From an uncultured Luminiphilus sp. (GTDB taxonomy: Bacteria; Pseudomonadota; Gammaproteobacteria; Pseudomonadales; Halieaceae): 64,000 nt of DNA. A program made the translations under genes and the position numbers. The notes below the pieces were generated by a model, which saw only the letters and a program-made list of their open reading frames with translations, was not told the origin of the DNA and made no database searches. Below, in pieces: positions 1 through 64,000 of this stretch. Within the stretch, counting starts at the first letter, position 1; the number at the start of each line of letters is the position of its first letter. The DNA lies in contig CALSVI010000009.1 of NCBI GenBank assembly GCA_943840615.1, forward strand, positions 186,001 through 250,000, written 5' to 3'.

Positions 1-1
1 G

Positions 2-112
2 TCATACTTTGATTTTGCCGAGCGGGTGCGCACGTACCATGAGATCTCGGAGCGAGCCTATCTCAACGGCCGGGACCGCCTGTTGCCGCCGGTGACCCTC
101 ACTGCGGAATAG
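2..112 (+). CDS. C-terminal end of an unidentified protein (cut by window edge)
   Basis: An open frame enters from the left edge and ends at TAG 110-112. It gives about 36 residues, beginning SYFDFAERVRTYHEISERAY and ending LPPVTLTAE. The composition looks like real coding sequence, and the frame runs convergently into the thioesterase gene with an overlap of about 14 bp. I do not recognise the family from this tail, so no function is assigned. It could be the end of a metabolic enzyme, but nothing visible decides that. Confidence 0.5.
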   Translation, partial: SYFDFAERVRTYHEISERAYLNGRDRLLPPVTLTAE

Positions 113-497
113 GTCGGGTCAGTTTGTTTTCATCAATGGCCACGTAGATAAACTCACCCTCGGTCACTTTGAGGGGCTCACCATCCTGCTTGGCGTTAAT
201 CCAGACTTCTACCAAAATGCGCGCGGAGCTCCGGCCCGTCTCGAGGACGTCACAGTAGCAACTCACGACGGCGCCCACGTGAACCGGTGTCAGGAATGAC
301 ATCCCTTCGATCGCGACGGTCGCTACGCGGCCTTCCGCCAATTCCGCTGCGGTAATGCTGCCCGCCAGATCCATTTGCGAGAGTAGCCAGCCACCAAAAA
401 TATCGCCGTTGGCGTTGGTATCCTTTGGCATGGCGATAGTCTGCAGCGCCAATTCACCAAAGGGCCGCGGGTGGGTATCGAGTTCTTCTACTGACAT
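99..497 (-). CDS. yciA: YciA-like acyl-CoA thioesterase
   Basis: Single hot-dog fold thioesterase of 132 residues that hydrolyses acyl-CoA to free acid and CoA in the cytoplasm. The family signature NANGDIFGGWLLSQMD lies at residues 28-43, and Asp43 is the expected catalytic acid. The ATG at 497 was chosen because AAAAGGGG precedes it at good spacing and because family proteins start just before the PFGELALQT segment. The longer frame to 548 adds 17 residues without family resemblance. Length matches YciA (about 130). It lies downstream of, and in the same direction as, the TRAP permease genes. Substrate range cannot be read from sequence. Confidence 0.88.
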   Translation of the reverse strand: MSVEELDTHPRPFGELALQTIAMPKDTNANGDIFGGWLLSQMDLAGSITAAELAEGRVATVAIEGMSFLTPVHVGAVVSCYCDVLETGRSSARILVEVWINAKQDGEPLKVTEGEFIYVAIDENKLTRPIPQ

Positions 498-577
498 GGT
501 CGCCCCTTTTAACGATGCGGATGGATTTAATACTTCGCGGCAATGCATCGGACAAAGACCAACCGCCGGTTAAGCCA

Positions 578-1945
578 TTATCGCCCCAAGACGCCCGGTA
601 GCCATAGCACCAAATTGGGCCACCACCACATCAACACTAGCAGCAGGAGCTGGATGAGCACGAAAGGCAAAACACCCGAATAGATCGCCCGGGTACTCAC
701 ACTCTCAGGCGCCACTCCGCGGAGGTAAAACAGGGCAAAGCCGAAAGGAGGCGTCAGGAACGAGGTCTGAAGATTCACTGCGATCATGACCCCCAGCCAG
801 ATCGGGTCGAAACCCATGGTTAATAAAATAGGACCGACCACCGGGACGACTACAAAGGTGATCTCGATGAAATCGAGAATGAATCCCAGCAAAAACATCA
901 CCAACATCACGACCAGCAGTGCCCTTTGTGGTCCACCGCCCAGCTCCTCAAAAAAAGATTCGATCATGGCGTCACCACCGAACCCCCGAAATACCAGCGA
1001 AAATACCGCGGCGCCGATCAGGATCAGAAAGACCATGCTGGTGGTGTATAGGGTGGACCGGGAGATGTCTTGCAACACGCTAAGGCTCAGGGCGCCTCGG
1101 CATAACGCCAGCAGCAATGCTCCGGTGGCGCCAACGCCGGCTGCTTCTGTAGGTGTGGCGGCTCCGATGAGAATGGAGCCGAGTACCAACATGATTAAAC
1201 CCAGCGGCGGCAGTACGGCCAAAGCGGCTGACCGCACGTCGGTTTTGTCGACCGCAGCGGGTGGCGCGCTACCCGGTTGCAGGAGGGCACGGAGTAGCAG
1301 GTAGCCGAGATAAAGCATCACCAACAGCACCCCCGGCACCATGGCGCCCACAAACAAGTCGCCCACCGATACGGTGTCTGTGTTGATGATGTTCATCCGT
1401 AATTGCGCCTGTTGGTAGGCGCTCGACATGATGTCGCCCAGCAGCACCAACGCAATAGAAGGCGGAATAATTTGCCCCAGCGTGCCCGTGGCACAAATCG
1501 TCCCTGCAGCGAGCTGAGGCGAATAACCTGCTTTGAGCATGGTTGGCAGGGCCAGCACACCCATTGTGACGACAGTGGCACCCACAATGCCGGTGCTGGC
1601 GGCCAGTAACGCACCCACCACAATCACAGCGACGCCCAGTCCGCCCGGTCGGGCGCCAAATAGCCCCGCCATATTAGCCAACAGATCTTCTGCTATCCGT
1701 GCCCGCTCGAGTACCACACCCATGAGGATGAAAAGGGGCACAGCAACGAGGGTCTCGTTTCCCATGGTGCCGAAAATTCTGGCGGTCAGCGCTGATAGGT
1801 AATCGGGGTCAAAATGGCCAAGCAGGATGCCGAGGGCCGCAAAGCCTAATGCGGTGCCGCCCAGCGTTAGCGCAACAGGGAAGCCGAGCAGCAATACGCC
1901 ACAGACTACAACGAACATGGCCAGCGCGAGCTGACCCTCGATCAC
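578..1945 (-). CDS. dctM: TRAP transporter large permease (DctM)
   Basis: Large membrane subunit of a tripartite ATP-independent periplasmic transporter, which takes up organic acids using the sodium gradient. The 455-residue protein is nearly all hydrophobic helices (about 12). It carries family segments such as PLFILMGVVLERARIAEDLL, GIVGATVVTMGVLALP and GQIIPPSIALVLLG. The GTG at 1945 overlaps the dctQ stop (GTGA) and follows GGGAG, so translational coupling is likely; the upstream ATG at 1987 would lie inside dctQ. No DctP binding-protein gene is in the window, so the substrate is unknown. The family also includes mannitol/chloroaromatic-type members, so a dicarboxylate should not be assumed. 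Confidence 0.92.
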   Translation of the reverse strand: MIEGQLALAMFVVVCGVLLLGFPVALTLGGTALGFAALGILLGHFDPDYLSALTARIFGTMGNETLVAVPLFILMGVVLERARIAEDLLANMAGLFGARPGGLGVAVIVVGALLAASTGIVGATVVTMGVLALPTMLKAGYSPQLAAGTICATGTLGQIIPPSIALVLLGDIMSSAYQQAQLRMNIINTDTVSVGDLFVGAMVPGVLLVMLYLGYLLLRALLQPGSAPPAAVDKTDVRSAALAVLPPLGLIMLVLGSILIGAATPTEAAGVGATGALLLALCRGALSLSVLQDISRSTLYTTSMVFLILIGAAVFSLVFRGFGGDAMIESFFEELGGGPQRALLVVMLVMFLLGFILDFIEITFVVVPVVGPILLTMGFDPIWLGVMIAVNLQTSFLTPPFGFALFYLRGVAPESVSTRAIYSGVLPFVLIQLLLLVLMWWWPNLVLWLPGVLGR

Positions 1946-2457
1946 GACGCGCTCCCGCGCCGCAGTGCCGATAGCGCGCGCTGGCACTGCGCCAGTGATT
2001 GCAGCGCCAGCAGTAGGGCCATCACGGGTATTAAGGTTTTAAGCAAAAAAACATAGGGTAGTCCGCCAGGCTCCGGGGAGGCCTCTCGAGCGGACCAGCT
2101 GCCCAGCACATAGTCCAGCGATCCCCAGCCAATCAGGACGCACACCGGCAAAGTGAAGATGATATGGCCGAGAATATTGACCCAGGCCTTTTGCCGCTGA
2201 CTAAAGCCACGATAAAAAATGTCGACTCGCACATGCTGATCTGCTCCCAATGTCACTGCGGCGCCGAGCATAAACACGGTGGCGTGCAGGTACTGCACGG
2301 ATTCCTGCGCCGCAATCGCCCCGGTGTTGAAACCGTAGCGCAGTATCACAATGATCAGTACAAGAAGCGCCATAGCAGGAACACACCAAGAGATGACGCG
2401 GCCCAGCCAAGCGATGATCTGGTCGATACTGCTCGCCGGGAGGGCCTCGTTTGTCAT
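1942..2457 (-). CDS. dctQ: TRAP transporter small permease (DctQ)
   Basis: Small membrane subunit of the TRAP transporter, partner of the DctM encoded next. The protein has 171 residues and four predicted transmembrane helices. It shows the usual DctQ landmarks: an arginine after the first helix (ILRYGFN), AAQESVQYLHATVFMLG, and the conserved stretch GADQHVRVDIFY. The ATG at 2457 (MTNEALPAS) was preferred over 2499 because GGGAACAAG precedes it and the extra 14 residues are polar and unlike the family. It is transcribed divergently from yaaA, about 75 bp away, and its stop overlaps the dctM start by four bases. Confidence 0.87.
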   Translation of the reverse strand: MTNEALPASSIDQIIAWLGRVISWCVPAMALLVLIIVILRYGFNTGAIAAQESVQYLHATVFMLGAAVTLGADQHVRVDIFYRGFSQRQKAWVNILGHIIFTLPVCVLIGWGSLDYVLGSWSAREASPEPGGLPYVFLLKTLIPVMALLLALQSLAQCQRALSALRRGSAS

Positions 2458-2532
2458 CTTGTTCCCATGGTGTTTATCGGTGACGTCCAAGGTTATCATT
2501 CCGTTCCTATAGATTGCAGAAGAGGCAAACCC

Positions 2533-3318
2533 GTGCTTTCCATTCTGTCGCCAGCTAAGACCCTCGACTACGAGACTGCACCCACGACAAAAAAATCGAC
2601 GCAGCCACTGTTCATTGAGCAGGCCACGTCATTGGTCGCCAACGCCCGCAAAATGGACCCGGAAGATATTCAGGCCTTAATGGGTGTTTCGGCGAAAATT
2701 GCCGCGCTCAATCATGCGCGGTTTATGAATTGGGACCCAGCGTTCACGCTGAGTAATGCCAAGCAGTCAGTATTGGCTTTCAAGGGCGATGTGTATACGG
2801 GACTTGAGGCCAATACGCTCAGCACGGAAGAGTTGGCCTTCGCCCAGAAACACCTGCGTATTCTGTCGGGTTTGTATGGCCTGCTGCGGCCGCTGGACTT
2901 AATGCAGCCCTACCGCTTGGAAATGGGCCTGCCTTTTGAGAATGCGGGTGGTAAGAACCTCTATGAGTTCTGGGGGGATCAGATTACCGAGACGCTGGGG
3001 AAGCATCTCAAGGCCAGCGGCAGCCCGGTGCTGGTTAACCTCGCGTCTAATGAGTATTTCAAGGCGGTGAAACCAAAGCTCTTGGATGCAGATGTCATTA
3101 CTCCGCAGTTCCGCGATCTGAAGAATGGCCAGTACAAGATGATTTCCTTCTTTGCGAAGAAGGCGCGTGGCTTGATGGCGCGCTACATTATTCAGGAGGG
3201 CCTGACGGACCCCGCAAGGCTGAAGCGCTTCAAGGGTGAGGGCTATTACTACAGCGCCGATCATTCAGAGGGGAATACTTGGGTGTTTCTGCGCGACGCG
3301 CCCCCTCAGGCAGGTTGA
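2533..3318 (+). CDS. yaaA: Peroxide stress protein YaaA
   Basis: YaaA/DUF328 family protein of 261 residues. E. coli YaaA limits intracellular iron during hydrogen peroxide stress and binds DNA. The start is GTG at 2533 (LSILSPAKTLDYE, the canonical N-terminus) behind AGAAGAGG; the frame stays open far upstream, but that part overlaps dctQ on the other strand and is not coding. Family landmarks include LSPAKTLDY, LNHARFMNW, AFKGDVYTGL, LRILSGLYGLLRPLD and FKGEGYYY near the end. The last 13 bases overlap the end of the convergent FemAB-like gene. Confidence 0.93.
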   Translation: MLSILSPAKTLDYETAPTTKKSTQPLFIEQATSLVANARKMDPEDIQALMGVSAKIAALNHARFMNWDPAFTLSNAKQSVLAFKGDVYTGLEANTLSTEELAFAQKHLRILSGLYGLLRPLDLMQPYRLEMGLPFENAGGKNLYEFWGDQITETLGKHLKASGSPVLVNLASNEYFKAVKPKLLDADVITPQFRDLKNGQYKMISFFAKKARGLMARYIIQEGLTDPARLKRFKGEGYYYSADHSEGNTWVFLRDAPPQAG

Positions 3319-4460
3319 TCGCCCTCTTGCTTGAAGGGTAGCAGCGACGCGGCTTCCCGCTGATAGGCACGTACGTGCTCTGATTCTTGCGCTGAGAATT
3401 GTGCGACTGCCTCGCGCAGTTTTTCGTCGACAATCCAGTGATTGGAGTACGTCAGAATGGGCTCGAACCCACGCTGAATCTTGTGTTCCCCCTGCGCACC
3501 CGGATCAAAACGCGACAAACCCTTCTCGATACAGTATTCGATGCCCCGGTAATAGCAGGCTTCAAAGTGCAGGTAATCAAATTCTGCAAGGCAGCCCCAA
3601 TAGCGCCCGTACAGCGTGTCTGCCCCCTCGAAAAATAACGCGGCGGCGACCGGCTGCTGTTCACGGTGGGCGATCACCATCACGGGCGCCTGACCCAACT
3701 GAGGACAGGTCTCGGTAAAAAACGTCGCCGTCAAATAGCCACCGTGGCCCGATCGTTTGGCATAGGTCGTTTGGTAGCAGCGGTGAAAAAACCGCCAGTG
3801 CTCCGGAGTGATCGCCTCGCCTTTTAAGGTGACTAGCGAAAGCCCTTGACGGCTAATTTGCTCACGCTCGCGCCGCAGATTTTTACGCTTGCGACTGCTG
3901 AAGCGGTCCAAAAAGTCCTGAAAGTCGCGATAACCGCGGTTGAACCAATGAAACTGGGTCGTCAGCCGTTGTGACATGCCGCAGTTTGACAATTGTGCCG
4001 AGGCCGATTCTTCAAGGAACAGGACATGCCAGCTGGAGACATCGAGCGACTCACACAGCGCCTTCATGCCAGCAGCGACCTGTGGCAGGCCGATCTGGTC
4101 ATTTTCTACCTGGGCAAAGCGCTGCCCGGTCGCGGGAGTGAACGGAATGCCGGTGACCAGTTTGGGGTAATAACGAAGCCCCATACGTTGCCAGGCATCA
4201 GCCCAAGACCAGTCAAAGACATACTCTCCGTAGCTGTGCGTCTTGAGGTAAGCGGGTACGAGCCCCACCAGTGACCCCGACTGCTCGAGGCGAACATGTG
4301 TGGGTTGCCAGCCGGTTTCTGCGGTGGTGCAACCCGATGCCTCGAGGCCTGTCAGAAAGTGCCAGCTTAAAAAAGGATCACCGCCACCAAAATAGCGGTG
4401 CCACTCACTGGATTCAATCTCGGTCAGTGACCGATGGACGGTGGCATGAAGGGGGTCCAT
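3306..4460 (-). CDS. FemAB-like / GNAT-fold protein (DUF482, PF04339 type)
   Basis: A 384-residue soluble protein resembling the large PF04339 family (peptidoglycan-recognition/FemAB-like, GNAT fold). Recognisable segments are DPFLSWHFLTGLEASG near residues 28-43, KTHSYGEYVFDWSWADA, the basic run FSSRKRKNLRREREQ near the middle, and FDPGAQGEHKIQRGFEP near the C-terminus, all typical of the family. The enzymatic activity of such proteins is generally unproven; acyl or aminoacyl transfer is inferred from fold. It sits 6 bp downstream of ubiA on the same strand and is probably cotranscribed with it. Confidence 0.83.
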   Translation of the reverse strand: MDPLHATVHRSLTEIESSEWHRYFGGGDPFLSWHFLTGLEASGCTTAETGWQPTHVRLEQSGSLVGLVPAYLKTHSYGEYVFDWSWADAWQRMGLRYYPKLVTGIPFTPATGQRFAQVENDQIGLPQVAAGMKALCESLDVSSWHVLFLEESASAQLSNCGMSQRLTTQFHWFNRGYRDFQDFLDRFSSRKRKNLRREREQISRQGLSLVTLKGEAITPEHWRFFHRCYQTTYAKRSGHGGYLTATFFTETCPQLGQAPVMVIAHREQQPVAAALFFEGADTLYGRYWGCLAEFDYLHFEACYYRGIEYCIEKGLSRFDPGAQGEHKIQRGFEPILTYSNHWIVDEKLREAVAQFSAQESEHVRAYQREAASLLPFKQEGDQPA

Positions 4461-4466
4461 GAGGTG

Positions 4467-5381
4467 TTAGAGCGTCGCGCTGGTGCCGAGCCAGAAGTGA
4501 CCGCACAGGCCCATCAGGATCAGCAGTCCAATCCATTTGCTCTGGTTAAAGGCGATAAAACACTGGCGGGTATCGCGCGCCCTGATCCGCCACAAGTGGC
4601 GGCCAAAAAGCGCACCCACCGCGACCACGGCGGCGTCATAAATTAAGCCGAGCTCAAAGGCGACGCCGCAGCGCCAAAAGGCGAACAGGCAGAGGCACTG
4701 CAGGAGGCCAATAATTCGGACATCGAGGTCTCCGAATAGAATGGCAGTCGATTTTATACCGACAGCCAGATCGTCTTCTCGGTCGACCATAGCGTATTGC
4801 GTGTCGTAAACCACTGTCCACAGCACGTTGGCGGCGAACAGCCACCACAGCGCGCCGGGCAGCGTGTTGGCGCTTGCCGCGAAGGCCATCGGAATACTCC
4901 AGGCAAAAGCAACGCCCAGCACAATTTGGGGCCAGTGGGTGACGCGCTTCATCAACGGATAAATCAGCGCGAGTGCTGCTCCGGCGAAAGAGAGCTGAAT
5001 GGTCAGCGTGTTGGTCAGCGCTACTAATGTCAGTGCGACAACCAATAGTGCCAGTAACAGTACGCCCGCCTCTTTCACGCTCAGCGCGCCTGTTACCAGT
5101 GGCCGCAAGCGAGTGCGTTCGACGTAACCATCGAGGTTGCGGTCAGCCAGATCATTGGCGATGCAGCCCGCGGCGCGCATCACGACCGCACCAGCCAAAA
5201 AGATCCCGACCAAGTGAGGTGGTGGATAGCCTTCATTAGCGAGCACGATGCCCCAGAGGGTTGGAGCCAGTAGCAAGAACGTACCAATGGGCTTGTCAAA
5301 GCGCGTGATCTCGATCATGGCGCGCCACCTGCCGGAAGCAGGAGTGTTGGCGGTATCGAGCGAGGAGGACGACTCAGTCAA
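4467..5381 (-). CDS. ubiA: 4-hydroxybenzoate polyprenyltransferase
   Basis: Membrane enzyme that attaches the polyprenyl tail to 4-hydroxybenzoate in ubiquinone synthesis. At 304 residues it has the usual length and about 8-9 transmembrane segments. The first prenyl-diphosphate/magnesium motif NDLADRNLD is at residues 76-84, and the second, YDTQYAMVDREDD, follows in the later half; RFDKPIGTFLLLAPTLWG near residue 27 is typical of UbiA. It lies downstream of recG on the same strand, with a 68-bp gap. Together with ubiH and ubiI near 59-61 kb it shows an aerobic ubiquinone pathway. No chorismate lyase (ubiC) gene is adjacent. Confidence 0.96.
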   Translation of the reverse strand: MTESSSSLDTANTPASGRWRAMIEITRFDKPIGTFLLLAPTLWGIVLANEGYPPPHLVGIFLAGAVVMRAAGCIANDLADRNLDGYVERTRLRPLVTGALSVKEAGVLLLALLVVALTLVALTNTLTIQLSFAGAALALIYPLMKRVTHWPQIVLGVAFAWSIPMAFAASANTLPGALWWLFAANVLWTVVYDTQYAMVDREDDLAVGIKSTAILFGDLDVRIIGLLQCLCLFAFWRCGVAFELGLIYDAAVVAVGALFGRHLWRIRARDTRQCFIAFNQSKWIGLLILMGLCGHFWLGTSATL

Positions 5382-5449
5382 CGGGTGTGATTCTTATAAC
5401 GCGGGCTGACAGTCTAGCGGCCTGTGTGGGGGGATGCGACACCTCTTGC

Positions 5450-7513
5450 TCAAACCCGGGCAAAATCAGCCCGGGCGCCTGACCAGCGCTGCATCAGACC
5501 GCGCGCGCGCTCCGGGTCGCTTTGATACATTCGAGCCGCTAAGGCCTGTGCTTCGATCAGCAGCGGCTCGTGCTCGGGTAGCCGCGCCACGCGGAACTCA
5601 GCGAGACCGGTTTGTCTCGTTCCCAGCAGCTCTCCGGGTCCCCGGATCTCCAGATCAGCCTCAGCGATAACAAAGCCATCGTGAGAATCCTGCATCACCT
5701 TCAGCCGCTGCTGAGCGGTGGCAGACAGCGGTTGGCGGAACAAAAGTAAGCAGTGGCTATTGATGGTCCCTCGTCCCACTCGCCCTCTCAGCTGATGCAG
5801 CTGTGCCAGGCCGAGCCGCTCGGCATTGTCGATAATCATCAGGCTGGCGTTAGGCACGTCCACGCCTACTTCAATGACGGTGGTCGCCACCAGTAGCTGT
5901 ATGTCGCCGCGCTTGAACTGCTCCATGACCGTTGCCTTCTCCGTGGGCTTCAGCTTGCCGTGTACCAGACCAATAGTGATACCAGCCAACGCATGGCTTA
6001 ACGCGTCCTGTGTTGCCTCGGCGGCCTCGATGTCCAGCGTGTCACTTTCTTCAATGGCGGTGCAAACCCAGTAGGCCTGCCGACCCTCACTGCAGGCCAC
6101 GCCCACTCTTCGAATCACTGCCTCGCGGCGGGCGTGATCGATCAGAGTGGTGGTCACGGGTTGCCGACCCGGCGGCAGTTCGTCAATGATCGAGCAGTCG
6201 AGATCGCCATAAGCGACCATAGCCAACGAACGGGGGATCGGTGTCGCGGTGAGTGCAAGCTGATGAGGACGCTGATCTTCGGCCCCTTTATCGGCGAGTG
6301 CCAGACGCTGATGAACACCAAAACGGTGTTGCTCGTCGACAATGATGAGACCGAGTTGATCGAACCGGACATCCTCCTGAAAAAGGGCGTGCGTGCCGAC
6401 CACGATGCCCGCATCACCTGTCACGAGCTTGTCGAGGACGGCCTCACGAGCTTTGCCTTTGGTACGACCACTCAGCCAGGTCACAGACAGCCCTAACGGC
6501 GCGAACCAAGTGTGTAGATTCGCGAAATGCTGCTCGGCCAACAGCTCGGTGGGTGCCATAAAGGCAACCTGATAGCCGGCCGATAGGGTATCCAGCGCTG
6601 CCCGGGCGGCGACGAGGGTTTTTCCTGAGCCGACATCGCCCTGCACGAGCCGCAGCATGGGCTGCTGTGCAGACATATCGTCTGCGAGCTCTCGGGCAAC
6701 GCGTTCTTGCGCGACCGTTGGTGTAAACGGAAGGCTGGCAAGAAACGCCGTCGTGATAGGTGATAAGGGCGCGATAGGCGGTGCACGATGTTGTCGCTCT
6801 GTGTCCCGCACGCCCTGTACGGTCAGCTGGTGGGCGATTAATTCCTCGCGGGCCAGCCGGATCTGGGCGGGGTGGTGACCCTGCTGGATCTCACTCAATG
6901 CCGCGGTGGGCGGCGGGTTATGGAGAAAGGCAATGGCCTCGTGGAGTGTGATCTGGTCTTCGGTCAGATTGGCCAGTAAATCCTCGGGTGGGTTGTTGCC
7001 GAGCACGGTTAACGCCTGACCGCAAAGCTTGCGCCACGTGCTCTGACCGAGGCCGCTGACCGTGGGGTACACGGGCGTCAGCGCGGTCTCCACCAGATTG
7101 CCGCCGTCGCCCAGCCGGTACTCCGGGTGAATCATCTCAAGCTGTCCACCCAGACGACGAGGGGTGCCAAAAAGCTGCACCGAAGAGCCCTGTTTGAACT
7201 GCGAGACCTGCGCCTGCCGAAAATGGAAAAACCGAACGGTAAGTAGCCCGCTGCTGTCTTCTATCTTCACGACTAATGTGCGTCGACGGCCCATGGTCAC
7301 GGCGGCTGCGCGAATTTCACCCTCGATTAATCCATCCACTTGATCTTGCAGCCCGCCGATGGGGGTGACCTGCGTCCTGTCCTGATAACGGAGCGGAAAA
7401 TGGAACAGTAAATCCTCGAGCGACCGGATACCGATATCCGATAGCCGGGCAGCCATTTTATCGCCCACCCCACGGAGGACTGTTACGGGGTTGTGGAGAA
7501 TGGTTTGACTCAA
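5450..7513 (-). CDS. recG: ATP-dependent DNA helicase RecG
   Basis: Superfamily 2 DNA translocase that remodels stalled forks and Holliday junctions. It has 687 residues, typical for RecG. Domains in order are an N-terminal wedge/OB domain (about 1-150, with LRGVGDKMAARL), helicase motif I GDVGSGKT at 292-299, motif II DEQH at 393-396, TATPIPRSLAM, and a C-terminal helicase half ending with QLHQLRGRVGRG and the RecG-specific tail ELLGTRQTGLAEFRVA. The gene is divergent from the SDR gene at 7585. In E. coli recG lies near gmk–rpoZ–spoT; here it is separated from spoT by ridA and the SDR gene. Confidence 0.97.
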   Translation of the reverse strand: MSQTILHNPVTVLRGVGDKMAARLSDIGIRSLEDLLFHFPLRYQDRTQVTPIGGLQDQVDGLIEGEIRAAAVTMGRRRTLVVKIEDSSGLLTVRFFHFRQAQVSQFKQGSSVQLFGTPRRLGGQLEMIHPEYRLGDGGNLVETALTPVYPTVSGLGQSTWRKLCGQALTVLGNNPPEDLLANLTEDQITLHEAIAFLHNPPPTAALSEIQQGHHPAQIRLAREELIAHQLTVQGVRDTERQHRAPPIAPLSPITTAFLASLPFTPTVAQERVARELADDMSAQQPMLRLVQGDVGSGKTLVAARAALDTLSAGYQVAFMAPTELLAEQHFANLHTWFAPLGLSVTWLSGRTKGKAREAVLDKLVTGDAGIVVGTHALFQEDVRFDQLGLIIVDEQHRFGVHQRLALADKGAEDQRPHQLALTATPIPRSLAMVAYGDLDCSIIDELPPGRQPVTTTLIDHARREAVIRRVGVACSEGRQAYWVCTAIEESDTLDIEAAEATQDALSHALAGITIGLVHGKLKPTEKATVMEQFKRGDIQLLVATTVIEVGVDVPNASLMIIDNAERLGLAQLHQLRGRVGRGTINSHCLLLFRQPLSATAQQRLKVMQDSHDGFVIAEADLEIRGPGELLGTRQTGLAEFRVARLPEHEPLLIEAQALAARMYQSDPERARGLMQRWSGARADFARV

Positions 7514-7584
7514 GCGTATCCCGTTGAGAAAAGGTCTCGTGCTAGGGTGGTATCTTAGCCACTCTTTGATGAGGTCGTGAAGTC

Positions 7585-8436
7585 ATGCGAGTGCTGATCC
7601 TCGGTTGTGGTGACATTGGTGTGCGCGTTGGCGCCTCTCTTATCGAGAGGGACTGGCGCGTTGCGGCCGTGCGCCGCAATCCGAATCAGCTGCCTGCGAC
7701 CTTTGAGAGTTACGCGCTAGATCTAACCGATCCCGACAGCTTCGCATCGATGGCACCCATCCAACCTGACTATGTCGTGGTCACGCCCACGCCGCAGTCT
7801 TACGACCCCGCGGGCTATCATGCCGGTTTTGCCGGCGTAGCGCAGTCACTGGCTGCGCAGGGCTGGTTGCGCCAGTGCCGCCGGTTGATCTGGGTCTCTT
7901 CGACCCGTGTTTATCGGGAGTCGGACGGTGGCTGGGTGGATGAGTATTCGCCATTGAATCTCGATGAGCCTCAAGCGCATGCCATGGTAGCGGCGGAAGC
8001 GACGATTCGCCGCGCTGCCACCGCAACGATTATCCGTCCGGCGGGGGTTTATGGAGATCCTAAGGGGATGCTCATCCGCCGGGTGCAATCAGGAGAGGGC
8101 GGTGCGACAGATGCCCACTACGGGAATCGTATTCATCGCGACGATCTGTCACGGCTGATCGTGCATTGCTTGCTTCGTGACCAAAGAGGCCAATCGGTGC
8201 CACCGACGCTGATCGGGGCGGATCACGATACGACCCCGACCCACGAGGTTGAAGATTGGCTGGCGGCACAGTTAGACGTGGCTATTGTCAGACAGACGAG
8301 CAGCGCCCGGACGCGTGCCAACCGGCGCTGTCGAAGCACCTTGCTCGAGTCGATCGGCTTTACGCTGTCCTACCCTACTTGGCGTGAAGGCTATGCCGCC
8401 TCGCTCACTATCCGGGCGGCATCGGGACAGGCATAG
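7585..8436 (+). CDS. NAD(P)-dependent epimerase/dehydratase-like SDR protein
   Basis: Atypical extended short-chain dehydrogenase/reductase of 283 residues, similar in layout to E. coli YeeZ. The N-terminal Rossmann motif LILGCGDIGVRVG is at residues 3-15. WVSSTRVYRES follows near residue 105, carrying the Ser-Ser-Thr-x-Val-Tyr segment of the family, then IIRPAGVYG near 152. The typical YxxxK pair is not clearly present, so catalytic activity is uncertain and a sugar-nucleotide role should not be assumed. It is the only plus-strand gene between ridA and recG and is divergent from recG. Substrate unknown. Confidence 0.78.
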   Translation: MRVLILGCGDIGVRVGASLIERDWRVAAVRRNPNQLPATFESYALDLTDPDSFASMAPIQPDYVVVTPTPQSYDPAGYHAGFAGVAQSLAAQGWLRQCRRLIWVSSTRVYRESDGGWVDEYSPLNLDEPQAHAMVAAEATIRRAATATIIRPAGVYGDPKGMLIRRVQSGEGGATDAHYGNRIHRDDLSRLIVHCLLRDQRGQSVPPTLIGADHDTTPTHEVEDWLAAQLDVAIVRQTSSARTRANRRCRSTLLESIGFTLSYPTWREGYAASLTIRAASGQA

Positions 8437-8448
8437 ATCCGTGCCCGC

Positions 8449-8832
8449 TTAAAGGGCGAGAATCGCCTCGACTTCGATGCGCGCACCTTTGGGTAAAGCG
8501 GCAACCTGAACACAGGCTCTTGCAGGGTAGGGTTCATTGAAATGGCTGACCATCACGGCATTGACGGCATCGAAGTCTCCGAGGTCCGTCAGTGAAATAT
8601 TAATTTTGACAGCGTCATTCAACGTTCCGCCCGCAGCCGTTGCGACCGCACTGAGGTTATTGAATACCTGCTCTGCCTCGGCAGTAATGTCCGCCGTCAC
8701 CATCTCCATAGAGACCGGATCAAGCGGTATTTGCCCCGATATCCAGACAGTGTTTCCCACCTTGATGCCCTGCGAGTAAGGCCCGATGGCTTGCGGTGCT
8801 GATTGAGTGGCGATAACGGCTCGGTTGGACAC
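8449..8832 (-). CDS. ridA: RidA family enamine/imine deaminase
   Basis: RidA hydrolyses reactive enamine/imine intermediates, such as 2-aminoacrylate made by PLP enzymes like threonine dehydratase (ilvA is in this window). The GTG start at 8832 gives 127 residues, the usual length, and is preceded by GGGAG at six-base spacing. Landmarks are APQAIGPYSQGIKVGNTVWI, GQIPLDP, and the C-terminal PARACVQVAALPKGARIEVE with the conserved substrate-binding arginine. The frame also extends upstream to an ATG at 8946 that overlaps the spoT stop; the extra 38 residues look like a Tat signal (see findings). Gene order spoT–ridA is common in gammaproteobacteria. Confidence 0.92.
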   Translation of the reverse strand: MSNRAVIATQSAPQAIGPYSQGIKVGNTVWISGQIPLDPVSMEMVTADITAEAEQVFNNLSAVATAAGGTLNDAVKINISLTDLGDFDAVNAVMVSHFNEPYPARACVQVAALPKGARIEVEAILAL

Positions 8833-8945
8833 AATGAACTCCCGTGAATGTGCAGAGGGCACTTTATTGAATAACGGACTGAGTGAGGCTGCAAGGCCTA
8901 ACAAGAAGCGACGGCGACCGATAATGCCGCGGGTGATAGACAGCA

Positions 8946-11165
8946 TCAGCGCCTTGCGCTGCGCACCACTTTGAGTACGCCCTCGACGCTCCGCAATCGC
9001 TTCATGACCCGCGCCAGATGAGTTCTGCTGCTCACCTGCAGCTCGAGATCGACAAAGGTAAACTGAACATCTTTGTTCTGTGTGGCAATGCGCTCAATAT
9101 TGAGGCCGATCGCGCTAAGCCGCGTTGCGAGCACGGCAATCATGCCGCGACGATTTTCGACCTGTACCCTCAGCCCCACCGGGTAGCTGCGCTCAACCAT
9201 TTCGTCCCAGTGCAGTGAGATGAGCCGGTCAGGTTGCTCACGCATTTCCAGTAAGTTGCGGCAGTTGTCACGATGCACCATTAACCCTTTTTCCTGACCG
9301 AGGTACCCCTGGATCGGGTCGCCAGGCAGGGGACAGCAACATTTCGCATACGTTACGCCGACGCCTTCGGTACCGCGGATGCCTAGGGTCGCGGCCTCGC
9401 CGCTGACCGCGGAATTATTACTGGCGCTGGTCAGATGCGCCACGGCGATGTTCGGCAGCGTATTGCCCAGGGCCACGTCCACCATCAGGGTTTCCACGTC
9501 GGCCTTTCCCAGCGCCCTGAGCGCTGCCGCTAGCGTCTTTTCATTGATGGCATTAAGCCGGGTATCGTGCGCCATCAGTGCTCGGTCGAGGAGGTTGCGT
9601 CCCAACGCCAGAGAGTCTTCGCGGCGTTGGTCTTTCAAAAAGTGTCGTATGTGAGTTCGCGCTCTGGCCGTCACCACCCAGTTCAACCACGAGGGGCTAG
9701 GCCGACCAGTCGGGGACGTGACGATCTCGACGGTTGCGCCACTCTCCAGCGGCTCTGACAGGGGCACCAGCTGGTTGGTGACTCGCGCTGCAACACAATG
9801 ATTACCGATGTCGCTGTGGACGGCATAGGCAAAGTCGATGGCGCAGGACCCTTTAGGTAGCTCGAGAATATCGCCCCGGGGCGTAAAAACGTACACCTCG
9901 TCAGGAAAGAGGTCGATCTTGACGTTTTCAATAAACTCTAATGAGTCCCCGGCGCGTTGTTGCATCTCCAGTAGCCCCTGAACCCACTCCCGTGCTCGGG
10001 TGTGCGACATGCTGGCGCCGGTTTCTTCGGTTTTATAAAGCCAGTGGGCGGCGATGCCGTTGTTCGCCATGTCTTCCATTTCATGGGTGCGAATCTGAAT
10101 TTCGACGGGAACACCGTGCATCCCTTTCAGTACGGTATGCAGCGATTGATAGCCGTTTGCCTTGGGTATGGCAATGTAATCCTTGAATTCTCCCGGTACC
10201 GGCTTATATAGACTGTGCACCATACCCAGCGCCCGATAGCAGTCATCGACCGAGTCGACGATGAGGCGAAATGCAAAAATATCCATGACCTCCGAGAAGG
10301 ATTTTCGCTTCGCTTTCATCTTGTTATAGATGCTGTAGAGATGTTTTTCCCGGCCGGCGACGGTAGCGCTCAACCCCTCCCGGCTGAGCGTCTGTCCGAG
10401 TTGGTCGCGAATCTGATCGACCAGCTGCTTGCGGTTTCCACTGGCGGAGCGCCGCGCAGCCTCCAATCGCCTGGCGCGCATGGGGTAGAGGGCCTTGAGT
10501 CCGAGATCCTCGAATTCCATCCGCACTTCATTCATGCCAAGGCGCATCGCGATAGGGGCGTAGATATCCAGCGTTTCACCGGCGATCCGTTTTATTTTTT
10601 CCCGATTCAGCACTCCGAGTGTTCGCATGTTGTGCAAGCGGTCTGCCAGCTTAACGAGTATGACCCGGATATCCTTCGCCATCGCCAGCGTCATTTTTTG
10701 GAAGTTCTCTGCCTGCCTGAGTTCGACTGAATCAAATTCGACGTGCGTCAGCTTGCTGACACCGTCGACAAGTTCGGCAACCTCGCCACCAAACTGAGCG
10801 CCAATATCTTCTTTGTTGACGCCGGTGTCTTCAATGACATCATGCAGAAGAGCAGCCATCAGGCTCTGCGCATCCATGTGCATACGCGCAAGAATACTCG
10901 CCACAGCGAGGGGGTGAGTGACGTAAGGCTCGCCGCTGCGGCGGGTTTGCCCGTAGTGGGCTTGTTCAGAGTAATAGTACGCCCGCCTGACCTGCTGCGC
11001 TTGATCCAGCGGCAGGTAGTCGGCAATCAGTTGTTCAAAGGCAGCGAGTGAGCTGTTAGCGAACTGCCCTTCGTGGGGCAATGAATGGGCAGTGGGGCGT
11101 GATCCCAGCCGTGAGCTAATGCCGGTGAAGGACCCGCTGAGCGCTTGGAGTGTTGTTGTCACCAC
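8946..11165 (-). CDS. spoT: Bifunctional (p)ppGpp synthetase/hydrolase SpoT
   Basis: Sets the level of the alarmone (p)ppGpp in response to carbon, fatty-acid and other stresses. It has 739 residues: an HD hydrolase domain with HDVIEDT at 108-114, a synthetase domain with FKDYIAIPKANGYQSLHTVL, a TGS domain (FTPRGDILELPKGSCAIDFA), a zinc-finger region (AKCCCPLPGDPIQGYLG) and a C-terminal ACT domain. The intact HD residues indicate SpoT rather than RelA. The N-terminus is about 35 residues longer than E. coli SpoT, and that extension may not be translated. It lies 18 bp after rpoZ, and its stop overlaps a possible ridA start by one base. Confidence 0.96.
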   Translation of the reverse strand: MVTTTLQALSGSFTGISSRLGSRPTAHSLPHEGQFANSSLAAFEQLIADYLPLDQAQQVRRAYYYSEQAHYGQTRRSGEPYVTHPLAVASILARMHMDAQSLMAALLHDVIEDTGVNKEDIGAQFGGEVAELVDGVSKLTHVEFDSVELRQAENFQKMTLAMAKDIRVILVKLADRLHNMRTLGVLNREKIKRIAGETLDIYAPIAMRLGMNEVRMEFEDLGLKALYPMRARRLEAARRSASGNRKQLVDQIRDQLGQTLSREGLSATVAGREKHLYSIYNKMKAKRKSFSEVMDIFAFRLIVDSVDDCYRALGMVHSLYKPVPGEFKDYIAIPKANGYQSLHTVLKGMHGVPVEIQIRTHEMEDMANNGIAAHWLYKTEETGASMSHTRAREWVQGLLEMQQRAGDSLEFIENVKIDLFPDEVYVFTPRGDILELPKGSCAIDFAYAVHSDIGNHCVAARVTNQLVPLSEPLESGATVEIVTSPTGRPSPSWLNWVVTARARTHIRHFLKDQRREDSLALGRNLLDRALMAHDTRLNAINEKTLAAALRALGKADVETLMVDVALGNTLPNIAVAHLTSASNNSAVSGEAATLGIRGTEGVGVTYAKCCCPLPGDPIQGYLGQEKGLMVHRDNCRNLLEMREQPDRLISLHWDEMVERSYPVGLRVQVENRRGMIAVLATRLSAIGLNIERIATQNKDVQFTFVDLELQVSSRTHLARVMKRLRSVEGVLKVVRSARR

Positions 11166-11183
11166 CGCCAGCGGTTTCCAGAA

Positions 11184-11441
11184 TTAGAGGATGGGTGTCT
11201 CGAAGCTGGCCGCCAGTTCCTCTTCCGCTTCGATTTCGCTTTCGCGCGCGAGCACTTCCGGCGTGATTAAGCCCTCTGCAATCTCTCGCAACGCAATGAC
11301 GGTGGCCTTGTCCGATTCGTCGTTAACCAGTGGGTCGCGGCCGCCAGTAGCCATTTGCCGTGCGCGTTTAGAAGCCAGCATGACCAGCTCAAAGCGGTTA
11401 TCAACGTTGTCCAGACAGTCTTCAACAGTAATTCTCGCCAT
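11184..11441 (-). CDS. rpoZ: RNA polymerase omega subunit
   Basis: Small 85-residue subunit that clamps beta-prime and forms part of the ppGpp-binding site 1 of RNA polymerase. It starts [20 protein letters not shown], the highly conserved omega N-terminus, followed by ASKRARQM and [22 protein letters not shown] lies upstream of the ATG. It is followed 18 bp later by spoT, so ppGpp synthesis and one of its target sites are coexpressed, as in E. coli. A promoter-like -10 element lies in the gap after gmk. Confidence 0.97.
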
Positions 11442-11488
11442 GACAGCGTGGTCTCCTCATTGCTTACCGCATCGTTTCGCGGCCGCGC

Positions 11489-11494
11489 AGTATA
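11489..11494 (-). promoter_or_regulatory. Candidate -10 box for rpoZ-spoT
   Basis: On the minus strand the hexamer TATACT lies about 48-53 bp before the rpoZ ATG in the 124-bp gap after gmk. The matching -35 position shows only a weak hexamer, so this is a candidate sigma-70 promoter resting on the -10 element alone. Confidence 0.45.
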
Positions 11495-11565
11495 GCGTAG
11501 GAAAGGGTTTTGCACTGCCCTTACAGTGTAAATTTGACGTGAACTGTACGCCCCATGCGGGGCGT

Positions 11566-12195
11566 TCAAGCGAGCAGATCTTCTATGAGGTCTTGCAGCG
11601 TCGACTGCTGTTGCCCTGTGCGTAGCCGCAGAGTCCGAACCAGCGCTTGTAATTCCCCTAGCGCCGTGCCGAAATCGTCATTGATAATCAGGTAGTTGGC
11701 TTCTTCCCAATGCGACATCTCCTCTCGAGCGGCATTCATCCTGATGTCGATGGTGTCATCTGCGTCCTGCCCCCTCGCCTGCAGCCGAGCTTTGAGGGCA
11801 TCGATGGAAGGCGGCAAAATAAATAACCAGGCGCTATCGGGCAGCAGCGATTGCACCTGTTGCGCTCCTTGCCAATCAATTTCCAAAATCACATCCGCAC
11901 CTTCAGCGAGGCGCGATTCCAGCTGGGCCAGGCTGGTGCCATAAAAGTGGCCGAATACCTGCGCCGACTCAAAAAAGGCCCCGGCTTCCCGCATTTCGTT
12001 AAACGTCTCAGTCGAGACAAAAAAATAATTGATGCCCTCGGCTTCGCCGGGCCGTTTCGGTCGGGTGGTGTGAGACACCGACACCTCAACCCGGCTGTCC
12101 TGCTCGACCAGTGCTTTGATGAGAGATGTTTTTCCCGCGCCACTTGGCGCAGAAATAATCAGCAGTTGTCCTCTTGTTGAATTCACGCTCGGCAC
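11566..12195 (-). CDS. gmk: Guanylate kinase
   Basis: Phosphorylates GMP to GDP with ATP. It has 209 residues. The P-loop SAPSGAGKTSL is near residues 15-25, and the GMP-binding region SVSHTTRPKRPGEAEGINYF follows at about 39-58; FVSTETFNEM, DVILEIDWQGAQQV and IFILPPS-like LFILPPSIDAL complete the family signature. The ATG at 12195 directly abuts the yicC stop, so the two are cotranscribed. A GC-rich hairpin (about 11550-11567) lies right after the stop but lacks a T-run. Confidence 0.97.
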   Translation of the reverse strand: MPSVNSTRGQLLIISAPSGAGKTSLIKALVEQDSRVEVSVSHTTRPKRPGEAEGINYFFVSTETFNEMREAGAFFESAQVFGHFYGTSLAQLESRLAEGADVILEIDWQGAQQVQSLLPDSAWLFILPPSIDALKARLQARGQDADDTIDIRMNAAREEMSHWEEANYLIINDDFGTALGELQALVRTLRLRTGQQQSTLQDLIEDLLA

Positions 12196-13065
12196 CTACT
12201 CAATATTTTGGATCTGTTCGCGCATTTGTTCGATCAATACCTTGAAGTCCACCGAGGTATTGGTTGTGCTCAGTGCCGTGGATTTTGAGCCAAGCGTATT
12301 GGCCTCGCGATTCAGTTCTTGCATCAGAAAATCCAACCGCCTGCCGCAGGGCGCTTTGCCGGCAAGGGCATTTTCAATCGCATCGAGATGGGCGTCCAGG
12401 CGATCCATCTCCTCCTCGACATCGGCACGCTGCAATATATAAACGATTTCCTCCTCCAGTCGAACCGGGTCGGCTTCGATATCGAGCTCCTGCAATCGTG
12501 CCAGCAGCCTTTGTCGATAAGCGCTTTGCAGTGCTGGAAGTTGCTCACGCAGTACCTTGAGGTGCTTGTGCATGCCGTCTTGGCGCTGCCGAATCATGGC
12601 CGCCAGTTTTTCCCCTTCTTGCAGGCGCTGTTGGTGAAGGTCTTCAAAACACGCCTCGGCGGCATCGAGGGTCGCAGCGTGGAGCGTCTCATGGTCTGTT
12701 TCCTCCTCGATCAGCACTCCCGGGGACAGCAATAACGCCAAAGAATCCGGCGTTGGCGCGTTGGGGAAGGCTTTTTCCACCTCTGACAGCGACGACTCCA
12801 GTGCACGGAGACGCTCGTGATTTAGGGCGGCGGGGGCACTCGAACCGCTGTGAGACAGCCGAATCGCCATTTCAAGCTTGCCGCGCGAAAAGTGTTTGCC
12901 CGCTTGTTCGCGCAGCGCGTTCTCGATGCTTCTCAAGGCATCGGGCATGCGACACTGAAGATCCAGATAGCGGTTATTGACGGAGCGACACTCCACCGTG
13001 ACCGTCAGGGCCCCCGTTGTTACACTGCCGCGGGCAAAGCCCGTCATGCTCTGAGTCACCGTCAT
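12196..13065 (-). CDS. yicC: YicC family endoribonuclease
   Basis: YicC-type protein of 289 residues; E. coli YicC is an endoribonuclease implicated in RNA turnover. The start ATG at 13065 (MTVTQSMTGFARG) was chosen because it places the conserved SMTGFARG at the N-terminus as in the family and follows CGCGGGG; the frame is open 20 codons further upstream. C-terminal landmarks are QRADVEEEMDRLDAHLDA, CGRRLDFLMQELNREANTLGSK and the ending VLIEQMREQIQNIE, all characteristic. It is divergent from rph and immediately upstream of gmk. Confidence 0.93.
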   Translation of the reverse strand: MTVTQSMTGFARGSVTTGALTVTVECRSVNNRYLDLQCRMPDALRSIENALREQAGKHFSRGKLEMAIRLSHSGSSAPAALNHERLRALESSLSEVEKAFPNAPTPDSLALLLSPGVLIEEETDHETLHAATLDAAEACFEDLHQQRLQEGEKLAAMIRQRQDGMHKHLKVLREQLPALQSAYRQRLLARLQELDIEADPVRLEEEIVYILQRADVEEEMDRLDAHLDAIENALAGKAPCGRRLDFLMQELNREANTLGSKSTALSTTNTSVDFKVLIEQMREQIQNIE

Positions 13066-13140
13066 TACCCCGCGAAAAACGACGTTAATTGTAACAGCAG
13101 TGACCCGGGCTGACTGTCCTTCCACAGCAGGAGATCCTTA

Positions 13141-13875
13141 ATGGAGACAACACCCGAACGGCCTAGCGGTCGCGCCCCCGAGGCAATGCGACCCATCCAC
13201 TTTGAACGAGGTTATACCTGCCATGCCGAGGGTTCGGTGCTGGTTTCGTTCGGACAAACAAAGGTCATTTGTACGGCCAGCATCAATGCTGGAGTGCCTG
13301 GATTCTTACGCGGTAAAGGGGAGGGTTGGTTGACGGCCGAATACGGGATGTTGCCGCGCTCGACGGGGTCGCGCATGGATCGTGAGGCGGCGCGTGGCAA
13401 GCAGAGTGGCAGGACTGTTGAAATCCAGCGGTTGATCGGCCGATCGTTGCGCGCGGCGCTGGACCTGAAGCTACTAGGGGAGCGCACGCTGATCGTAGAT
13501 TGCGACGTGATTCAGGCAGACGGTGGAACCCGCACAGCGGCCATTTCAGGTGCCTGCGTGGCGGTGGTCGATGCACTCAATGGTTTGCAGCGGTCTGGTG
13601 ACCTGGAGTCAGACCCACTTCGGCATCTGATTTCTGCGGTGTCGGTTGGGGTGTGGAAGGGGCTGCCCGTAGTGGATCTCGATTATGCCGAGGACTCCAG
13701 AGCCGATAGCGACATGAATGTCGTGATGACCGAGCACGGTGGGTTGATCGAGGTGCAGGGCACTGCGGAAGGCGCCACCTTTACTCAGGAAGAGCTGACA
13801 GGGTTGCTCACACTGGCCTCGTCCGCCAGCGCGGCGATTACGACAGCGCAGCGGGCGGCATTGAGCGTTGGTTAA
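13141..13875 (+). CDS. rph: Ribonuclease PH
   Basis: Phosphorolytic 3'-5' exoribonuclease that trims tRNA precursors. It has 244 residues with all core segments: [37 protein letters not shown] (residues about 60-76), [39 protein letters not shown] and [19 protein letters not shown], with the phosphate-binding GGTRT. AGGAGATCC precedes the ATG. The gene is divergent from yicC and convergent with the Crc-like gene, overlapping it by four bases. Confidence 0.97.
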
Positions 13876-14633
13876 ACGTTCAAGTCGTAGTCCATGACGA
13901 CAGGGGCGTGATGAGAAAAGGCCTGCTCGTCGTAGACGTGACCGCGCTCAACAGAGTTCACCAGCAGCTCTGAAATAATCTGGGTGTCGGTGCGCACGCC
14001 ACCGGCGTCGTCACCGTTTGGCCACCAGGTGTAGGTGCCTGGCTCGCTATCAGCCAACGCGTAGGCGTCGGCATAGCCACTGTCGTAAAGGTCCAGCATC
14101 CAGCCGCGCTCGGAGGCGGATAGTCCTGGGAGCGCGCCGCTGTTACCGGCTTCTTCGGCATCAGCATGATGTGCCATCAGCTCCCAGCCGCCGCAGAGGA
14201 TGTAACCCCGACGTTTGTGACGCACTTTTTCAAGGTGGCTGCTCAGTCTTGAGAGAAAATTCAGCTTGTTTTCCATGGCCTTCGGCCCCTCTGCGCCTGA
14301 AGGCACCAGTACCGACCCGACACTGATCTCTTCGAAATCGGCTTGGATGTAAAGACCCTGAGCGTCGAACTCGTCAAACCCCAACCCCCAAATAATGGCT
14401 TTGGGAAGACGTTTACAGTAGATCGCGACACCGTTCGTAAGCGGGTTGTCGTAATGATCCAGAAAGTACGGGTGGTAATGATCGGGAAAGAAGCTTTGCC
14501 CCTTAAGGCCGTGCTCTGCGCACCGGGTATCCTGCAAGCAAATGATGTCTGCGTCTTGTGCGAACAGCCACGTCAGGCACCCTGTTTCGGCTGCCCGCTC
14601 TAACCCCTCAACGACGAGGCTGATGACCCTCAT
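13872..14633 (-). CDS. crc: Crc-like protein (catalytically degenerate ExoIII/EEP fold)
   Basis: A 253-residue endonuclease/exonuclease/phosphatase-fold protein most like Pseudomonas Crc, which acts with Hfq to block translation of catabolic mRNAs. Shared with Crc are [11 protein letters not shown] (28-38), [14 protein letters not shown] (77-90), [20 protein letters not shown] (94-113) and [11 protein letters not shown] (240-250). Exonuclease III catalytic positions are altered: Asn of the NVN motif is Val7, the metal-binding Glu is Asp35, GDFN became Gly-Gly-Trp-Glu (148-151), RIDY became RTDT (214-217), and SDHAP became SHHAP. It sits between rph and pyrE, the same place as pseudomonad crc. 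Automatic annotation may call it exodeoxyribonuclease III; a regulatory role is inferred. Confidence 0.82.
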
Positions 14634-14754
14634 TGCTAGTCCTAATTGCTCAGTTCCCCTATGATACGTTTAAACGGTGCGGCCAGACTCTGCTCTGACC
14701 TGAATTCAGAACTTTTGGTCGCAGGGATGTCGTAAAAACGCCAGGGAGTCAGGT

Positions 14755-15411
14755 GTGAAGACCACCGGGAAGGGTTACCGTCAGGAGTTCATCGAGTTGG
14801 CATTGGAATGCAATGTGCTGCAATTCGGCGAATTTGAGCTCAAGTCAGGGCGCATCAGCCCCTACTTTTTTAACGCGGGTAAATTCTCCACTGGCGCGGC
14901 CCTCGCGCGGTTGGGTCGTTGTTATGCCGCTGCGCTGCGAGAGTCGGGCTTACCCACAGAGATGCTTTTCGGCCCTGCTTACAAGGGCATTCCTCTGGTG
15001 GCCACTACGGCCATGGCACTTTCAGATGAACACGGCATTGATCTGCCCTTTGCCTTCAATCGCAAAGAAGCCAAAACCCACGGCGAGGGCGGCAGTATTG
15101 TGGGTGCGCCGCTCGCCGGTGATGTAGTGGTAGTCGATGACGTGATGACCGCGGGTACGGCCATTCGTGAATCCATGGCTATTCTGAATGAAGCAGGGGC
15201 TCGAGGGAGTGGCGTCCTGATTGGTCTCGACCGGTGTGAGCGAGGTGATGGCGAGCGCTCCGCAGTGCAGCAGGTTGAGCGAGACTGGGGGCTTCAGGTG
15301 GTGAGCGTGGTGTCACTCCATGACATTATCGCCTGGGTCGAGAGCAACCCCGAGATGGCGCCCTACCAAGAGGCGCTGGAAGGATACCGGGAGCAATATG
15401 GCGTGGCATAG
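14755..15411 (+). CDS. pyrE: Orotate phosphoribosyltransferase
   Basis: Joins orotate to PRPP to make OMP in pyrimidine synthesis. It has 218 residues. The start is GTG at 14755 behind CAGGGAGTCAG. The N-terminus [20 protein letters not shown] and the PRPP loop [17 protein letters not shown] (about 123-139) are diagnostic, as are GPAYKGIPL and [13 protein letters not shown]. It is divergent from the Crc-like gene and overlaps the start of the next secreted-protein gene by 14 bp. Confidence 0.97.
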
Positions 15412-16060
15412 GTCATGCGGCGCCGCGGCGCTGCTGACGGCTTTGTTGTGGGTGTCTAATACGGTACCAGCCGAGCTTTATCGCTACCAAAATGAAGCGG
15501 GTGTTACCGTCGTCGACTGGGCAATGCCGGCGGCTTATGTGAGCAATGGATACGAAATATTGAATGAGTCCGGCCAGGTGGTGAGCGTGGTGCCACCCGC
15601 CAAGACTGCAACTGAACGTGAGCAAGACGCGGCAGCGGCGAGAGCTCGTGCGGCTGACACTGCGGCTGAGGCGGCACAGTTGGCACGAGATACCTTTCTC
15701 CTGCGTCGCTACAGCACTGTTCAGGACATCGAAGCCGCGCGTGACCGCTCGCTGCGTGAGTTGGACATCCGTATCGCCATTCTCAGCAGCCAGCGGGAGA
15801 CGCTGTCCCAGCAGCTTGCGCGTCACGAGGACGCGCTCGCGGCGCGTGCACAGCTGGATGAAGAAGCGACTCAATACGGACAAGATACGGTGGCGGCCCT
15901 GAAGGCTGAAATTCAGAGCCTCGATGACGCCACAAAGGGCAGACAACAGCAGGCTGCTGCATTGGCAGAGGCTTACGGTCGCGACATTGCCCGCTTTGGT
16001 CAGCTTGAAGAAATCGTCTTACTGCGGCGCCAGATGAGTGCCGCACCCGCCACGCCTTAG
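15398..16060 (+). CDS. Predicted secreted coiled-coil protein with DUF4124-like N-terminus
   Basis: 220-residue protein of unknown function. The ATG at 15398 lies inside the end of pyrE (14-bp overlap), follows CGGGAG, and gives an N-terminal signal peptide (hydrophobic [16 protein letters not shown], residues 9-24). The next segment [20 protein letters not shown] (25-44) resembles DUF4124-type domains of periplasmic proteins. Residues about 70-215 are Ala/Glu/Arg/Gln-rich with long heptad-like stretches, so an extended coiled coil is likely. The stop overlaps the slmA stop by four bases (convergent). The overlap suggests translational coupling with pyrE, but I see no functional link. Confidence 0.75.
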
Positions 16061-16677
16061 GGTGAGGCGGTCAAGACACGCTGCATCAGCCCCTCCGCTA
16101 ACACGCTCCATTGATCGGCCCAGCCCTCTGTGGGGTGTCGCCTGAAATCACTGCGGCAAAATTGGGTCACTCGGCCTTCTGCTGATGCCATGATCAGATT
16201 GGCGGTGGTGGCTATCGGCAACCGTGTCCGCAGTCCTTCCCGCAATTCTGCTTCCCGTAAGTACTGCTTTAGCTGAGTTTCGAGCCGTTCGTACAATTGT
16301 GCGACCTGCTGGTGGAGTCGATGGGACTCCCCGGTGAGGGCTCTGCCAGTCAGTAAACGCGTGATGCCGGGATTGCGTTCACAGAACTCAAGATACAGTC
16401 GCAATAGCCCCTGACACTGACTTAAGGCGCCCACCTGCTCGCTGGAGAGGCGCCCGATGCGTGTAAATAGCGCCTCCTCTGCGAAGCTCAGCAGCGCTTC
16501 AAACATTTTGCTCTTGGAGGGGAAGTGCCGATACAGCGCGGCCTCGGACACACCGACCGAAGCGGCCAACCTGGCGGTCGTGATGCGGGTGTTCGGCGCT
16601 TCCTCAAGCATTCTCGCCAGCACCTCAAGAATCTGCTGTTTGCGGTGCTGGGTTGTCGTGGCGGCTCTGTCGGGCAT
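16057..16677 (-). CDS. slmA: Nucleoid occlusion factor SlmA (TetR family)
   Basis: DNA-binding FtsZ antagonist that prevents septum formation over the nucleoid. It has 206 residues. The N-terminal helix-turn-helix RITTARLAASVGVSEAALYR at about 31-50 is followed by HFPSKSKMFEALLSFAEEALFTRI, a stretch typical of SlmA rather than generic TetR repressors. NPGITRLLTGRAL near residue 100 is also a SlmA feature. Its position between pyrE and the coaBC region matches the E. coli pyrE–slmA–dut–coaBC order. No nearby catabolic operon suggests a conventional TetR role. Confidence 0.92.
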   Translation of the reverse strand: MPDRAATTTQHRKQQILEVLARMLEEAPNTRITTARLAASVGVSEAALYRHFPSKSKMFEALLSFAEEALFTRIGRLSSEQVGALSQCQGLLRLYLEFCERNPGITRLLTGRALTGESHRLHQQVAQLYERLETQLKQYLREAELREGLRTRLPIATTANLIMASAEGRVTQFCRSDFRRHPTEGWADQWSVLAEGLMQRVLTASP

Positions 16678-16742
16678 GGGCTTCCTATTTTCCCGAATAT
16701 CCGCTGATGCTAATCAGACACGCAGCGCGGCGCAAACTGCGC

Positions 16743-17648
<906 letters not shown>

Positions 17649-17752
17649 TCAGACGAAAGCATGAGCCGGCAGACGCGCAAAGGCAATGTGAAGATGCCGC
17701 ACAGCGCACTGCAGGTATAAGGCTGAAGTTCACACTGAGATATGGATCGGGA

Positions 17753-18955
17753 TCAGTGCGGTAGCTGCGATGCCAATGCACTGATAATTTGTTCTGCGAT
17801 AACGCGCTTGCTGGCCAGCGGCAGACTGCGCTCTCCCGCTTCGGTGATGAGGTGCACGGCATTCTGCTCCGATCCGAACGTGGTTTGCGGGTCAGCTACG
17901 TCATTGGCAATGATCATATCGAGACCTTTGCGCACTCTTTTTTCACGGGCGTGGACGAGCACCGACGTCGTCTCAGCTGCGAACCCGGCGACGAGGGCAG
18001 GACGGTTGGGCAGTTGTGTCACCTGGGCAATGATGTCGGGGTTCTCCACCAGTGTGAGGGTGAGCGGCCCCCCGCTTTGTTTCTTAAGCTTGGTCGACGC
18101 AGGAGATTCAGGCCGGTAATCCGCCACGGCAGCTGCGCCGATGAATAGGTCTGCACCCTCAGCGAGGCGCAGCGCCGCTGCACACATTTCCGCAGCCGAG
18201 GTCACTGGGTGCAGCGAGACACGGTCGGGCGGCTCTAGCTGCACAGGTCCCGAAATTAGCGCGACTTGCGCCCCGGCTGCGGCACACGCGCCGGCCAGTG
18301 CATACCCCATTTTCCCTGAGCTGTGGTTGCTCAGATATCTCACGGGATCAATCGCTTCCAGTGTCGGACCGGCCGTAATGATGACGCGCTTACCTTCGAG
18401 TTGGCGGTTTTCAAAACGCTGGTTCAGGGCCACCACGATCGCGTCAGGCTCCAGAAGCCGTCCGGGGCCAACGTCGCCGCAGGCCTGTTCCCCGGCGTCG
18501 GGGCCAATGATCTGGATATTTCGCGAGGCGAGCAATTGCACATTTTCCTGTGTGGCGGCATGGGTCCACATTTGTTGGTTCATGGCAGGCGCGACCGCAA
18601 CGGGAGCGGGGGTCGCCAGGGCAACCGTCGTCAGCAGATCGTCGGCTCTACCCTGAGCTAGCCGCGCTAATACATCCGCCGTTGCAGGCGCAATGATCAT
18701 GAGGTCAGCCCAACGCGCCAGCTCAATGTGGCCCATGCCTGCTTCTGCCGCCTCATCGAGGAGTTCCGTGTGCGTTGGCTCACCAGAAAGCGCCTGCAGG
18801 GTGAGAGGAGTAATGAACTCGGTAGCGCCTCTAGAGAGCACTACGCGCACCACTGCGCCCTGCTTTTTGAGCAGCCGCACCAACTCCGCGCCCTTGTAGG
18901 CCGCGATGCCGCCAGAGATCGCCACCAGAATGTGGCGCTGGTTTAACTGGCTCAT
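17753..18955 (-). CDS. coaBC: Phosphopantothenoylcysteine decarboxylase/synthetase CoaBC
   Basis: Bifunctional coenzyme A enzyme: the C-terminal half joins cysteine to phosphopantothenate and the N-terminal flavoprotein half decarboxylates the product. It has 400 residues. CoaC landmarks are VAISGGIAAYKGAELVRLL, GMGHIELARWADLMIIAPAT and the PAMN motif within VAVAPAMNQQMW; the active-site cysteine lies in EQACGDVGPGRL. CoaB begins near 190 with RVIITAGPTLEAIDPVRYLS and NHSSGKMGYALA. It is divergent from rpmB. coaD, another CoA gene, lies 1.6 kb away. Confidence 0.97.
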   Translation of the reverse strand: MSQLNQRHILVAISGGIAAYKGAELVRLLKKQGAVVRVVLSRGATEFITPLTLQALSGEPTHTELLDEAAEAGMGHIELARWADLMIIAPATADVLARLAQGRADDLLTTVALATPAPVAVAPAMNQQMWTHAATQENVQLLASRNIQIIGPDAGEQACGDVGPGRLLEPDAIVVALNQRFENRQLEGKRVIITAGPTLEAIDPVRYLSNHSSGKMGYALAGACAAAGAQVALISGPVQLEPPDRVSLHPVTSAAEMCAAALRLAEGADLFIGAAAVADYRPESPASTKLKKQSGGPLTLTLVENPDIIAQVTQLPNRPALVAGFAAETTSVLVHAREKRVRKGLDMIIANDVADPQTTFGSEQNAVHLITEAGERSLPLASKRVIAEQIISALASQLPH

Positions 18956-19042
18956 AGGTCCTCATACCCGAAAGCGATTCGACCGCACCCTAGCATTTGC
19001 AGGGGTTTTTGCACACTTGGCACTATCGAGGCCTGGGCTCGC

Positions 19043-19071
19043 TTGCGCGGCCAGTGCCCCTCTGGTATAAA
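19043..19071 (+). promoter_or_regulatory. Sigma-70 promoter for rpmB-rpmG
   Basis: TTGCGC (19043-19048) and TATAAA (19066-19071) are separated by 17 bp, and TGG precedes the -10 hexamer. The -10 element ends 33 bp before the rpmB ATG. It is the only good promoter seen in the coaBC/rpmB divergent gap. Confidence 0.7.
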
Positions 19072-19104
19072 ACGCGCCCTTTGTAGCTGTCGATGGGGAT
19101 TCCC

Positions 19105-19341
19105 ATGTCACGTGTCTGTCAGGTTACGGGTAAGCGACCCGCAACCGGAAATAACGTCTCGCACGCCAAGAACCGCACCAAGCGCCGTTTCTTGCCCAAT
19201 TTGCATAATCATCGTTTCTGGGTCGAAGCGGAGAAGCGCTTTGTGTCATTGCGGGTTTCTTCCAAGGGCATGCGAATTATCGACAAGCGGGGTATCGAGA
19301 CAGTACTTGAAGAGCTCCGCGCCCGCGGCGAGAAAGTCTGA
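19105..19341 (+). CDS. rpmB: 50S ribosomal protein L28 (bL28)
   Basis: 78-residue large-subunit protein. It starts [20 protein letters not shown], the standard gammaproteobacterial L28 N-terminus, with [11 protein letters not shown] and [19 protein letters not shown] following. The ATG at 19105, preceded by GGGGA, was chosen over the in-frame ATG four codons upstream on the basis of the family N-terminus. It is followed 10 bp later by rpmG, the usual pair. Confidence 0.97.
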
Positions 19342-19351
19342 GGATTGAACG

Positions 19352-19507
19352 ATGCGTGAAAAGATCAGAATGAATTCAACAGCTGGCACCGGCCACTTTT
19401 ACACCACGGACAAAAACAAGCGGACCATGCCTGACAAGCTTGAGATGAAAAAGTACGATCCGGTGGCTCGCAAGCATGTGATCTATAAAGAGGCCAAGAT
19501 CAAGTAA
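19352..19507 (+). CDS. rpmG: 50S ribosomal protein L33 (bL33)
   Basis: 51-residue protein read directly from the sequence: it starts [20 protein letters not shown] and ends [10 protein letters not shown], a clear L33. It lacks the paired CxxC zinc motifs, so it is the zinc-free form. It lies 10 bp after rpmB and is followed by a strong intrinsic terminator, so rpmB-rpmG form a two-gene unit. Confidence 0.97.
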
Positions 19508-19531
19508 CCTTGATCTGATACCTCATCCCCA

Positions 19532-19560
19532 AACCCCGGCTGTCTGCCGGGGTTTTTATT
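19532..19560 (+). terminator. Rho-independent terminator after rpmG
   Basis: AACCCCGGC and GCCGGGGTT form a nine-pair stem around a five-base loop (TGTCT), followed by a T-rich tract (TTTATTT). It starts about 25 bp after the rpmG stop and ends the ribosomal-protein unit. Confidence 0.92.
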
Positions 19561-19655
19561 TCTGTCGATGATTCTCGGATCAGCTGGTCTCTCGGGTCAC
19601 TTTATGGTCCGATACTTGCCACGTAAATCTCTCCCGCGATAGCGTGCCGACCTGT

Positions 19656-20465
19656 ATGCCAGAACTGCCTGAAGTCGAAACCACCTGCCGCGGTATCGCT
19701 CCGCACATCATGCAGCGCACGGTTCGCGAGGTCATTGTCAGGGAGTCACGATTGCGTTGGCCTGTCCCCCGCAAACTAAATCAGCTGCTCTCCGGGGCGC
19801 GTTTTTTATCAGTGGGGCGCCGGGCGAAGTATCTGCTTCTTGAAACAGCGCGCGGCACGCTGATGGTCCATCTCGGCATGTCTGGAAGCTTAAGAATTAT
19901 GCCCGCCGACACGCCCCCGCTTTATCACGACCACATCGATATCGTGCTCGATAACGAGCTTTGCCTTCGCTATCACGATCCTCGGCGCTTCGGCAGCTTT
20001 CACTGGCTGCAGTCGCCTCAGCATCCCCTTCTTGACCATCTCGGTCCGGAGCCACTTTCCGGCAGCTTTTCCGGGGCGTATTTGTATGATCGGTCTCGTC
20101 GTCGTCGCATTCCCGTCAAGCAATTCATCATGGACGGTAAAGTGGTCGTAGGCGTGGGCAATATCTACGCCAATGAAGCCCTGTTTATGGCCGGCATCCA
20201 CCCTGCCCGCGCAGCAGGCCGCATCGCCAAAGCGCGATACGACATATTGGTCGGTACCATCAAGCAGGTACTCGCTGATGCGATTGAGCAGGGCGGCACC
20301 ACGCTGAGAGATTTTGTGGGGGGGGATGGGTCGCCGGGTTATTTTGCCCAGCAGCTTCGGGTATATGGTCGCGAGGGTCAGCCCTGCAGGGTGTGCTGCG
20401 CTGCGCTCAAAGAAATTCGGCAGGGGGGACGCAGTACGATTCTATGTCCGCGGTGTCAGCGTTAA
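19656..20465 (+). CDS. mutM: Formamidopyrimidine-DNA glycosylase (Fpg)
   Basis: Base-excision repair enzyme that removes 8-oxoguanine and nicks the abasic site. It has 269 residues. The ATG at 19656 places the required MPELPEVET at the very N-terminus, where Pro2 is the nucleophile and Glu3 the general acid; the upstream in-frame start would bury these residues. [19 protein letters not shown] and [11 protein letters not shown] follow, and a C-terminal zinc finger has CxxC (CRVC) and CPRC pairs. It is convergent with coaD. Confidence 0.97.
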
Positions 20466-20505
20466 TGTTCTAGAAAGCGTGCAACCCGCGCCCACCGAGC
20501 CGTCT

Positions 20506-21018
<513 letters not shown>

Positions 21019-21056
21019 CTACACAAGTCTGGGGGAGCGAACAAACCACACAGCCA

Positions 21057-21638
21057 TCAGGCGCGCCGCAACGTCAGGAGTTGATATCGGACGTCGCCAG
21101 CGGTTTTTTCCCTGACAACCTCATAAAGCATTTCCGGGATGGGCTCGGGATTGGACAGGCTGGTTTCGTAATAGATCCGGTTGTGTGCATTGAGACACCC
21201 GGCGGTGGCGATTTGCTGCAGCGTTGACTCGCCAAGTAGAGCCTCGAATGGAGGGTCCACAAAAATGATATCCCAGCCACCCTGAGCAGCGTTGAGGTAC
21301 TCCGCCGCGGTACCGAATCGCAGCGTGCTGCGATCGCTGGCACCAAGCGTGTTGAGGTGTTGTTCCACAGCGGTAAGTGCCTCACGGTCAGCATCGACAA
21401 AGTCACAGCGTGCGGCACCGCGGGAAAGCGCTTCTATGCCCAATGCCCCTGATCCCGCAAACAGATCCAGGCAATGGGCACCGCCGAGCTCGGGTTCGAG
21501 CCAGTTGAAAAGCGTTTCGCGCACTCTGTCACCGGTAGGCCTCAGCCCGGGCCGATCGGGAAACCGGAGCTTGCGACCACGCCATATCCCGCCAATGATT
21601 CGGAGTTGCGAGGCCATCTTTTTGGGAGCGCGTCTCAT
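21057..21638 (-). CDS. rsmD: 16S rRNA (guanine966-N2)-methyltransferase RsmD
   Basis: Methylates G966 in helix 31 of 16S rRNA. It has 193 residues, SAM-binding DLFAGSGALGIEALSRGA near residue 60, and the catalytic N-methyltransferase motif DPPFE near 128. The N-terminus RIIGGIWRGRKLRFPDRPGL is the family's RNA-binding start. The ATG at 21638 is used; a second ATG seven codons later (21617) is equally possible. It is divergent from ftsY, an arrangement conserved in gammaproteobacteria. Confidence 0.95.
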   Translation of the reverse strand: MRRAPKKMASQLRIIGGIWRGRKLRFPDRPGLRPTGDRVRETLFNWLEPELGGAHCLDLFAGSGALGIEALSRGAARCDFVDADREALTAVEQHLNTLGASDRSTLRFGTAAEYLNAAQGGWDIIFVDPPFEALLGESTLQQIATAGCLNAHNRIYYETSLSNPEPIPEMLYEVVREKTAGDVRYQLLTLRRA

Positions 21639-21725
21639 ACTGGTTCCTGCTTTCCGGGGTGCTAGACTGCCCCTCAGTTAACGGCGCGCCTACATCTTGA
21701 CGCGCCACACCGAGTCACGCAGATC

Positions 21726-22826
21726 ATGAAGCTATTCAAACGCCGCGCCAAGCCCGACAGTCAACCTGAAGGTGTTCAAGGCATAGATTCCGCTGAAGCC
21801 GCCGACAGTGCGCAGAGAACGGTGGTTGAGGAGTGCGACGTCGCGGCGGAGGGTGCGGATGAGGGCCGGCCGGCCCCCTTGCAGCCAGCAGCACCGCCAG
21901 AGACTTCAGCGACGCTCTTCGGGCGTCTGCGAAGTGGGCTCAGCCGCAGCCGGGGGCAGTTTACAGAGGGGTTGGCCAGCCTCGTCTTAGGCAAAAAGCA
22001 GCTGGACCCCGAGTTGTTGGAGGCGCTCGAGGAGCAGTTGATCATGGCTGACCTCGGGCTGGAGACTACCGAGCGGGTGCTTGAATCGCTGCGCCAACGC
22101 CTTGATCGCAAGGCGTTATCAGCCGAGGAGTCCGTGCTGTCGTCGCTGAAGGAGACACTGATTGAGCTTCTGGAAGATCAGGAGCGCGCGCTCAGCCTCG
22201 AGCAGCATAAGCCTTTCGTGATACTGGTTGTGGGTGTAAACGGTGCCGGTAAAACCACCACCATTGGCAAGTTGGCACATCGGTTCAAGCAGGAAGGCCG
22301 CAGCGTGATGTTGGCAGCGGGCGATACTTTCCGCGCGGCTGCCGTGGAGCAACTGCAGGCGTGGGGCGATCGTCATGATGTGCCTGTGATTGCGCAGCAC
22401 TCGGGCGCGGATAGCGCATCGGTGCTGTTTGATGCACTGGAAGCGGCGAGGGCGAGGGGTGTAGATGTCTTGATCGCCGATACCGCAGGGCGGCTGCAGA
22501 ATAAGTCTCATCTCATGGATGAACTCAGCAAGGTGGTTCGTGTCATGCGTAAACAAGACGACACAGTACCCCATGAAACGTTATTGGTATTGGATGCCGG
22601 AACGGGTCAGAACGCGGTATCGCAGGCCGTGGAGTTTGATCAGGCGGTCGGCGTGTCAGGGGTCGCGGTAACCAAGCTCGATGGCACCGCCAGGGGCGGT
22701 GTGTTGTTTGCCATTGCCCACAAACTGAAGCGGCCGATTCGTTTTATCGGTGTGGGTGAGCAATCCGAAGACCTTCGAGATTTTTCCGCACGGGACTTTG
22801 TGAATGCACTGCTGGACGAGCGTTAA
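21726..22826 (+). CDS. ftsY: Signal recognition particle receptor FtsY
   Basis: Membrane-associated GTPase that receives SRP–ribosome complexes for cotranslational insertion. It has 366 residues. An acidic, alanine-rich A domain (about 15-60) precedes the NG domain. G1 is GVNGAGKTTT (170-179), followed by AAGDTFRAAAVEQLQ, DTAGRLQNK and TKLDGTARGG, with GVGEQSEDLRDF at the C-terminus. The A domain is much shorter than in E. coli. It heads the ftsY–ftsE–ftsX operon, 12 bp before ftsE. Confidence 0.97.
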   Translation: MKLFKRRAKPDSQPEGVQGIDSAEAADSAQRTVVEECDVAAEGADEGRPAPLQPAAPPETSATLFGRLRSGLSRSRGQFTEGLASLVLGKKQLDPELLEALEEQLIMADLGLETTERVLESLRQRLDRKALSAEESVLSSLKETLIELLEDQERALSLEQHKPFVILVVGVNGAGKTTTIGKLAHRFKQEGRSVMLAAGDTFRAAAVEQLQAWGDRHDVPVIAQHSGADSASVLFDALEAARARGVDVLIADTAGRLQNKSHLMDELSKVVRVMRKQDDTVPHETLLVLDAGTGQNAVSQAVEFDQAVGVSGVAVTKLDGTARGGVLFAIAHKLKRPIRFIGVGEQSEDLRDFSARDFVNALLDER

Positions 22827-22838
22827 AGGGTCTCATCA

Positions 22839-23501
22839 GTGATTGAATTTGAGCGGGTCAGCCGCCGATTCGGGGACCTCGACGCACTGCGCCACCTTAA
22901 TTTGACGATTGACCAGGGTGAGATGGCTTTTATTACCGGTCACTCTGGCGCAGGCAAGAGCACTTTGTTGCGACTCTTGCTATTGCTCGATCGGCCGAGC
23001 AGCGGTGAGATTCGCGTCAAGGGTGAGCTGACGAGAGAAATTCGTTCGCACAGGGTGCCGCAGTATCGGCGTCGCTTTGGTGTGGTTTTTCAGGATCACC
23101 GATTACTTTTCGATCGCAGTGTCCATGACAATGTCGCGTTGCCGCTGGTGATCGCAGGATTCTCGCCAAGAGACAGCGCTCGACGGGTTCGAGCGGCGCT
23201 CGATAAAGTGGGGCTGTTGGCTCAAGAGTACGCGAACCCCGCCACTTTATCGGGGGGCGAGCAGCAGCGTGTCGGTATTGCGAGAGCGGTCGTCGCAAGA
23301 CCCGAGTTTCTGATTGCCGACGAGCCTACGGGCAATCTTGATCCTCAGCTGTCTTCAGAAATTATGGCTTTGTTTGAAGCTTTCAATCAGGTGGGCGTCA
23401 CGGTGCTCGTGGCAACCCATGACCTGTCGCTGATATCGCAACTTCGGCACCGGATTATTACGCTCAGCTCGGGGCGTCTCGCGGGCGCTGAGTCGCCATG
23501 A
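22839..23501 (+). CDS. ftsE: Cell division ATP-binding protein FtsE
   Basis: ATPase of the FtsEX complex, which activates periplasmic amidases at the septum. It has 220 residues and starts with GTG at 22839. Walker A GHSGAGKST is at about 33-41, the Q-loop is VVFQDHRLL, the ABC signature LSGGEQQRVGIARAV, and Walker B FLIADEPTGNLD. It overlaps ftsX by four bases (ATGA), so translation is coupled. Confidence 0.96.
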   Translation: MIEFERVSRRFGDLDALRHLNLTIDQGEMAFITGHSGAGKSTLLRLLLLLDRPSSGEIRVKGELTREIRSHRVPQYRRRFGVVFQDHRLLFDRSVHDNVALPLVIAGFSPRDSARRVRAALDKVGLLAQEYANPATLSGGEQQRVGIARAVVARPEFLIADEPTGNLDPQLSSEIMALFEAFNQVGVTVLVATHDLSLISQLRHRIITLSSGRLAGAESP

Positions 23502-24451
23502 ATTCACCAACCGGCCAATCGGCAGAGCGGTGGACCCGAGCTGCTGTGTGGCGAGCACAACACCGGATCGCTGCTAACGACAGTGGGCGAAAACTGTTGC
23601 AACGGCCCGTCGCGACAGGGCTGGTTTGGCTAGTGGTCGCAATCTCACTGGCACTTCCCAGCGCGCTATTGCTGACCGTCGAAAACCTTCGGCCGATCGT
23701 TCCGGATCTGGCGCGTTCAGCTCAGTTGTCCGTCATGCTGGACAGAGAAGTGGATCGAGCGAGTGCGGAGGCGGTGCAGGGTCAGATTGAGAATTGGTCG
23801 GGGGTGGATGCGGTTCGGTGGGTGAGTCGCGAACAAGCGCTCTCGGAGTTTGGTGAGCAGACCGGCTTGGCGACACTGTTGGCTTCGCTCGATCGAAACC
23901 CCCTGCCCCATACGTTGCGTGTGCTGCCTAAGTTGCCGGTCAGCGACTCAGCGCTGAATCGCTTGATCGGAGAGCTTGAGTCATTCCCTAACGTCAATCG
24001 AGTGGTAGCAGACACCCGCTGGATGGCACGCCTTGATGAGACGCTGGTGGCGGGTGAACGCTGGGTACTCGCGTTGGGCGGCGCTATGGTATTGGGCGCG
24101 ATTCTGGCGCTGGCCAATACGCTCCATTTGGCCATCGATGCCCGCAGGGAGGAAATCCTTGTGGTGCGTGTGATCGGCGGTTCCCCTGCCTTCGTGCGCC
24201 GACCCTTTTTGTATACCGGGCTGTATTTTGGTGCAGGCGGTGGGGTGTTAGCAGCGCTCATGCTGTGGGCTTTGAGCCTCTGGCTCACAGGGCCGGTTAA
24301 TGCCCTGTTCCTATTGTATGACAGTCCCGGGCAGCTTCAGGGTCCGGGCTTCGAGTATCCATTGGCGCTCACCGTATTGGGTGCCATGATCGGGTGGTTG
24401 GCCTCCTGGGCGGCGACTGAGCGTTACTTCAGGCGACTCGAAGCTCGCTAA
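23498..24451 (+). CDS. ftsX: Cell division protein FtsX
   Basis: Membrane subunit of FtsEX. It has 317 residues with a cytoplasmic N-tail, one transmembrane helix at about 43-65 (GLVWLVVAISLALPSALLLT), a periplasmic loop of about 100 residues, and three C-terminal helices with the FtsX/MacB-type segment ANTLHLAIDARREEI before the third. The large loop matches the amidase-activator contact domain of the family. The gene ends 28 bp before the CIRCE operator of rpoH. Confidence 0.95.
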   Translation: MNSPTGQSAERWTRAAVWRAQHRIAANDSGRKLLQRPVATGLVWLVVAISLALPSALLLTVENLRPIVPDLARSAQLSVMLDREVDRASAEAVQGQIENWSGVDAVRWVSREQALSEFGEQTGLATLLASLDRNPLPHTLRVLPKLPVSDSALNRLIGELESFPNVNRVVADTRWMARLDETLVAGERWVLALGGAMVLGAILALANTLHLAIDARREEILVVRVIGGSPAFVRRPFLYTGLYFGAGGGVLAALMLWALSLWLTGPVNALFLLYDSPGQLQGPGFEYPLALTVLGAMIGWLASWAATERYFRRLEAR

Positions 24452-24479
24452 GCCACTGAAAATCGGTATTTTTCAAGGT

Positions 24480-24506
24480 TTAGCACTCTAGGGGGGAGAG
24501 TGCTAA
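24480..24506. promoter_or_regulatory. Perfect CIRCE operator (HrcA-binding inverted repeat) upstream of rpoH
   Basis: The sequence TTAGCACTC-N9-GAGTGCTAA matches the CIRCE consensus at all 18 arm positions, with the canonical nine-base spacer (24489-24497). It ends 35 bp before the rpoH ATG. Its right arm overlaps the probable rpoH -10 box, a position where bound repressor would block polymerase. CIRCE is the operator of the heat-shock repressor HrcA; hrcA itself is not in the window. Confidence 0.95.
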
Positions 24507-24509
24507 AAT
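24501..24509 (+). promoter_or_regulatory. Candidate extended -10 promoter of rpoH
   Basis: TGCTAAAAT has the TGn extended -10 form and lies 33 bp before the rpoH ATG, overlapping the right arm of the CIRCE repeat. No convincing -35 hexamer is seen at the expected distance, which fits an extended -10 promoter but leaves the call moderate. Confidence 0.5.
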
Positions 24510-24541
24510 ATCGGGCTATCAGCCTTTTGGAGGCGATGAAC

Positions 24542-25417
24542 ATGACAGAGACACCGCGCGCACTCGCCTTACCCAATAGCGCAGTGCTAAATATGGCGCC
24601 TGGCGCCAATTTGCCCGCCTATATTCAGGCCGTTAGTAGTATTGCCCTGTTGTCCGCCGAGCGCGAGAGTGAGCTTGCAGAGCGCTTGTTCTATGAGGAG
24701 TGCGTCGATTCGGCTCGAGAGCTGGTGCTGGCACACCTTCGATTTGTTGTGCACATTGCTCGCAGCTACTCGGGTTATGGATTGGCAGAGGCTGACTTGA
24801 TTCAAGAAGGCAACGTCGGCTTGATGAAAGCGGTAAAACGGTTCGATCCCAACAAGGGTGTGCGACTGGTGTCGTTTGCTGTGCACTGGATTAAGGCGGA
24901 GATGCATGAATACATTCTTCGCAACTGGCGGATCGTCAAAGTCGCCACGACCAAGGCCCAGCGAAAGTTGTTTTTTAATCTGCGGAGTCAGAAAAAAGCG
25001 CTTGGCTGGTTGTCTGCAGAAGAAACCCGAGCCATTGCGGCTGATTTGGGTGTTGATGAGGCTGAGGTCACCAGAATGGAGGGACGTTTGGCCAGCCGCG
25101 ATGTCGCCTTCGACGCGCCGGCCGACAGTGATGACGAAGACGGCTGGCAGGCACCTCAGTACTTTTTGACCGACGGGCAGGTGGATCCCAGCCAGCTCGC
25201 TGAGGCCGAAGACTTTGCACAGGACAGCGCAGCCAAACTGCGGCTAGCACTGACGGACCTCGATGATCGCAGCCGAGACATTCTCGAGCGTCGTTGGCTG
25301 GTTGACGATAAATCCACGCTCCATGAGTTAGCGGCCGAGTACCAGGTATCGGCGGAGCGTATCCGACAGTTAGAAGCCAATGCGCTGAAAAAGTTACGCA
25401 CCGCCATGGTGGCGTAA
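24542..25417 (+). CDS. rpoH: RNA polymerase heat-shock sigma factor sigma-32
   Basis: Alternative sigma factor for chaperone and protease genes. It has 291 residues. The ATG at 24542 follows GGAGG at eight bases; another ATG two codons upstream is too close to the SD. Region 2 includes LAHLRFVVHIARSYSGYGLA, LIQEGNVGLMKAVKRFDP and FAVHWIKAEMHEYILRNWRI. The diagnostic RpoH box QRKLFFNLR is at 140-148, and region 4.2 has HELAAEYQVSAERIRQLEAN. It stands alone behind ftsX with its own operator-promoter, so it is likely HrcA-controlled at transcription in addition to any RNA-structure control. Confidence 0.97.
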   Translation: MTETPRALALPNSAVLNMAPGANLPAYIQAVSSIALLSAERESELAERLFYEECVDSARELVLAHLRFVVHIARSYSGYGLAEADLIQEGNVGLMKAVKRFDPNKGVRLVSFAVHWIKAEMHEYILRNWRIVKVATTKAQRKLFFNLRSQKKALGWLSAEETRAIAADLGVDEAEVTRMEGRLASRDVAFDAPADSDDEDGWQAPQYFLTDGQVDPSQLAEAEDFAQDSAAKLRLALTDLDDRSRDILERRWLVDDKSTLHELAAEYQVSAERIRQLEANALKKLRTAMVA

Positions 25418-25457
25418 GCGTCGCTTAAGGCGCTACCTGCTCTCTTAGACCTTTCCT

Positions 25458-26153
25458 GTGGGATCCTCCGAGCGTCCGCTCACACATCGAATACGAAGCT
25501 TCGTGATGCGTGCCGGGCGAATGACGCCGGCACAAACGCGTGGCTGGCAGGAGGGTTTTCCGCGGTTCGGCCTTAACCTGCAGAGCGGCCCACTGGATTG
25601 GGATGCGACTTTTGGTTTCGCCGGGCGCCGCATCGTCGAAGTGGGCTTTGGGATGGGCGACAGCCTTTTGCAGATGGCCGATGCAGACCCTGCTGCGCAG
25701 TTTGTGGGCATTGAAGTCCATCGTCCCGGTGTTGGACGACTGTTGTCCCAGCTGCTGGGGGCCGGCATCGACAATCTCCGTATTTATGCCGAGGACGCCG
25801 TCGAGGTGATGGAACATTGTCTCGGTCCTGACTCCCTCGATGCGATCCATATCTTTTTTCCCGATCCCTGGCACAAAAAGCGGCATCACAAGCGCCGCTT
25901 GATTCAGCCAGCACTGGCCCGGCAGTTGGCGGCACTGCTGAAAGCGGATGGATATTTGCATCTTGCCACCGACTGGGCGCCTTACGCTGAGCACATGTTC
26001 GAGGTGCTCGACGCTGAGCCGCTTTTGATCAGCGAAGGAAATGGCCCCGGTACGGGAGTGCCGCGCCCGGATTACCGACCACTCACGAAATTTGAAGCCC
26101 GAGGCGAGAGGCTGGGACACGTGGTACAGGATTTAATTTACCGCCGAGCTTAG
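25458..26153 (+). CDS. trmB: tRNA (guanine46-N7)-methyltransferase TrmB
   Basis: Makes m7G46 in tRNA variable loops. It has 231 residues. RIRSFVMRAGRMTPAQ at the N-terminus, SAM-binding IVEVGFGMGDSLLQMA (about 59-74), IHIFFPDPWHKKRHHKRRL (about 131-149) and PDYRPLTKFEARGERLGH are diagnostic. The start GTG at 25458 lacks a good SD, so the exact start is uncertain, but family proteins include the segment from about residue 10. It is convergent with hemW, overlapping it by four bases. Confidence 0.95.
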   Translation: MGSSERPLTHRIRSFVMRAGRMTPAQTRGWQEGFPRFGLNLQSGPLDWDATFGFAGRRIVEVGFGMGDSLLQMADADPAAQFVGIEVHRPGVGRLLSQLLGAGIDNLRIYAEDAVEVMEHCLGPDSLDAIHIFFPDPWHKKRHHKRRLIQPALARQLAALLKADGYLHLATDWAPYAEHMFEVLDAEPLLISEGNGPGTGVPRPDYRPLTKFEARGERLGHVVQDLIYRRA

Positions 26154-27304
26154 AGAAAAGTCGCGATCACGCTGTCTAAAAAACGGTAGCCTAACGGTGT
26201 GGTCCGGAACTGCCCGTTGCGGGGGTCCTCAATCCATCCGCGCGAGAGCGCGGTGGAAGCCGCTGCGGCCAGTTGCTCGACCGGCAGGCCTGTATGCTCG
26301 GCGAAGCGCTGTATTGGCACGCCTGATTTCAAACGCAGTGCATTCATCGCAAATTCCACCGTCTTTTCTTCTGGCGCCAGCGCCACATGCTGTGGCGGCG
26401 GCATGGCGGGCAAGTTGGCTTCCCTCAGATAATCCAATGGCGCCCGCGTTCGTTGGCTGCGAACAATGGCGCCATCCTGCAGCGAGAGTTTACCGTGAGC
26501 GCCGGCGCCTACACCGAGGTAGTCACCGAACTCCCAGTAGTTCAGATTATGTCGGCTTTCCTCACCCCGCCGGCTGAAAGCAGACACTTCATACTGCGAT
26601 AGATCAGCCTCATTGAGGCACGTTTCTCCCTGACGCTGAACTGCCTCGAGCGTGCTCTCGTCGGGGAGCATGGGTGGCATGGACCAGAAGTGGGTATTGC
26701 GCTCGATAGTAAGCTGGTACCAGGAAATATGTCCGGCACTGCGGTCAATCGCTTCAGTGAGGTCGGCTTCTGCGAGCGCTGCATTTTGTCCCGGGAGCCC
26801 GTGCATTAAGTCGATATTCCAGCGACTGAAGCCGACAGTGGCGACCAGATCCAAGGCACGACGCGCCTCGTCACCGGAGTGAATCCGGCCCAGTGCCTTC
26901 AGCGCGCCATCATCGAAGCTCTGTACGCCGATGCTGAGCCGATTGACCCCCGCCAGTCGATAGTCGCGGAAGCGCGAGCTCTCGGCACTCCCCGGATTAC
27001 TCTCCAAGGTGATCTCGGCATCGCTTGGCAGGAATGCTCGCTTAGCGATCCCCTCGAGCAGGTCGGCTATCCACCGGCTTTCGAACAGGCTTGGCGTGCC
27101 GCCCCCAATGAAAATGGAGTCAACCGCTCGGCCAGCCAGCCCGTCCCGCTGGCTGTCGAGATCGCTCAGCAGAGCCTCGATATAGGGTCGTTGCAAGCTG
27201 GGCGAGAAGCCTTCATGACTATTGAAGTCGCAGTAGGGGCATTTGCGGGTACACCAAGGCAGGTGAACGTAAAGCGATAAGGGGACGTTCCCGGGGTCGA
27301 TCAT
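26150..27304 (-). CDS. hemW: Heme chaperone HemW (radical SAM)
   Basis: Radical-SAM protein related to oxygen-independent coproporphyrinogen oxidase; family members characterised as HemW insert heme into respiratory enzymes instead. It has 384 residues. The iron-sulfur cluster motif is WCTRKCPYCDFNSH (16-29), with the short CPYCDFNSH form typical of HemW rather than HemN. FIGGGTPSLF, NRLSIGVQSFDD and DLMHGLPGQ follow, and GDYLGVGAGAHGKLS is the C-terminal family signature. Its start overlaps the rdgB stop by four bases. It is the last gene of the yggS operon. Confidence 0.94.
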   Translation of the reverse strand: MIDPGNVPLSLYVHLPWCTRKCPYCDFNSHEGFSPSLQRPYIEALLSDLDSQRDGLAGRAVDSIFIGGGTPSLFESRWIADLLEGIAKRAFLPSDAEITLESNPGSAESSRFRDYRLAGVNRLSIGVQSFDDGALKALGRIHSGDEARRALDLVATVGFSRWNIDLMHGLPGQNAALAEADLTEAIDRSAGHISWYQLTIERNTHFWSMPPMLPDESTLEAVQRQGETCLNEADLSQYEVSAFSRRGEESRHNLNYWEFGDYLGVGAGAHGKLSLQDGAIVRSQRTRAPLDYLREANLPAMPPPQHVALAPEEKTVEFAMNALRLKSGVPIQRFAEHTGLPVEQLAAAASTALSRGWIEDPRNGQFRTTPLGYRFLDSVIATFL

Positions 27305-27897
27305 TCCCCTAGCTGATCCAGCAAACGTGTGACGGCGATAGCGCGGTGGCTTACCCGATTTTTGTCCTCGGGCCGCAGCTCGGCTGCATGCTGGCTACCA
27401 CCGGCCGGTATGAAAAGAGGGTCGTAGCCAAAACCATCTGAGCCACGCGGTGTATGGGCGATGTGGCCCTGCCATCGCCCCTCTGCGATAAGCGGAGTGG
27501 GGTCCTTGTCGTGTCGTAGGAAGACCACAACGGCTATGTAAAATGCGCGGCGGTCAGCGCCTTCTAGCGCCGCCATATTCTCGAGAAGCAGTGCGTTATT
27601 GGCCTCGCCGCCGCCGCCCGAATAGCGCGCTGAGCGCAGTCCCGGTTCACCGCCTAGGGCGGGCACGACCAATCCGGAATCGTCTGCGAGCGCTGCACAC
27701 CCGGCTTGTTCACTTGCGTGGCGCGCCTTAATGAGTGCGTTTTCTACAAACGTACTGCCTGTCTCGGGCACCTCAGTGATCCCCCACTCCTCCTGAGGAC
27801 AGATGTGCCATTGGTGGCCCAGAACGGCTCTAAATTCCCGTATTTTCCCCTTGTTATGACTGGCAAGGACCAACCGGGGGAGACTGTTTTCTGCCAT
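27301..27897 (-). CDS. rdgB: dITP/XTP pyrophosphatase RdgB
   Basis: House-cleaning enzyme that hydrolyses ITP, dITP and XTP to monophosphates, preventing incorporation of deaminated purines. It has 198 residues, the standard length. LASHNKGKIREFRAVL (about 12-27), the acidic stretch ALADDSGLVVPALGGEPGLRSARYSG, and the C-terminal GSDGFGYDPLFIP and SHRAIA are all family signatures. It is 3 bp downstream of the DUF4426 gene. Confidence 0.96.
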   Translation of the reverse strand: MAENSLPRLVLASHNKGKIREFRAVLGHQWHICPQEEWGITEVPETGSTFVENALIKARHASEQAGCAALADDSGLVVPALGGEPGLRSARYSGGGGEANNALLLENMAALEGADRRAFYIAVVVFLRHDKDPTPLIAEGRWQGHIAHTPRGSDGFGYDPLFIPAGGSQHAAELRPEDKNRVSHRAIAVTRLLDQLGE

Positions 27898-27900
27898 AGA

Positions 27901-28380
27901 CTAGCCTTGGCGCCAGAGTTGGACTTTCATTTTATGTTCAAACGGCTTCTCCGCGCCCTCCGGTTGAAAGGTGAATTCAAAAAAGCGGTATTCGCGATCC
28001 AAAAACTCGAAGGGCACGATGTAATAGGTGGCGCGACCCTCTCGAATCTCCTTAACCCGCATCGCCCCGCCCGTGATCAGATCCCAGGTCTGCCCCTCGA
28101 TCGACATAGGGCGACCTGCAATCTCCCCGGAATCAGCGTCTCGCACTGACAACGTGAGAATCGCTTTGTCGGCACCTCGCGCGATGCCGTATTCAGCGGC
28201 CACTTCGGGAGTCAGGAAAGTGGTGTAAACGATACTGTGGTGTAGCTCGAACTGGTCGTAGCGCGTTGACTGCTGGGCGATGACAGGGAGCGCTAGGCAC
28301 CCGATCAGCAGTGCGACAATCAGCCGCCAGCGCGGCGAATACGATAGATAGCGCTGGTGGCGAACAGGTTGGGAAACCAC
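27901..28380 (-). CDS. Predicted secreted DUF4426 protein
   Basis: DUF4426 proteins are periplasmic, of unknown function, and are usually linked to metX/metW. Here the mature part begins QQSTRYDQFELHHSIVYTTF and includes EVAAEYGIARGADKAILTLS and the ending EKPFEHKMKVQLWRQG. A hydrophobic signal segment LIVALLIGCLALPVIAQ precedes it. No ATG is in frame near the signal; GTG at 28380 behind TTTTGGGAAG gives 159 residues with a basic leader and is my best start. It overlaps the end of metW by 61 bp. The frame stays open further upstream within metW, so the start is uncertain. Confidence 0.82.
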   Translation of the reverse strand: MVSQPVRHQRYLSYSPRWRLIVALLIGCLALPVIAQQSTRYDQFELHHSIVYTTFLTPEVAAEYGIARGADKAILTLSVRDADSGEIAGRPMSIEGQTWDLITGGAMRVKEIREGRATYYIVPFEFLDREYRFFEFTFQPEGAEKPFEHKMKVQLWRQG

Positions 28381-28919
28381 CTTCCCAAAAGACCCTGGGC
28401 GGCGCCAGCAATGGTAGCCCGCTCGATGATATCGATCTTTAAATCTGAACACAGCGACTCGAAATCCTTGACCGTACAAAAGTGGATGTTGGGGGTGTTG
28501 TACCAGTGACGTGGCATGGCTCGTGACATGGGCATACGGCCTTTGAAGCCCAGGTGAGCACGACATAACCAGTGCCCAAAATTAGGAAATGACACAATGG
28601 CTTCGTCACCAATGTCGACCATACGTTCTAGCGCAATATGCGGATGCGTCAGCTCCTGCAGGGCGTGTGCCAGCACGACGACATCAAACCGGTTGGTTGT
28701 GAAGCAATACAGGCCGTCATTGATGTCTTCCTGAATCACATCGAGGCCTTTACTCACTGCGGCAATGAGATTGGCGGGATCGATATCGACCCCAACACCT
28801 ATCGCATTTCGCTCATCGCGCAGGCGAGCGAGAAAGGCGCCGTCGCCGCAGCCAAGGTCTAGCACGCGGCTGTCTTCGGGCACCCAATCGAGCACGGTCT
28901 TAAGATCGAGTCGATTCAT
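28320..28919 (-). CDS. metW: Methionine biosynthesis protein MetW
   Basis: SAM-dependent-methyltransferase-fold protein that partners MetX in many proteobacteria and supports homoserine acylation. It has 199 residues. The ATG at 28919 overlaps the metX stop (ATGA), so the pair is coupled; the earlier in-frame ATG at 28943 is inside metX. VLDLGCGDGAFLARL (about 18-32) is motif I, followed by LDVIQEDINDGL, VVLAHALQELTHP and SFPNFGHWLCRAHLGFKGRM. HWYNTPNIHFCTVKDFESLC is diagnostic for MetW. Confidence 0.95.
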   Translation of the reverse strand: MNRLDLKTVLDWVPEDSRVLDLGCGDGAFLARLRDERNAIGVGVDIDPANLIAAVSKGLDVIQEDINDGLYCFTTNRFDVVVLAHALQELTHPHIALERMVDIGDEAIVSFPNFGHWLCRAHLGFKGRMPMSRAMPRHWYNTPNIHFCTVKDFESLCSDLKIDIIERATIAGAAQGLLGRWFPNLFATSAIYRIRRAGG

Positions 28920-30061
28920 GAGGGACCCACCCTGCGCATCCATTCCTTTAGAAGCTGCTCATAGCTGGGGTTGGGCAGCAGGAAGCCATCATGCCCATTA
29001 TCAGTTTCGATATTGGCGTAGGTCACCGGTTTACCGGCTGCCATCAGTGCGTCACGGATCTCGATGGATCGCTGCGGCGGGAAGCGCCAGTCGGAGCTGA
29101 ACGAGGCCACCAGAAACTCTGCCTGTGCACGCGCGAGCACTGCCGCTAGGCCGCCGTCCTGAGTGCCGGTCAGGTCAAAGAGATCCAACGCGCGGGTCAT
29201 TAGTACGTAGGTGTTGGCATCAAACTGCGTTGAAAAACGGCTTCCCTGGTGTCGCAAATAGCTCTCTACCTGGAACACCCACTCAGCATTGTCGTCTGGC
29301 GAGAACCCGCCTTCGCGCAGTTCCCTGCCAAAACGGTCACTCATTCCGTCGGCTGACATGTAGGTCAGATGCCCCACCATCCTGGCGAGCGCGACGCCGC
29401 GGGCAGGTAAGGTGCCCTCTGAAAGATAAGCGCCCTCGCACCAGTCCGGGTCGGACAGAATCGCGTGGCGGGCAATCTCGTTGAACGCGATGTTCTGAGC
29501 GGTAAGGCCCGGAGCCGCGGCCAGTGCGACGCAATGTCCGACCCAATCGGGGAAGTCGATGGTCCATTGCAGCGCCTGCATACCACCGAGGCTGCCGCCA
29601 ATAACGGCGGCCCATTTTGATATGCCGAGGTGTTCGGCGAGCAGCTTTTGACTGCGCACCCAATCCTGAACCTGCGGTTGGGGAAACCGGCCACCCCAGG
29701 CCTCTCCCGTGCTGGGGTTGATGGTATTGGGTCCCGAGGAGCCGTCACAACAACCGAGGTTGTTTGAGCACACGACGAATAAACGCGCGGTATCAATGGG
29801 TTTTCCTGGACCGATCGCCAGGTCCCACCACCCCGGACGCCGCTCATTGGCAGAGTGAAAACCCGCCGCATGGTGCGAGCCCGATAAGGCATGGCAAATA
29901 AGCACGGCGTTATCACCCGCGCTGTTTAATTCACCATAGGTCTCGTAGACCAGCTGATGGTTCTGGAGCACAGCACCGTTGACGAAGGTAAACGGGTCGT
30001 CAAAGTGCGCGACTTGTGGTGTGACCAAGCCAACACTGTCTGTGGGAAAGGTGGCGGTCAT
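28916..30061 (-). CDS. metX: Homoserine O-acyltransferase MetX
   Basis: Alpha/beta-hydrolase-fold enzyme that activates homoserine for methionine synthesis with acetyl-CoA or succinyl-CoA; family studies show that many gammaproteobacterial MetX proteins prefer succinyl-CoA, and the acyl donor cannot be settled here. It has 381 residues. LICHALSGSHHAAG (about 54-67), CDGSSGPNTINPSTGEAWG and the nucleophile elbow IGGSLGGMQALQW with Ser157 are present, as are the C-terminal Asp (SSDWRFPP) and His (DNGHDGFLLP). It lies 3 bp after yggT and is coupled to metW. Confidence 0.95.
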   Translation of the reverse strand: MTATFPTDSVGLVTPQVAHFDDPFTFVNGAVLQNHQLVYETYGELNSAGDNAVLICHALSGSHHAAGFHSANERRPGWWDLAIGPGKPIDTARLFVVCSNNLGCCDGSSGPNTINPSTGEAWGGRFPQPQVQDWVRSQKLLAEHLGISKWAAVIGGSLGGMQALQWTIDFPDWVGHCVALAAAPGLTAQNIAFNEIARHAILSDPDWCEGAYLSEGTLPARGVALARMVGHLTYMSADGMSDRFGRELREGGFSPDDNAEWVFQVESYLRHQGSRFSTQFDANTYVLMTRALDLFDLTGTQDGGLAAVLARAQAEFLVASFSSDWRFPPQRSIEIRDALMAAGKPVTYANIETDNGHDGFLLPNPSYEQLLKEWMRRVGPS

Positions 30062-30064
30062 TAT

Positions 30065-30658
30065 TTAGAGTCCGAACACCAGGCCCGGGGGGAGGCCAAG
30101 GGTGAGCGCCAGATGTCGTAAGCCGATCTGCACTACATTGATGCCGATAAACACCAGTATCGGAGAAAAATCGATGCCGCCCATATTGGGGAGCAGTGCG
30201 CGACACGGCGCCATGATCGGTTCGGCGATCTGCCAGATCAGTTCGATAGCGGGGTGACGGCTTCCCGGCGCTACCCAACTGACAATGATCATGGCGATCA
30301 AAATGAAAAAGTAGAGATTGACCAATAGCGCGACAACACCAACGGCGCCCCACGCCACCAGCGTTGCGATGCCGGGCAGCGCCCAACGCTCACCCGCTAC
30401 CAAGGCGATGCCCACCAAAATCAGCGATTGCAGCAAGACAGCCAGCACAATCACCGCCCAATCTATTCGGCCCTTGGCCGGTAAAATACTGCGTAATGGC
30501 GTTAGCAACGGGTTGGTGAGGCGCACAATTATTTGCGAAAAAGGGTTATAAAAATTCACCCGTGAAGCGTGGAGAATGCCCCGCATAACAATCACCAGCA
30601 ACAGCAGGGCGCCGAGGTTTCTGATGAGATATAACGATATTTCGGTGCCTGCATCCAT
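30065..30658 (-). CDS. yggT: YggT family membrane protein
   Basis: Inner-membrane protein of 197 residues with two YGGT repeats and about four hydrophobic helices. Repeat landmarks are INPFSQ-like FYNPFSQIIVRLTNPLLTPL (about 36-55) and APGSRHPAIELIWQIAEPIM. The ATG at 30658 overlaps the proC stop as TAATG. The proC–yggT pair is conserved in gammaproteobacteria; function is not well known (osmotic or division roles have been suggested for relatives), so none is claimed. Confidence 0.92.
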   Translation of the reverse strand: MDAGTEISLYLIRNLGALLLLVIVMRGILHASRVNFYNPFSQIIVRLTNPLLTPLRSILPAKGRIDWAVIVLAVLLQSLILVGIALVAGERWALPGIATLVAWGAVGVVALLVNLYFFILIAMIIVSWVAPGSRHPAIELIWQIAEPIMAPCRALLPNMGGIDFSPILVFIGINVVQIGLRHLALTLGLPPGLVFGL

Positions 30659-31506
30659 TAACCGAACTCCTCCCCCAGCGTCCGAGCGCGAGCCGCACAT
30701 TGGCGAACCGCCTCCGCGACGACTGCATCAAATTGACTCGATTGCAGCGACTGCAGTGCCTGTTCCGTTGTGCCGCCGGGGCTCGTGACGTTCTCCCGCA
30801 GCGCGGCGACGCCCTCGCCTGATTGTTGGGCAAGCGCCGCGGCACCCAATGCCGTCTGTATGGTCAGCGCCATTGATACATCCTCGTCCAAACCCAGCTC
30901 AGTCCCGGCTCGGGCGATGGCCTCAATGAGCGCGAAAAAGTAGGCGGGGCCGCTTCCGGACACGGCGGTTACGGTGTCAAGGAGCGCTTCACTAGCCACC
31001 CAGACGGTTGTGCCCGCTGCATTCGTAACTTGCTCTGCCAATGCCCGCTGGGACGCGCTGACGCTGTCTGCGGCAAATAGTGCGCTGGCACCTAAACCGA
31101 TCATGGCGGGCGTATTGGGCATGCAGCGAATCACTGAGATGTCGGGACCCACATGGGACTGTAATGAAGCGATAGGAATACCGGCGGCAATTGAGAGCAG
31201 CGCGGAGTCGGGACCTAGCTGTTCTTTTATCGACGCCAACGCTCCGGGGATAATTTGTGGTTTAACGGCCGCTACGATCAGATCGGCGCCTTCGAATAGG
31301 TCATCCGGTGCGGTGCCCAAGTGGGTGAGGCCGCATTCCTGCAGACGTGCCAATGCGGCCTCGCTGGGGTCGCTGGCGCGCAGCTGGCTGGGCGAGAAAC
31401 CTTTGGCGATGAGACCGCTGATCATGGCGCTGGCCATATTGCCGGCGCCCAGAAAGGCGATGTGAGGTGCCATTTTTGCTGACATGGGATGGCGGTTGTC
31501 CGTCAC
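30658..31506 (-). CDS. proC: Pyrroline-5-carboxylate reductase
   Basis: Final enzyme of proline synthesis. It has 282 residues. The Rossmann motif IAFLGAGNMASAMISGL is at about 15-31, VAAVKPQIIP near 74, IRCMPNTPAMIGLGASALFA near 118, and the C-terminal signature DTVTAVSGSGPAYFFALIEA with REEVTSPGGTTE-like RENVTSPGGTTEQAL. GTG at 31506 overlaps the yggS stop (GTGA), supporting this start. Confidence 0.96.
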   Translation of the reverse strand: MTDNRHPMSAKMAPHIAFLGAGNMASAMISGLIAKGFSPSQLRASDPSEAALARLQECGLTHLGTAPDDLFEGADLIVAAVKPQIIPGALASIKEQLGPDSALLSIAAGIPIASLQSHVGPDISVIRCMPNTPAMIGLGASALFAADSVSASQRALAEQVTNAAGTTVWVASEALLDTVTAVSGSGPAYFFALIEAIARAGTELGLDEDVSMALTIQTALGAAALAQQSGEGVAALRENVTSPGGTTEQALQSLQSSQFDAVVAEAVRQCAARARTLGEEFG

Positions 31507-32204
31507 GAACGAACCTGATTATACCGCGCGCCAAAAATATCTGTGCCAACACGTACTATATGCGCGCCTTCGGCAACCGCCGCTTCTAGGTCCGCTGACA
31601 TGCCCATTGAGAGGGTGTCCAGTTGAGGCAGGGCGACTGATAGCTGATCCATCAGTTCGCGGAGCTGCCGAAACGGCCCGCGCTGTTGAGCGGGGTGGGT
31701 AGCCGGTGCCGGGATGGTCATTAGTCCGCGCAGGGCCAGGCCAGGGAGTTCGGTGATGGCTGCGACCAGCTCCGGCACGGCCTCCGGTAGCACACCCGAT
31801 TTGCTGTCCTCGTCCGAGGTTTTCACCTGTATCAGCACATTCAAGGGTCCTTTCTCGGTCGGTCGTTGCTCACTAAGCCGTCGCGCGACTTTAAGTCGGT
31901 CCAGGCTGTGGACCCAGTCGCTCACCTCGGCAATCAGCGCCGTTTTGTTGCTTTGTATTGGGCCAATAAAGTGCCAGCACAAGGGCAGGTCGGCGAGTGC
32001 AGCGGCTTTTTCAGCCATTTCCTGTGCGTAATTTTCACCAAATGCCGCAAGACCCAGCCGATGGGCCTGCCGAATGACTTCCGAAGGCTTGGTTTTACTC
32101 ACCGCTAGCAAGGAAACCGATCCCGCCGATCGCCCCGCAACGCGCTCAGCCGCCCGAATTCGGCGATCGACTTCTGATATATTACGTTCAAGTTCTGTCG
32201 GCAT
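31503..32204 (-). CDS. yggS: PLP homeostasis protein (YggS/PLPBP)
   Basis: Pyridoxal-phosphate-binding protein with no known catalytic activity that buffers cellular PLP. The start ATG at 32204 (MPTELERNISEV) gives 233 residues and aligns with known starts; in-frame ATGs at 32207 and 32237 are possible and none has a strong SD. LLAVSKTKPSEVI contains the PLP lysine near residue 38, GENYAQEM near 62, HFIGPIQSNK near 78 and LSMGMSADLEAAVAEGA near 200. It heads the operon ending at hemW and is divergent from pilT. Confidence 0.92.
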   Translation of the reverse strand: MPTELERNISEVDRRIRAAERVAGRSAGSVSLLAVSKTKPSEVIRQAHRLGLAAFGENYAQEMAEKAAALADLPLCWHFIGPIQSNKTALIAEVSDWVHSLDRLKVARRLSEQRPTEKGPLNVLIQVKTSDEDSKSGVLPEAVPELVAAITELPGLALRGLMTIPAPATHPAQQRGPFRQLRELMDQLSVALPQLDTLSMGMSADLEAAVAEGAHIVRVGTDIFGARYNQVRS

Positions 32205-32268
32205 CATGATGGCATCATAAGGAAGTTGATCCACCATGTGCTAGCCCGACAACCGCGGAGACTGTGAC

Positions 32269-33309
32269 ATGGATATCACTGAATTACTCGCCTTCAGCGT
32301 CCAGCAGGGCGCTTCCGACCTCCACCTCTCTGCAGGCCTGCCGCCCATGATACGGGTCGATGGCGACGTCCGACGGGTCAACGTGCCGGCTCAGGATCAC
32401 GCTGAGGTACAGGCGTTGGTCTACGACATCATGAATGACCGGCAGCGCAAGGACTTCGAAGAGTTTTTCGAGACGGATTTTTCATTTGACGTGCCCAGTG
32501 TGGCGCGCTTCCGCGTTAACGCCTTTAACCAGAATCGCGGTGCGGCAGCGGTATTCCGAACGATTCCTTCGGAGGTGCTGTCGATGGATCAGCTTGGTAT
32601 GGGACAGGTATTCCGGGATATCTCCATGCTGCCCCGAGGTCTGGTTTTGGTCACTGGGCCCACTGGCTCGGGTAAATCGACGACTCTCGCGGCGATGATC
32701 GATTTCGTTAACGACAACCGGTACGACCATATCCTCACGATTGAGGATCCCATCGAGTTTGTTCATGAGAGTAAGCGGTGCCTGGTGAATCAGCGAGAAG
32801 TCCACCGCGATACGCTGGGTTTCTCTGAAGCATTGCGTTCGGCTTTGCGCGAGGATCCCGACATCATTCTGGTGGGCGAGATGCGGGACCTTGAGACAAT
32901 CCGTCTTGCCTTGACCGCTGCCGAGACGGGGCATCTTGTTTTTGGCACGCTCCACACCACCTCTGCGGCCAAGACGATCGACCGAGTGATCGATGTATTC
33001 CCGGCGGCAGAGAAAGCCATGGTGCGCTCGATGCTATCCGAGTCACTGCAGGCCGTCATCTCCCAGGCGCTCCTCAAGAAAAAGGGTGGGGGTCGGGTTG
33101 CTGCCCACGAGATCATGCGCGGGACGTCGGCGATTAGAAATCTTATTCGCGAGGACAAAGTGGCACAAATGTACTCGGCCATTCAGACGGGTCAGGCCGT
33201 TGGTATGCAGACGATGGACCAGTGTCTGCAGACGCTGGTCGAGAAGCGCATTATCACGGCAGAGGAAGCGCGCGAAAAAGCGCGGCAACCCGACAGCATT
33301 ACTGCCTGA
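32269..33309 (+). CDS. pilT: Type IV pilus retraction ATPase PilT
   Basis: Hexameric ATPase that depolymerises type IV pili for twitching motility and DNA uptake. It has 346 residues. The N-terminus has ASDLHLSAGLPPMIRVDGD (15-33). Walker A GPTGSGKST is at 130-138, the Asp box ILTIEDPIEF follows, then Walker B PDIILVGEMRD, the His box GHLVFGTLHT, and the PilT-specific AIRNLIRE near 288. No pilus structural genes are in the window; pilT stands alone in plus orientation between yggS and ruvX, as in pseudomonads. Confidence 0.96.
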   Translation: MDITELLAFSVQQGASDLHLSAGLPPMIRVDGDVRRVNVPAQDHAEVQALVYDIMNDRQRKDFEEFFETDFSFDVPSVARFRVNAFNQNRGAAAVFRTIPSEVLSMDQLGMGQVFRDISMLPRGLVLVTGPTGSGKSTTLAAMIDFVNDNRYDHILTIEDPIEFVHESKRCLVNQREVHRDTLGFSEALRSALREDPDIILVGEMRDLETIRLALTAAETGHLVFGTLHTTSAAKTIDRVIDVFPAAEKAMVRSMLSESLQAVISQALLKKKGGGRVAAHEIMRGTSAIRNLIREDKVAQMYSAIQTGQAVGMQTMDQCLQTLVEKRIITAEEAREKARQPDSITA

Positions 33310-33312
33310 GGT

Positions 33313-33732
33313 TTACCGGTCGCTGAGCCAGGTAGCGAGAATGATGGCAGCAGCCTGATCGTCGATAGGATCTGCTGCAAAATCTCCTCGGTGCCCTGCG
33401 GCCAGTGCATTGGACTTTGCTTCTCGGCTCGAAAGTCGCTCATCGACTAGCGCCACCGGCAGGTTGAAGCGGCCGCCTACCTGACGGGCAAATTTGGCCG
33501 CTCTTTGGCTGATCTCGCTTTCCGAGCCATCCATATTGATGGGGTGACCCACGATCACCCGAGCCGGTTTCCACTCAGCTATCAGGGTGGCCAGCGCCTC
33601 CCATTCCGGCACCCCGTCTCGAGCGCCGATCACCGCCAGGGGCTGTGCCGTGCAGGAGAGGGTGTTGCCCACTGCCACGCCCATATTGCGCAGGCCATAA
33701 TCTATTGCGATAACCGTTTCGTGGCGAGCCAT
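33313..33732 (-). CDS. ruvX: Holliday junction resolvase-like RuvX (YqgF)
   Basis: RNase H-fold putative nuclease; E. coli YqgF takes part in 16S rRNA 5'-end processing. It has 139 residues. The conserved aspartates lie in AIDYGLRNMGVAVG (about 9-22) and near the C-terminus in DDQAAAIILATWL, with VDERLSSREA (about 95-104) between. It is 2 bp downstream of yqgE, a very common pair. Confidence 0.94.
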   Translation of the reverse strand: MARHETVIAIDYGLRNMGVAVGNTLSCTAQPLAVIGARDGVPEWEALATLIAEWKPARVIVGHPINMDGSESEISQRAAKFARQVGGRFNLPVALVDERLSSREAKSNALAAGHRGDFAADPIDDQAAAIILATWLSDR

Positions 33733-33734
33733 AG

Positions 33735-34319
33735 TCAGGCGTGACCTGCCTCAGCGCTCAAAAGGTCGACATCAATACCTAGCTGTCGACCCGCTGCGGC
33801 TAGTCGATCCTCAATAGCGCTTGAGAATAGAATGTCGAGGTGTGCTGGGACCGTTAGCCAGCTGTTCTCTGCCATTTCCGCTTCCAGTTGCCCTGCAGCC
33901 CAGCCTGCATAGCCCAGTGCGACTAAATACTCTTTTGGGCCGTTACCTGCCGCGATGGCACACAGTATATCCCGGGAGCCGGTGAGACTGACGGCTTCGG
34001 TGACCGCTTGACTGCCCTCCCAGCCGGGGTCGCCACGGTGCAGGACGAAGCCGTGGTCCGTTGCCACGGGCCCGCCAGCCAGGATAGGCGTGTCGGGGCA
34101 TTCTGGGATGGCTTCAATATCGAGATGGGCCAGCATATCGGATAAGCTGATCTTGAGACTTTGATTGACCACGATACCCATCGCCCCCTCTGCGTTGTGG
34201 TCGCACAGGTAGGTGAGCGAACGATTAAAAAAACCACTGCCGATGACAGGCGTGGCAATCAAAAAGTGGCCGCGAAGCGAGGGCGAGTTGTGGGCATCGT
34301 TGTTAATTTCGGTGGGCAT
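33735..34319 (-). CDS. yqgE: YqgE/AlgH family protein
   Basis: UPF0301 (DUF179) protein of 194 residues with no established biochemical role; the AlgH name derives from alginate regulation in Pseudomonas. Signature segments are LRGHFLIATPVIGSGFFNRS (14-33), YLCDHNAEGAMGIVVNQSL (37-55), GGPVATDHGFVLH (about 80-92) and GYAGWAAGQLEAEMAENSWL (about 136-155). It lies between the TonB-like gene and ruvX, conserved in gammaproteobacteria. Confidence 0.94.
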   Translation of the reverse strand: MPTEINNDAHNSPSLRGHFLIATPVIGSGFFNRSLTYLCDHNAEGAMGIVVNQSLKISLSDMLAHLDIEAIPECPDTPILAGGPVATDHGFVLHRGDPGWEGSQAVTEAVSLTGSRDILCAIAAGNGPKEYLVALGYAGWAAGQLEAEMAENSWLTVPAHLDILFSSAIEDRLAAAGRQLGIDVDLLSAEAGHA

Positions 34320-34332
34320 ATTTCGTTGCCGG

Positions 34333-34965
34333 TCAGCGCCGGAACTGCCAGGTGCGGACGATGGCGAGCGTTTGTTTCGCGCTCGCCAATGCGGGCGGGA
34401 AAGGAGCGAAGGGCGCCAGCTTTTCTACTGTATCAATGGCGGCGCGATCGAGGGCATCGGTACCAGAGCTACCCAGCAGATCAATCCTGACTAGCCTGCC
34501 ATCGGCGCGTATCGTGACGCGAAGCCGCACGTCGCCGTCTCCGTGTCGCAACGCGAGACCCCGATAGTAGGCATTGCCAAAACGCTCGATACCCGCTTGC
34601 CACTGTCGCAGGTACTCCGCGTCCAGTGCCGCCTGCGCGGCTATCGTGGGGCTGGCAGAACGAGCGGCGTGGGACGTCATAATTAGCCCGGTCTGCCGTG
34701 TGCTGACGGATGCAGAGGCAGTGGTTAATGGGGGTAGCTCAGAAGGCCGACTGGGTGGCCTGTCGGGCACCCGCTCTGGGTCAGCGCCCTGCTGGTGCGC
34801 TGCAGCATTGGCCAATGCGCGCTTCGGTGCCTGCTGTGTCGGTGCAAGCAACACGGTGACGGCGCGATTCGCCACCTGCACCGCAGAGTCTCCGACAGGC
34901 GAGATGAGAAATCCAAAGATCACCACTAAATGCAGGCCAAGCGACAGGACGAATGCCGGTGGCAA
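34333..34965 (-). CDS. TonB family protein (TonB3-like)
   Basis: Energy-transducing TonB-like protein of at least 210 residues: an N-terminal membrane anchor (FVLSLGLHLVVIFGFLI), a proline-rich stretch (about 60-80), and a C-terminal TonB fold with VRLRVTIRADGRLVRIDLLG and ending AIVRTWQFRR. The only standard in-frame start is TTG at 34965, which has no SD; a strong GGAGG lies about 55 bp upstream, ahead of in-frame ATC and CTG codons, so the true start may be non-AUG. It follows gshB and precedes yqgE, the position of pseudomonad tonB3, which affects twitching motility; pilT is nearby. Confidence 0.82.
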   Translation of the reverse strand: MPPAFVLSLGLHLVVIFGFLISPVGDSAVQVANRAVTVLLAPTQQAPKRALANAAAHQQGADPERVPDRPPSRPSELPPLTTASASVSTRQTGLIMTSHAARSASPTIAAQAALDAEYLRQWQAGIERFGNAYYRGLALRHGDGDVRLRVTIRADGRLVRIDLLGSSGTDALDRAAIDTVEKLAPFAPFPPALASAKQTLAIVRTWQFRR

Positions 34966-35006
34966 GCCGGTGGGCGCGGCTATCCGGATTATCGGCGCAG
35001 CGCCGT

Positions 35007-35960
35007 TCAGGATGAGAGACCTCCGACAGGGAGGCTGTCGAGCAGCTGCCCGGCAATGTCGAGCCCCGATTCTGCTTCGATCTCCCGGAGGCAGGTAGGG
35101 CTGGTTACGTTAATTTCCGTGAGGTAGTCGCCGATGATGTCGAGACCCACAAAATACAGACCTCGCGCCTTTAGTGTGGGCCCGATTTGCGCCGCAATCC
35201 ATTGATCTCGCGCTGACAGAGGCTGGACCCGCCCTGACCCGCCGGCCGCTAGGTTGCCGCGACTCTCTCCCGCCAGCGGCACTCGGGCCAGAGACCAGGG
35301 CACGGCTTCGCCATTGATCATCAGGATGCGTTTGTCCCCGTCGCTGATTGCCGGCAGATACTGCTGCGCCATGATGGTCTGATTGCCTGACTGGGTCAGT
35401 GTTTCCAGAATCACACTGACATTGGGATCGTCTTGCCGTGCGCGAAAAATTGCACTGCCGCCCATCCCGTCCAGAGGTTTGAATATGACGTCCCCGTATT
35501 GCGCATGAAATGACCGCAGGTTGGCCATATTCCGGCTGACCAGGAGTGGCGGGCAGCAATCAGGGAACTCAGTGGCAAACAGCTTCTCATTGCAATCTCT
35601 GAGACTCTGGCATCGGTTAACGACTAGCGTACCCTGCTGCTCGGCACGTTCCAGCAGGTAGGTGGCGTAGATGTACTCCATATCGAAGGGCGGGTCTTTT
35701 CGCATCAACACTACAGCGCACTCGGCGAGCGGTATCGCGGTCGCCTCTGCCAGGTCGAACCAGTGTTCGGGATCCCGATGGACAGTCAGTGCTTGCCCCG
35801 TCGCCATGGGGATCTTGCCATCGAGATAAAGCCCATCGGGCTCGATGTAAAATAGTGACCACCCGCGGTCCTGCGCCGCCCAGAGCAGCGCTAGCGTGGT
35901 ATCTTTTTTGTAGTGAATCGATCCAATGGGGTCCATCACTACACCGAGCTTGAGGCTCAT
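35007..35960 (-). CDS. gshB: Glutathione synthetase
   Basis: ATP-grasp enzyme joining gamma-glutamylcysteine and glycine. It has 317 residues. The ATG at 35960 follows AAAGGACC and starts MSLKLGVVMDPIGSIHYKKD, the conserved N-terminus; the long upstream in-frame extension to 36305 crosses the divergent hydrolase gene and is not coding. Further landmarks are VLMRKDPPFDMEYIYATYLL, KPLDGMGGSAIFR (ATP loop), GDKRILMINGEAVPWSLAR and LDIIGDYLTEINVTSPT. It heads the gshB–tonB–yqgE–ruvX unit. Confidence 0.97.
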   Translation of the reverse strand: MSLKLGVVMDPIGSIHYKKDTTLALLWAAQDRGWSLFYIEPDGLYLDGKIPMATGQALTVHRDPEHWFDLAEATAIPLAECAVVLMRKDPPFDMEYIYATYLLERAEQQGTLVVNRCQSLRDCNEKLFATEFPDCCPPLLVSRNMANLRSFHAQYGDVIFKPLDGMGGSAIFRARQDDPNVSVILETLTQSGNQTIMAQQYLPAISDGDKRILMINGEAVPWSLARVPLAGESRGNLAAGGSGRVQPLSARDQWIAAQIGPTLKARGLYFVGLDIIGDYLTEINVTSPTCLREIEAESGLDIAGQLLDSLPVGGLSS

Positions 35961-36084
35961 GTTGTGGTCCTTTCGGGGAAGGGCCTGATATCTTGCGATC
36001 CAGAGCGAATCCCCGCAACCTTCTCCCGCCCGAAAACCAGGGTATTTTGGGACTTTTTGGAACGCGTTATGGAACATCTCTTCG

Positions 36085-37332
36085 TTGTCGCTCGCCTGCC
36101 TGAGCCTGTTCTCTGCGGTCTCGGCGGTATTGCAGGTTCGGCGCATTGGCTGGGCAGTCTGGCTCTGGTTTCTCTGCGGCTGGTTAACCGGAGAGTTGGC
36201 GATTTGGTGTATCGGTCTGCAGGCGGCCTTCGTTGCGCTATGGGTGGTATGGATCGGCACAGATAGCCCGGGATTCGCATGGGGCTTGTCGGCCTTTTTG
36301 GCCACCTGGGCGCTGTTGGGCTGGGCGCTCAGGGATGGATTCGATGCCGGCGTGGCTTTCAGTCGAGCGTTGCGGGTCGCGCTGGGCCCGCATTTTATGA
36401 CTCAAATTCCTGAGGCACGCCGTGCCAGGCTTGAACACCAGATCCTCAGCCGTGAGTGGTTATGGCCATTTCGCTTTCGACGCCCTGGCGTGCGCTATGT
36501 GCGGAATCTGAGCTACTCGACAACCGGTAAACGCGGGCTGCTGGACGTGTACCTTCCGGTAACGAAAAGCGAGCGGCGGCCGGTTCTGCTTCAGGTACAC
36601 GGTGGTGCCTGGGTGATGGGACATAAGTCCGAGCAGGCGCAGCCTTTGTTGCATCGAATGGTTGAAATGGGCTGGGTCGGAGTGTCTATCAATTATCGTC
36701 TGGCACCCCAAAACGCCTATCCGGCTCAGATCATCGATGTCAAAAAAGCCATCTCCTGGGTCAAAGCCAATATTGCAGAATATGGCGGTGATCCTGATTT
36801 TATTGTGATCACCGGCGGCTCGGCCGGGGGGCACCTGTCGCTGCTCGCGGGGCTCTCTCCCGGTCATGCACCTTGGCAATCGGGTTTTGAGGGGGGCGAC
36901 ACGGCGGTTCAGGGCGTATTAGCTCTGTATCCGGTGGTGGACTTCACTAACCGCCATGGTATTCGTGAACAGGAGCGCATGGATGGCTTTATTACGCGCC
37001 GCATTATTCAGCAGACTCGCGAGGCGGCCCCAGAGGTCTTTGAGGATGGGTCGCCCATTTCCTGGATTCATCGCACTGGCGTTGCGGAGGGTGCCCCCCC
37101 TTTCTGCATTGTGCAGGGTACCCATGATTCTCTGGTCTGGGTCGAGGAGGTTCGGCGTTTCGTCGCAGAATTCAGCCCCCTCACGACCGCACCCTTAGTC
37201 TATGCGGAGTTGCCGCGCGCTCAGCACGCTTTTGAAATATTTCATTCGCCGCGCACCAGTCACTATCTGAACGCCGCCGCGAGCTGGCTCGAGTGGGTTC
37301 GGGCGCTACACGAGAAGCAATCTGATCGCTGA
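36085..37332 (+). CDS. Membrane-anchored alpha/beta hydrolase (HSL-type)
   Basis: 415-residue protein with three or four N-terminal hydrophobic segments (about 10-95) followed by a hormone-sensitive-lipase-type hydrolase domain. Oxyanion motif HGGAWVMG is near 173, the nucleophile elbow TGGSAGGHLSLLAG near 249, the acid Asp in VQGTHDSLV, and the His in RAQHAFEIF near 387. The start TTG at 36085 is the best in frame and has GGAA upstream; an ATG at 36069 is in another frame. It is divergent from gshB and convergent with rsmE. Carboxylesterase or lipase activity is inferred; the substrate is unknown. Confidence 0.85.
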   Translation: MSLACLSLFSAVSAVLQVRRIGWAVWLWFLCGWLTGELAIWCIGLQAAFVALWVVWIGTDSPGFAWGLSAFLATWALLGWALRDGFDAGVAFSRALRVALGPHFMTQIPEARRARLEHQILSREWLWPFRFRRPGVRYVRNLSYSTTGKRGLLDVYLPVTKSERRPVLLQVHGGAWVMGHKSEQAQPLLHRMVEMGWVGVSINYRLAPQNAYPAQIIDVKKAISWVKANIAEYGGDPDFIVITGGSAGGHLSLLAGLSPGHAPWQSGFEGGDTAVQGVLALYPVVDFTNRHGIREQERMDGFITRRIIQQTREAAPEVFEDGSPISWIHRTGVAEGAPPFCIVQGTHDSLVWVEEVRRFVAEFSPLTTAPLVYAELPRAQHAFEIFHSPRTSHYLNAAASWLEWVRALHEKQSDR

Positions 37333-37364
37333 ATGCTGCGTCTGAAGTGTGTCCATAGCCTCTG

Positions 37365-38096
37365 CTAAAGCGGAATGTCTCCCCAGTGTGCGCCCAGCGC
37401 TGATAGCGCCACCACCGGCGCGGTTTCGGTGCGAAGCACTCTCGGACCCAATTGCAACACGTCAAAACCATGCCCCCGAGCGGCCGACATTTCCCCTTCG
37501 GCTAGGCCTCCCTCGGGGCCAATCAAAAGCGCCACTCGATCAGGGACCGCCTTGGGGACACGCGTGTCACTATCGCTACAATGCAACATCCATTTTTGGT
37601 CCGCTACGACGGCGGCGACCCATTTCTCCAATGGTTGTGGCGACGCGACAGAAGGCACCCTGACTCGCCCACATTGCTCACAGGCACTGATAACAACCTG
37701 TTGCCAGTGTGCAACGCGCTTTTCCATCCGATCTGCCGGAATAGTGAAGTCGACGCGGTCGCTATAGAGAGGGGCGATAGCGCCGATGCCCAGCTCGGTG
37801 GCCTTTTGTATGGCCCAGTCAAAGCGATCGCCTTTGCTCAGGCAAAGGCCCAGCGTGGTGTGGATACGCGACTCGGTGTCGGGTGCGGAGGCTGCGCCTA
37901 CCTCGAGTGACACAGCCTGCTTATCAATCCCGCTGACCGCCGCTGCAAACTCGTGGCCGTCGCCATTGAACAGACAGACGGCATCTCCGATGCGGGCTCG
38001 AAGCGCGCGCCCAAGGTGTTTTGCAGCACCCCCTTCCAGCAGCACCCGGGTGCCCGAGGCGAGGGGCTGGTCAGTAAAAAGTCGAGTGATACGCAC
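37365..38096 (-). CDS. rsmE: 16S rRNA (uracil1498-N3)-methyltransferase RsmE
   Basis: SPOUT-family methyltransferase for U1498 in 16S rRNA. It has 243 residues: an N-terminal PUA-like domain with HLGRALRARIGD and VCLFNGDGHEF, then the knotted SAM fold with KGDRFDWAIQKATELGIGAI (about 89-108), VISACEQCGRVRVPS, LLIGPEGGLAEGE and LGPRVLRTETAPVVALS. It is 15 bp downstream of ahcY. In E. coli rsmE adjoins gshB; here the hydrolase gene lies between. Confidence 0.95.
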   Translation of the reverse strand: MRITRLFTDQPLASGTRVLLEGGAAKHLGRALRARIGDAVCLFNGDGHEFAAAVSGIDKQAVSLEVGAASAPDTESRIHTTLGLCLSKGDRFDWAIQKATELGIGAIAPLYSDRVDFTIPADRMEKRVAHWQQVVISACEQCGRVRVPSVASPQPLEKWVAAVVADQKWMLHCSDSDTRVPKAVPDRVALLIGPEGGLAEGEMSAARGHGFDVLQLGPRVLRTETAPVVALSALGAHWGDIPL

Positions 38097-38111
38097 CCGT
38101 ATACAAAAGCC

Positions 38112-39503
38112 TCAGTACTTGTAGCTGTCGGTTTTGAAGGGGCCGTCGGCACCCACACCAATGTAGTCCGCCTGCTTGGGCGTCAGTTTGGTCATCACAC
38201 CACCAAAGCCCTCTACCATGAATGTGGCGACCTGTTCGTCGAGGTGCTTGGGGAGCACCTCGACCGCGATTGCGTCTTGGCGTGCGTCGCCGGATAGATC
38301 GGCAAATCGCTTCTCGTACAGGTGGATCTGCGCCAATACTTGGTTGGCAAATGAGCCGTCCATGATACGCGAGGGATGCCCGGTTGCATTGCCCAGGTTC
38401 ACTAGTCGACCTTCTGAGAGTAGCAATAAGTGATCGTTGCTGGCGGCATCTCGGACCACTTTGTGCACCTGTGGTTTGATTTCTTCCCACTGCCACTCGG
38501 CGCGCATGTAGGCGGTATCAATCTCGTTATCGAAGTGTCCGATATTGCATACCACGGCGCTGCACTTCAGCGCCCGCAGCATGGGTGCTGAGCAAACATT
38601 GAAATTACCCGTGGCGGTGACCAGCATGTCGGTAGTGCCCAACAGATCTTTATTAATGCAGCTGTCAGAGCCGTCGTCCACGCCGTCGATAAACGGTGAG
38701 ACGACTTCAAAACCATCCATACAGGCCTGCATGGCGCAGATTGGATCGCATTCGGTGACTCGCACGATCATGCCTTCCTGCCGCAGAGACTGGGCGGACC
38801 CTTTTCCGACATCGCCGTAGCCAATTACCAGCGCCCGTTTCCCTGCCAACAAATGGTCGAGCCCACGCTTGATGGCGTCGTTCAGACTGTGTCGACAGCC
38901 GTACTTGTTGTCGTTTTTGGACTTGGTCACCGCGTCGTTGACGTTTATCGCCGGCACCTTTAATTCGCCATTGGCGAGCATGTCGTAGAGGCGATGCACG
39001 CCTGTAGTGGTTTCTTCGGTAATGCCGTGTATGCGCTCGAGCATCTCGGGGTACTGCTCATGGAGCATGGAGGTCAGGTCGCCACCGTCATCGAGCACCA
39101 TATTGGCGTCCCAAGGCTTGCCGTCCTCGAGAATGGTTTGTTCAATACACCACTCATACTCTTCTTCTGTCTCGCCTTTCCAGGCAAAGACGGGAATGCC
39201 GGCGGCGGCAATGGCCGCTGCGGCGTGATCCTGAGTCGAGAAAATATTGCATGAAGACCAGCGCACTTCTGCGCCCAGCGCTACCAGCGTTTCGATCAGA
39301 ACACCGGTCTGGATCGTCATATGAATGCAGCCAAGAATTTTTGCACCCGCTAGCGGTTGCGTGTCCCGGTATTGCTCGCGCAGGGCTATCAGCGCGGGCA
39401 TCTCGCTCTCTGCGATCTCCAGTTCCCGTCGGCCCCAGTCGGCCAGGTGGATATCGGCGACTTTGTAGTCGGCAAAAACGCTTTGTTCAACAGCAGTGTT
39501 CAT
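38112..39503 (-). CDS. ahcY: Adenosylhomocysteinase
   Basis: NAD-dependent enzyme splitting S-adenosylhomocysteine into adenosine and homocysteine, relieving product inhibition of methyltransferases. It has 463 residues, the longer bacterial form. [50 protein letters not shown] and NAD-binding [16 protein letters not shown] (about 250-265) are diagnostic, and the C-terminus KTDSYKY carries the conserved Lys/Tyr that reach the neighbouring subunit. It lies 27 bp after metK in the sahR–metK–ahcY operon. Confidence 0.97.
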
Positions 39504-39530
39504 AACGTGGTCTCTCTTGGAGTCTGAGGG

Positions 39531-40703
39531 TTAAAGCCCGGCGGCCGCGCGAAGGGTTTCGGCCCTGTCGGTGCGCTCCCAGGTAAAGCTGTCACCCGAA
39601 CGACCAAAATGGCCATACGCGGCGGTAGTACGGTAAATAGGGCGCTTCAGATCGAGCATATTGATAAGACCTTTTGGGCGCAGATCAAAGTGCTCGCGAA
39701 TCAGCGCAACGATCGCGTCATCGGCAAGGGTTGCGGTACCGAAAGTGTTAACTGAAATTGAAGTGGGTTCCGCGACGCCAATAGCGTAGGACACCTGCAC
39801 CTCGCAGCGGCGGGCCAGGCCCGCTGCAACAATATTCTTGGCGACGTAACGCCCGGCATAGGCCGCAGAGCGATCGACCTTGGAAGGGTCCTTGCCTGAG
39901 AAAGCCCCACCTCCATGGCGCGCCATACCACCGTAGGTATCAACAATAATCTTTCGACCCGTCAGGCCACAGTCACCTTGTGGGCCGCCGATAACAAAAT
40001 TACCGGTCGGGTTGATGTGAAACAGCGTGTCGGCATGGAGCCATTCTGCCGGCAGCGTCGCTTCAATAATGTCTTTTCGCACCGCCTCGCGGAGGTCTTC
40101 CTGCGAGATATCGGGCGCGTGTTGCGTAGACAGCACGACCGCCTCGACCCGCTCGGGCTTGCCGTCTGCGGCGTAGCGCAGCGTAATCTGGCTTTTGGCG
40201 TCGGGCCGAAGCCAGGGTAGGGCGCCCGACTTGCGCAGTTCGGCCTGCTTCTCCACCAGCCGGTGCGAGTAGTGTATCGGCGCCGGCATCAGAACGTCGG
40301 TTTCGTCTGAGGCGAAACCAAACATCAGCCCCTGATCGCCTGCGCCCTGGTTCGCCTCATCTGCCTCGTGTGTCCCCAGCGCAATGTCTGCTGACTGTTG
40401 CCCAATGGCGTTAATCACGGCACAGGTGTTGCCATCAAAACAAACGTCGGAAGAGTCAAAACCGATTTCGAGCACCGTCTGCCGGATGACCTCTTCCAGT
40501 TCGCCCGTGGTGACCGCGGCAGAGGTAGTGACCTCCCCCGCCACCACGACCATGCCGGTCTTGACCAGTGTTTCGACAGCGACACGGGCGTCGGGATCCT
40601 TGGTCAGATAAGTGTCGAGAATGGCATCGGAGATTTGATCCGACATCTTGTCGGGGTGACCTTCCGATACTGACTCCGAAGTGAAAAGAGAGTAGTCGCT
40701 CAT
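39531..40703 (-). CDS. metK: S-adenosylmethionine synthetase
   Basis: Makes SAM from methionine and ATP. It has 390 residues. [18 protein letters not shown] (about 13-30), [12 protein letters not shown] (about 122-133), [20 protein letters not shown] and [20 protein letters not shown] are the standard family motifs. It lies 23 bp after the SahR-like regulator and ahead of ahcY, so SAM production, SAH removal and their sensor are in one unit. Confidence 0.97.
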
Positions 40704-40726
40704 AGTGGAGATTCCTGAAAAATGAC

Positions 40727-41728
40727 TCAGCAGCGCTTGAAGTGCTGCACCTGAATTTGAAAACCGTTACGTTGTGCAAAAAATAATTCTGCACACTGTT
40801 CGAGACCTGATTTTGCGGCCCATGCCCGTAAAATATCGGGGGGGAATCCAAGCCAAAGATCGCCGCAATGTTCCCTCGCCCAGGCCTGATCATGAGGACA
40901 AAGGTCGCTGATGATTAGGTGTCCGTCCGGGCTGAGAAGCTGTGCTGTATCGTGCAGCAAGGCGTCTGGCTCCGGGGCATGGTGCAACACCATGTTCACC
41001 ACCGCGGCGGCAAACCCGCCTTGTGGTGCCTCTAGGACGTGCGGTTCACCCAGACGAAATTCGATCGTGTCGATGCCGCTCGTGCTGCGTTTCGCGGTGT
41101 TCAGCATTTCCTCAGAGTTATCGAGTGCGCACACTGCGGCTGAGCGCTTTGCCAGCGCTTCAAGCAGGCCACCGTCTCCCGGTCCCACCTCGAGGATATT
41201 GCGTTGCCGGAAATCGCCGGCCCGGTCCAGCAGGTGCAGCGCAGCCTGGCTATAGTCCTCCCACGAGGCAATGGACTCCTGTTGCTTTCTGATTTCCTTG
41301 CCGTGGTCGCGGAAAAATGCCGCCGAGTGTTGCTCTCTTTGACGCTGCACCGCCTGCAAGCCGCGTTCCAGAGCGGCTGTCAGGGGCTCTCGGTCGATTT
41401 GATCCAGCATTTGTTGCCGCAATGACGCGTGCTTACCGTCGGGTGGCTGCCGACGGTAAAAGGTGGCAGTGCCCTCGGGGCGCCGGCCTAGGAATGCCGC
41501 TTCGGTCAATATCTTAAGGTGGTGGCTGAGTGCGCTTTGCCGGATCGAAAACACCGCACACAGTTCGGACACACTGAAGGAATCTGCCTTCATCACTCGT
41601 AGAATATTCATTCTCAGTGGATGTCCCACCGCACTGAACAGCCCCGTCAGCGGTTCGGTTCTGGGGGAGTTGGGCGAGGCGGGCGCACGCTGGGTATCCA
41701 GCGCAACAACATTGTCAGTTTGAGGCAT
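40727..41728 (-). CDS. sahR: ArsR-family regulator with SAM-methyltransferase domain (SahR-like)
   Basis: 333-residue protein with an N-terminal ArsR winged helix (about 27-95; [20 protein letters not shown] then [18 protein letters not shown]) and a C-terminal methyltransferase-like domain with [19 protein letters not shown] (about 159-177) and ISDLCPHD near 293. This architecture next to metK and ahcY matches SahR, described in proteobacteria as a repressor of SAM-cycle genes that responds to S-adenosylhomocysteine. Binding rather than catalysis by the C-terminal domain is inferred. It heads the operon and may regulate its own promoter; a near-palindrome lies 31 bp upstream. Confidence 0.85.
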
Positions 41729-41758
41729 CGCGCAAGGCTAGCACCTTCGAAAGCATTT

Positions 41759-41774
41759 ATCTAAAAATTTTGAT
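41759..41774. promoter_or_regulatory. Candidate operator palindrome upstream of sahR-metK-ahcY
   Basis: ATCTAAAAATTTTGAT is an imperfect 16-bp palindrome (6 of 8 positions pair), 31 bp before the sahR start, in the 167-bp divergent gap with rpiA. Its place fits an autoregulatory operator, but AT-rich palindromes occur by chance and I cannot compare it with known SahR sites here. Confidence 0.3.
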
Positions 41775-41895
41775 GAACGGCTAAGCAGGGTGCTGATCGA
41801 GAGAGATGACGTGCATTCGCCGAAAAGCGCTCCCCTGGCGAGAGCGCCCGGGGATATACTGCTCTCATCGATTGCTCAGTGCCTTTGGAGTTCGT

Positions 41896-42576
41896 GTGGA
41901 CCAACAAATCCTGAAGCAAAAGGTGGCTGAGGCCGCCTTTGCCCGCGTCACCGCGTATCACAGCGATCATTTGCTACTGGGGATCGGTACTGGCACCACG
42001 GCCGAGTGCTTCATTCGATTGTTGCCGGATCTGAAGTCTCGTGTGGAGGCTACGGTTGCCAGCTCTGATCGTTCCGCGGCTTTATTGGTCGAGCTGGGTC
42101 TACCCGTTGTCGACCTGAACGCGGTTGGGCCTTTGGATGTTTATATCGACGGTGCCGATGAGGCGAATTCGCGGCTCCACTTGATTAAAGGCGGTGGGGC
42201 GGCGCTTACCCGAGAGAAAATTGTCGCAGCCGCCTCTCGAGAGTTCATCTGCATTGCGGATGTGAGTAAACGCGTGGCCACGCTGGGCGCTTTTCCTCTC
42301 CCGGTAGAAGTCATTCCGATGGCGCGGAGTCATGTGGCGCGCGAGCTCTTCCAAATCGGGGGCCAGCCGGTATGGCGAGAGGGCGTGACAACAGACAACG
42401 GCAACCTCATTCTCGATGTGCATGGTCTGGAGATTGAAGACCCCTTGTCCATGGAGTCGCGGATCAATCAGATGACCGGTGTGGTGTGTAACGGGCTCTT
42501 CGCTGCACGGCCTGCTGATGTGCTGTTGTTGGGCGCGCCTTCAGGTGTGGAGGAAGTATTGGCGCCGGCGCCCTAG
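41896..42576 (+). CDS. rpiA: Ribose-5-phosphate isomerase A
   Basis: Interconverts ribose-5-phosphate and ribulose-5-phosphate. It has 226 residues. GTG at 41896 follows TTTGGAG at five bases and starts [18 protein letters not shown]; the frame open back to 41806 has no [19 protein letters not shown] (about 29-45), [20 protein letters not shown] (about 80-99) and [14 protein letters not shown] are diagnostic. It is divergent from the sahR operon and feeds the tkt step encoded at 48 kb. Confidence 0.95.
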
Positions 42577-42755
42577 ACGCGACGAACGCGCGATAGCGCC
42601 AGGTTGCGAGCGAAAACCGCATAAGAAAACCGTACGAAAGGCATCGAGAGCAAAAAGAGCAGAAAAACGAACAGAGGGGCAGAGTGATCACAGCCGGTAG
42701 CCGATGCGCTTCCGGGTGTCCGCCCCCGCCCTGCCCGCCCAGAGAGGAGCTGAGA

Positions 42756-43325
42756 ATGACCTATGAAAGACGATTGTTAGGTGTAGCGGGGATGGTCTTG
42801 GCCCTGATATCGGTGCCCAGTGTCCAAGCTGAAAGCAATGGTTTGGCGACGTTCAACGGAATTGAGCGGGAGATGTTGCCCGAGGACCAGCGCGCTACCG
42901 GCATTGATGGCCTCTCAGAGGGTCAGCTGGAGGCCCTGAACCAGTGGCTGAGGCAGCGATTTAACCCTATGCAGGAAACCGTATCGGAGGAGGTTCGCGA
43001 GGCGGACGCAGCGGAGCGCGAGGCCGAGATAGAGCGGCGTGTGGCGATTGAAGTCGAGGCTGCCAAGCAGGAAATTCAGAGTGCACCCCAGGCACCCGCG
43101 CTGTCGGAGCCCTTTGAGGCCGCTATCGAGGGCCGCTTCGGGGGTTGGTCGGGCAAGACGGTTTTCCCGTTGGACAACGGACAGGTGTGGCGGCAGCGCC
43201 ATGGCGGTCGATATCGCCATACAGATGATGATCAGCGGGTCCGCCTCTATAAGAACTTCCTCGGCATGTGGCAGATGAAAGTCCTGTCTACGGGAAGAAG
43301 TATTCCGGTGCGTCGCATCGATTGA
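42756..43325 (+). CDS. Predicted secreted protein of unknown function
   Basis: 189-residue protein. The ATG at 42756 follows GAGAGGAG and is the only start giving an N-terminal signal peptide (RRLLGVAGMVLALISVPSVQA, cleavage after about residue 25). Residues 60-105 are rich in Glu, Ala and Arg and may form a helix. The C-terminal 65 residues contain GRFGGWSGKTVFPLDNGQVW and YKNFLGMWQMKVL, a small beta-type domain I have seen in uncharacterised secreted proteobacterial proteins. It lies alone between rpiA and the TonB receptor. No function can be assigned. Confidence 0.78.
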   Translation: MTYERRLLGVAGMVLALISVPSVQAESNGLATFNGIEREMLPEDQRATGIDGLSEGQLEALNQWLRQRFNPMQETVSEEVREADAAEREAEIERRVAIEVEAAKQEIQSAPQAPALSEPFEAAIEGRFGGWSGKTVFPLDNGQVWRQRHGGRYRHTDDDQRVRLYKNFLGMWQMKVLSTGRSIPVRRID

Positions 43326-43732
43326 GGCGCTCAGGCTCGAGCTGTTTGGCCCGCCTCGGGGCGCGCGGGTAGGGCTCCCGTCAGGGCAAATCCCTCGCTC
43401 AACGCGTTGCGTTGGTCCTGCCGCTGGCATGAAGTGCTGCAACTTGGGGACCATTTGGTCGCTGGAATCGCTCGCCGCGCCCTTAAAACGCCGCTTTAGT
43501 GCCGCAAAACGGCCCAATAGGGCGAGTTTTCTGTGATCGGCATTTTTTCACAAAAGGGAACCAAATGTGATGATTTTGTGACACCCGTTCCAGTATTCTT
43601 ACGCCATCCGTTGCCTGAGTTTTTAGGCTACGAAAGAAGTCCACAACGGTAAAGGCCACTGCGGTGCCTTGACCACTCAAAAAAAGGGGCGGGACGTCAG
43701 CCCCAAAAACAATCTAAGAGGTCTTGAACCCT
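43326..43732. other. 407-bp intergenic region upstream of the TonB-dependent receptor
   Basis: No gene is seen here. The region holds several TGTGA/TCACA half-sites at 43532, 43548, 43566 and 43577 with spacings that do not fit a CRP site, AT-rich promoter-like sequence near 43574-43605, and a GC-rich hairpin flanked by A-tracts at 43681-43709. Receptor expression is presumably controlled from this region. Confidence 0.5.
43681..43709 (-). terminator. Hairpin that reads as an intrinsic terminator on the minus strand
   Basis: On the minus strand GGGGC and GCCCC form a five-pair stem around a nine-base loop, followed by seven Ts. It lies 29 bp before the receptor ATG, with no minus-strand gene upstream, so it could stop antisense transcription or act as a leader structure on the plus strand. 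The short stem keeps confidence modest. Confidence 0.4.
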
Positions 43733-46600
43733 ATGAAGTCACTCAGAAAATCCCACTTGAGTCTCGCGGTTGCCGCGGCGCTCAGCACCTCTCTTACCAG
43801 CGGCATTGTGCTGGCTCAGGAAGAGACAGATGAGGAAGTGCTGACCACCGAAGAGGTATTGGTAACCGGTTCACGTATTGCGACAGTCGACGGCTTTGGT
43901 GCAACCAGCCCCGTCACCGTGGTGAATGCGGAAGAAATTGCCAATCTCGGTTTCGTCAATATCGAGCAAGTGTTGAACAGCTTGCCCTCGATTGAGGCGA
44001 GCCAAAACGCCAATATTTCCAACGGCTCTACCGGAACGGCGTCAATCGACCTCCGCGGTATGGGTACCAACCGAACGCTGGTATTGATCAATGGTCGCCG
44101 AATGCAGGCGGGTGGCGCACAAACGCAGGCGCCTGACGTAGGGCAGATTCCCACCATTGCGCTGGATCGCGTTGACGTCCTGACCGGTGGTGCTTCGGCT
44201 ACTTATGGTGCGGACGCTGTGGCCGGTGTTGTCAACTTCGTGACGCGCAAAATGGATGGTGTTGAGATCCGTGCGGGATGGTCTGGTTACCGTCACGGCA
44301 ACGACAACGGCTACATCCAATCGGCGCTGGACGACCGAAACTTCGACTACCCCTCTGGCACAGAAGGCCCCGACGGAGAGAACTACCAGATCGATTTCAT
44401 CATGGGTAGTGACTTTGCCGATGGTAAGGGTAACGCCACTATTTACGGTACCTGGCGAGAGCAGAAAGAATTGCGACAAGAGGCCAGAGACTATTCTGCA
44501 GGCGCCCTGACGGGTAGCGCCACGGGCGTAGGTGGATCCGCAAACGCGATCATCCCGAACTACTTTATTGCGCCAACGATAGTGGGTGGGCAAGGCCCCG
44601 CTGGTACTAACGGCCGCGCCTATGACTATGATCAGGAGTTTTTTGGCAACATCACTCCTGATGGTGGCTTGGCGCCTTGGGATGGCACTAACCGCTACAA
44701 CTATGCACCGGTTAACCACTTCCTGCGTCCGATCGAACAGTGGTCTGTGGGCGCCTTCGCCGAATATGAGTTGAACGAGCACTTTACGCCTTACTTTGAG
44801 ACGATGTTCGCTAGCAACACGTCTCGCGCACAAATCGCGGAATCAGGCACGTTCTTCGTAGAAGCTTATATTCTCGATCTTGACGACTTTCCGGAGCCCT
44901 TCCAAGCTGCGTTGGTGGATGAGTTTGGCGCGGGTTACGACGAGTTTGGTGTCTATGTCGGCAAGCGTAATGTCGAGGGTGGTCCGCGATCGGATAACAC
45001 CTCTCATGATGCGTTCCGAATCGTAACGGGACTGAAGGGCGATATCACTGACAGCTGGTCATATGACGTAAGCTATCTCTACGCCAACACCCGCTCAACG
45101 TCGACTTACGTGAACGATTTTTTTGCACCTAAGATCACAAAGAATATTGACCCCGATACAGCGGACATTCTCTACGACGTGTTCACTTATCAAGGTGTGA
45201 CGCCGGAGCAGGCAGCGGCGCTCGGCGGTGTCGGTATTCTTAATGGCAATAACAGCACCGAAGTGATTAACGGCTTCGTGACCGGTGATTTGTTCTCTCT
45301 TCCGACAGCCAGTGATCCGATCAAGGTAGTCGTGGGTTACGAATGGCGTGAAGAGACCTATGAGCGTCTGGCAGACACGGTCTTTGAAGAAGGCCAGTTG
45401 CTGGGTCAGGGTGGTCCGACGCCTTCACTGGTAGGTGGTTACAACGTCACGGAATTCTTTGGCGAGGCGAATGTCCCGTTACTCGATACCTTGGCGCTTG
45501 ATGCGGCCTATCGCTATTCCGATTACAGTACGGTGGGTGGTCAAAGCACATACCGACTTGGTTTGGATTGGCAGCCTATTGATTTAGCCCGTTTCCGTGT
45601 GGGATTCAACCGTGCGGTGCGAGCCCCCAACGTGTCTGAACTGTATCTTGTTCAGAACCTTGGTCTTTGGGCTGGTGCCGACCCTTGTGCCGGTATTATC
45701 GCTAATGGCGAAACACCTGAATTGTCGGCGGCACAATGTGCCAATACCGGTGTGACTGCGGCGCAGTACGGCAACATTTCGTTGAGCCCGGCTGACCAGT
45801 ACAACCAGATCACAGGTGGTAACCCCGGACTCGACGCCGAAGAAGCAGACACCATTACGGTGGGTGTGGTGTTGACTCCGACCGACAATCTCACCATTGC
45901 TGCTGACTACTGGAGCATTGAGATTGAAGAGACGATCACCACGATCGGTGCTGAAAACCTGGTGCGACAGTGTGCTGAGAACAATCTGTTCTGTGACACC
46001 ATCGTCCGTTCCGGTTCAGGCTCTTTGTGGCAGGGTGAGTCGGGCTATGTTGCCAACGCGCTGCTCAACGGTGGTAAGGCAACCGTTGAAGGTGTTGACG
46101 TTGCAGCAAACTGGTCGACTGATGCTTTGGGTGGCTCTTTTGATGTCGCGCTGGTGGGAACCTACAGCCTGACAAAAGAGATCGAGATCCCCGGTGCGGA
46201 TACTTACGATTGCTCCGGTTTGATTAGCAGCCGCTGTTACCCACAGCCAGAATGGCGACATACCGTTACAGCAAGCTACGACAGCAACAACTTTTGGGCT
46301 GTCACTGCGCGCTGGCGTTACTTTGGCGGCGTGGACTATGACGGTGGTCTGACCAACGGCAAGAGTGACGGTATCGATACGATTGCTCAGGGAGAGTCCG
46401 ATAGCGGTGAAAGCTATCTCGATCTGAATGCAAGCTTCCGGATTCTGGACAACACTGAGCTTCTTGTTGGCATTAACAACATCCTCGATGAAGAGCCCCC
46501 GCTGGTTGGTGGTTCACTGTCCTCGAACGCCAACGCTACCGCAGGCTTTTACGATACGTTGGGTCAGTATCTGTTTGCACAGGCGACATTCCGCTTCTAG
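43733..46600 (+). CDS. TonB-dependent outer-membrane receptor
   Basis: 955-residue beta-barrel receptor that imports scarce substrates with TonB energy. The ATG at 43733 follows AAGAGG; a TTG three codons earlier is less likely. A signal peptide (about 1-28) ends LTSGIVLAQ. Plug-domain sequence starts EEVLVTGSRIATVDGFG (TonB-box region), then VVNAEEIANLGFVNIEQVLN, IDLRGMGTNRTLVLINGRRM and GGASATYGADAVAGVVNFVT. The barrel ends NILDEEPPLVGG and ATFRF with terminal Phe. The plug resembles the TonB receptors abundant in OM60-type and sphingomonad genomes. Substrate unknown; neither a siderophore locus nor a sugar locus is adjacent. An intrinsic terminator follows. Confidence 0.95.
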   Translation: MKSLRKSHLSLAVAAALSTSLTSGIVLAQEETDEEVLTTEEVLVTGSRIATVDGFGATSPVTVVNAEEIANLGFVNIEQVLNSLPSIEASQNANISNGSTGTASIDLRGMGTNRTLVLINGRRMQAGGAQTQAPDVGQIPTIALDRVDVLTGGASATYGADAVAGVVNFVTRKMDGVEIRAGWSGYRHGNDNGYIQSALDDRNFDYPSGTEGPDGENYQIDFIMGSDFADGKGNATIYGTWREQKELRQEARDYSAGALTGSATGVGGSANAIIPNYFIAPTIVGGQGPAGTNGRAYDYDQEFFGNITPDGGLAPWDGTNRYNYAPVNHFLRPIEQWSVGAFAEYELNEHFTPYFETMFASNTSRAQIAESGTFFVEAYILDLDDFPEPFQAALVDEFGAGYDEFGVYVGKRNVEGGPRSDNTSHDAFRIVTGLKGDITDSWSYDVSYLYANTRSTSTYVNDFFAPKITKNIDPDTADILYDVFTYQGVTPEQAAALGGVGILNGNNSTEVINGFVTGDLFSLPTASDPIKVVVGYEWREETYERLADTVFEEGQLLGQGGPTPSLVGGYNVTEFFGEANVPLLDTLALDAAYRYSDYSTVGGQSTYRLGLDWQPIDLARFRVGFNRAVRAPNVSELYLVQNLGLWAGADPCAGIIANGETPELSAAQCANTGVTAAQYGNISLSPADQYNQITGGNPGLDAEEADTITVGVVLTPTDNLTIAADYWSIEIEETITTIGAENLVRQCAENNLFCDTIVRSGSGSLWQGESGYVANALLNGGKATVEGVDVAANWSTDALGGSFDVALVGTYSLTKEIEIPGADTYDCSGLISSRCYPQPEWRHTVTASYDSNNFWAVTARWRYFGGVDYDGGLTNGKSDGIDTIAQGESDSGESYLDLNASFRILDNTELLVGINNILDEEPPLVGGSLSSNANATAGFYDTLGQYLFAQATFRF

Positions 46601-46615
46601 ACATTCCGCTTCTAA
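46586..46615 (+). repeat. 15-bp tandem duplication covering the receptor's last codons and stop
   Basis: ACATTCCGCTTCTAG (46586-46600) is followed at once by ACATTCCGCTTCTAA (46601-46615): 14 of 15 bases are identical. The first copy encodes Thr-Phe-Arg-Phe-stop of the receptor, and the second, in the same frame, encodes the same four residues and a second stop, then TAG. Confidence 0.95.
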
Positions 46616-46650
46616 TAGCGGCGTGACCAGACAGCAGACGCTGTAAGATG

Positions 46651-46684
46651 AAAAAGCGGGCCAAGCGGCCCGCTTTTTTTTTTG
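46651..46684 (+). terminator. Rho-independent terminator after the TonB receptor
   Basis: GCGGGCC and GGCCCGC (46656-46673) form a seven-pair stem with a four-base AAGC loop, preceded by an A-tract and followed by about eleven Ts. It lies between the receptor and the sulfotransferase gene, so the latter needs its own promoter or read-through. Confidence 0.93.
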
Positions 46685-46740
46685 CGTGTGAGACCCGCAC
46701 ACTCGGTGTCTGGGAGATCCAGTGGGCTGAGGGAGCTTGA

Positions 46741-48126
46741 TTGGCGGCGGCGATGAAGAACGAATATGACCACTGGCGTCAGCGCGCCGCGCGGGAACCG
46801 ACCCATGCCGTCGCCCATTTCAATTGGGGGTGGTGGGCAGCACGCAATGGCCGCTATGAAGAGGCGATAGACGCATACCAGCGAGCGCTGGTGCTGCGCG
46901 TGCCCGAGCCCGAGGAGGTTATGACCAATCTTGCGGCCCTGTACTCTGACCAACTCGGTCGCCCCGATCTGGCCCGCGAGTGGTTGGATCGAGCGGTTCA
47001 GTCGAGGCCCGATTACTATCCTGCCCACTTTAACCTTGGACATCTTGCTGAGCAGTTGGGGGATCGGCCGGCTGCGATGACGGGCTTTGAGCAGGCTGCA
47101 CTGCTAAGAACCGATGACCCGGTAACCCTTGGCCGGCTGCTCGAGACACTTCCCAAGCCGGGGACGGATGACGCGCGGCTGAGAAAGCTCAGGCATCTTG
47201 CCAGTGACGGCGAGCCGGATTCGCTTTTCTCATTGGCGCGGGTCGAGGAACATCTCGGTCGATATGAGGCCGCTTGGCGTGCTTTTGCCGCGGCCAATGA
47301 GGCTGATCGACGACAGTGGCCGGCGTGGCCTGAGCATACGATTCGGGAACGTTACGGTGTGCTGAAGGAGCGCCCCCTGACGCCTCTTGTGGGTGAGGGT
47401 GGTCCCGTCTTTATCGTTGGCATGTTTCGCACCGGATCGACACTGCTTGAGCAGATGCTCGCAGGGCACCCAGATTTTATACCGCTGGGCGAGTCGAACT
47501 TTTGGCCGCGACAGGTCAAGCGGGCGGGCGGCACTATGGTGATTCCGGCGGACCTACCCGGCGATAAAGAAGCGAACGCCTTGTCCGAGGCATTCCGTCA
47601 GCATTTGCGCAGCTTGGGAGTCCACGCTGATCAGCGCGTCACCGATAAGCGGCCCGATAATCTCTATCATCTGCCGCTTATTGCCCGCAGCTTACCCTCC
47701 GCGCGATTTGTCATTACCGAGCGAGACTGGCGGGACACGCTGGTGTCGGTATTTGGCACACGACTGCATCCACAGCATGGATACGCGTGTGATCTGCAGT
47801 CGATTCGCGGGCAGTTGCAACGGTGCAGCGAGCTGGCTTCGCACTGGGCAACGCAGTCACCCAACAGGGTTTATCGAGTGAGCTACGAGGCGATGATGGC
47901 TGCACCGAAAAAGGAGTTAAGCGACCTACTATCTTGGTTAGGCGCTGAGTGGCATGAGGATTGCCTGCGCTTTTACGAGCGGGACAATGCGGTGCGCACG
48001 GCCAGTGTGTGGCAGGTGCGGGAGCCCCTTCACGCGAAAAGAATGGGTCGCTGGAAGCATTACGAGGCACCTCTTAGAGCCGGGCTCGGCGACCTCATTG
48101 ATCAGCCGTTAGATCACTGCCTGTGA
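46741..48126 (+). CDS. TPR-containing sulfotransferase family protein
   Basis: 461-residue protein with N-terminal tetratricopeptide repeats (about 17-125; HFNWGWWAARNGRYEEAIDA and HFNLGHLAEQLGDRPAAM) and a C-terminal sulfotransferase domain. The PAPS 5'-phosphosulfate loop is FIVGMFRTGSTLLEQMLAG (about 223-241), the 3'-phosphate motif is ERDWRDTLVSVFG (about 326-338), and YEAMMAAPKKELSDLLSWLG follows near 381. TTG at 46741 is preceded by GGGAG at five bases; ATG at 46753 is an alternative. It lies about 60 bp after the receptor terminator. The acceptor substrate is unknown; sulfation is inferred from the motifs. Confidence 0.88.
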   Translation: MAAAMKNEYDHWRQRAAREPTHAVAHFNWGWWAARNGRYEEAIDAYQRALVLRVPEPEEVMTNLAALYSDQLGRPDLAREWLDRAVQSRPDYYPAHFNLGHLAEQLGDRPAAMTGFEQAALLRTDDPVTLGRLLETLPKPGTDDARLRKLRHLASDGEPDSLFSLARVEEHLGRYEAAWRAFAAANEADRRQWPAWPEHTIRERYGVLKERPLTPLVGEGGPVFIVGMFRTGSTLLEQMLAGHPDFIPLGESNFWPRQVKRAGGTMVIPADLPGDKEANALSEAFRQHLRSLGVHADQRVTDKRPDNLYHLPLIARSLPSARFVITERDWRDTLVSVFGTRLHPQHGYACDLQSIRGQLQRCSELASHWATQSPNRVYRVSYEAMMAAPKKELSDLLSWLGAEWHEDCLRFYERDNAVRTASVWQVREPLHAKRMGRWKHYEAPLRAGLGDLIDQPLDHCL

Positions 48127-48224
48127 TGAGCGCCGAATTCAGCTGACGCTAAATTTCCGGCACGATTTGCCCACAGGCCCTGCTTCGCAGACAATACGGC
48201 TCGCTTCGCGATCCCGGAGATCTC

Positions 48225-50224
48225 ATGCCCTCTCAAACTGAACTGGCTAACGCCATTCGTGTCCTTGCCATGGACGCCGTCCAGGCCGCTAAAAGTGGCC
48301 ACCCCGGCGCGCCCATGGGCATGGCCGATATTGCGGAGGTGCTCTGGAATCGGCTGATGCGCCACAACCCCGCCAACCCCGACTGGCCTAACCGCGATCG
48401 TTTCGTGCTCTCGAACGGTCATGGGTCGATGTTGATCTACGCGTTGTTGCATCTGACGGGCTATGAACTGTCGATCGAGGATCTCAAGCAGTTCCGGCAG
48501 TTGCACAGCAAAACGCCGGGACACCCCGAATATGGCTATACCCCGGGTGTAGAAACGACGACCGGCCCATTAGGTCAGGGTCTCGCCAATGCGGTGGGAA
48601 TGGCACTGGCGGAAAAAACGCTGGCAGCACAATTCAATCGTGAAGGGCATGCCATCGTCGATCACCACACCTGGACGTTCTTGGGAGATGGCTGCCTGAT
48701 GGAGGGGATTTCTCACGAAGCCTGCTCTCTTGCTGGCACGCTCGGTCTGGGAAAATTGATCGCGGTTTATGACGACAACGGTATTTCCATCGACGGTGAG
48801 GTAGAAGGCTGGTTCACCGATGACACGCCAAAACGGTTTGAGGCCTATGGGTGGCATGTCATCGCAGGGGTGGACGGCCATGACCCGACGGCTGTCGAGG
48901 CGGCCTTGGTGGCTGCCAAGGCGGAGACCGAACGACCCTCCTTGGTCTGCTGTAAAACAGTGATCGGTAAAGGGAGCCCTAACAAGCAGGGTACAGAGAG
49001 CTGTCACGGTGCGCCGCTGGGTGATGAGGAAATAGCGCTCACGCGCGAGGCGCTTGGCTGGCAGCACGGGCCTTTCGAGATTCCCGAGGACGTCCGCGAG
49101 ATCTGGAACGGCCACGCGCGAGGTGCCGAATTGGAGTCCAGCTGGCAGGCTGGGTTCGACGCCTACAGAGCGTCTTACCCCGAGCTGGCGGATGAGTTTC
49201 TGCGGCGCTTGCGGGGCGATTTGCCGGCAGGGTTTGCCGATCATGCCGATGCCTATATCGCTGAGTGCAGGGTGGCGGGCGCCGACGTGGCCTCGCGCAA
49301 GGCATCGCAACAAGCACTGAACGCACTGGGTCCGCTGCTGCCCGAGCTGCTGGGAGGGTCTGCGGATCTTGCGGGATCCAACCTGACGCTGTGGGAAGGC
49401 GCCCGCGGGGTGTCTGCCGAGGCCCCCGGCGGCAATTACCTCTATTACGGTGTTCGCGAATTTGCGATGGCGGCGATCATGAATGGCGTTGCGCTTCATG
49501 GCGGCTTCATCCCTTACGGCGCTACATTTCTTATTTTTATGGAATATGCGCGCAATGCTGTGCGCATGTCGGCCCTGATGGGGCAGCGAGTCCTCTACGT
49601 TTTCACCCACGATTCGATTGGCTTGGGAGAAGACGGGCCCACCCACCAGCCGGTGGAGCAATTAACGGCCTTGCGAGCGACGCCCAATCTGCACACCTGG
49701 CGACCTTGTGACACCGTAGAGTCGGCGGTTGCCTGGAAACAGGCGTTGCTGCGCGAGTCGGGCCCCGCCGCCATGATTTTCTCGCGACAAACGTTACCCG
49801 CCCAAGTCGAGATGCAGAGCAGTTAGCCGGAGTGCATCGCGGCGGCTACGTATTGGTGCGTGAACAAGGGGAGCTCGACGCCATTATTATTGCGACAGGC
49901 TCCGAAGTGGCACTCGCGGTCGCGGCAGCTGAACACCTGAGTGCGGCAGGCCGGGGTGTGCGGGTTGTGTCTATGCCCTGTACTCAGTTATTCGATGCGC
50001 AGGAGGCGGGCTACCGGGAAGCCGTGCTACCCAGTGATATTCTGGCTCGCGTCGCGGTCGAGGCGGGCCACGCCGACTTTTGGTACAAGTATGTCGGCCT
50101 CGATGGTCGCGTGATCGGCATGTCTTCTTTTGGCGAGTCCGCTCCAGCGCCAGCCCTTTTTGAACACTTCGGCTTGACGGCAGATAACGTGGTTGCCGCG
50201 GTCGAGGACGTGATGCTCGATTGA
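48225..50224 (+). pseudogene. tkt: Transketolase, disrupted by a one-base deletion
   Basis: Thiamine-diphosphate enzyme of the pentose-phosphate and Calvin-type cycles. Frame one (48225-49826) contains [35 protein letters not shown] with the ThDP motif ending YDDNG, and pyrimidine-domain [19 protein letters not shown]. It reads into a stop at 49824-49826 after TLPAQ. The rest, [18 protein letters not shown] through to MLD, continues in another frame to 50224. One base is missing near 49803-49806 (probably an A in CCCAAAGTCGA). Joined, the protein would be about 666 residues, the normal length. Everything else looks intact, so a sequencing error is as likely as true inactivation. Confidence 0.93.
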
Positions 50225-50226
50225 CC

Positions 50227-51277
50227 ATGCGGTTTGCGATTAATGGTTTTGGGCGGGTCGGCCGGACCCTGTTGCGGGTCTATCACGCGCGAGAAGATGC
50301 GCGCGCGCGGCTCGAGCTCGCGGCCATTAACGAAATCGCCGATGCCGACACGGTGGTGCATCTTGCGCGCTACGATTCGAACTATGGGCGCTATCCCGGC
50401 CGCATTGCGCGCTCAGGCTCGTTGTTGGCGATTGATCAATTACTGGTGCCGCTCAGCCATGTTGCCGAGGTGCCGGCGCTGCCCTGGAAAGCGCTCGATA
50501 TTGACCTCGTTTTTGAGTGCACGGGTGCCTTCACCGATCGCGCTACCGCAGAGCAGCATCTGACGGCGGGTGCGGGGCGCGTATTGTTCTCCCATCCGGC
50601 CGAGTCGGATGTCGACGCCACCCTTGTTTTCGGCGTCAATAACGAAGTGCTCACCGGCTGATATGAATGTGGTGTCGGCCGCCTCGTGCACAACCAATGC
50701 GGTGGTGCCGGTGCTGTCCACCTTGTCACAGGCGTTTGGCGTGGAGGCCGCCACTATCACGACTATTCATTCTCTGATGAATGATCAGCCAGTGCTCGAC
50801 GCCTACCACCACACTGATCTGCGCAAGACCCGTGCCGCTTCGCAATCCATTATCCCGGTAGATACCGGGCTCGCGGTCGGCATTGAACGGATACTGCCCG
50901 ACTTGGCAGGCAAGCTCTCGGCACACGCCTTGCGGGTGCCCACGACGAAGGTTTCAGCGATCGAATTGACGGTCGCAACGACACGTTCCTGTGACAGCGA
51001 GCAGATTAATGCCGCGTTGCGCGCGGCTGCCGAGGGTGACCTGGCGGGCGTTTTGGATTACTCCCTCGAACCACTAGCCTCCTGCGATTTTGCGGGCGAG
51101 GCTGCCTCGGCGATTGTTGACGCCAAGCAGACACAAGTGGCGGCCGGGCGGCTCGCCAAGATCCTGATTTGGTTCGATAACGAGTGGGCCTACGCCAGCC
51201 GCATGATTGATGTGGCCCTGGCATGGGAGCAATGCATTACCGAGTCGGATAACACGGCGATGAAGGGTGCTCAATGA
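50227..51277 (+). pseudogene. epd: Erythrose-4-phosphate dehydrogenase, disrupted by a one-base insertion
   Basis: GAPDH-family enzyme that oxidises erythrose-4-phosphate on the way to PLP (DXP-independent route). The start ATG at 50227 lies 2 bp after the tkt stop. NAD-binding AINGFGRVGRTLLR is at the N-terminus, and VLFSHPAESDVDATLVFGVN precedes the break. Frame one stops at 50659; the catalytic part VVSAASCTTNAVVPVLSTLS and IHSLMNDQPVLDAYHHTDLR resumes one base over and runs to 51277. An extra base near 50655-50658 (in ACCGGCTGA) explains it. SHP and NDQ-x-x-DAYHH favour Epd over GAPDH. The stop overlaps the pgk start as ATGA. Confidence 0.92.
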
Positions 51278-52430
51278 AGCGAATGAGTGAGCTTGATCTG
51301 ACGGGGCTGCGGGTACTGATTCGCGAGGACCTCAATGTACCCTGCGCGATGGCGTGATCACCAATGACGCGCGCTTGCGCGCGGCCGCACCGTCGATATT
51401 GGCTGCGCTCGATCAGGGTGCCGCCGTTATTGTGATGTCGCATCTGGGTCGCCCGGTTGAGGGGGAATGGAGTGAGGCGGCGTCTTTGAAGCCAATCGCC
51501 GCGCGCCTTGCTGAGCTGCTCGATCGCGATGTACTGCTCGCGACCGAGTGGCGCCGCGTCGCGCCGCTTCCCGGCGATGTCGTATTGCTCGAAAATGTTC
51601 GGTTTAACCTTGGGGAGTCTGCTGACGATGACGCGTTGGCGGCTGACTATGCGTCGCTGTGCGACGTGTTTGTGATGGACGCCTTCGGTACGGCGCATCG
51701 CGCACAGGCTTCGACACACGGCGTGGCGCTGCAGGCGCCGATAGCCTGCGCTGGACCCCTGCTCCAGGCCGAATTAACGGCGTTGGAGCGGGCACTGACC
51801 GAGGCCAGACAGCCGATGTTGGCGGTCGTGGGCGGCTCCAAGGTGTCCACTAAATTGACGGTTCTGGATACGTTATCCCAGCGCTGCGACAGTCTTGTGG
51901 TGGGCGGCGGCATCGCTAATACGTTCCTGGCGGCTGCCGGGTACTCCGTGGGCAGGTCTCTGTGTGAATGGGATCTGGTTGAGACCGCGCGGGCGCTGAT
52001 GGACCGCGTCAACATCCCGTTGCCCGTTGATGTCGTGGTGGCGCCGGGTATTGAAGAGGCTCACCGCGCCGTGGTGAAACTGGCCGCTGATGTATCAGAC
52101 GACGACATGATTTTGGATGTAGGCCCGGAGACGGCTGCGGCGATCGCACAACGGATAAAGAGCGCTGCGACGATTTTATGGAATGGCCCGCTCGGGGTTT
52201 TTGAGCAGGAGGCCTTTGCAAGCGGCACCCGCGTGCTGGCTGAGGCGATTGCCGCCAGCGAGGGTTACTCATTAGCCGGGGGTGGCGACACTCTGGCGGC
52301 TATTGACCAGTTTGGGGTGGCCGATGATGTGTCGTACATCTCGACCGGAGGCGGCGCCTTTCTGGAATATGTCGAAGGCAAGGCGTTACCGGCGGTCGCT
52401 GCATTGAAAGTGCGTGCTGAAAATGAATGA
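51274..52430 (+). pseudogene. pgk: Phosphoglycerate kinase, disrupted by a one-base deletion
   Basis: Glycolytic/gluconeogenic kinase. The ATG at 51274 begins [20 protein letters not shown], the family N-terminus, but after NVP the frame stops at 51356-51358. One frame over, [20 protein letters not shown] and the rest continue to 52430, including [50 protein letters not shown] and [16 protein letters not shown]. One C appears to be missing from the run at 51340-51342. Corrected length is about 385 residues, normal. The unbroken reading of the remaining 1.1 kb argues against old pseudogene decay. Confidence 0.92.
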
Positions 52431-52460
52431 TGTGATGAACGACAAGAGAGGAGTTGAAAG

Positions 52461-53501
52461 ATGGCACTGATTAGCTTGAGGCAATTACTGGACCACGCTG
52501 CCGAGCACAGTTATGGCGTGCCGGCGTTTAATGTGAACAACCTTGAGCAGACCCGGGCCATTATGGAGGCGGCTGATCAAACCGACTCGCCTGTCATCAT
52601 GCAGGCCAGCGCGGGCGCTCGGAAATATGCGGGCGCCCCATTTCTTCGTGCGCTGATGGAGGCGGCGATGACAGAATTCCCCCACGTTCCGGTCGTTGTC
52701 CATCAGGATCACGGCACCTCTCCAGCGGTTTGCCAGCGCTCAATCCAGCTGGGCTTCAGCTCAGTCATGATGGACGGGTCCTTGGGCGATGACGGCAAGA
52801 CGCCCATGGATTATGACTACAATGCGGGTGTCACTCGGCAAGTGGTCGATATGGCCCACGCATGCGGCGTTTCAGTTGAAGGTGAGTTGGGCTGCCTCGG
52901 GTCACTGGAAACTGGCGAGGCCGGAGAGGAAGATGGCATCGGTGCCGCCGGCAAGTTGAGCCACGATCAAATGCTCACGGATCCGGAAGAGGCGGCCCAA
53001 TTTGTCACCGATACCGGAGTCGATGCGCTCGCCATTGCCTGCGGCACCAGCCACGGAGCTTACAAGTTCACGCGCCCCCCTACCGGCGACATTCTGGCCA
53101 TGGATCAGATCAAGGCGATTCACAGTCGCATTCCCGACACGCATCTGGTGATGCACGGCTCGTCGGCGGTACCCCAAGATTGGCTGGCGGTGATTAACGA
53201 ATTTGGCGGCGAGATTCCGGAAACCTACGGGGTACCCGTTGAGCAGGTCGTTGAGGGCATCAAACACGGGGTCCGCAAGGTCAACATCGACACCGACCTT
53301 CGCCTTGTTTCAACCGGGTCTATTCGGCGTTTTCTGGCAGAGCACCCTGCGGAGTTTGATCCTCGCAAGTATTTTGCGGCCAGCCTAGATGCGATGAAGT
53401 CGATCTGCATTGATCGCTACGAAGCTTTCGGCACCGCGGGCAATGCGTCGAAAATTCAACCGCTGTCACTGGCGGATATGCAAGCACGCTACGCCGCGTA
53501 G
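52461..53501 (+). CDS. fba: Class II fructose-bisphosphate aldolase
   Basis: Zinc aldolase interconverting fructose-1,6-bisphosphate and triose phosphates. It has 346 residues and resembles the Calvin-cycle-type class II aldolases common in proteobacteria. [20 protein letters not shown] (about 19-38), the zinc/catalytic segment [10 protein letters not shown] (about 79-88), [24 protein letters not shown] and MHGSSAVPQ give the metal-binding histidines. The start ATG follows GAGAGGAG. It follows pgk by 30 bp and is intact, unlike the three upstream genes. A terminator-like hairpin follows. Confidence 0.96.
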
Positions 53502-53510
53502 CGGTTTTGA

Positions 53511-53535
53511 GGTCCGCTAGCCAAGCGGACATTTT
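53511..53535 (+). terminator. Probable intrinsic terminator after fba
   Basis: GTCCGCT and AGCGGAC form a seven-pair stem around a five-base loop, followed by ATTTTG. The T-tract is short, so it may be a weak terminator at the end of the tkt–epd–pgk–fba unit, 10 bp after the fba stop. Confidence 0.6.
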
Positions 53536-53607
53536 GCCAAGTACCGCCCGTGTCTTGCCGATCACAAGGCCGTATGATCACGGAGTTTTCGACGGCACAC
53601 TGAACTC

Positions 53608-55140
53608 ATGGCGCAGTCCTATATCAAACGCATCCTTAACGCACGGGTCTACGACGTCGCGCGGGAGACGCCTTTGGATGCTGCACCGCTTCTGTCGGGG
53701 CGAATCGGCAATCACGCTTTCCTGAAGCGCGAAGACCTCCAGCCGGTGTTCTCGTTCAAATGCCGAGGCGCCTATAACAAGATGACTCACCTTGATACGG
53801 CTGCCCGTGAAGCGGGAGTGGTGGCTGCCTCAGCCGGCAATCACGCTCAAGGCGTGGCGCTGGCGGCGACGAAGCTGGGTATCAAAGCCAAAATCGTCAT
53901 GCCGGTTACCACCCCTGCGATCAAGGTCGACGCGGTGCGTGCTTTGGGCGCTAAGGTATTGCTGCATGGAGACTCCTTTGACGACGCTGCCATTCGTGCA
54001 CAAGTTTTGGTCGAGCAGGAAGGGCTCACGTTTATCCATCCGTTTGATGATCCCGATGTGATTGCAGGGCAGGGTACGGTAGCGGTGGAGTTGGTACGGC
54101 AAGCATCCCAGCCGCTGGATTACGTATTCATTTGCTGCGGTGGTGGCGGCCTGCTCGCCGGGATGGCGGCGTATCTGCGCTACGTCTGGCCACAGACACG
54201 CATTATCGGTGTTGAGCCTGAGGATGCTGCGTGCGTTCAGGCGGCCCTCGCACAGGGTCGACGGGTTAAGTTGCGTGAAGTGGGTTTATTTGCCGATGGT
54301 TGCGCGGTCGCGCAGGTGGGTAAAGAGACGTTCCGCTTAATCCGGGAGTGTGTCGACGAGGTCATGACCGTGACCACTGACGAAATCTGTGCGGCGGTGA
54401 AAGACATTTTTGATGATACCCGGGCCATTGCCGAGCCCGCCGGCGCGCTGGCGGTCGCAGGCATGAAGAAGTTTGCGGCTCAGCATGATGTAAAGGGATG
54501 TAGCATGGCGGCCACGGTCAGTGGCGCCAACACTAACTTTGACCGACTGCGCTACATCTCGGAGCGGACCGAGATTGGCGAGCGTCGGGAAGCGATATTG
54601 AGTGTGACGATTCCCGAGCAGCCCGGCGCCTTCCGTGCTTTTTGCAACGCGATCGGCAAGCGCAACGTGACCGAGTTCAATTACCGCTACGAGTCCGCAG
54701 CCGAAGCAAGAGTATTTGTCGGTTTGACGGTAACGCCGGACGGTGAAAGCGTTGATGCGTTGCAGCACAGCTTGCGTCAGCAAGGCTACCGCGTGCTGGA
54801 TATGACCGATAACGAAACCGCCAAATTGCATTTGCGGCATATGGTGGGCGGCAGGTTGTCCTGCGATATCGAGGATGAAATGGTGTTTCGGGTGGAGTTT
54901 CCCGAGCGTCCGGGAAGCCTACTGCAATTTCTCAATACGTTGGGCAAAGACTACAGCATTTCGCTTTTTCACTACCGAAACCATGGTGCCGCGTATGGGC
55001 GTATTCTGGTGGGGATGCAAGTCCCACAGGGCAAGCGCGCGGCCCTCAAGAAAGCACTAGATCGCCTTGGGTACCGTTTTTGGGAGGAGACCCACAATCC
55101 GGCTTATCGCGAATATTTAGGTCGAACTGACAGCCCCTAG
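53608..55140 (+). CDS. ilvA: Threonine ammonia-lyase (biosynthetic)
   Basis: PLP enzyme deaminating threonine to 2-oxobutyrate, first step of isoleucine synthesis. It has 510 residues, the long form with two C-terminal ACT-like domains (about 325-500) that bind isoleucine and valine, so feedback regulation is expected. The PLP lysine is Lys51 in FSFKCRGAYNKM, the glycine loop is CCGGGGLLAGMAAYLR, and SAGNHAQGVAL is the substrate Ser loop. It generates 2-aminoacrylate/2-aminocrotonate, which RidA (8.4 kb) detoxifies. It is separate from fba and convergent with fau. Confidence 0.96.
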   Translation: MAQSYIKRILNARVYDVARETPLDAAPLLSGRIGNHAFLKREDLQPVFSFKCRGAYNKMTHLDTAAREAGVVAASAGNHAQGVALAATKLGIKAKIVMPVTTPAIKVDAVRALGAKVLLHGDSFDDAAIRAQVLVEQEGLTFIHPFDDPDVIAGQGTVAVELVRQASQPLDYVFICCGGGGLLAGMAAYLRYVWPQTRIIGVEPEDAACVQAALAQGRRVKLREVGLFADGCAVAQVGKETFRLIRECVDEVMTVTTDEICAAVKDIFDDTRAIAEPAGALAVAGMKKFAAQHDVKGCSMAATVSGANTNFDRLRYISERTEIGERREAILSVTIPEQPGAFRAFCNAIGKRNVTEFNYRYESAAEARVFVGLTVTPDGESVDALQHSLRQQGYRVLDMTDNETAKLHLRHMVGGRLSCDIEDEMVFRVEFPERPGSLLQFLNTLGKDYSISLFHYRNHGAAYGRILVGMQVPQGKRAALKKALDRLGYRFWEETHNPAYREYLGRTDSP

Positions 55141-55167
55141 CGCAGCCACTCCAGAAAAGGCGCGCGA

Positions 55168-55746
55168 TCAGCTAAATAGGGTCAGTCCTTCCTCGCTGAG
55201 GAAACCGTGGAGTCGTTGGTCATGCGCCTCTGTCTCCCAGTCGGCCGCTCGCTGCAATGCGAACCCCACGCCCAGTCTGAATCCGGTGACTTCCGCAAAC
55301 AGGCGATCATAAAATCCACCGCCATATCCCAGACGCGCGCCGTCCTCGCCGCACCCGAGTAGCGGGGTAAGAAAGAGATCAATCTCTTCCGCGCGAACGA
55401 TCTCTGAGGCGTCGGTAGGTTGAAGGACGCCGCCAATAGTGGCCTCGACCGCATCGCCCTCTTGCCAGTCGTGAAAACGCAGCGTTTTATCTATCACTCG
55501 CGGGCAAGCAACTCGAGTGCCGCGCGCGCGTGCACCTCGCGTTAGCGCAGTGGGGTCAAACTCCGATTCATGGGGCAGGTAACTCCCGATAACCTTCACC
55601 GCGCTCCAGCGGTCCCAGCGGGTGAGATGGACATTGGCCTGCTGGGCGAACGCTTGTCTCAGCGCCGGGCTAAGCGAATCTCTCGCCGCCCGAAGCTGCC
55701 GGCGTAAGGTGCCTTTATCGGACACGGCGTCGGTAGAGGGTTTCAC
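55168..55746 (-). CDS. fau: 5-formyltetrahydrofolate cyclo-ligase
   Basis: Converts 5-formyl-THF to 5,10-methenyl-THF with ATP. It has 192 residues. LRRQLRAARDSLSP near the N-terminus, GSYLPHESEFDPTAL, FLTPLLGCGEDGARLGYGGG and GFYDRLFAEV are the family landmarks; the last contains the ATP-binding GxGGGxYD pattern. It lies directly downstream of 6S RNA, as in the widespread zapA–ssrS–fau (ygfA) arrangement, and is probably transcribed with it. Confidence 0.94.
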   Translation of the reverse strand: MKPSTDAVSDKGTLRRQLRAARDSLSPALRQAFAQQANVHLTRWDRWSAVKVIGSYLPHESEFDPTALTRGARARGTRVACPRVIDKTLRFHDWQEGDAVEATIGGVLQPTDASEIVRAEEIDLFLTPLLGCGEDGARLGYGGGFYDRLFAEVTGFRLGVGFALQRAADWETEAHDQRLHGFLSEEGLTLFS

Positions 55747-55829
55747 AGGGATATCTTGTTCAAGACGCGCTCGATTGGAGGCATTGGTTAATTGTGCTCA
55801 GCGAAGAAGGTGCGCTGAAAAAAATGACC

Positions 55830-55999
55830 CGCGGTACCGCTGACGAATAGGCCCTTGAACCCTTGCGGCTCAAGGTGGTGAACACCTCGTGGCTTCAGGC
55901 TTCCCGGTGCAAGCCAGGCTTGCTCAACAGCCACGGAAGTGATCTCCGGGTACTGCATTATCGGCTCGAGGACAAATCGTCTGGCGAATACTTCAGGCC
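55830..55999 (-). ncRNA. ssrS: 6S RNA
   Basis: The minus strand between zapA and fau reads like 6S RNA, which binds sigma-70 RNA polymerase as an open-promoter mimic in stationary phase. The 5' part has CCTCGAGCCGATA and the 3' part CCTTGAGCCGCAAGGGTTCAAG, close to the conserved 6S strands; GACGA near the 5' end (about 55978) pairs with TCGTC near the 3' end (about 55843) to close the terminal stem. The location zapA–ssrS–fau is conserved. Ends are estimates from the -10 box and the terminal stem, so they may be off by 10 bases or so. Confidence 0.9.
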
Positions 56000-56005
56000 G
56001 GTAAC

Positions 56006-56011
56006 AGTATA
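56006..56011 (-). promoter_or_regulatory. Candidate -10 box of 6S RNA
   Basis: TATACT on the minus strand lies 7 bp before the estimated 6S RNA 5' end and just after the zapA stop. No strong -35 was identified, so it rests on position and the good -10 match. Confidence 0.55.
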
Positions 56012-56025
56012 CCGGATTGACGGGC

Positions 56026-56343
56026 TCAGTTAATCTCAAGCTGCCGTAGCTGGTACAAGACCTCGTCGAGCTGACTGTTGAGCGAGGAGAGGCGCTCCTG
56101 CTCTTCGCTGGTCTCAATAGGATTGTCGCCGCTCTTCAGTGCCAGCAGTTCGTGGCTGATGTTGAGCGCCGCCATAATGGCAACGCGTTCCAGGCCCATG
56201 ACCTTGCCCGTGGAGCGGATATCACGCATGTGCTGATCGAGGTAGCGCGCGGCCTGAGTCAGCGCCGTCTCCTCATCCGGAGGGCAGGCAACCTGATACT
56301 CCTTTTCCAGAATCTCGACGCTGACGGTGTTGGGCCGGCTCAT
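56026..56343 (-). CDS. zapA: Cell division protein ZapA
   Basis: Z-ring-associated protein that cross-links FtsZ filaments. It has 105 residues: an N-terminal globular domain (NTVSVEILEKEYQVACPPDE, 5-24; RYLDQHMRDIRSTGKVMGLE) and a C-terminal coiled coil (about 70-105; ERLSSLNSQLDEVLYQLRQL). MAALNISHELLALK is characteristic. Its start overlaps the end of the upstream coiled-coil gene by four bases, and 6S RNA follows. Confidence 0.94.
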   Translation of the reverse strand: MSRPNTVSVEILEKEYQVACPPDEETALTQAARYLDQHMRDIRSTGKVMGLERVAIMAALNISHELLALKSGDNPIETSEEQERLSSLNSQLDEVLYQLRQLEIN

Positions 56344-56549
56344 GCGCTGCCGTCCAGTGATCGTAATCTGGCGAGTGAATTTTCGACGTGTTCGCTGGCC
56401 TGTCGTTGTCGCTCCAGCAGTTCTCTCCGCTCCCGCTGCAACTCCGCGGCCCGAAGTTTCAGTGCCCGGTTCTCTCGATTGAGCTCTCGACTTAGCTCAA
56501 TAAGGTCGTTCACTTTTTTTTCGAGCGCCTGGATGAGGTTGTCAGCCAC
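56340..56549 (-). CDS. Short ZapB-like coiled-coil protein (TIGR02449 type)
   Basis: 69-residue, almost wholly helical protein: MADNLIQALEKKVNDLIELS and NRENRALKLRAAELQRERRE give an unbroken heptad pattern. TIGR02449-type proteins are always next to zapA in many gammaproteobacteria and resemble ZapB in length and structure. A cell-division scaffold role is inferred from this link; it has not been shown for this family as far as I know. The stop overlaps the zapA start by four bases. Confidence 0.86.
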   Translation of the reverse strand: MADNLIQALEKKVNDLIELSRELNRENRALKLRAAELQRERRELLERQRQASEHVENSLARLRSLDGSA

Positions 56550-56580
56550 GAGGGGTACACTGTGTTAGAAGCAAGTCCGC

Positions 56581-56610
56581 ACTATAATGCCCGTTGTTTC
56601 ATTGGGTCAA
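56581..56610 (-). promoter_or_regulatory. Sigma-70 promoter for the zapB-like–zapA–6S unit
   Basis: On the minus strand TTGACC (56605-56610) and TATAGT (56581-56586) are 18 bp apart, upstream of the TIGR02449-type gene. Its -10 box overlaps the plus-strand TATAAT of the divergent ygfB promoter. Confidence 0.65.
56583..56588 (+). promoter_or_regulatory. Candidate -10 box for ygfB-pepP-ubiH-ubiI
   Basis: TATAAT is an exact -10 consensus on the plus strand, about 135 bp before the ygfB start; the -35 position is poor. It overlaps the -10 of the minus-strand promoter, so only one polymerase can bind at a time. Confidence 0.5.
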
Positions 56611-56662
56611 TGCGCAGCGGACTGCGCTGACTGGGTTGCGCTGATTCAGTCAGGGCAACCCA
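56606..56662 (+). promoter_or_regulatory. Structured leader with competing hairpins ahead of ygfB
   Basis: Three stems overlap in the predicted ygfB leader. First, GTCA…GCGCAG (56606-56617) pairs with CTGCGC-TGAC (56622-56631). Second, CTGACTG (56627-56633) pairs with CAGTCAG (56647-56653). Third, TGGGTTGC (56632-56639) pairs with GCAACCCA (56655-56662). The second shares bases with both others, so it cannot coexist with either. No T-run follows the third stem, so transcription attenuation is not evident. Confidence 0.45.
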
Positions 56663-56723
56663 AGCGTAGAGTGGTTCAGCGGTCCATCACTTCAAGCCCG
56701 CCATAACTAAGGAAGTCCTCACG

Positions 56724-57326
56724 GTGTTACTCGACACACTCGGTGCATTTGAAGACATGCCCTCCTGGGATGAGGCGGCTGACGGCCTCTTCAATGCGGG
56801 CCTGAATCTGAATCCGTCAGCCCTGCATGGCGCCATGGCGGGGTTGCTCGGTGCGGGATTCAGCCCGCATACAGATCAGCACTTCTCGGCGACAGTGGCG
56901 GCGCTCGAGAAAGCCCTTGCCGTTGATCTGACAGGAGATCTGGTCGATTTTGTCTCACGACTGAGCCTCTCAACGCTGTCTGCCATTGAGGATGCCGACT
57001 ACACTTTTCAGCCGCTGTTGCCGGCGGAAGACAGTCCGCTGGAAGAGCGTCTGCTGTCTATATCCGAATGGAGCCGAGGGTTCTTATCGGGATTTACTCA
57101 GGGTATTACCCTCAGGGAGGCGGCGGGTGAGCCGATCCCCGGTATGACGGCGGAAGCGCTGAAGGACATGGCAGCGATTGCGCAAGTTGACACCGCAGAA
57201 ACCGATTCCGAGGAAGCCGAGCGCCAATTGGAAGACATTATCGAGTTCATCCGCTTTGCCGCGATTAATATTGTGAGTGAAGCGCAATCTTTACAGGAAG
57301 AAAGCAGTGAAAATTTCCAAAGCTGA
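56724..57326 (+). CDS. ygfB: UPF0149 family protein YgfB
   Basis: YecA/YgfB-family protein of 200 residues, function not established generally (in Pseudomonas a relative affects beta-lactam resistance through an amidase regulator). GTG at 56724, behind AAGGAAG, gives MLLDTLGAFEDMPSWDEAAD. LHGAMAGLLGAGFSPH (about 33-48), FQPLLPAEDSPLEERLLSIS and WSRGFLSGFTQGI (about 117-129) are the family motifs, and IIEFIRFAAINIVSEA closes it. It heads the operon continuing into pepP, which overlaps its end by 20 bp. Confidence 0.9.
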   Translation: MLLDTLGAFEDMPSWDEAADGLFNAGLNLNPSALHGAMAGLLGAGFSPHTDQHFSATVAALEKALAVDLTGDLVDFVSRLSLSTLSAIEDADYTFQPLLPAEDSPLEERLLSISEWSRGFLSGFTQGITLREAAGEPIPGMTAEALKDMAAIAQVDTAETDSEEAERQLEDIIEFIRFAAINIVSEAQSLQEESSENFQS

Positions 57327-58626
57327 ATTTACCCGCCGCCGCAAAAAGCTGATGGGCATGATGGACCGACACAGTATCGCCATCATCCCAGGCGCCAGAG
57401 AGGTCACCCGCAGTCGCGATACGGAATATGCCTTTCGACAGGACAGCGACCTGTTCTATCTCACCGGCTTTGAAGAACCCGATGCGGTGCTGGTGCTCGT
57501 GCCTGGGCGGAGGCAGGGGCAGGTTGTTTTATTCTGTCGCGAGCGAGATCCTGAAATGGAGCTCTGGAATGGGTATCGACTCGGCCCGGAAGGTGCGGTC
57601 GCTTATCTGGGCGTAGATGATGCCTTTCCTATCGAGGATCTTGATGAAATTTTGCCCGGACTGATCGAAGGCACGCAGCGGATCTATTACTCCATGGGCC
57701 ATGATGATGTGTTTGATCAGCGCGTGATGGGGTGGGTGAATCAAATTCGTCGTTTGGTTCGAACGGGTGCAGCACCGCCCGCGGACTTCACTGATTTGGC
57801 ATTTCTCTTGCACGAGCAGCGTCTCATCAAATCTGCCGCGGAGGTGCGCATTATGCGCAAAGCGGGGGAAATCAGCGCCGCGGCACATATTCGCGCGATG
57901 CAGGAATGTCAGCCGGGGCGCTACGAGTATCACCTCGAAGCCTCCATTCAACATACGTTTGCCGAGCACGGTGCCCGCTTCCCTGCCTACAACTCGATCG
58001 TCGGCTCTGGGCCCAACGCCTGCGTGCTCCACTACACCGAGAACGCGGCGCGCATGCGCGCCGGCGATTTAGTGCTGATTGATGCAGGCTGCGAATATCA
58101 GGGGTACGCCGCCGATATCACCCGAACCTTCCCGGTCAGCGGGCAATTCTCTCCCGAGCAGCGGGCGATTTACGATCTGGTACTGGAAGCCCAGCGTGCG
58201 GCTATTGCCAAGGTGCGACCGGGTAATACCTGGAACCAGCCTCACGACGCCACCGTGCGTGTCATCACCCGGGGCCTGATCAAGCTGGGCTTGCTGAAGG
58301 GCAAAGAGCGCGATTTGATCAAGTCCGAGGCCTACCGTGACTTTTACATGCACCGAGCAGGCCACTGGCTGGGTCTTGATGTGCACGATGTCGGTGATTA
58401 CCGGATTGAGGGGCGTTGGCGACAACTTGAGCCCGGTATGGTGCTGACCATTGAGCCCGGTATTTACATTGCGACAGATAACACCCGTGTTGCCAAACGA
58501 TGGCGGGGGATTGGCATCCGCATAGAAGATGACGTGGTGGTCACCGAGGACGGCTGCGATGTGCTCACGGATGATGTTCCCAAGCGCGCGGAAGATATCG
58601 AGGCGCTGATGTCCGAGGCCTCATGA
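57307..58626 (+). CDS. pepP: Xaa-Pro aminopeptidase PepP
   Basis: Metallo-peptidase releasing N-terminal residues before proline. It has 439 residues from GTG at 57307, which follows CAGGAAGAAAGCA and gives the family length; the frame is open 10 codons further upstream in ygfB. Dinuclear metal ligands are in LIDAGCEYQGYAADITRTFP (two Asp), HRAGHWLGLDVHD (His), LTIEPGIYIA (Glu) and GIRIEDDVVVTEDG (Glu). N-terminal RDTEYAFRQDSDLFYLTGFE is typical. It overlaps ubiH by four bases (ATGA). Confidence 0.96.
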   Translation: MKISKAEFTRRRKKLMGMMDRHSIAIIPGAREVTRSRDTEYAFRQDSDLFYLTGFEEPDAVLVLVPGRRQGQVVLFCRERDPEMELWNGYRLGPEGAVAYLGVDDAFPIEDLDEILPGLIEGTQRIYYSMGHDDVFDQRVMGWVNQIRRLVRTGAAPPADFTDLAFLLHEQRLIKSAAEVRIMRKAGEISAAAHIRAMQECQPGRYEYHLEASIQHTFAEHGARFPAYNSIVGSGPNACVLHYTENAARMRAGDLVLIDAGCEYQGYAADITRTFPVSGQFSPEQRAIYDLVLEAQRAAIAKVRPGNTWNQPHDATVRVITRGLIKLGLLKGKERDLIKSEAYRDFYMHRAGHWLGLDVHDVGDYRIEGRWRQLEPGMVLTIEPGIYIATDNTRVAKRWRGIGIRIEDDVVVTEDGCDVLTDDVPKRAEDIEALMSEAS

Positions 58627-59825
58627 CCGACGGTTCACAGGTGTTGATTCTGGGTGGGGGGCTGGCGGGGCTCTCCTTTGCCATTGCGCTGGCAGTCGAG
58701 GAGCCGGCTCTCGATATCACGCTTCTGGAGGCACATCCTTTTCAGTCTGGGACACCCAACCCAATGGATACTCGCGGTTCCGCACTGAACCTGCATTCCG
58801 TCGCACTGCTGGAAAAGTGGGGGGCCTGGTCCAGCTTGAGCGCTCATGCGGGCGCTATTGCTGACATCCATGTCTCCCACCGCGGTCACTTTGGCAGCGC
58901 GCTGATGAAGGCGGCAGAGCTCGATGTGCCGGCTTTGGGTTATGTGGTCGAGAATCACGACTTGGGGCGCGAACTGCTGAAACGGGCAGAGCAGCTGGGC
59001 GTGACGGTTCGGGCTCCGGTTCGGTGTATCGACCTGCAGTCCGAAGGAGGCCGACCCGGTGTGCAGACCGAGGAAGGAGAAGTGCTGAGCGCCGACCTTG
59101 TGCTGTTGGCAGCCGGTGTGGCGAAGGACTGGTTCCACGGGCTCGGTATTCGGGTAGAGGAGCGCCCTACTCATACTCACGCGTTGGTCTTCAATGCGAG
59201 TTTTCCCGGCCAGCAAGCGGGCTGTGCCTTTGAACGCTTCACGCCCCACGGACCCTTGGCGGTGCTGCCCTTACCGTCTATTGGTCGCTCGGCGCAGCGA
59301 TTTAACGTGGTGTGGTCTGTTCCCGATCAACAGGTCTCTGCATTCAGCGGGTTGGATGACGCGGCATTCATAGCTGCGTTTCAGAACGCTTTTGGCTGGC
59401 GACTTGGCCGCGTGATGGCGGTGGGTCAACGCAGCCAATGGCCGTTGGTGCGCCTCGCCGCATCCGAACAATACCGATCGGGTTATTTGCTGGTCGGCAA
59501 TGCCGCGCATACCCTCCACCCGGTTGCTGGTCAGGGCCTCAACCTCTCGTTGCGCGAAGCCGGGCTGCTTGCACCGGAGGTGGTGACCGCGCAGCGCAAC
59601 AGTCAACCTATCGGGCATGAGCGCAGTCTCACGGCGTATCTCCAACATGCGGCTGAGGAGCAGCAGTTTATTACCCGCAGTACCGATTTACTGTCCACAC
59701 TGTTCAACCGACGGGGTCCGGCGCTGGATGTCCCCAGAAATCTCTCACTGGCGATGCTGGACCTCTTGCCCGCGGCAAGGGCCAGAGTTGCGAGCGTCGG
59801 CACGGGTCGCCGCGGTGCAAGGTAG
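58623..59825 (+). CDS. ubiH: 2-polyprenyl-6-methoxyphenol 4-hydroxylase UbiH
   Basis: FAD monooxygenase of ubiquinone synthesis. It has 400 residues. The FAD GxGxxG segment is LILGGGLAGLSFAIAL (8-23), DTRGSALNLHSVALLEKWGA near 50-69, and the second FAD motif LLVGNAAHTLHPVAGQGLNL near 288-307. The Asn in VGNAAHT rather than Asp is also seen in E. coli UbiH. The ATG overlaps the pepP stop. The gene order ygfB–pepP–ubiH–ubiI is the same as in E. coli. Confidence 0.94.
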   Translation: MTDGSQVLILGGGLAGLSFAIALAVEEPALDITLLEAHPFQSGTPNPMDTRGSALNLHSVALLEKWGAWSSLSAHAGAIADIHVSHRGHFGSALMKAAELDVPALGYVVENHDLGRELLKRAEQLGVTVRAPVRCIDLQSEGGRPGVQTEEGEVLSADLVLLAAGVAKDWFHGLGIRVEERPTHTHALVFNASFPGQQAGCAFERFTPHGPLAVLPLPSIGRSAQRFNVVWSVPDQQVSAFSGLDDAAFIAAFQNAFGWRLGRVMAVGQRSQWPLVRLAASEQYRSGYLLVGNAAHTLHPVAGQGLNLSLREAGLLAPEVVTAQRNSQPIGHERSLTAYLQHAAEEQQFITRSTDLLSTLFNRRGPALDVPRNLSLAMLDLLPAARARVASVGTGRRGAR

Positions 59826-61020
59826 GGCGTCGACATCCGACCGTGATGTCCTCATTGTCGGGGCGGGGGTGGCCGGCTTGTCTTTAGCAACGGCGCTGGG
59901 TCGCAGCGGTTTGCGTGTCACCGTCATTGATGGTGCGTCACGACCAGCGTCCTCCCCAGAAGGGAGAGAGGTTGGAGACTGGGACCTTCGGGTCAGTGCC
60001 CTGACACCGGCTTCGGTCCGCTTTCTGGAAACCCTTGGCGCCTGGTCTGGTATTGCGGCTGATCGCAGGGCTCCCTATACGGGTATGCAAGTGTGGGACG
60101 CTCAGGGTAGCGGGCGCATCGCTTTCGATGCGGTTGAGGCGGATTCCCCTCATCTCGGCCATATCGTCGAGAATCGGCTGACGCTTGGGGCGCTTTTGCA
60201 GTGTGCTGAGGCCTGTCCGGGTGTCGACATTTTATGGAACCACGGGCTGAAATCGATGGCGCTCGCTGCCGCTGGCTGGGAGGTTTGCTGCGAGGGAGGG
60301 GAGACGATCAGTGCATCGCTGACTGTGGGTGCTGACGGGGCGAGATCGCGGGTGCGGGAGTTGGCGGGGATCCCCACGCGAGAGTGGAGTTATCGGCAAA
60401 GTGCCGTCGTCGGCACTGTGGCGCTCGAATCGACCCACGCGGACACTTGCTGGCAGGCGTTTCTCGATACGGGACCACTTGCCTTGTTGCCACTGGCTGA
60501 CGAGGACAAAGTCGCCATCGTCTGGTCCTTGGATGACGGCCAGCACGAGAAGATCGCATCACTGTCCGACGCCCATTTTTTGGCCGCACTCAATCGTGCA
60601 TTAGGGGCTGATGCGCCGGTTGCAGTCGGGGTAGGCCCGCGTGCCAGCTTCCCGCTGAGACAATCTCACGCCGTTGACTATGTTGATCAGGGTTTGGTGT
60701 TGGTTGCCGATGCGGCGCACAGTATCCATCCGCTTGCCGGTCAGGGAATTAATCTGGGGCTATCGGATGTGCGGGTGCTGGCAGAGGAGCTGATGGCGGG
60801 AGTCGACAGCGGTCTCCCGGTAGCCAGCGCGATCCTGCTCAAACGCTATCAGCGCCAGCGTAAGACCGAAAATTTGGCAATGATGGCTGCTATGGAAGGG
60901 TTCAAGCGTGGCTTCGGCAGCCAGAACCCCCTGGCGGTGGTGGCGCGCAACATTGGACTGGGTCTGGTGGATCAGCGGGCCTGGTTGAAGCGTTGGTTTA
61001 TGGATCAAGCACTCAGTTGA
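59815..61020 (+). CDS. ubiI: UbiI/VisC-type FAD-dependent hydroxylase
   Basis: Second FAD monooxygenase of the operon, most likely the C5 hydroxylase of ubiquinone synthesis. GTG at 59815 overlaps the end of ubiH by 11 bp and gives 401 residues beginning with a short polar stretch before LIVGAGVAGLSLATALG (about 15-31); no better in-frame start exists. DLRVSALTPASVRFLETLGA near 60-79 and LVLVADAAHSIHPLAGQGIN near 295-314 are the family's second and third motifs. UbiI and UbiF relatives cannot be told apart by eye, so the exact ring position is inferred from synteny. Confidence 0.88.
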   Translation: MQGRASTSDRDVLIVGAGVAGLSLATALGRSGLRVTVIDGASRPASSPEGREVGDWDLRVSALTPASVRFLETLGAWSGIAADRRAPYTGMQVWDAQGSGRIAFDAVEADSPHLGHIVENRLTLGALLQCAEACPGVDILWNHGLKSMALAAAGWEVCCEGGETISASLTVGADGARSRVRELAGIPTREWSYRQSAVVGTVALESTHADTCWQAFLDTGPLALLPLADEDKVAIVWSLDDGQHEKIASLSDAHFLAALNRALGADAPVAVGVGPRASFPLRQSHAVDYVDQGLVLVADAAHSIHPLAGQGINLGLSDVRVLAEELMAGVDSGLPVASAILLKRYQRQRKTENLAMMAAMEGFKRGFGSQNPLAVVARNIGLGLVDQRAWLKRWFMDQALS

Positions 61021-61104
61021 GCTGAAAACAACGTTAGCGATTGAGCATGACACCCACAACAAAGCCATATCCGCCGCTCAGCGTGTGATGGATCCTCGCG
61101 GCGG

Positions 61105-61767
61105 TCAAGGGCGCAGTGAAATGACGGGCCAGCCCTGCGCTTCAGCATGAGCGCTGAGCGTCGCATCGGGGTCTACTGCGACCGGGTGGCCGACGTTATT
61201 CAGCAGCGGTAGGTCGTTGTGAGAGTCAGAGTAGAACCACGTATCAGCGGGGTCTGGTATCCCCACGTGGCGCTCGCGCCAACCGGCGAGGTGGGTGACC
61301 TTGCCTTCCTGAAAGCAGGGCACGCCCTCTGATTTGCCCGTATAGCAGTTATCGATGATGCCCACTGCGCTGCCCAGCCAATGCTCAAATCCTAGTCGCG
61401 CGGCGACCGGTTCGGCGACCACCTCGTGGGTCGCGGTCATCATCAGCAACGTATCCCCGGCAATGCGATGCGTATTGAGGAGCTCAAAAGCCTTATCGAG
61501 CAGCATGGGCTCAATGCACTCAGCAACAAATCGCCGCTGAAGCGCTCGCACCTCGTCACGCGTTTTGCCAGCGAGCGGCGCGAGCACAAAATTCAGATAG
61601 GCCGTCATATCGAGTTCGCCTGCTTGATAATCGGCGTAGAACTGATCATTTTTCAGGCCGTAGTCCTCTGCCTCGACCAGCCCAATATCGCACAGGAACT
61701 CGCCCCAGCGGTGGTCGGAGTCGCCCGCTAATAGCGTGTTGTCGAGGTCAAAAATTGCTAATGCCAT
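61105..61767 (-). CDS. HAD family phosphatase (HAD-IB, SerB-like)
   Basis: 220-residue haloacid-dehalogenase-fold phosphatase. The nucleophile motif IFDLDNTLLAGDSD is at 5-18 (Asp7, Asp9), motif II is LLMMTAT, motif III lysine lies in FQEGKVTHL, and motif IV is FYSDSHNDLPLLN. ATG at 61767 puts the motif close to the N-terminus; an ATG four codons upstream is also in frame. The HAD–rppH–ptsP neighbourhood occurs in pseudomonads. Phosphoserine or histidinol-phosphate phosphatase activity is possible; the substrate is unknown. Confidence 0.88.
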   Translation of the reverse strand: MALAIFDLDNTLLAGDSDHRWGEFLCDIGLVEAEDYGLKNDQFYADYQAGELDMTAYLNFVLAPLAGKTRDEVRALQRRFVAECIEPMLLDKAFELLNTHRIAGDTLLMMTATHEVVAEPVAARLGFEHWLGSAVGIIDNCYTGKSEGVPCFQEGKVTHLAGWRERHVGIPDPADTWFYSDSHNDLPLLNNVGHPVAVDPDATLSAHAEAQGWPVISLRP

Positions 61768-61894
61768 GCTGTGGACCAATCACCGACAGAATAAAGATTG
61801 TCCTCCAAGTGCCGCAGGTGGAGGATGTATGGAAGAATACGGACTGTAGGCGCGTGTCTCAATCCCGTGCCTTTATATTTGACCTATCCGGAAA

Positions 61895-62440
61895 ATGAAC
61901 TTGGAGCATGTGATAGACAACGAGCGCGTCATCGACCGCGAGGGCTTTAGACCGAACGTCGGCATTGTCATTTGTAATGCCGATGATCAAGTCCTTTGGG
62001 GCCGGCGCATTAACGGGCGCGATTCTTGGCAGTTTCCTCAGGGAGGCGTGCACCGGGGTGAGAGTCCGGAAGAGGCGATGTACCGCGAACTGGAAGAGGA
62101 GGTTGGCTTACTGCCAGAGGCCGTCGAACTGCTCGGACGCACCCAGGGCTGGCTGCATTATCGCCTCCCGAAGCGTTTTATTCGGAAGAACGAGAATCCG
62201 GTGTGCATCGGCCAGAAGCAGATTTGGTTTCTGTTGCGGCTGACCGCGCCGGAGAGCGCAATCAAGCTGAACGCTCACGAAGACCCCGAGTTCGATGACT
62301 GGCGATGGGTGAGTTACTGGTTCCCTGTCTCGGCGGTGGTGGATTTTAAGCAGGCGGTCTATCGGCAGGCGCTGGCGCAATTAGTCGGTCGTTTGGCTCC
62401 CAGACAACGCAATGCTCGCGGTCGCAGGAGACAGCGTTAA
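61895..62440 (+). CDS. rppH: RNA pyrophosphohydrolase RppH
   Basis: Nudix enzyme that removes 5' pyrophosphate from mRNAs and so triggers decay. It has 181 residues from ATG at 61895; a GTG five codons later, behind GGAG, is also possible. [16 protein letters not shown] (15-30) is the RppH N-terminus, the Nudix box [20 protein letters not shown] starts at residue 50 and ends VGL at 72, and [25 protein letters not shown] and VYRQAL complete the family. It is coupled to ptsP by TAATG. Confidence 0.95.
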
Positions 62441-64000
62441 TGCTTGAGGTGCTTCGCCGTCTGATTCAGGACGTGAACGACGCCGACTCGCTTGAGGACG
62501 CGTTGACCTTAATTGTCGCTCAGGTGAGATCGGCGATGCATACCGATGTGTGCACGATCTACCTGCACGACAAAGGTTCCCAAAAGTTGATTTTCCGCGC
62601 CACAGAGGGCCTGAACTCCGAGAAGGTGGGTCAATTCGGCCTGGGCTTTGATGAAGGTCTGGTGGGTTGGGTGGCTACTCGGGAAGAGCCGCTTAATCTA
62701 GACGATGCCAGTGCACACCCCCAGTTTCAGCGGGTCGAGGGTTTGGGTGAAGAGCCCTTTAACGCGTTTCTCGGTGCGCCTATTGTTCATCAACGCGATC
62801 TGCTGGGTGTGCTGGTCGTGCAGCAGGGCGATCACCGGCGCTTTTCCGAAGATGAAGAGGCTTTTCTGATCACGGTGTCGGCACAGTTGGCGGGCCTCAT
62901 TGCCCACGCTGAACTCGCTGGGGCGATCGGCCAGACTGCCGCGGTGGCAGAGACCTCTGACAGCGGTGCACGCCTGTCCGGGGTCGCCGCCTGCTCGGGT
63001 ATTGGCATCGGCACGGCCGCGTGGATTTCACCCCACGCAGATTTACAGACGGTACCGTCTCGCGAAGCGGCGGATCGACGCGCGGAGTTGAAGGCGTTTC
63101 GCGATGCATTGGCAAGCGTCCGCGCAGATATACGGCAGGTTGCTGAAAATCTAGAGAATGAATTGGGGCCGGAGGATCGCGCGCTTTTCGGCGTGTACCT
63201 GAGCATTTTGGATGATTCCACACTGGGTGGTGAGGTGGCGACCCTGATCAAAGCGGGTGAATGGGCGCAGGGGGCATTGAGCCAGGTCATGCTGCGTCAT
63301 ATTCGTCATTTTGAGCGCATGGAGCACTCGTACTTGCGTGAGCGGGCAGTGGATGTGCGCGATCTTGGCACGCGAGTACTGGGGTACCTTCAGGATGCCA
63401 ATCGTCAGGAGGTGGATTACCCCGACGCCACCGTGCTGGTAGCGGAAGAGCTGACGGCGTCCGCACTGGGAGAGATTCCTCGTGACAAGCTAGTGGGTAT
63501 TGTCTCGATGCGGGGGAGTGCCAACAGCCACACCGCCATATTGGCCCGAGCAATGGGTATTCCGGCTGTCGTAGGGGTAGAAGATTTACCCTTAAAGCGG
63601 TTGCCGGACCAGCAATTGGTCGTGGACGGCTATAACGGCCGGATTTATGTCAATCCGCATCCCGATCTGTTGACCAGATTTGAGGGCTTGTTGGCAGAGG
63701 ATGAGGCGCTGTTCGAGGAGCTGGCGCCGCTGGCGCAGCAGCCTGCGGTGACCTCCGATGGCGCATCGGTCCCACTGTGGGTCAATACCGGTGTGGCAGC
63801 GGACGTTCAGCGGGCGCTGGAATTTGGTGCAGAGGGCGTGGGGCTCTACCGTACTGAAGTGAGTTTTTTGCTACGCGACCGGTTTCCCAGTGAAGAGGAG
63901 CAGCGCCAGCTCTACCGAGAGCAGCTGGAGACGCTTCACCCTTCTCCAGTCACGATGCGGACGCTGGACATTGGCGGTGACAAAGCACTGCCTTATTTCC
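62440..64000 (+). CDS. ptsP: PEP-protein phosphotransferase PtsP (EI-Ntr), 3' end cut by window edge
   Basis: First enzyme of the nitrogen phosphotransferase system, phosphorylating NPr from PEP. The ATG at 62440 overlaps the rppH stop. The open frame runs 520 residues to the window edge. An N-terminal GAF domain (about 1-165; LRRLIQDVNDADSLEDAL, LGFDEGLVGWVA, FLGAPIVHQRDLLGVLVVQQ) distinguishes it from sugar EI. The phosphohistidine is His364 in GSANSHTAILARAMGIPAVV, and LGDGYNGR-like VDGYNGRIYVNP and EFGAEGVGLYRTE follow. PEP-binding C-terminal residues lie beyond the window. Confidence 0.96.
   Translation, partial: MLEVLRRLIQDVNDADSLEDALTLIVAQVRSAMHTDVCTIYLHDKGSQKLIFRATEGLNSEKVGQFGLGFDEGLVGWVATREEPLNLDDASAHPQFQRVEGLGEEPFNAFLGAPIVHQRDLLGVLVVQQGDHRRFSEDEEAFLITVSAQLAGLIAHAELAGAIGQTAAVAETSDSGARLSGVAACSGIGIGTAAWISPHADLQTVPSREAADRRAELKAFRDALASVRADIRQVAENLENELGPEDRALFGVYLSILDDSTLGGEVATLIKAGEWAQGALSQVMLRHIRHFERMEHSYLRERAVDVRDLGTRVLGYLQDANRQEVDYPDATVLVAEELTASALGEIPRDKLVGIVSMRGSANSHTAILARAMGIPAVVGVEDLPLKRLPDQQLVVDGYNGRIYVNPHPDLLTRFEGLLAEDEALFEELAPLAQQPAVTSDGASVPLWVNTGVAADVQRALEFGAEGVGLYRTEVSFLLRDRFPSEEEQRQLYREQLETLHPSPVTMRTLDIGGDKALPYF

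Follow-up and report, generated by a model that had tools for sequence, protein, structure and literature searches.

A perfect CIRCE operator stands directly in front of rpoH, the gene encoding sigma-32, in the genome of an uncultured Luminiphilus, and judged from the sequence and its relatives it is very likely a working operator through which HrcA would control rpoH transcription. The arrangement is no oddity, since most of the hrcA-bearing gammaproteobacterial genomes that were sampled have CIRCE at rpoH. Heat-shock control in this class is usually taught from Escherichia coli, with sigma-32 on top. If HrcA control of rpoH is general among the hrcA-bearing members, both classical systems would form one hierarchy with the repressor topmost, and GroEL load would be a transcriptional input to sigma-32.

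The window, that is, the whole 64 kb stretch of DNA which was analysed, was scanned with the CIRCE consensus at up to three mismatches and gave one match, as compared with a mean of 0.02 in shuffled sequences. This match, at 24480-24506, has the form TTAGCACTC-N9-GAGTGCTAA, in full TTAGCACTC-TAGGGGGGA-GAGTGCTAA, and has no mismatches; the initial annotation, which had claimed a perfect CIRCE before rpoH, is thereby confirmed. The operator lies within the 90 nt that separate ftsX from rpoH, 35 nt 5' of the likely rpoH start. The features of the locus are as follows.

21726-24451, + strand: ftsY, ftsE and ftsX block 5' of rpoH (TIGR00064, TIGR02673 and TIGR00439, all above cut-offs)
21726-22826, + strand: ftsY
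22839-23501, + strand: ftsE
23498-24451, + strand: ftsX
24465-24471, + strand: GGTATTT where relatives have the sigmaE -35, probably the decayed remains of that box (comparison with relatives)
24480-24488 and 24498-24506, no strand assigned: arms of the CIRCE operator, with spacer 24489-24497 (consensus scan and conservation)
24480-24509, + strand: likely sigma70-type promoter formed by the operator (consensus scan and conserved T)
24480-24485, 24501-24502 and 24504-24509, + strand: its parts, namely -35 TTAGCA, TG and -10 TAAAAT, respectively
24529-24533, + strand: GGAGG, likely ribosome-binding site of rpoH (read in the sequence)
24542-25417, + strand: rpoH (sigma-32; TIGR02392), with the start taken from the alignment of relatives and ATG 24536 as the alternative
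25458-26153, + strand: trmB, downstream of rpoH

The identity of RpoH is given by the NCBIfam equivalog model TIGR02392, matched at 383.8 bits and thus above its curated cut-off of 323.1. The ATG at 24542 is a likelier start than the in-frame ATG at 24536, because only the former is shared by the relatives. An open reading frame starting with GTG at 24500 was rejected as the rpoH start; it begins inside CIRCE, and the gene probably starts at ATG 24542 instead. Within 23400-24700, TTAGCA-N18-TAAAAT is the sole sigma70-like promoter, with a TG one base 5' of the -10, and the scan alone is weak, near chance, as 0.4 such matches are expected in shuffled sequences. When distinct sequences are counted, the T at 24509 is present in 14/14 from the window's clade and 18/18 from the rest of the genus, as against 1/16 groE sites. 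The promoter covers the operator and its T is conserved, so the claim in the initial annotation that CIRCE overlaps the likely -10 box of rpoH was right. The region before rpoH (24300-24540 of the window) holds no sigma32-like promoter with up to three mismatches.

The genome assembly (2.09 Mb in 19 contigs, 82% complete) encodes one HrcA (G000:C18:23430-24092), which covers the whole Pfam model and scores 210.2 bits (cut-off 22.2). A genome-wide scan at up to three mismatches returned two CIRCE sites, both perfect, at groESL and rpoH, and since the genome is 82% complete further sites may be missing. Thus both searches that the initial annotation had proposed, for hrcA and for other CIRCE sites, were productive, the second yielding one additional operator, which ends 93 nt 5' of the groES start. 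The frames 3' of hrcA, which we take to be grpE, dnaK and dnaJ, form a cluster where the best CIRCE match has five mismatches and lies more than 3 kb from hrcA, and at the hrcA loci of relatives no CIRCE with up to four mismatches was found in 8/8. The sigma32-like sequence CTTGAA-N14-CCCCAT occurs before groES and dnaK with no mismatch and before grpE with one; at groES it begins seven bases after CIRCE (L002:1501-1560). Because a perfect sigma32-like promoter follows the operator there, groESL appears to be under the control of both HrcA and sigma-32. The dnaJ frame contains an extra match to the same sequence, on the - strand and with one mismatch, which is probably due to chance. The genome also encodes RpoE (276.9 bits, cut-off 236.15) and RseA (48.1 bits, cut-off 24). 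The predicted wiring is therefore one in which HrcA would act on groESL and rpoH, and sigma-32 on groESL, grpE and dnaK.

According to PMC6032397, it is established for B. subtilis, C. trachomatis and H. pylori that HrcA depends on GroE for its activity; GroE helps HrcA to bind, an effect that is relieved by unfolded proteins. We infer HrcA binding and heat induction at rpoH by reading the operator in this light. At normal temperature, HrcA, activated with the help of GroEL, would cover the promoter and block RNA polymerase, keeping rpoH low. Once GroEL is taken up by unfolded proteins, HrcA would lose its activity, releasing both rpoH and groESL, and newly made sigma-32 would activate groESL, grpE and dnaK. 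Restored GroEL would then re-arm HrcA, while the chaperones would also restrain sigma-32.

A search for hrcA in 184 genomes of Gammaproteobacteria in the GTDB sense, the window's own included, found it in 133 of them. From these, 60 hrcA-bearing genomes were taken by alternating down the list and adding ten more, a choice made before rpoH was inspected, and 19 genomes without hrcA were drawn from 20 listed, of 51 such genomes in all. An rpoH was found in 57 and 18 of them, respectively; the four genomes with no RpoH match (G083, G092, G136 and G073) stand outside the denominators. The searched region comprised up to 400 bases upstream of rpoH and the first 100 bases of the gene, with up to three mismatches to CIRCE allowed. 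A site upstream of rpoH was present in 51/57 hrcA-bearing genomes as against 1/18 without detected hrcA. Per locus the figures are 51/58 and 1/18 (Fisher p 1.4e-10; G087 has two rpoH genes), and these counts do not represent independent events because the genomes are related. The 51 sites of hrcA-bearing genomes are exact in 24 cases and have one, two or three mismatches in 19, 4 and 4 cases, and six hrcA-bearing genomes have no site at rpoH (G068, G081, G119, G161, G188 and G191). The sole genome without hrcA that carries one, G071, belongs to the same genus as the hrcA-bearing G204. The remark in the initial annotation that CIRCE normally sits at groESL or dnaK units, with rpoH controlled otherwise, is therefore wrong for Gammaproteobacteria (51/57). 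Its central reading, a predicted HrcA control of the sigma-32 gene, is supported by the presence of hrcA, the conservation of the site and the way in which the site tracks hrcA; neither an absence of hrcA nor a lack of the repeat in relatives, which the initial annotation had named as refuting it, was encountered.

Among named genomes, at least 118 loci combine an exact CIRCE with an RpoH-like codon motif, and 116 of the 118 listed are rpoH with CIRCE, a count which shows spread and not frequency, because the search pattern itself demands CIRCE and the RpoH-like codon motif. The titles listed include Methylocaldum, Methylomonas, Alcanivorax, Haliea, Halioglobus, Dyella and Rhodanobacter, as well as Rheinheimera, Alishewanella, Thiothrix, Thioalkalivibrio, Woeseiaceae, Granulosicoccus and Kangiella. 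A second CIRCE-like palindrome with one mismatch lies beside the first before rpoH in L242 (Kangiella) and L207 (Catenovulum); L282 (from G065) is possibly similar, the right-arm copy alone being visible in the flank displayed. A scan of viral contigs found no RpoH relatives.

In many lineages, CIRCE at rpoH coincides with part of a sigmaE-like promoter (GGAACTT-N16-TCNAA), taking in the spacer and the -10, and an extended -10, TGCTAANNT, is completed by the right arm of the operator; at groES sites, an extended -10 or a sigmaE-like promoter is rarely seen. Sixteen bases past GGAACTT, the TC that ends the left arm and the bases that open the spacer make up TCNAA, which fits the sigmaE -10 consensus. 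The conserved T completes TGC-TAANNT, the extended -10 of the right arm, with the TTAGCA of the left arm 18 bases before it in the window. The pattern was counted in 110 named-genome loci, that is, the 116 listed minus three that are non-gammaproteobacterial by title (L136, L138 and L165) and three of the window's clade (L158, L163 and L192). GAAC occurs at -18 to -10 before CIRCE in 84/110 of these listed loci, whereas stretches of the same length farther 5' have it in 4, 4 and 3 of the 110, and the gap from GAACNN to CIRCE is most often nine bases (58/110). The spacer has A at position 2 in 75/110 and at position 3 in 88/110, and the third base 3' of CIRCE is T in 105/110. In the class survey set, GGAACTT is the commonest 7-mer at the place of the sigmaE -35 (17/59); RpoE of E. 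coli has the same heptamer as its -35 (PMC8103513).

The control was provided by groES, for which the best 30 loci were taken from 42 of the 57 hrcA-bearing genomes, 29 of the 30 having CIRCE. Among the 51 rpoH sites of the survey, GAAC is in place in 36, the T completing TGCTAANNT in 46 and A at spacer position 3 in 36, whereas the 29 groES sites from the best 30 loci show these features in 1, 5 and 6 cases. Conversely, a promoter of the form TTGA[CAT]-N17-19-TA stands just before CIRCE in 27 of those 29 groES sites and in 1/51 rpoH sites, the latter having been searched with a shorter flank of 30 bases. Thus, the composite promoter pattern belongs to rpoH and not to CIRCE generally. Many other hrcA-bearing Gammaproteobacteria have the operator on top of a sigmaE-like promoter, so that envelope stress and cytoplasmic folding stress would meet at a single promoter, and the composite operator-promoter predicts that sigmaE activation and release from HrcA act jointly.

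These promoter data also bear on the rather unlikely alternative that HrcA binds the site and yet trims only a minor promoter, rpoH being supplied mainly by read-through from ftsYEX or governed, as in E. coli, by translation or protein stability. The ftsY, ftsE and ftsX genes lie directly 5' on the same strand, no terminator-like site was found by a scan of 23400-24700, and read-through into rpoH may occur and could bypass the operator; in addition, chaperones in E. coli exert strong control on sigma-32 once it has been made, according to PMC6032397. Against this, a promoter-type T follows CIRCE in nearly all loci of both sets, listed (105/110) and surveyed (46/51), and the leader gives no sign of control by RNA structure: 22000-26200 has no Rfam match, and the window sequence, folded alone, is no stabler than shuffled sequences (z -0.45), so that a structured rpoH leader is unsupported, a result with which a thermosensor would still be compatible.

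Direct control of rpoH by HrcA is further favored by the conservation of the operator among relatives. In the genus set of 37 genomes, including the window's own, rpoH was found in 32, and in 32/32 of these the CIRCE arms are identical and directly 5' of rpoH, while the spacer and flanks vary; hence the comparison of upstream regions proposed in the initial annotation found the repeat conserved. Within this set, hrcA was found in 34/37 genomes, the other three being 68-88% complete. The nearest named relative among the matches listed is an uncultured Luminiphilus (L192), with 97% RpoH identity. In the order, represented by one genome from each of 21 other families, all 21 with rpoH found, CIRCE with up to two mismatches lies upstream of rpoH in 6/6 hrcA-bearing genomes and in 2/15 without detected hrcA. 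The latter two are G052 (L081, 96% complete), with one mismatch, and G038 (L080, 75% complete), with two; their hrcA may be unassembled or recently lost. A third genome without detected hrcA, G037 (L086), has a CIRCE-like sequence with five mismatches at the usual distance from GGAACTT, which may be a decaying operator.

Relics may therefore exist, as G037 and G052 indicate, and the window palindrome could be another, or the site of a different protein, with HrcA inactive there; this is very improbable, as the arms are invariant across a genus whose flanks drift and which has hrcA in 34/37 genomes, and as loss of hrcA is accompanied by loss of the site in the class sample (1/18 genomes without hrcA retaining it). 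Least probable of all is a functionless chance match, given one match with no mismatches where 0.02 were expected at up to three, and its conservation in 32/32 genomes.

The window differs from many of its relatives in having no sigmaE promoter of the P3 type, as it carries GGTATTT and TCTAG instead of GGAACTT-N16-TCNAA. Its best -35 score, obtained with a matrix trained on loci from the named-genome set, is -4.1 bits, which is below the 95th percentile of shuffled sequences (-1.2), whereas the median for the rest of the genus is 11.7. When identical sequences are merged, GAAC is found in 0/14 distinct sequences of the window's clade, as against 16/18 in the rest of the genus. In a tree of 36 RpoH proteins, 13 window-type loci group together with support 100/99, and GAAC is present in 0/13 of these, in 15/17 other same-genus rows and in 6/6 outgroup rows, a distribution needing two changes in all; the two same-genus exceptions, L050 and L053, have GCAACTT. 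An altered -35 preference of sigmaE in the window's clade was rejected, since GGAACTT lies upstream of rpoE in 10/10 loci read, eight from this clade and two (G028 and G034) from genomes without a found rpoH. The window's clade has thus probably given up sigmaE control of rpoH and retained HrcA, along with CIRCE and TTAGCA-N18-TAAAAT. An AT-rich imperfect palindrome, TGAAAATCGGTATTTTTCA, lies at 24457-24475 directly 5' of CIRCE, is conserved in the clade (L034-L046) and occupies the place of the relatives' sigmaE -35.

The sigmaE-like promoter is also met apart from CIRCE. With at most one mismatch, it lies before CIRCE-less rpoH genes in 8/13 families of the order (shuffled sequences gave 0.2 on average and 2 at most), and the same strict test finds it in 2/18 genomes without hrcA in the class sample and at 21/58 hrcA-bearing loci. 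The statement that lineages without HrcA keep the sigmaE promoter is therefore true of the order and not of the class; the promoter is common at rpoH, not universal, and ancestral status for the class is not claimed. A broader proposal is that hrcA-keeping Gammaproteobacteria share an old composite rpoH element, in which one palindrome would serve as HrcA operator, as housekeeping extended -10 (TGCTAANNT) and as sigmaE spacer and -10 (TCNAA), so that basal supply, the load on cytoplasmic chaperones and envelope stress would be combined at rpoH. Some HrcA-less lineages would then keep the sigmaE part alone, the window's clade the HrcA and housekeeping parts only, and the E. coli rpoH circuit would be a derived, HrcA-less state; no hrcA was found in the E. 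coli control genome. We regard this proposal as evenly balanced, having earlier leaned somewhat towards it, because the sigmaE-like promoter appears in just 2/18 genomes of the class without hrcA. Natural variants are available as controls, namely the window's clade, which has no sigmaE box, and lineages with neither hrcA nor CIRCE.

The literature searched holds no report of CIRCE at rpoH in Gammaproteobacteria, and as the search was incomplete we do not assert that the arrangement is unpublished; of the literature naming both CIRCE and rpoH, as far as the accessible text extends, only PMC545781 reports CIRCE at rpoH. This analysis contributes the findings that CIRCE at rpoH goes with hrcA across the class, that the site has a composite architecture and that the window's clade has lost the sigmaE box. 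In Geobacter sulfurreducens, a perfect CIRCE was predicted 51 nt before rpoH in 2004 (PMC545781, Table 8), and this arrangement now looks class-wide in view of the 51/57 hrcA-bearing genomes against 1/18. The likeness extends to hrcA and a CIRCE at groESL in the same genome; Geobacter sulfurreducens also has CIRCE at hrcA-grpE-dnaK-dnaJ according to PMC545781, whereas the window's genome does not. The three non-gammaproteobacterial loci listed have GAAC at the sigmaE place in 0/3 and T after CIRCE in 0/3. HrcA and CIRCE at groESL offer the same operator and repressor within the window's own genome, with a different layout: in other families the groES CIRCE follows a TTGA[CAT]-N17-19-TA promoter (27/29 sites, best 30 loci) and in the window's genome a sigma32-like promoter comes directly after it, whereas at rpoH the operator itself supplies promoter elements. 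The rpoH P3 of E. coli and P. aeruginosa is an RpoE/AlgU promoter (PMC8103513, PMC13104619), and many relatives resemble it in having GGAACTT and a TCNAA -10. Unlike P3, the promoter of those relatives has its spacer and -10 covered by CIRCE, and the window's clade, despite encoding RpoE and RseA, carries the operator without a sigmaE box.
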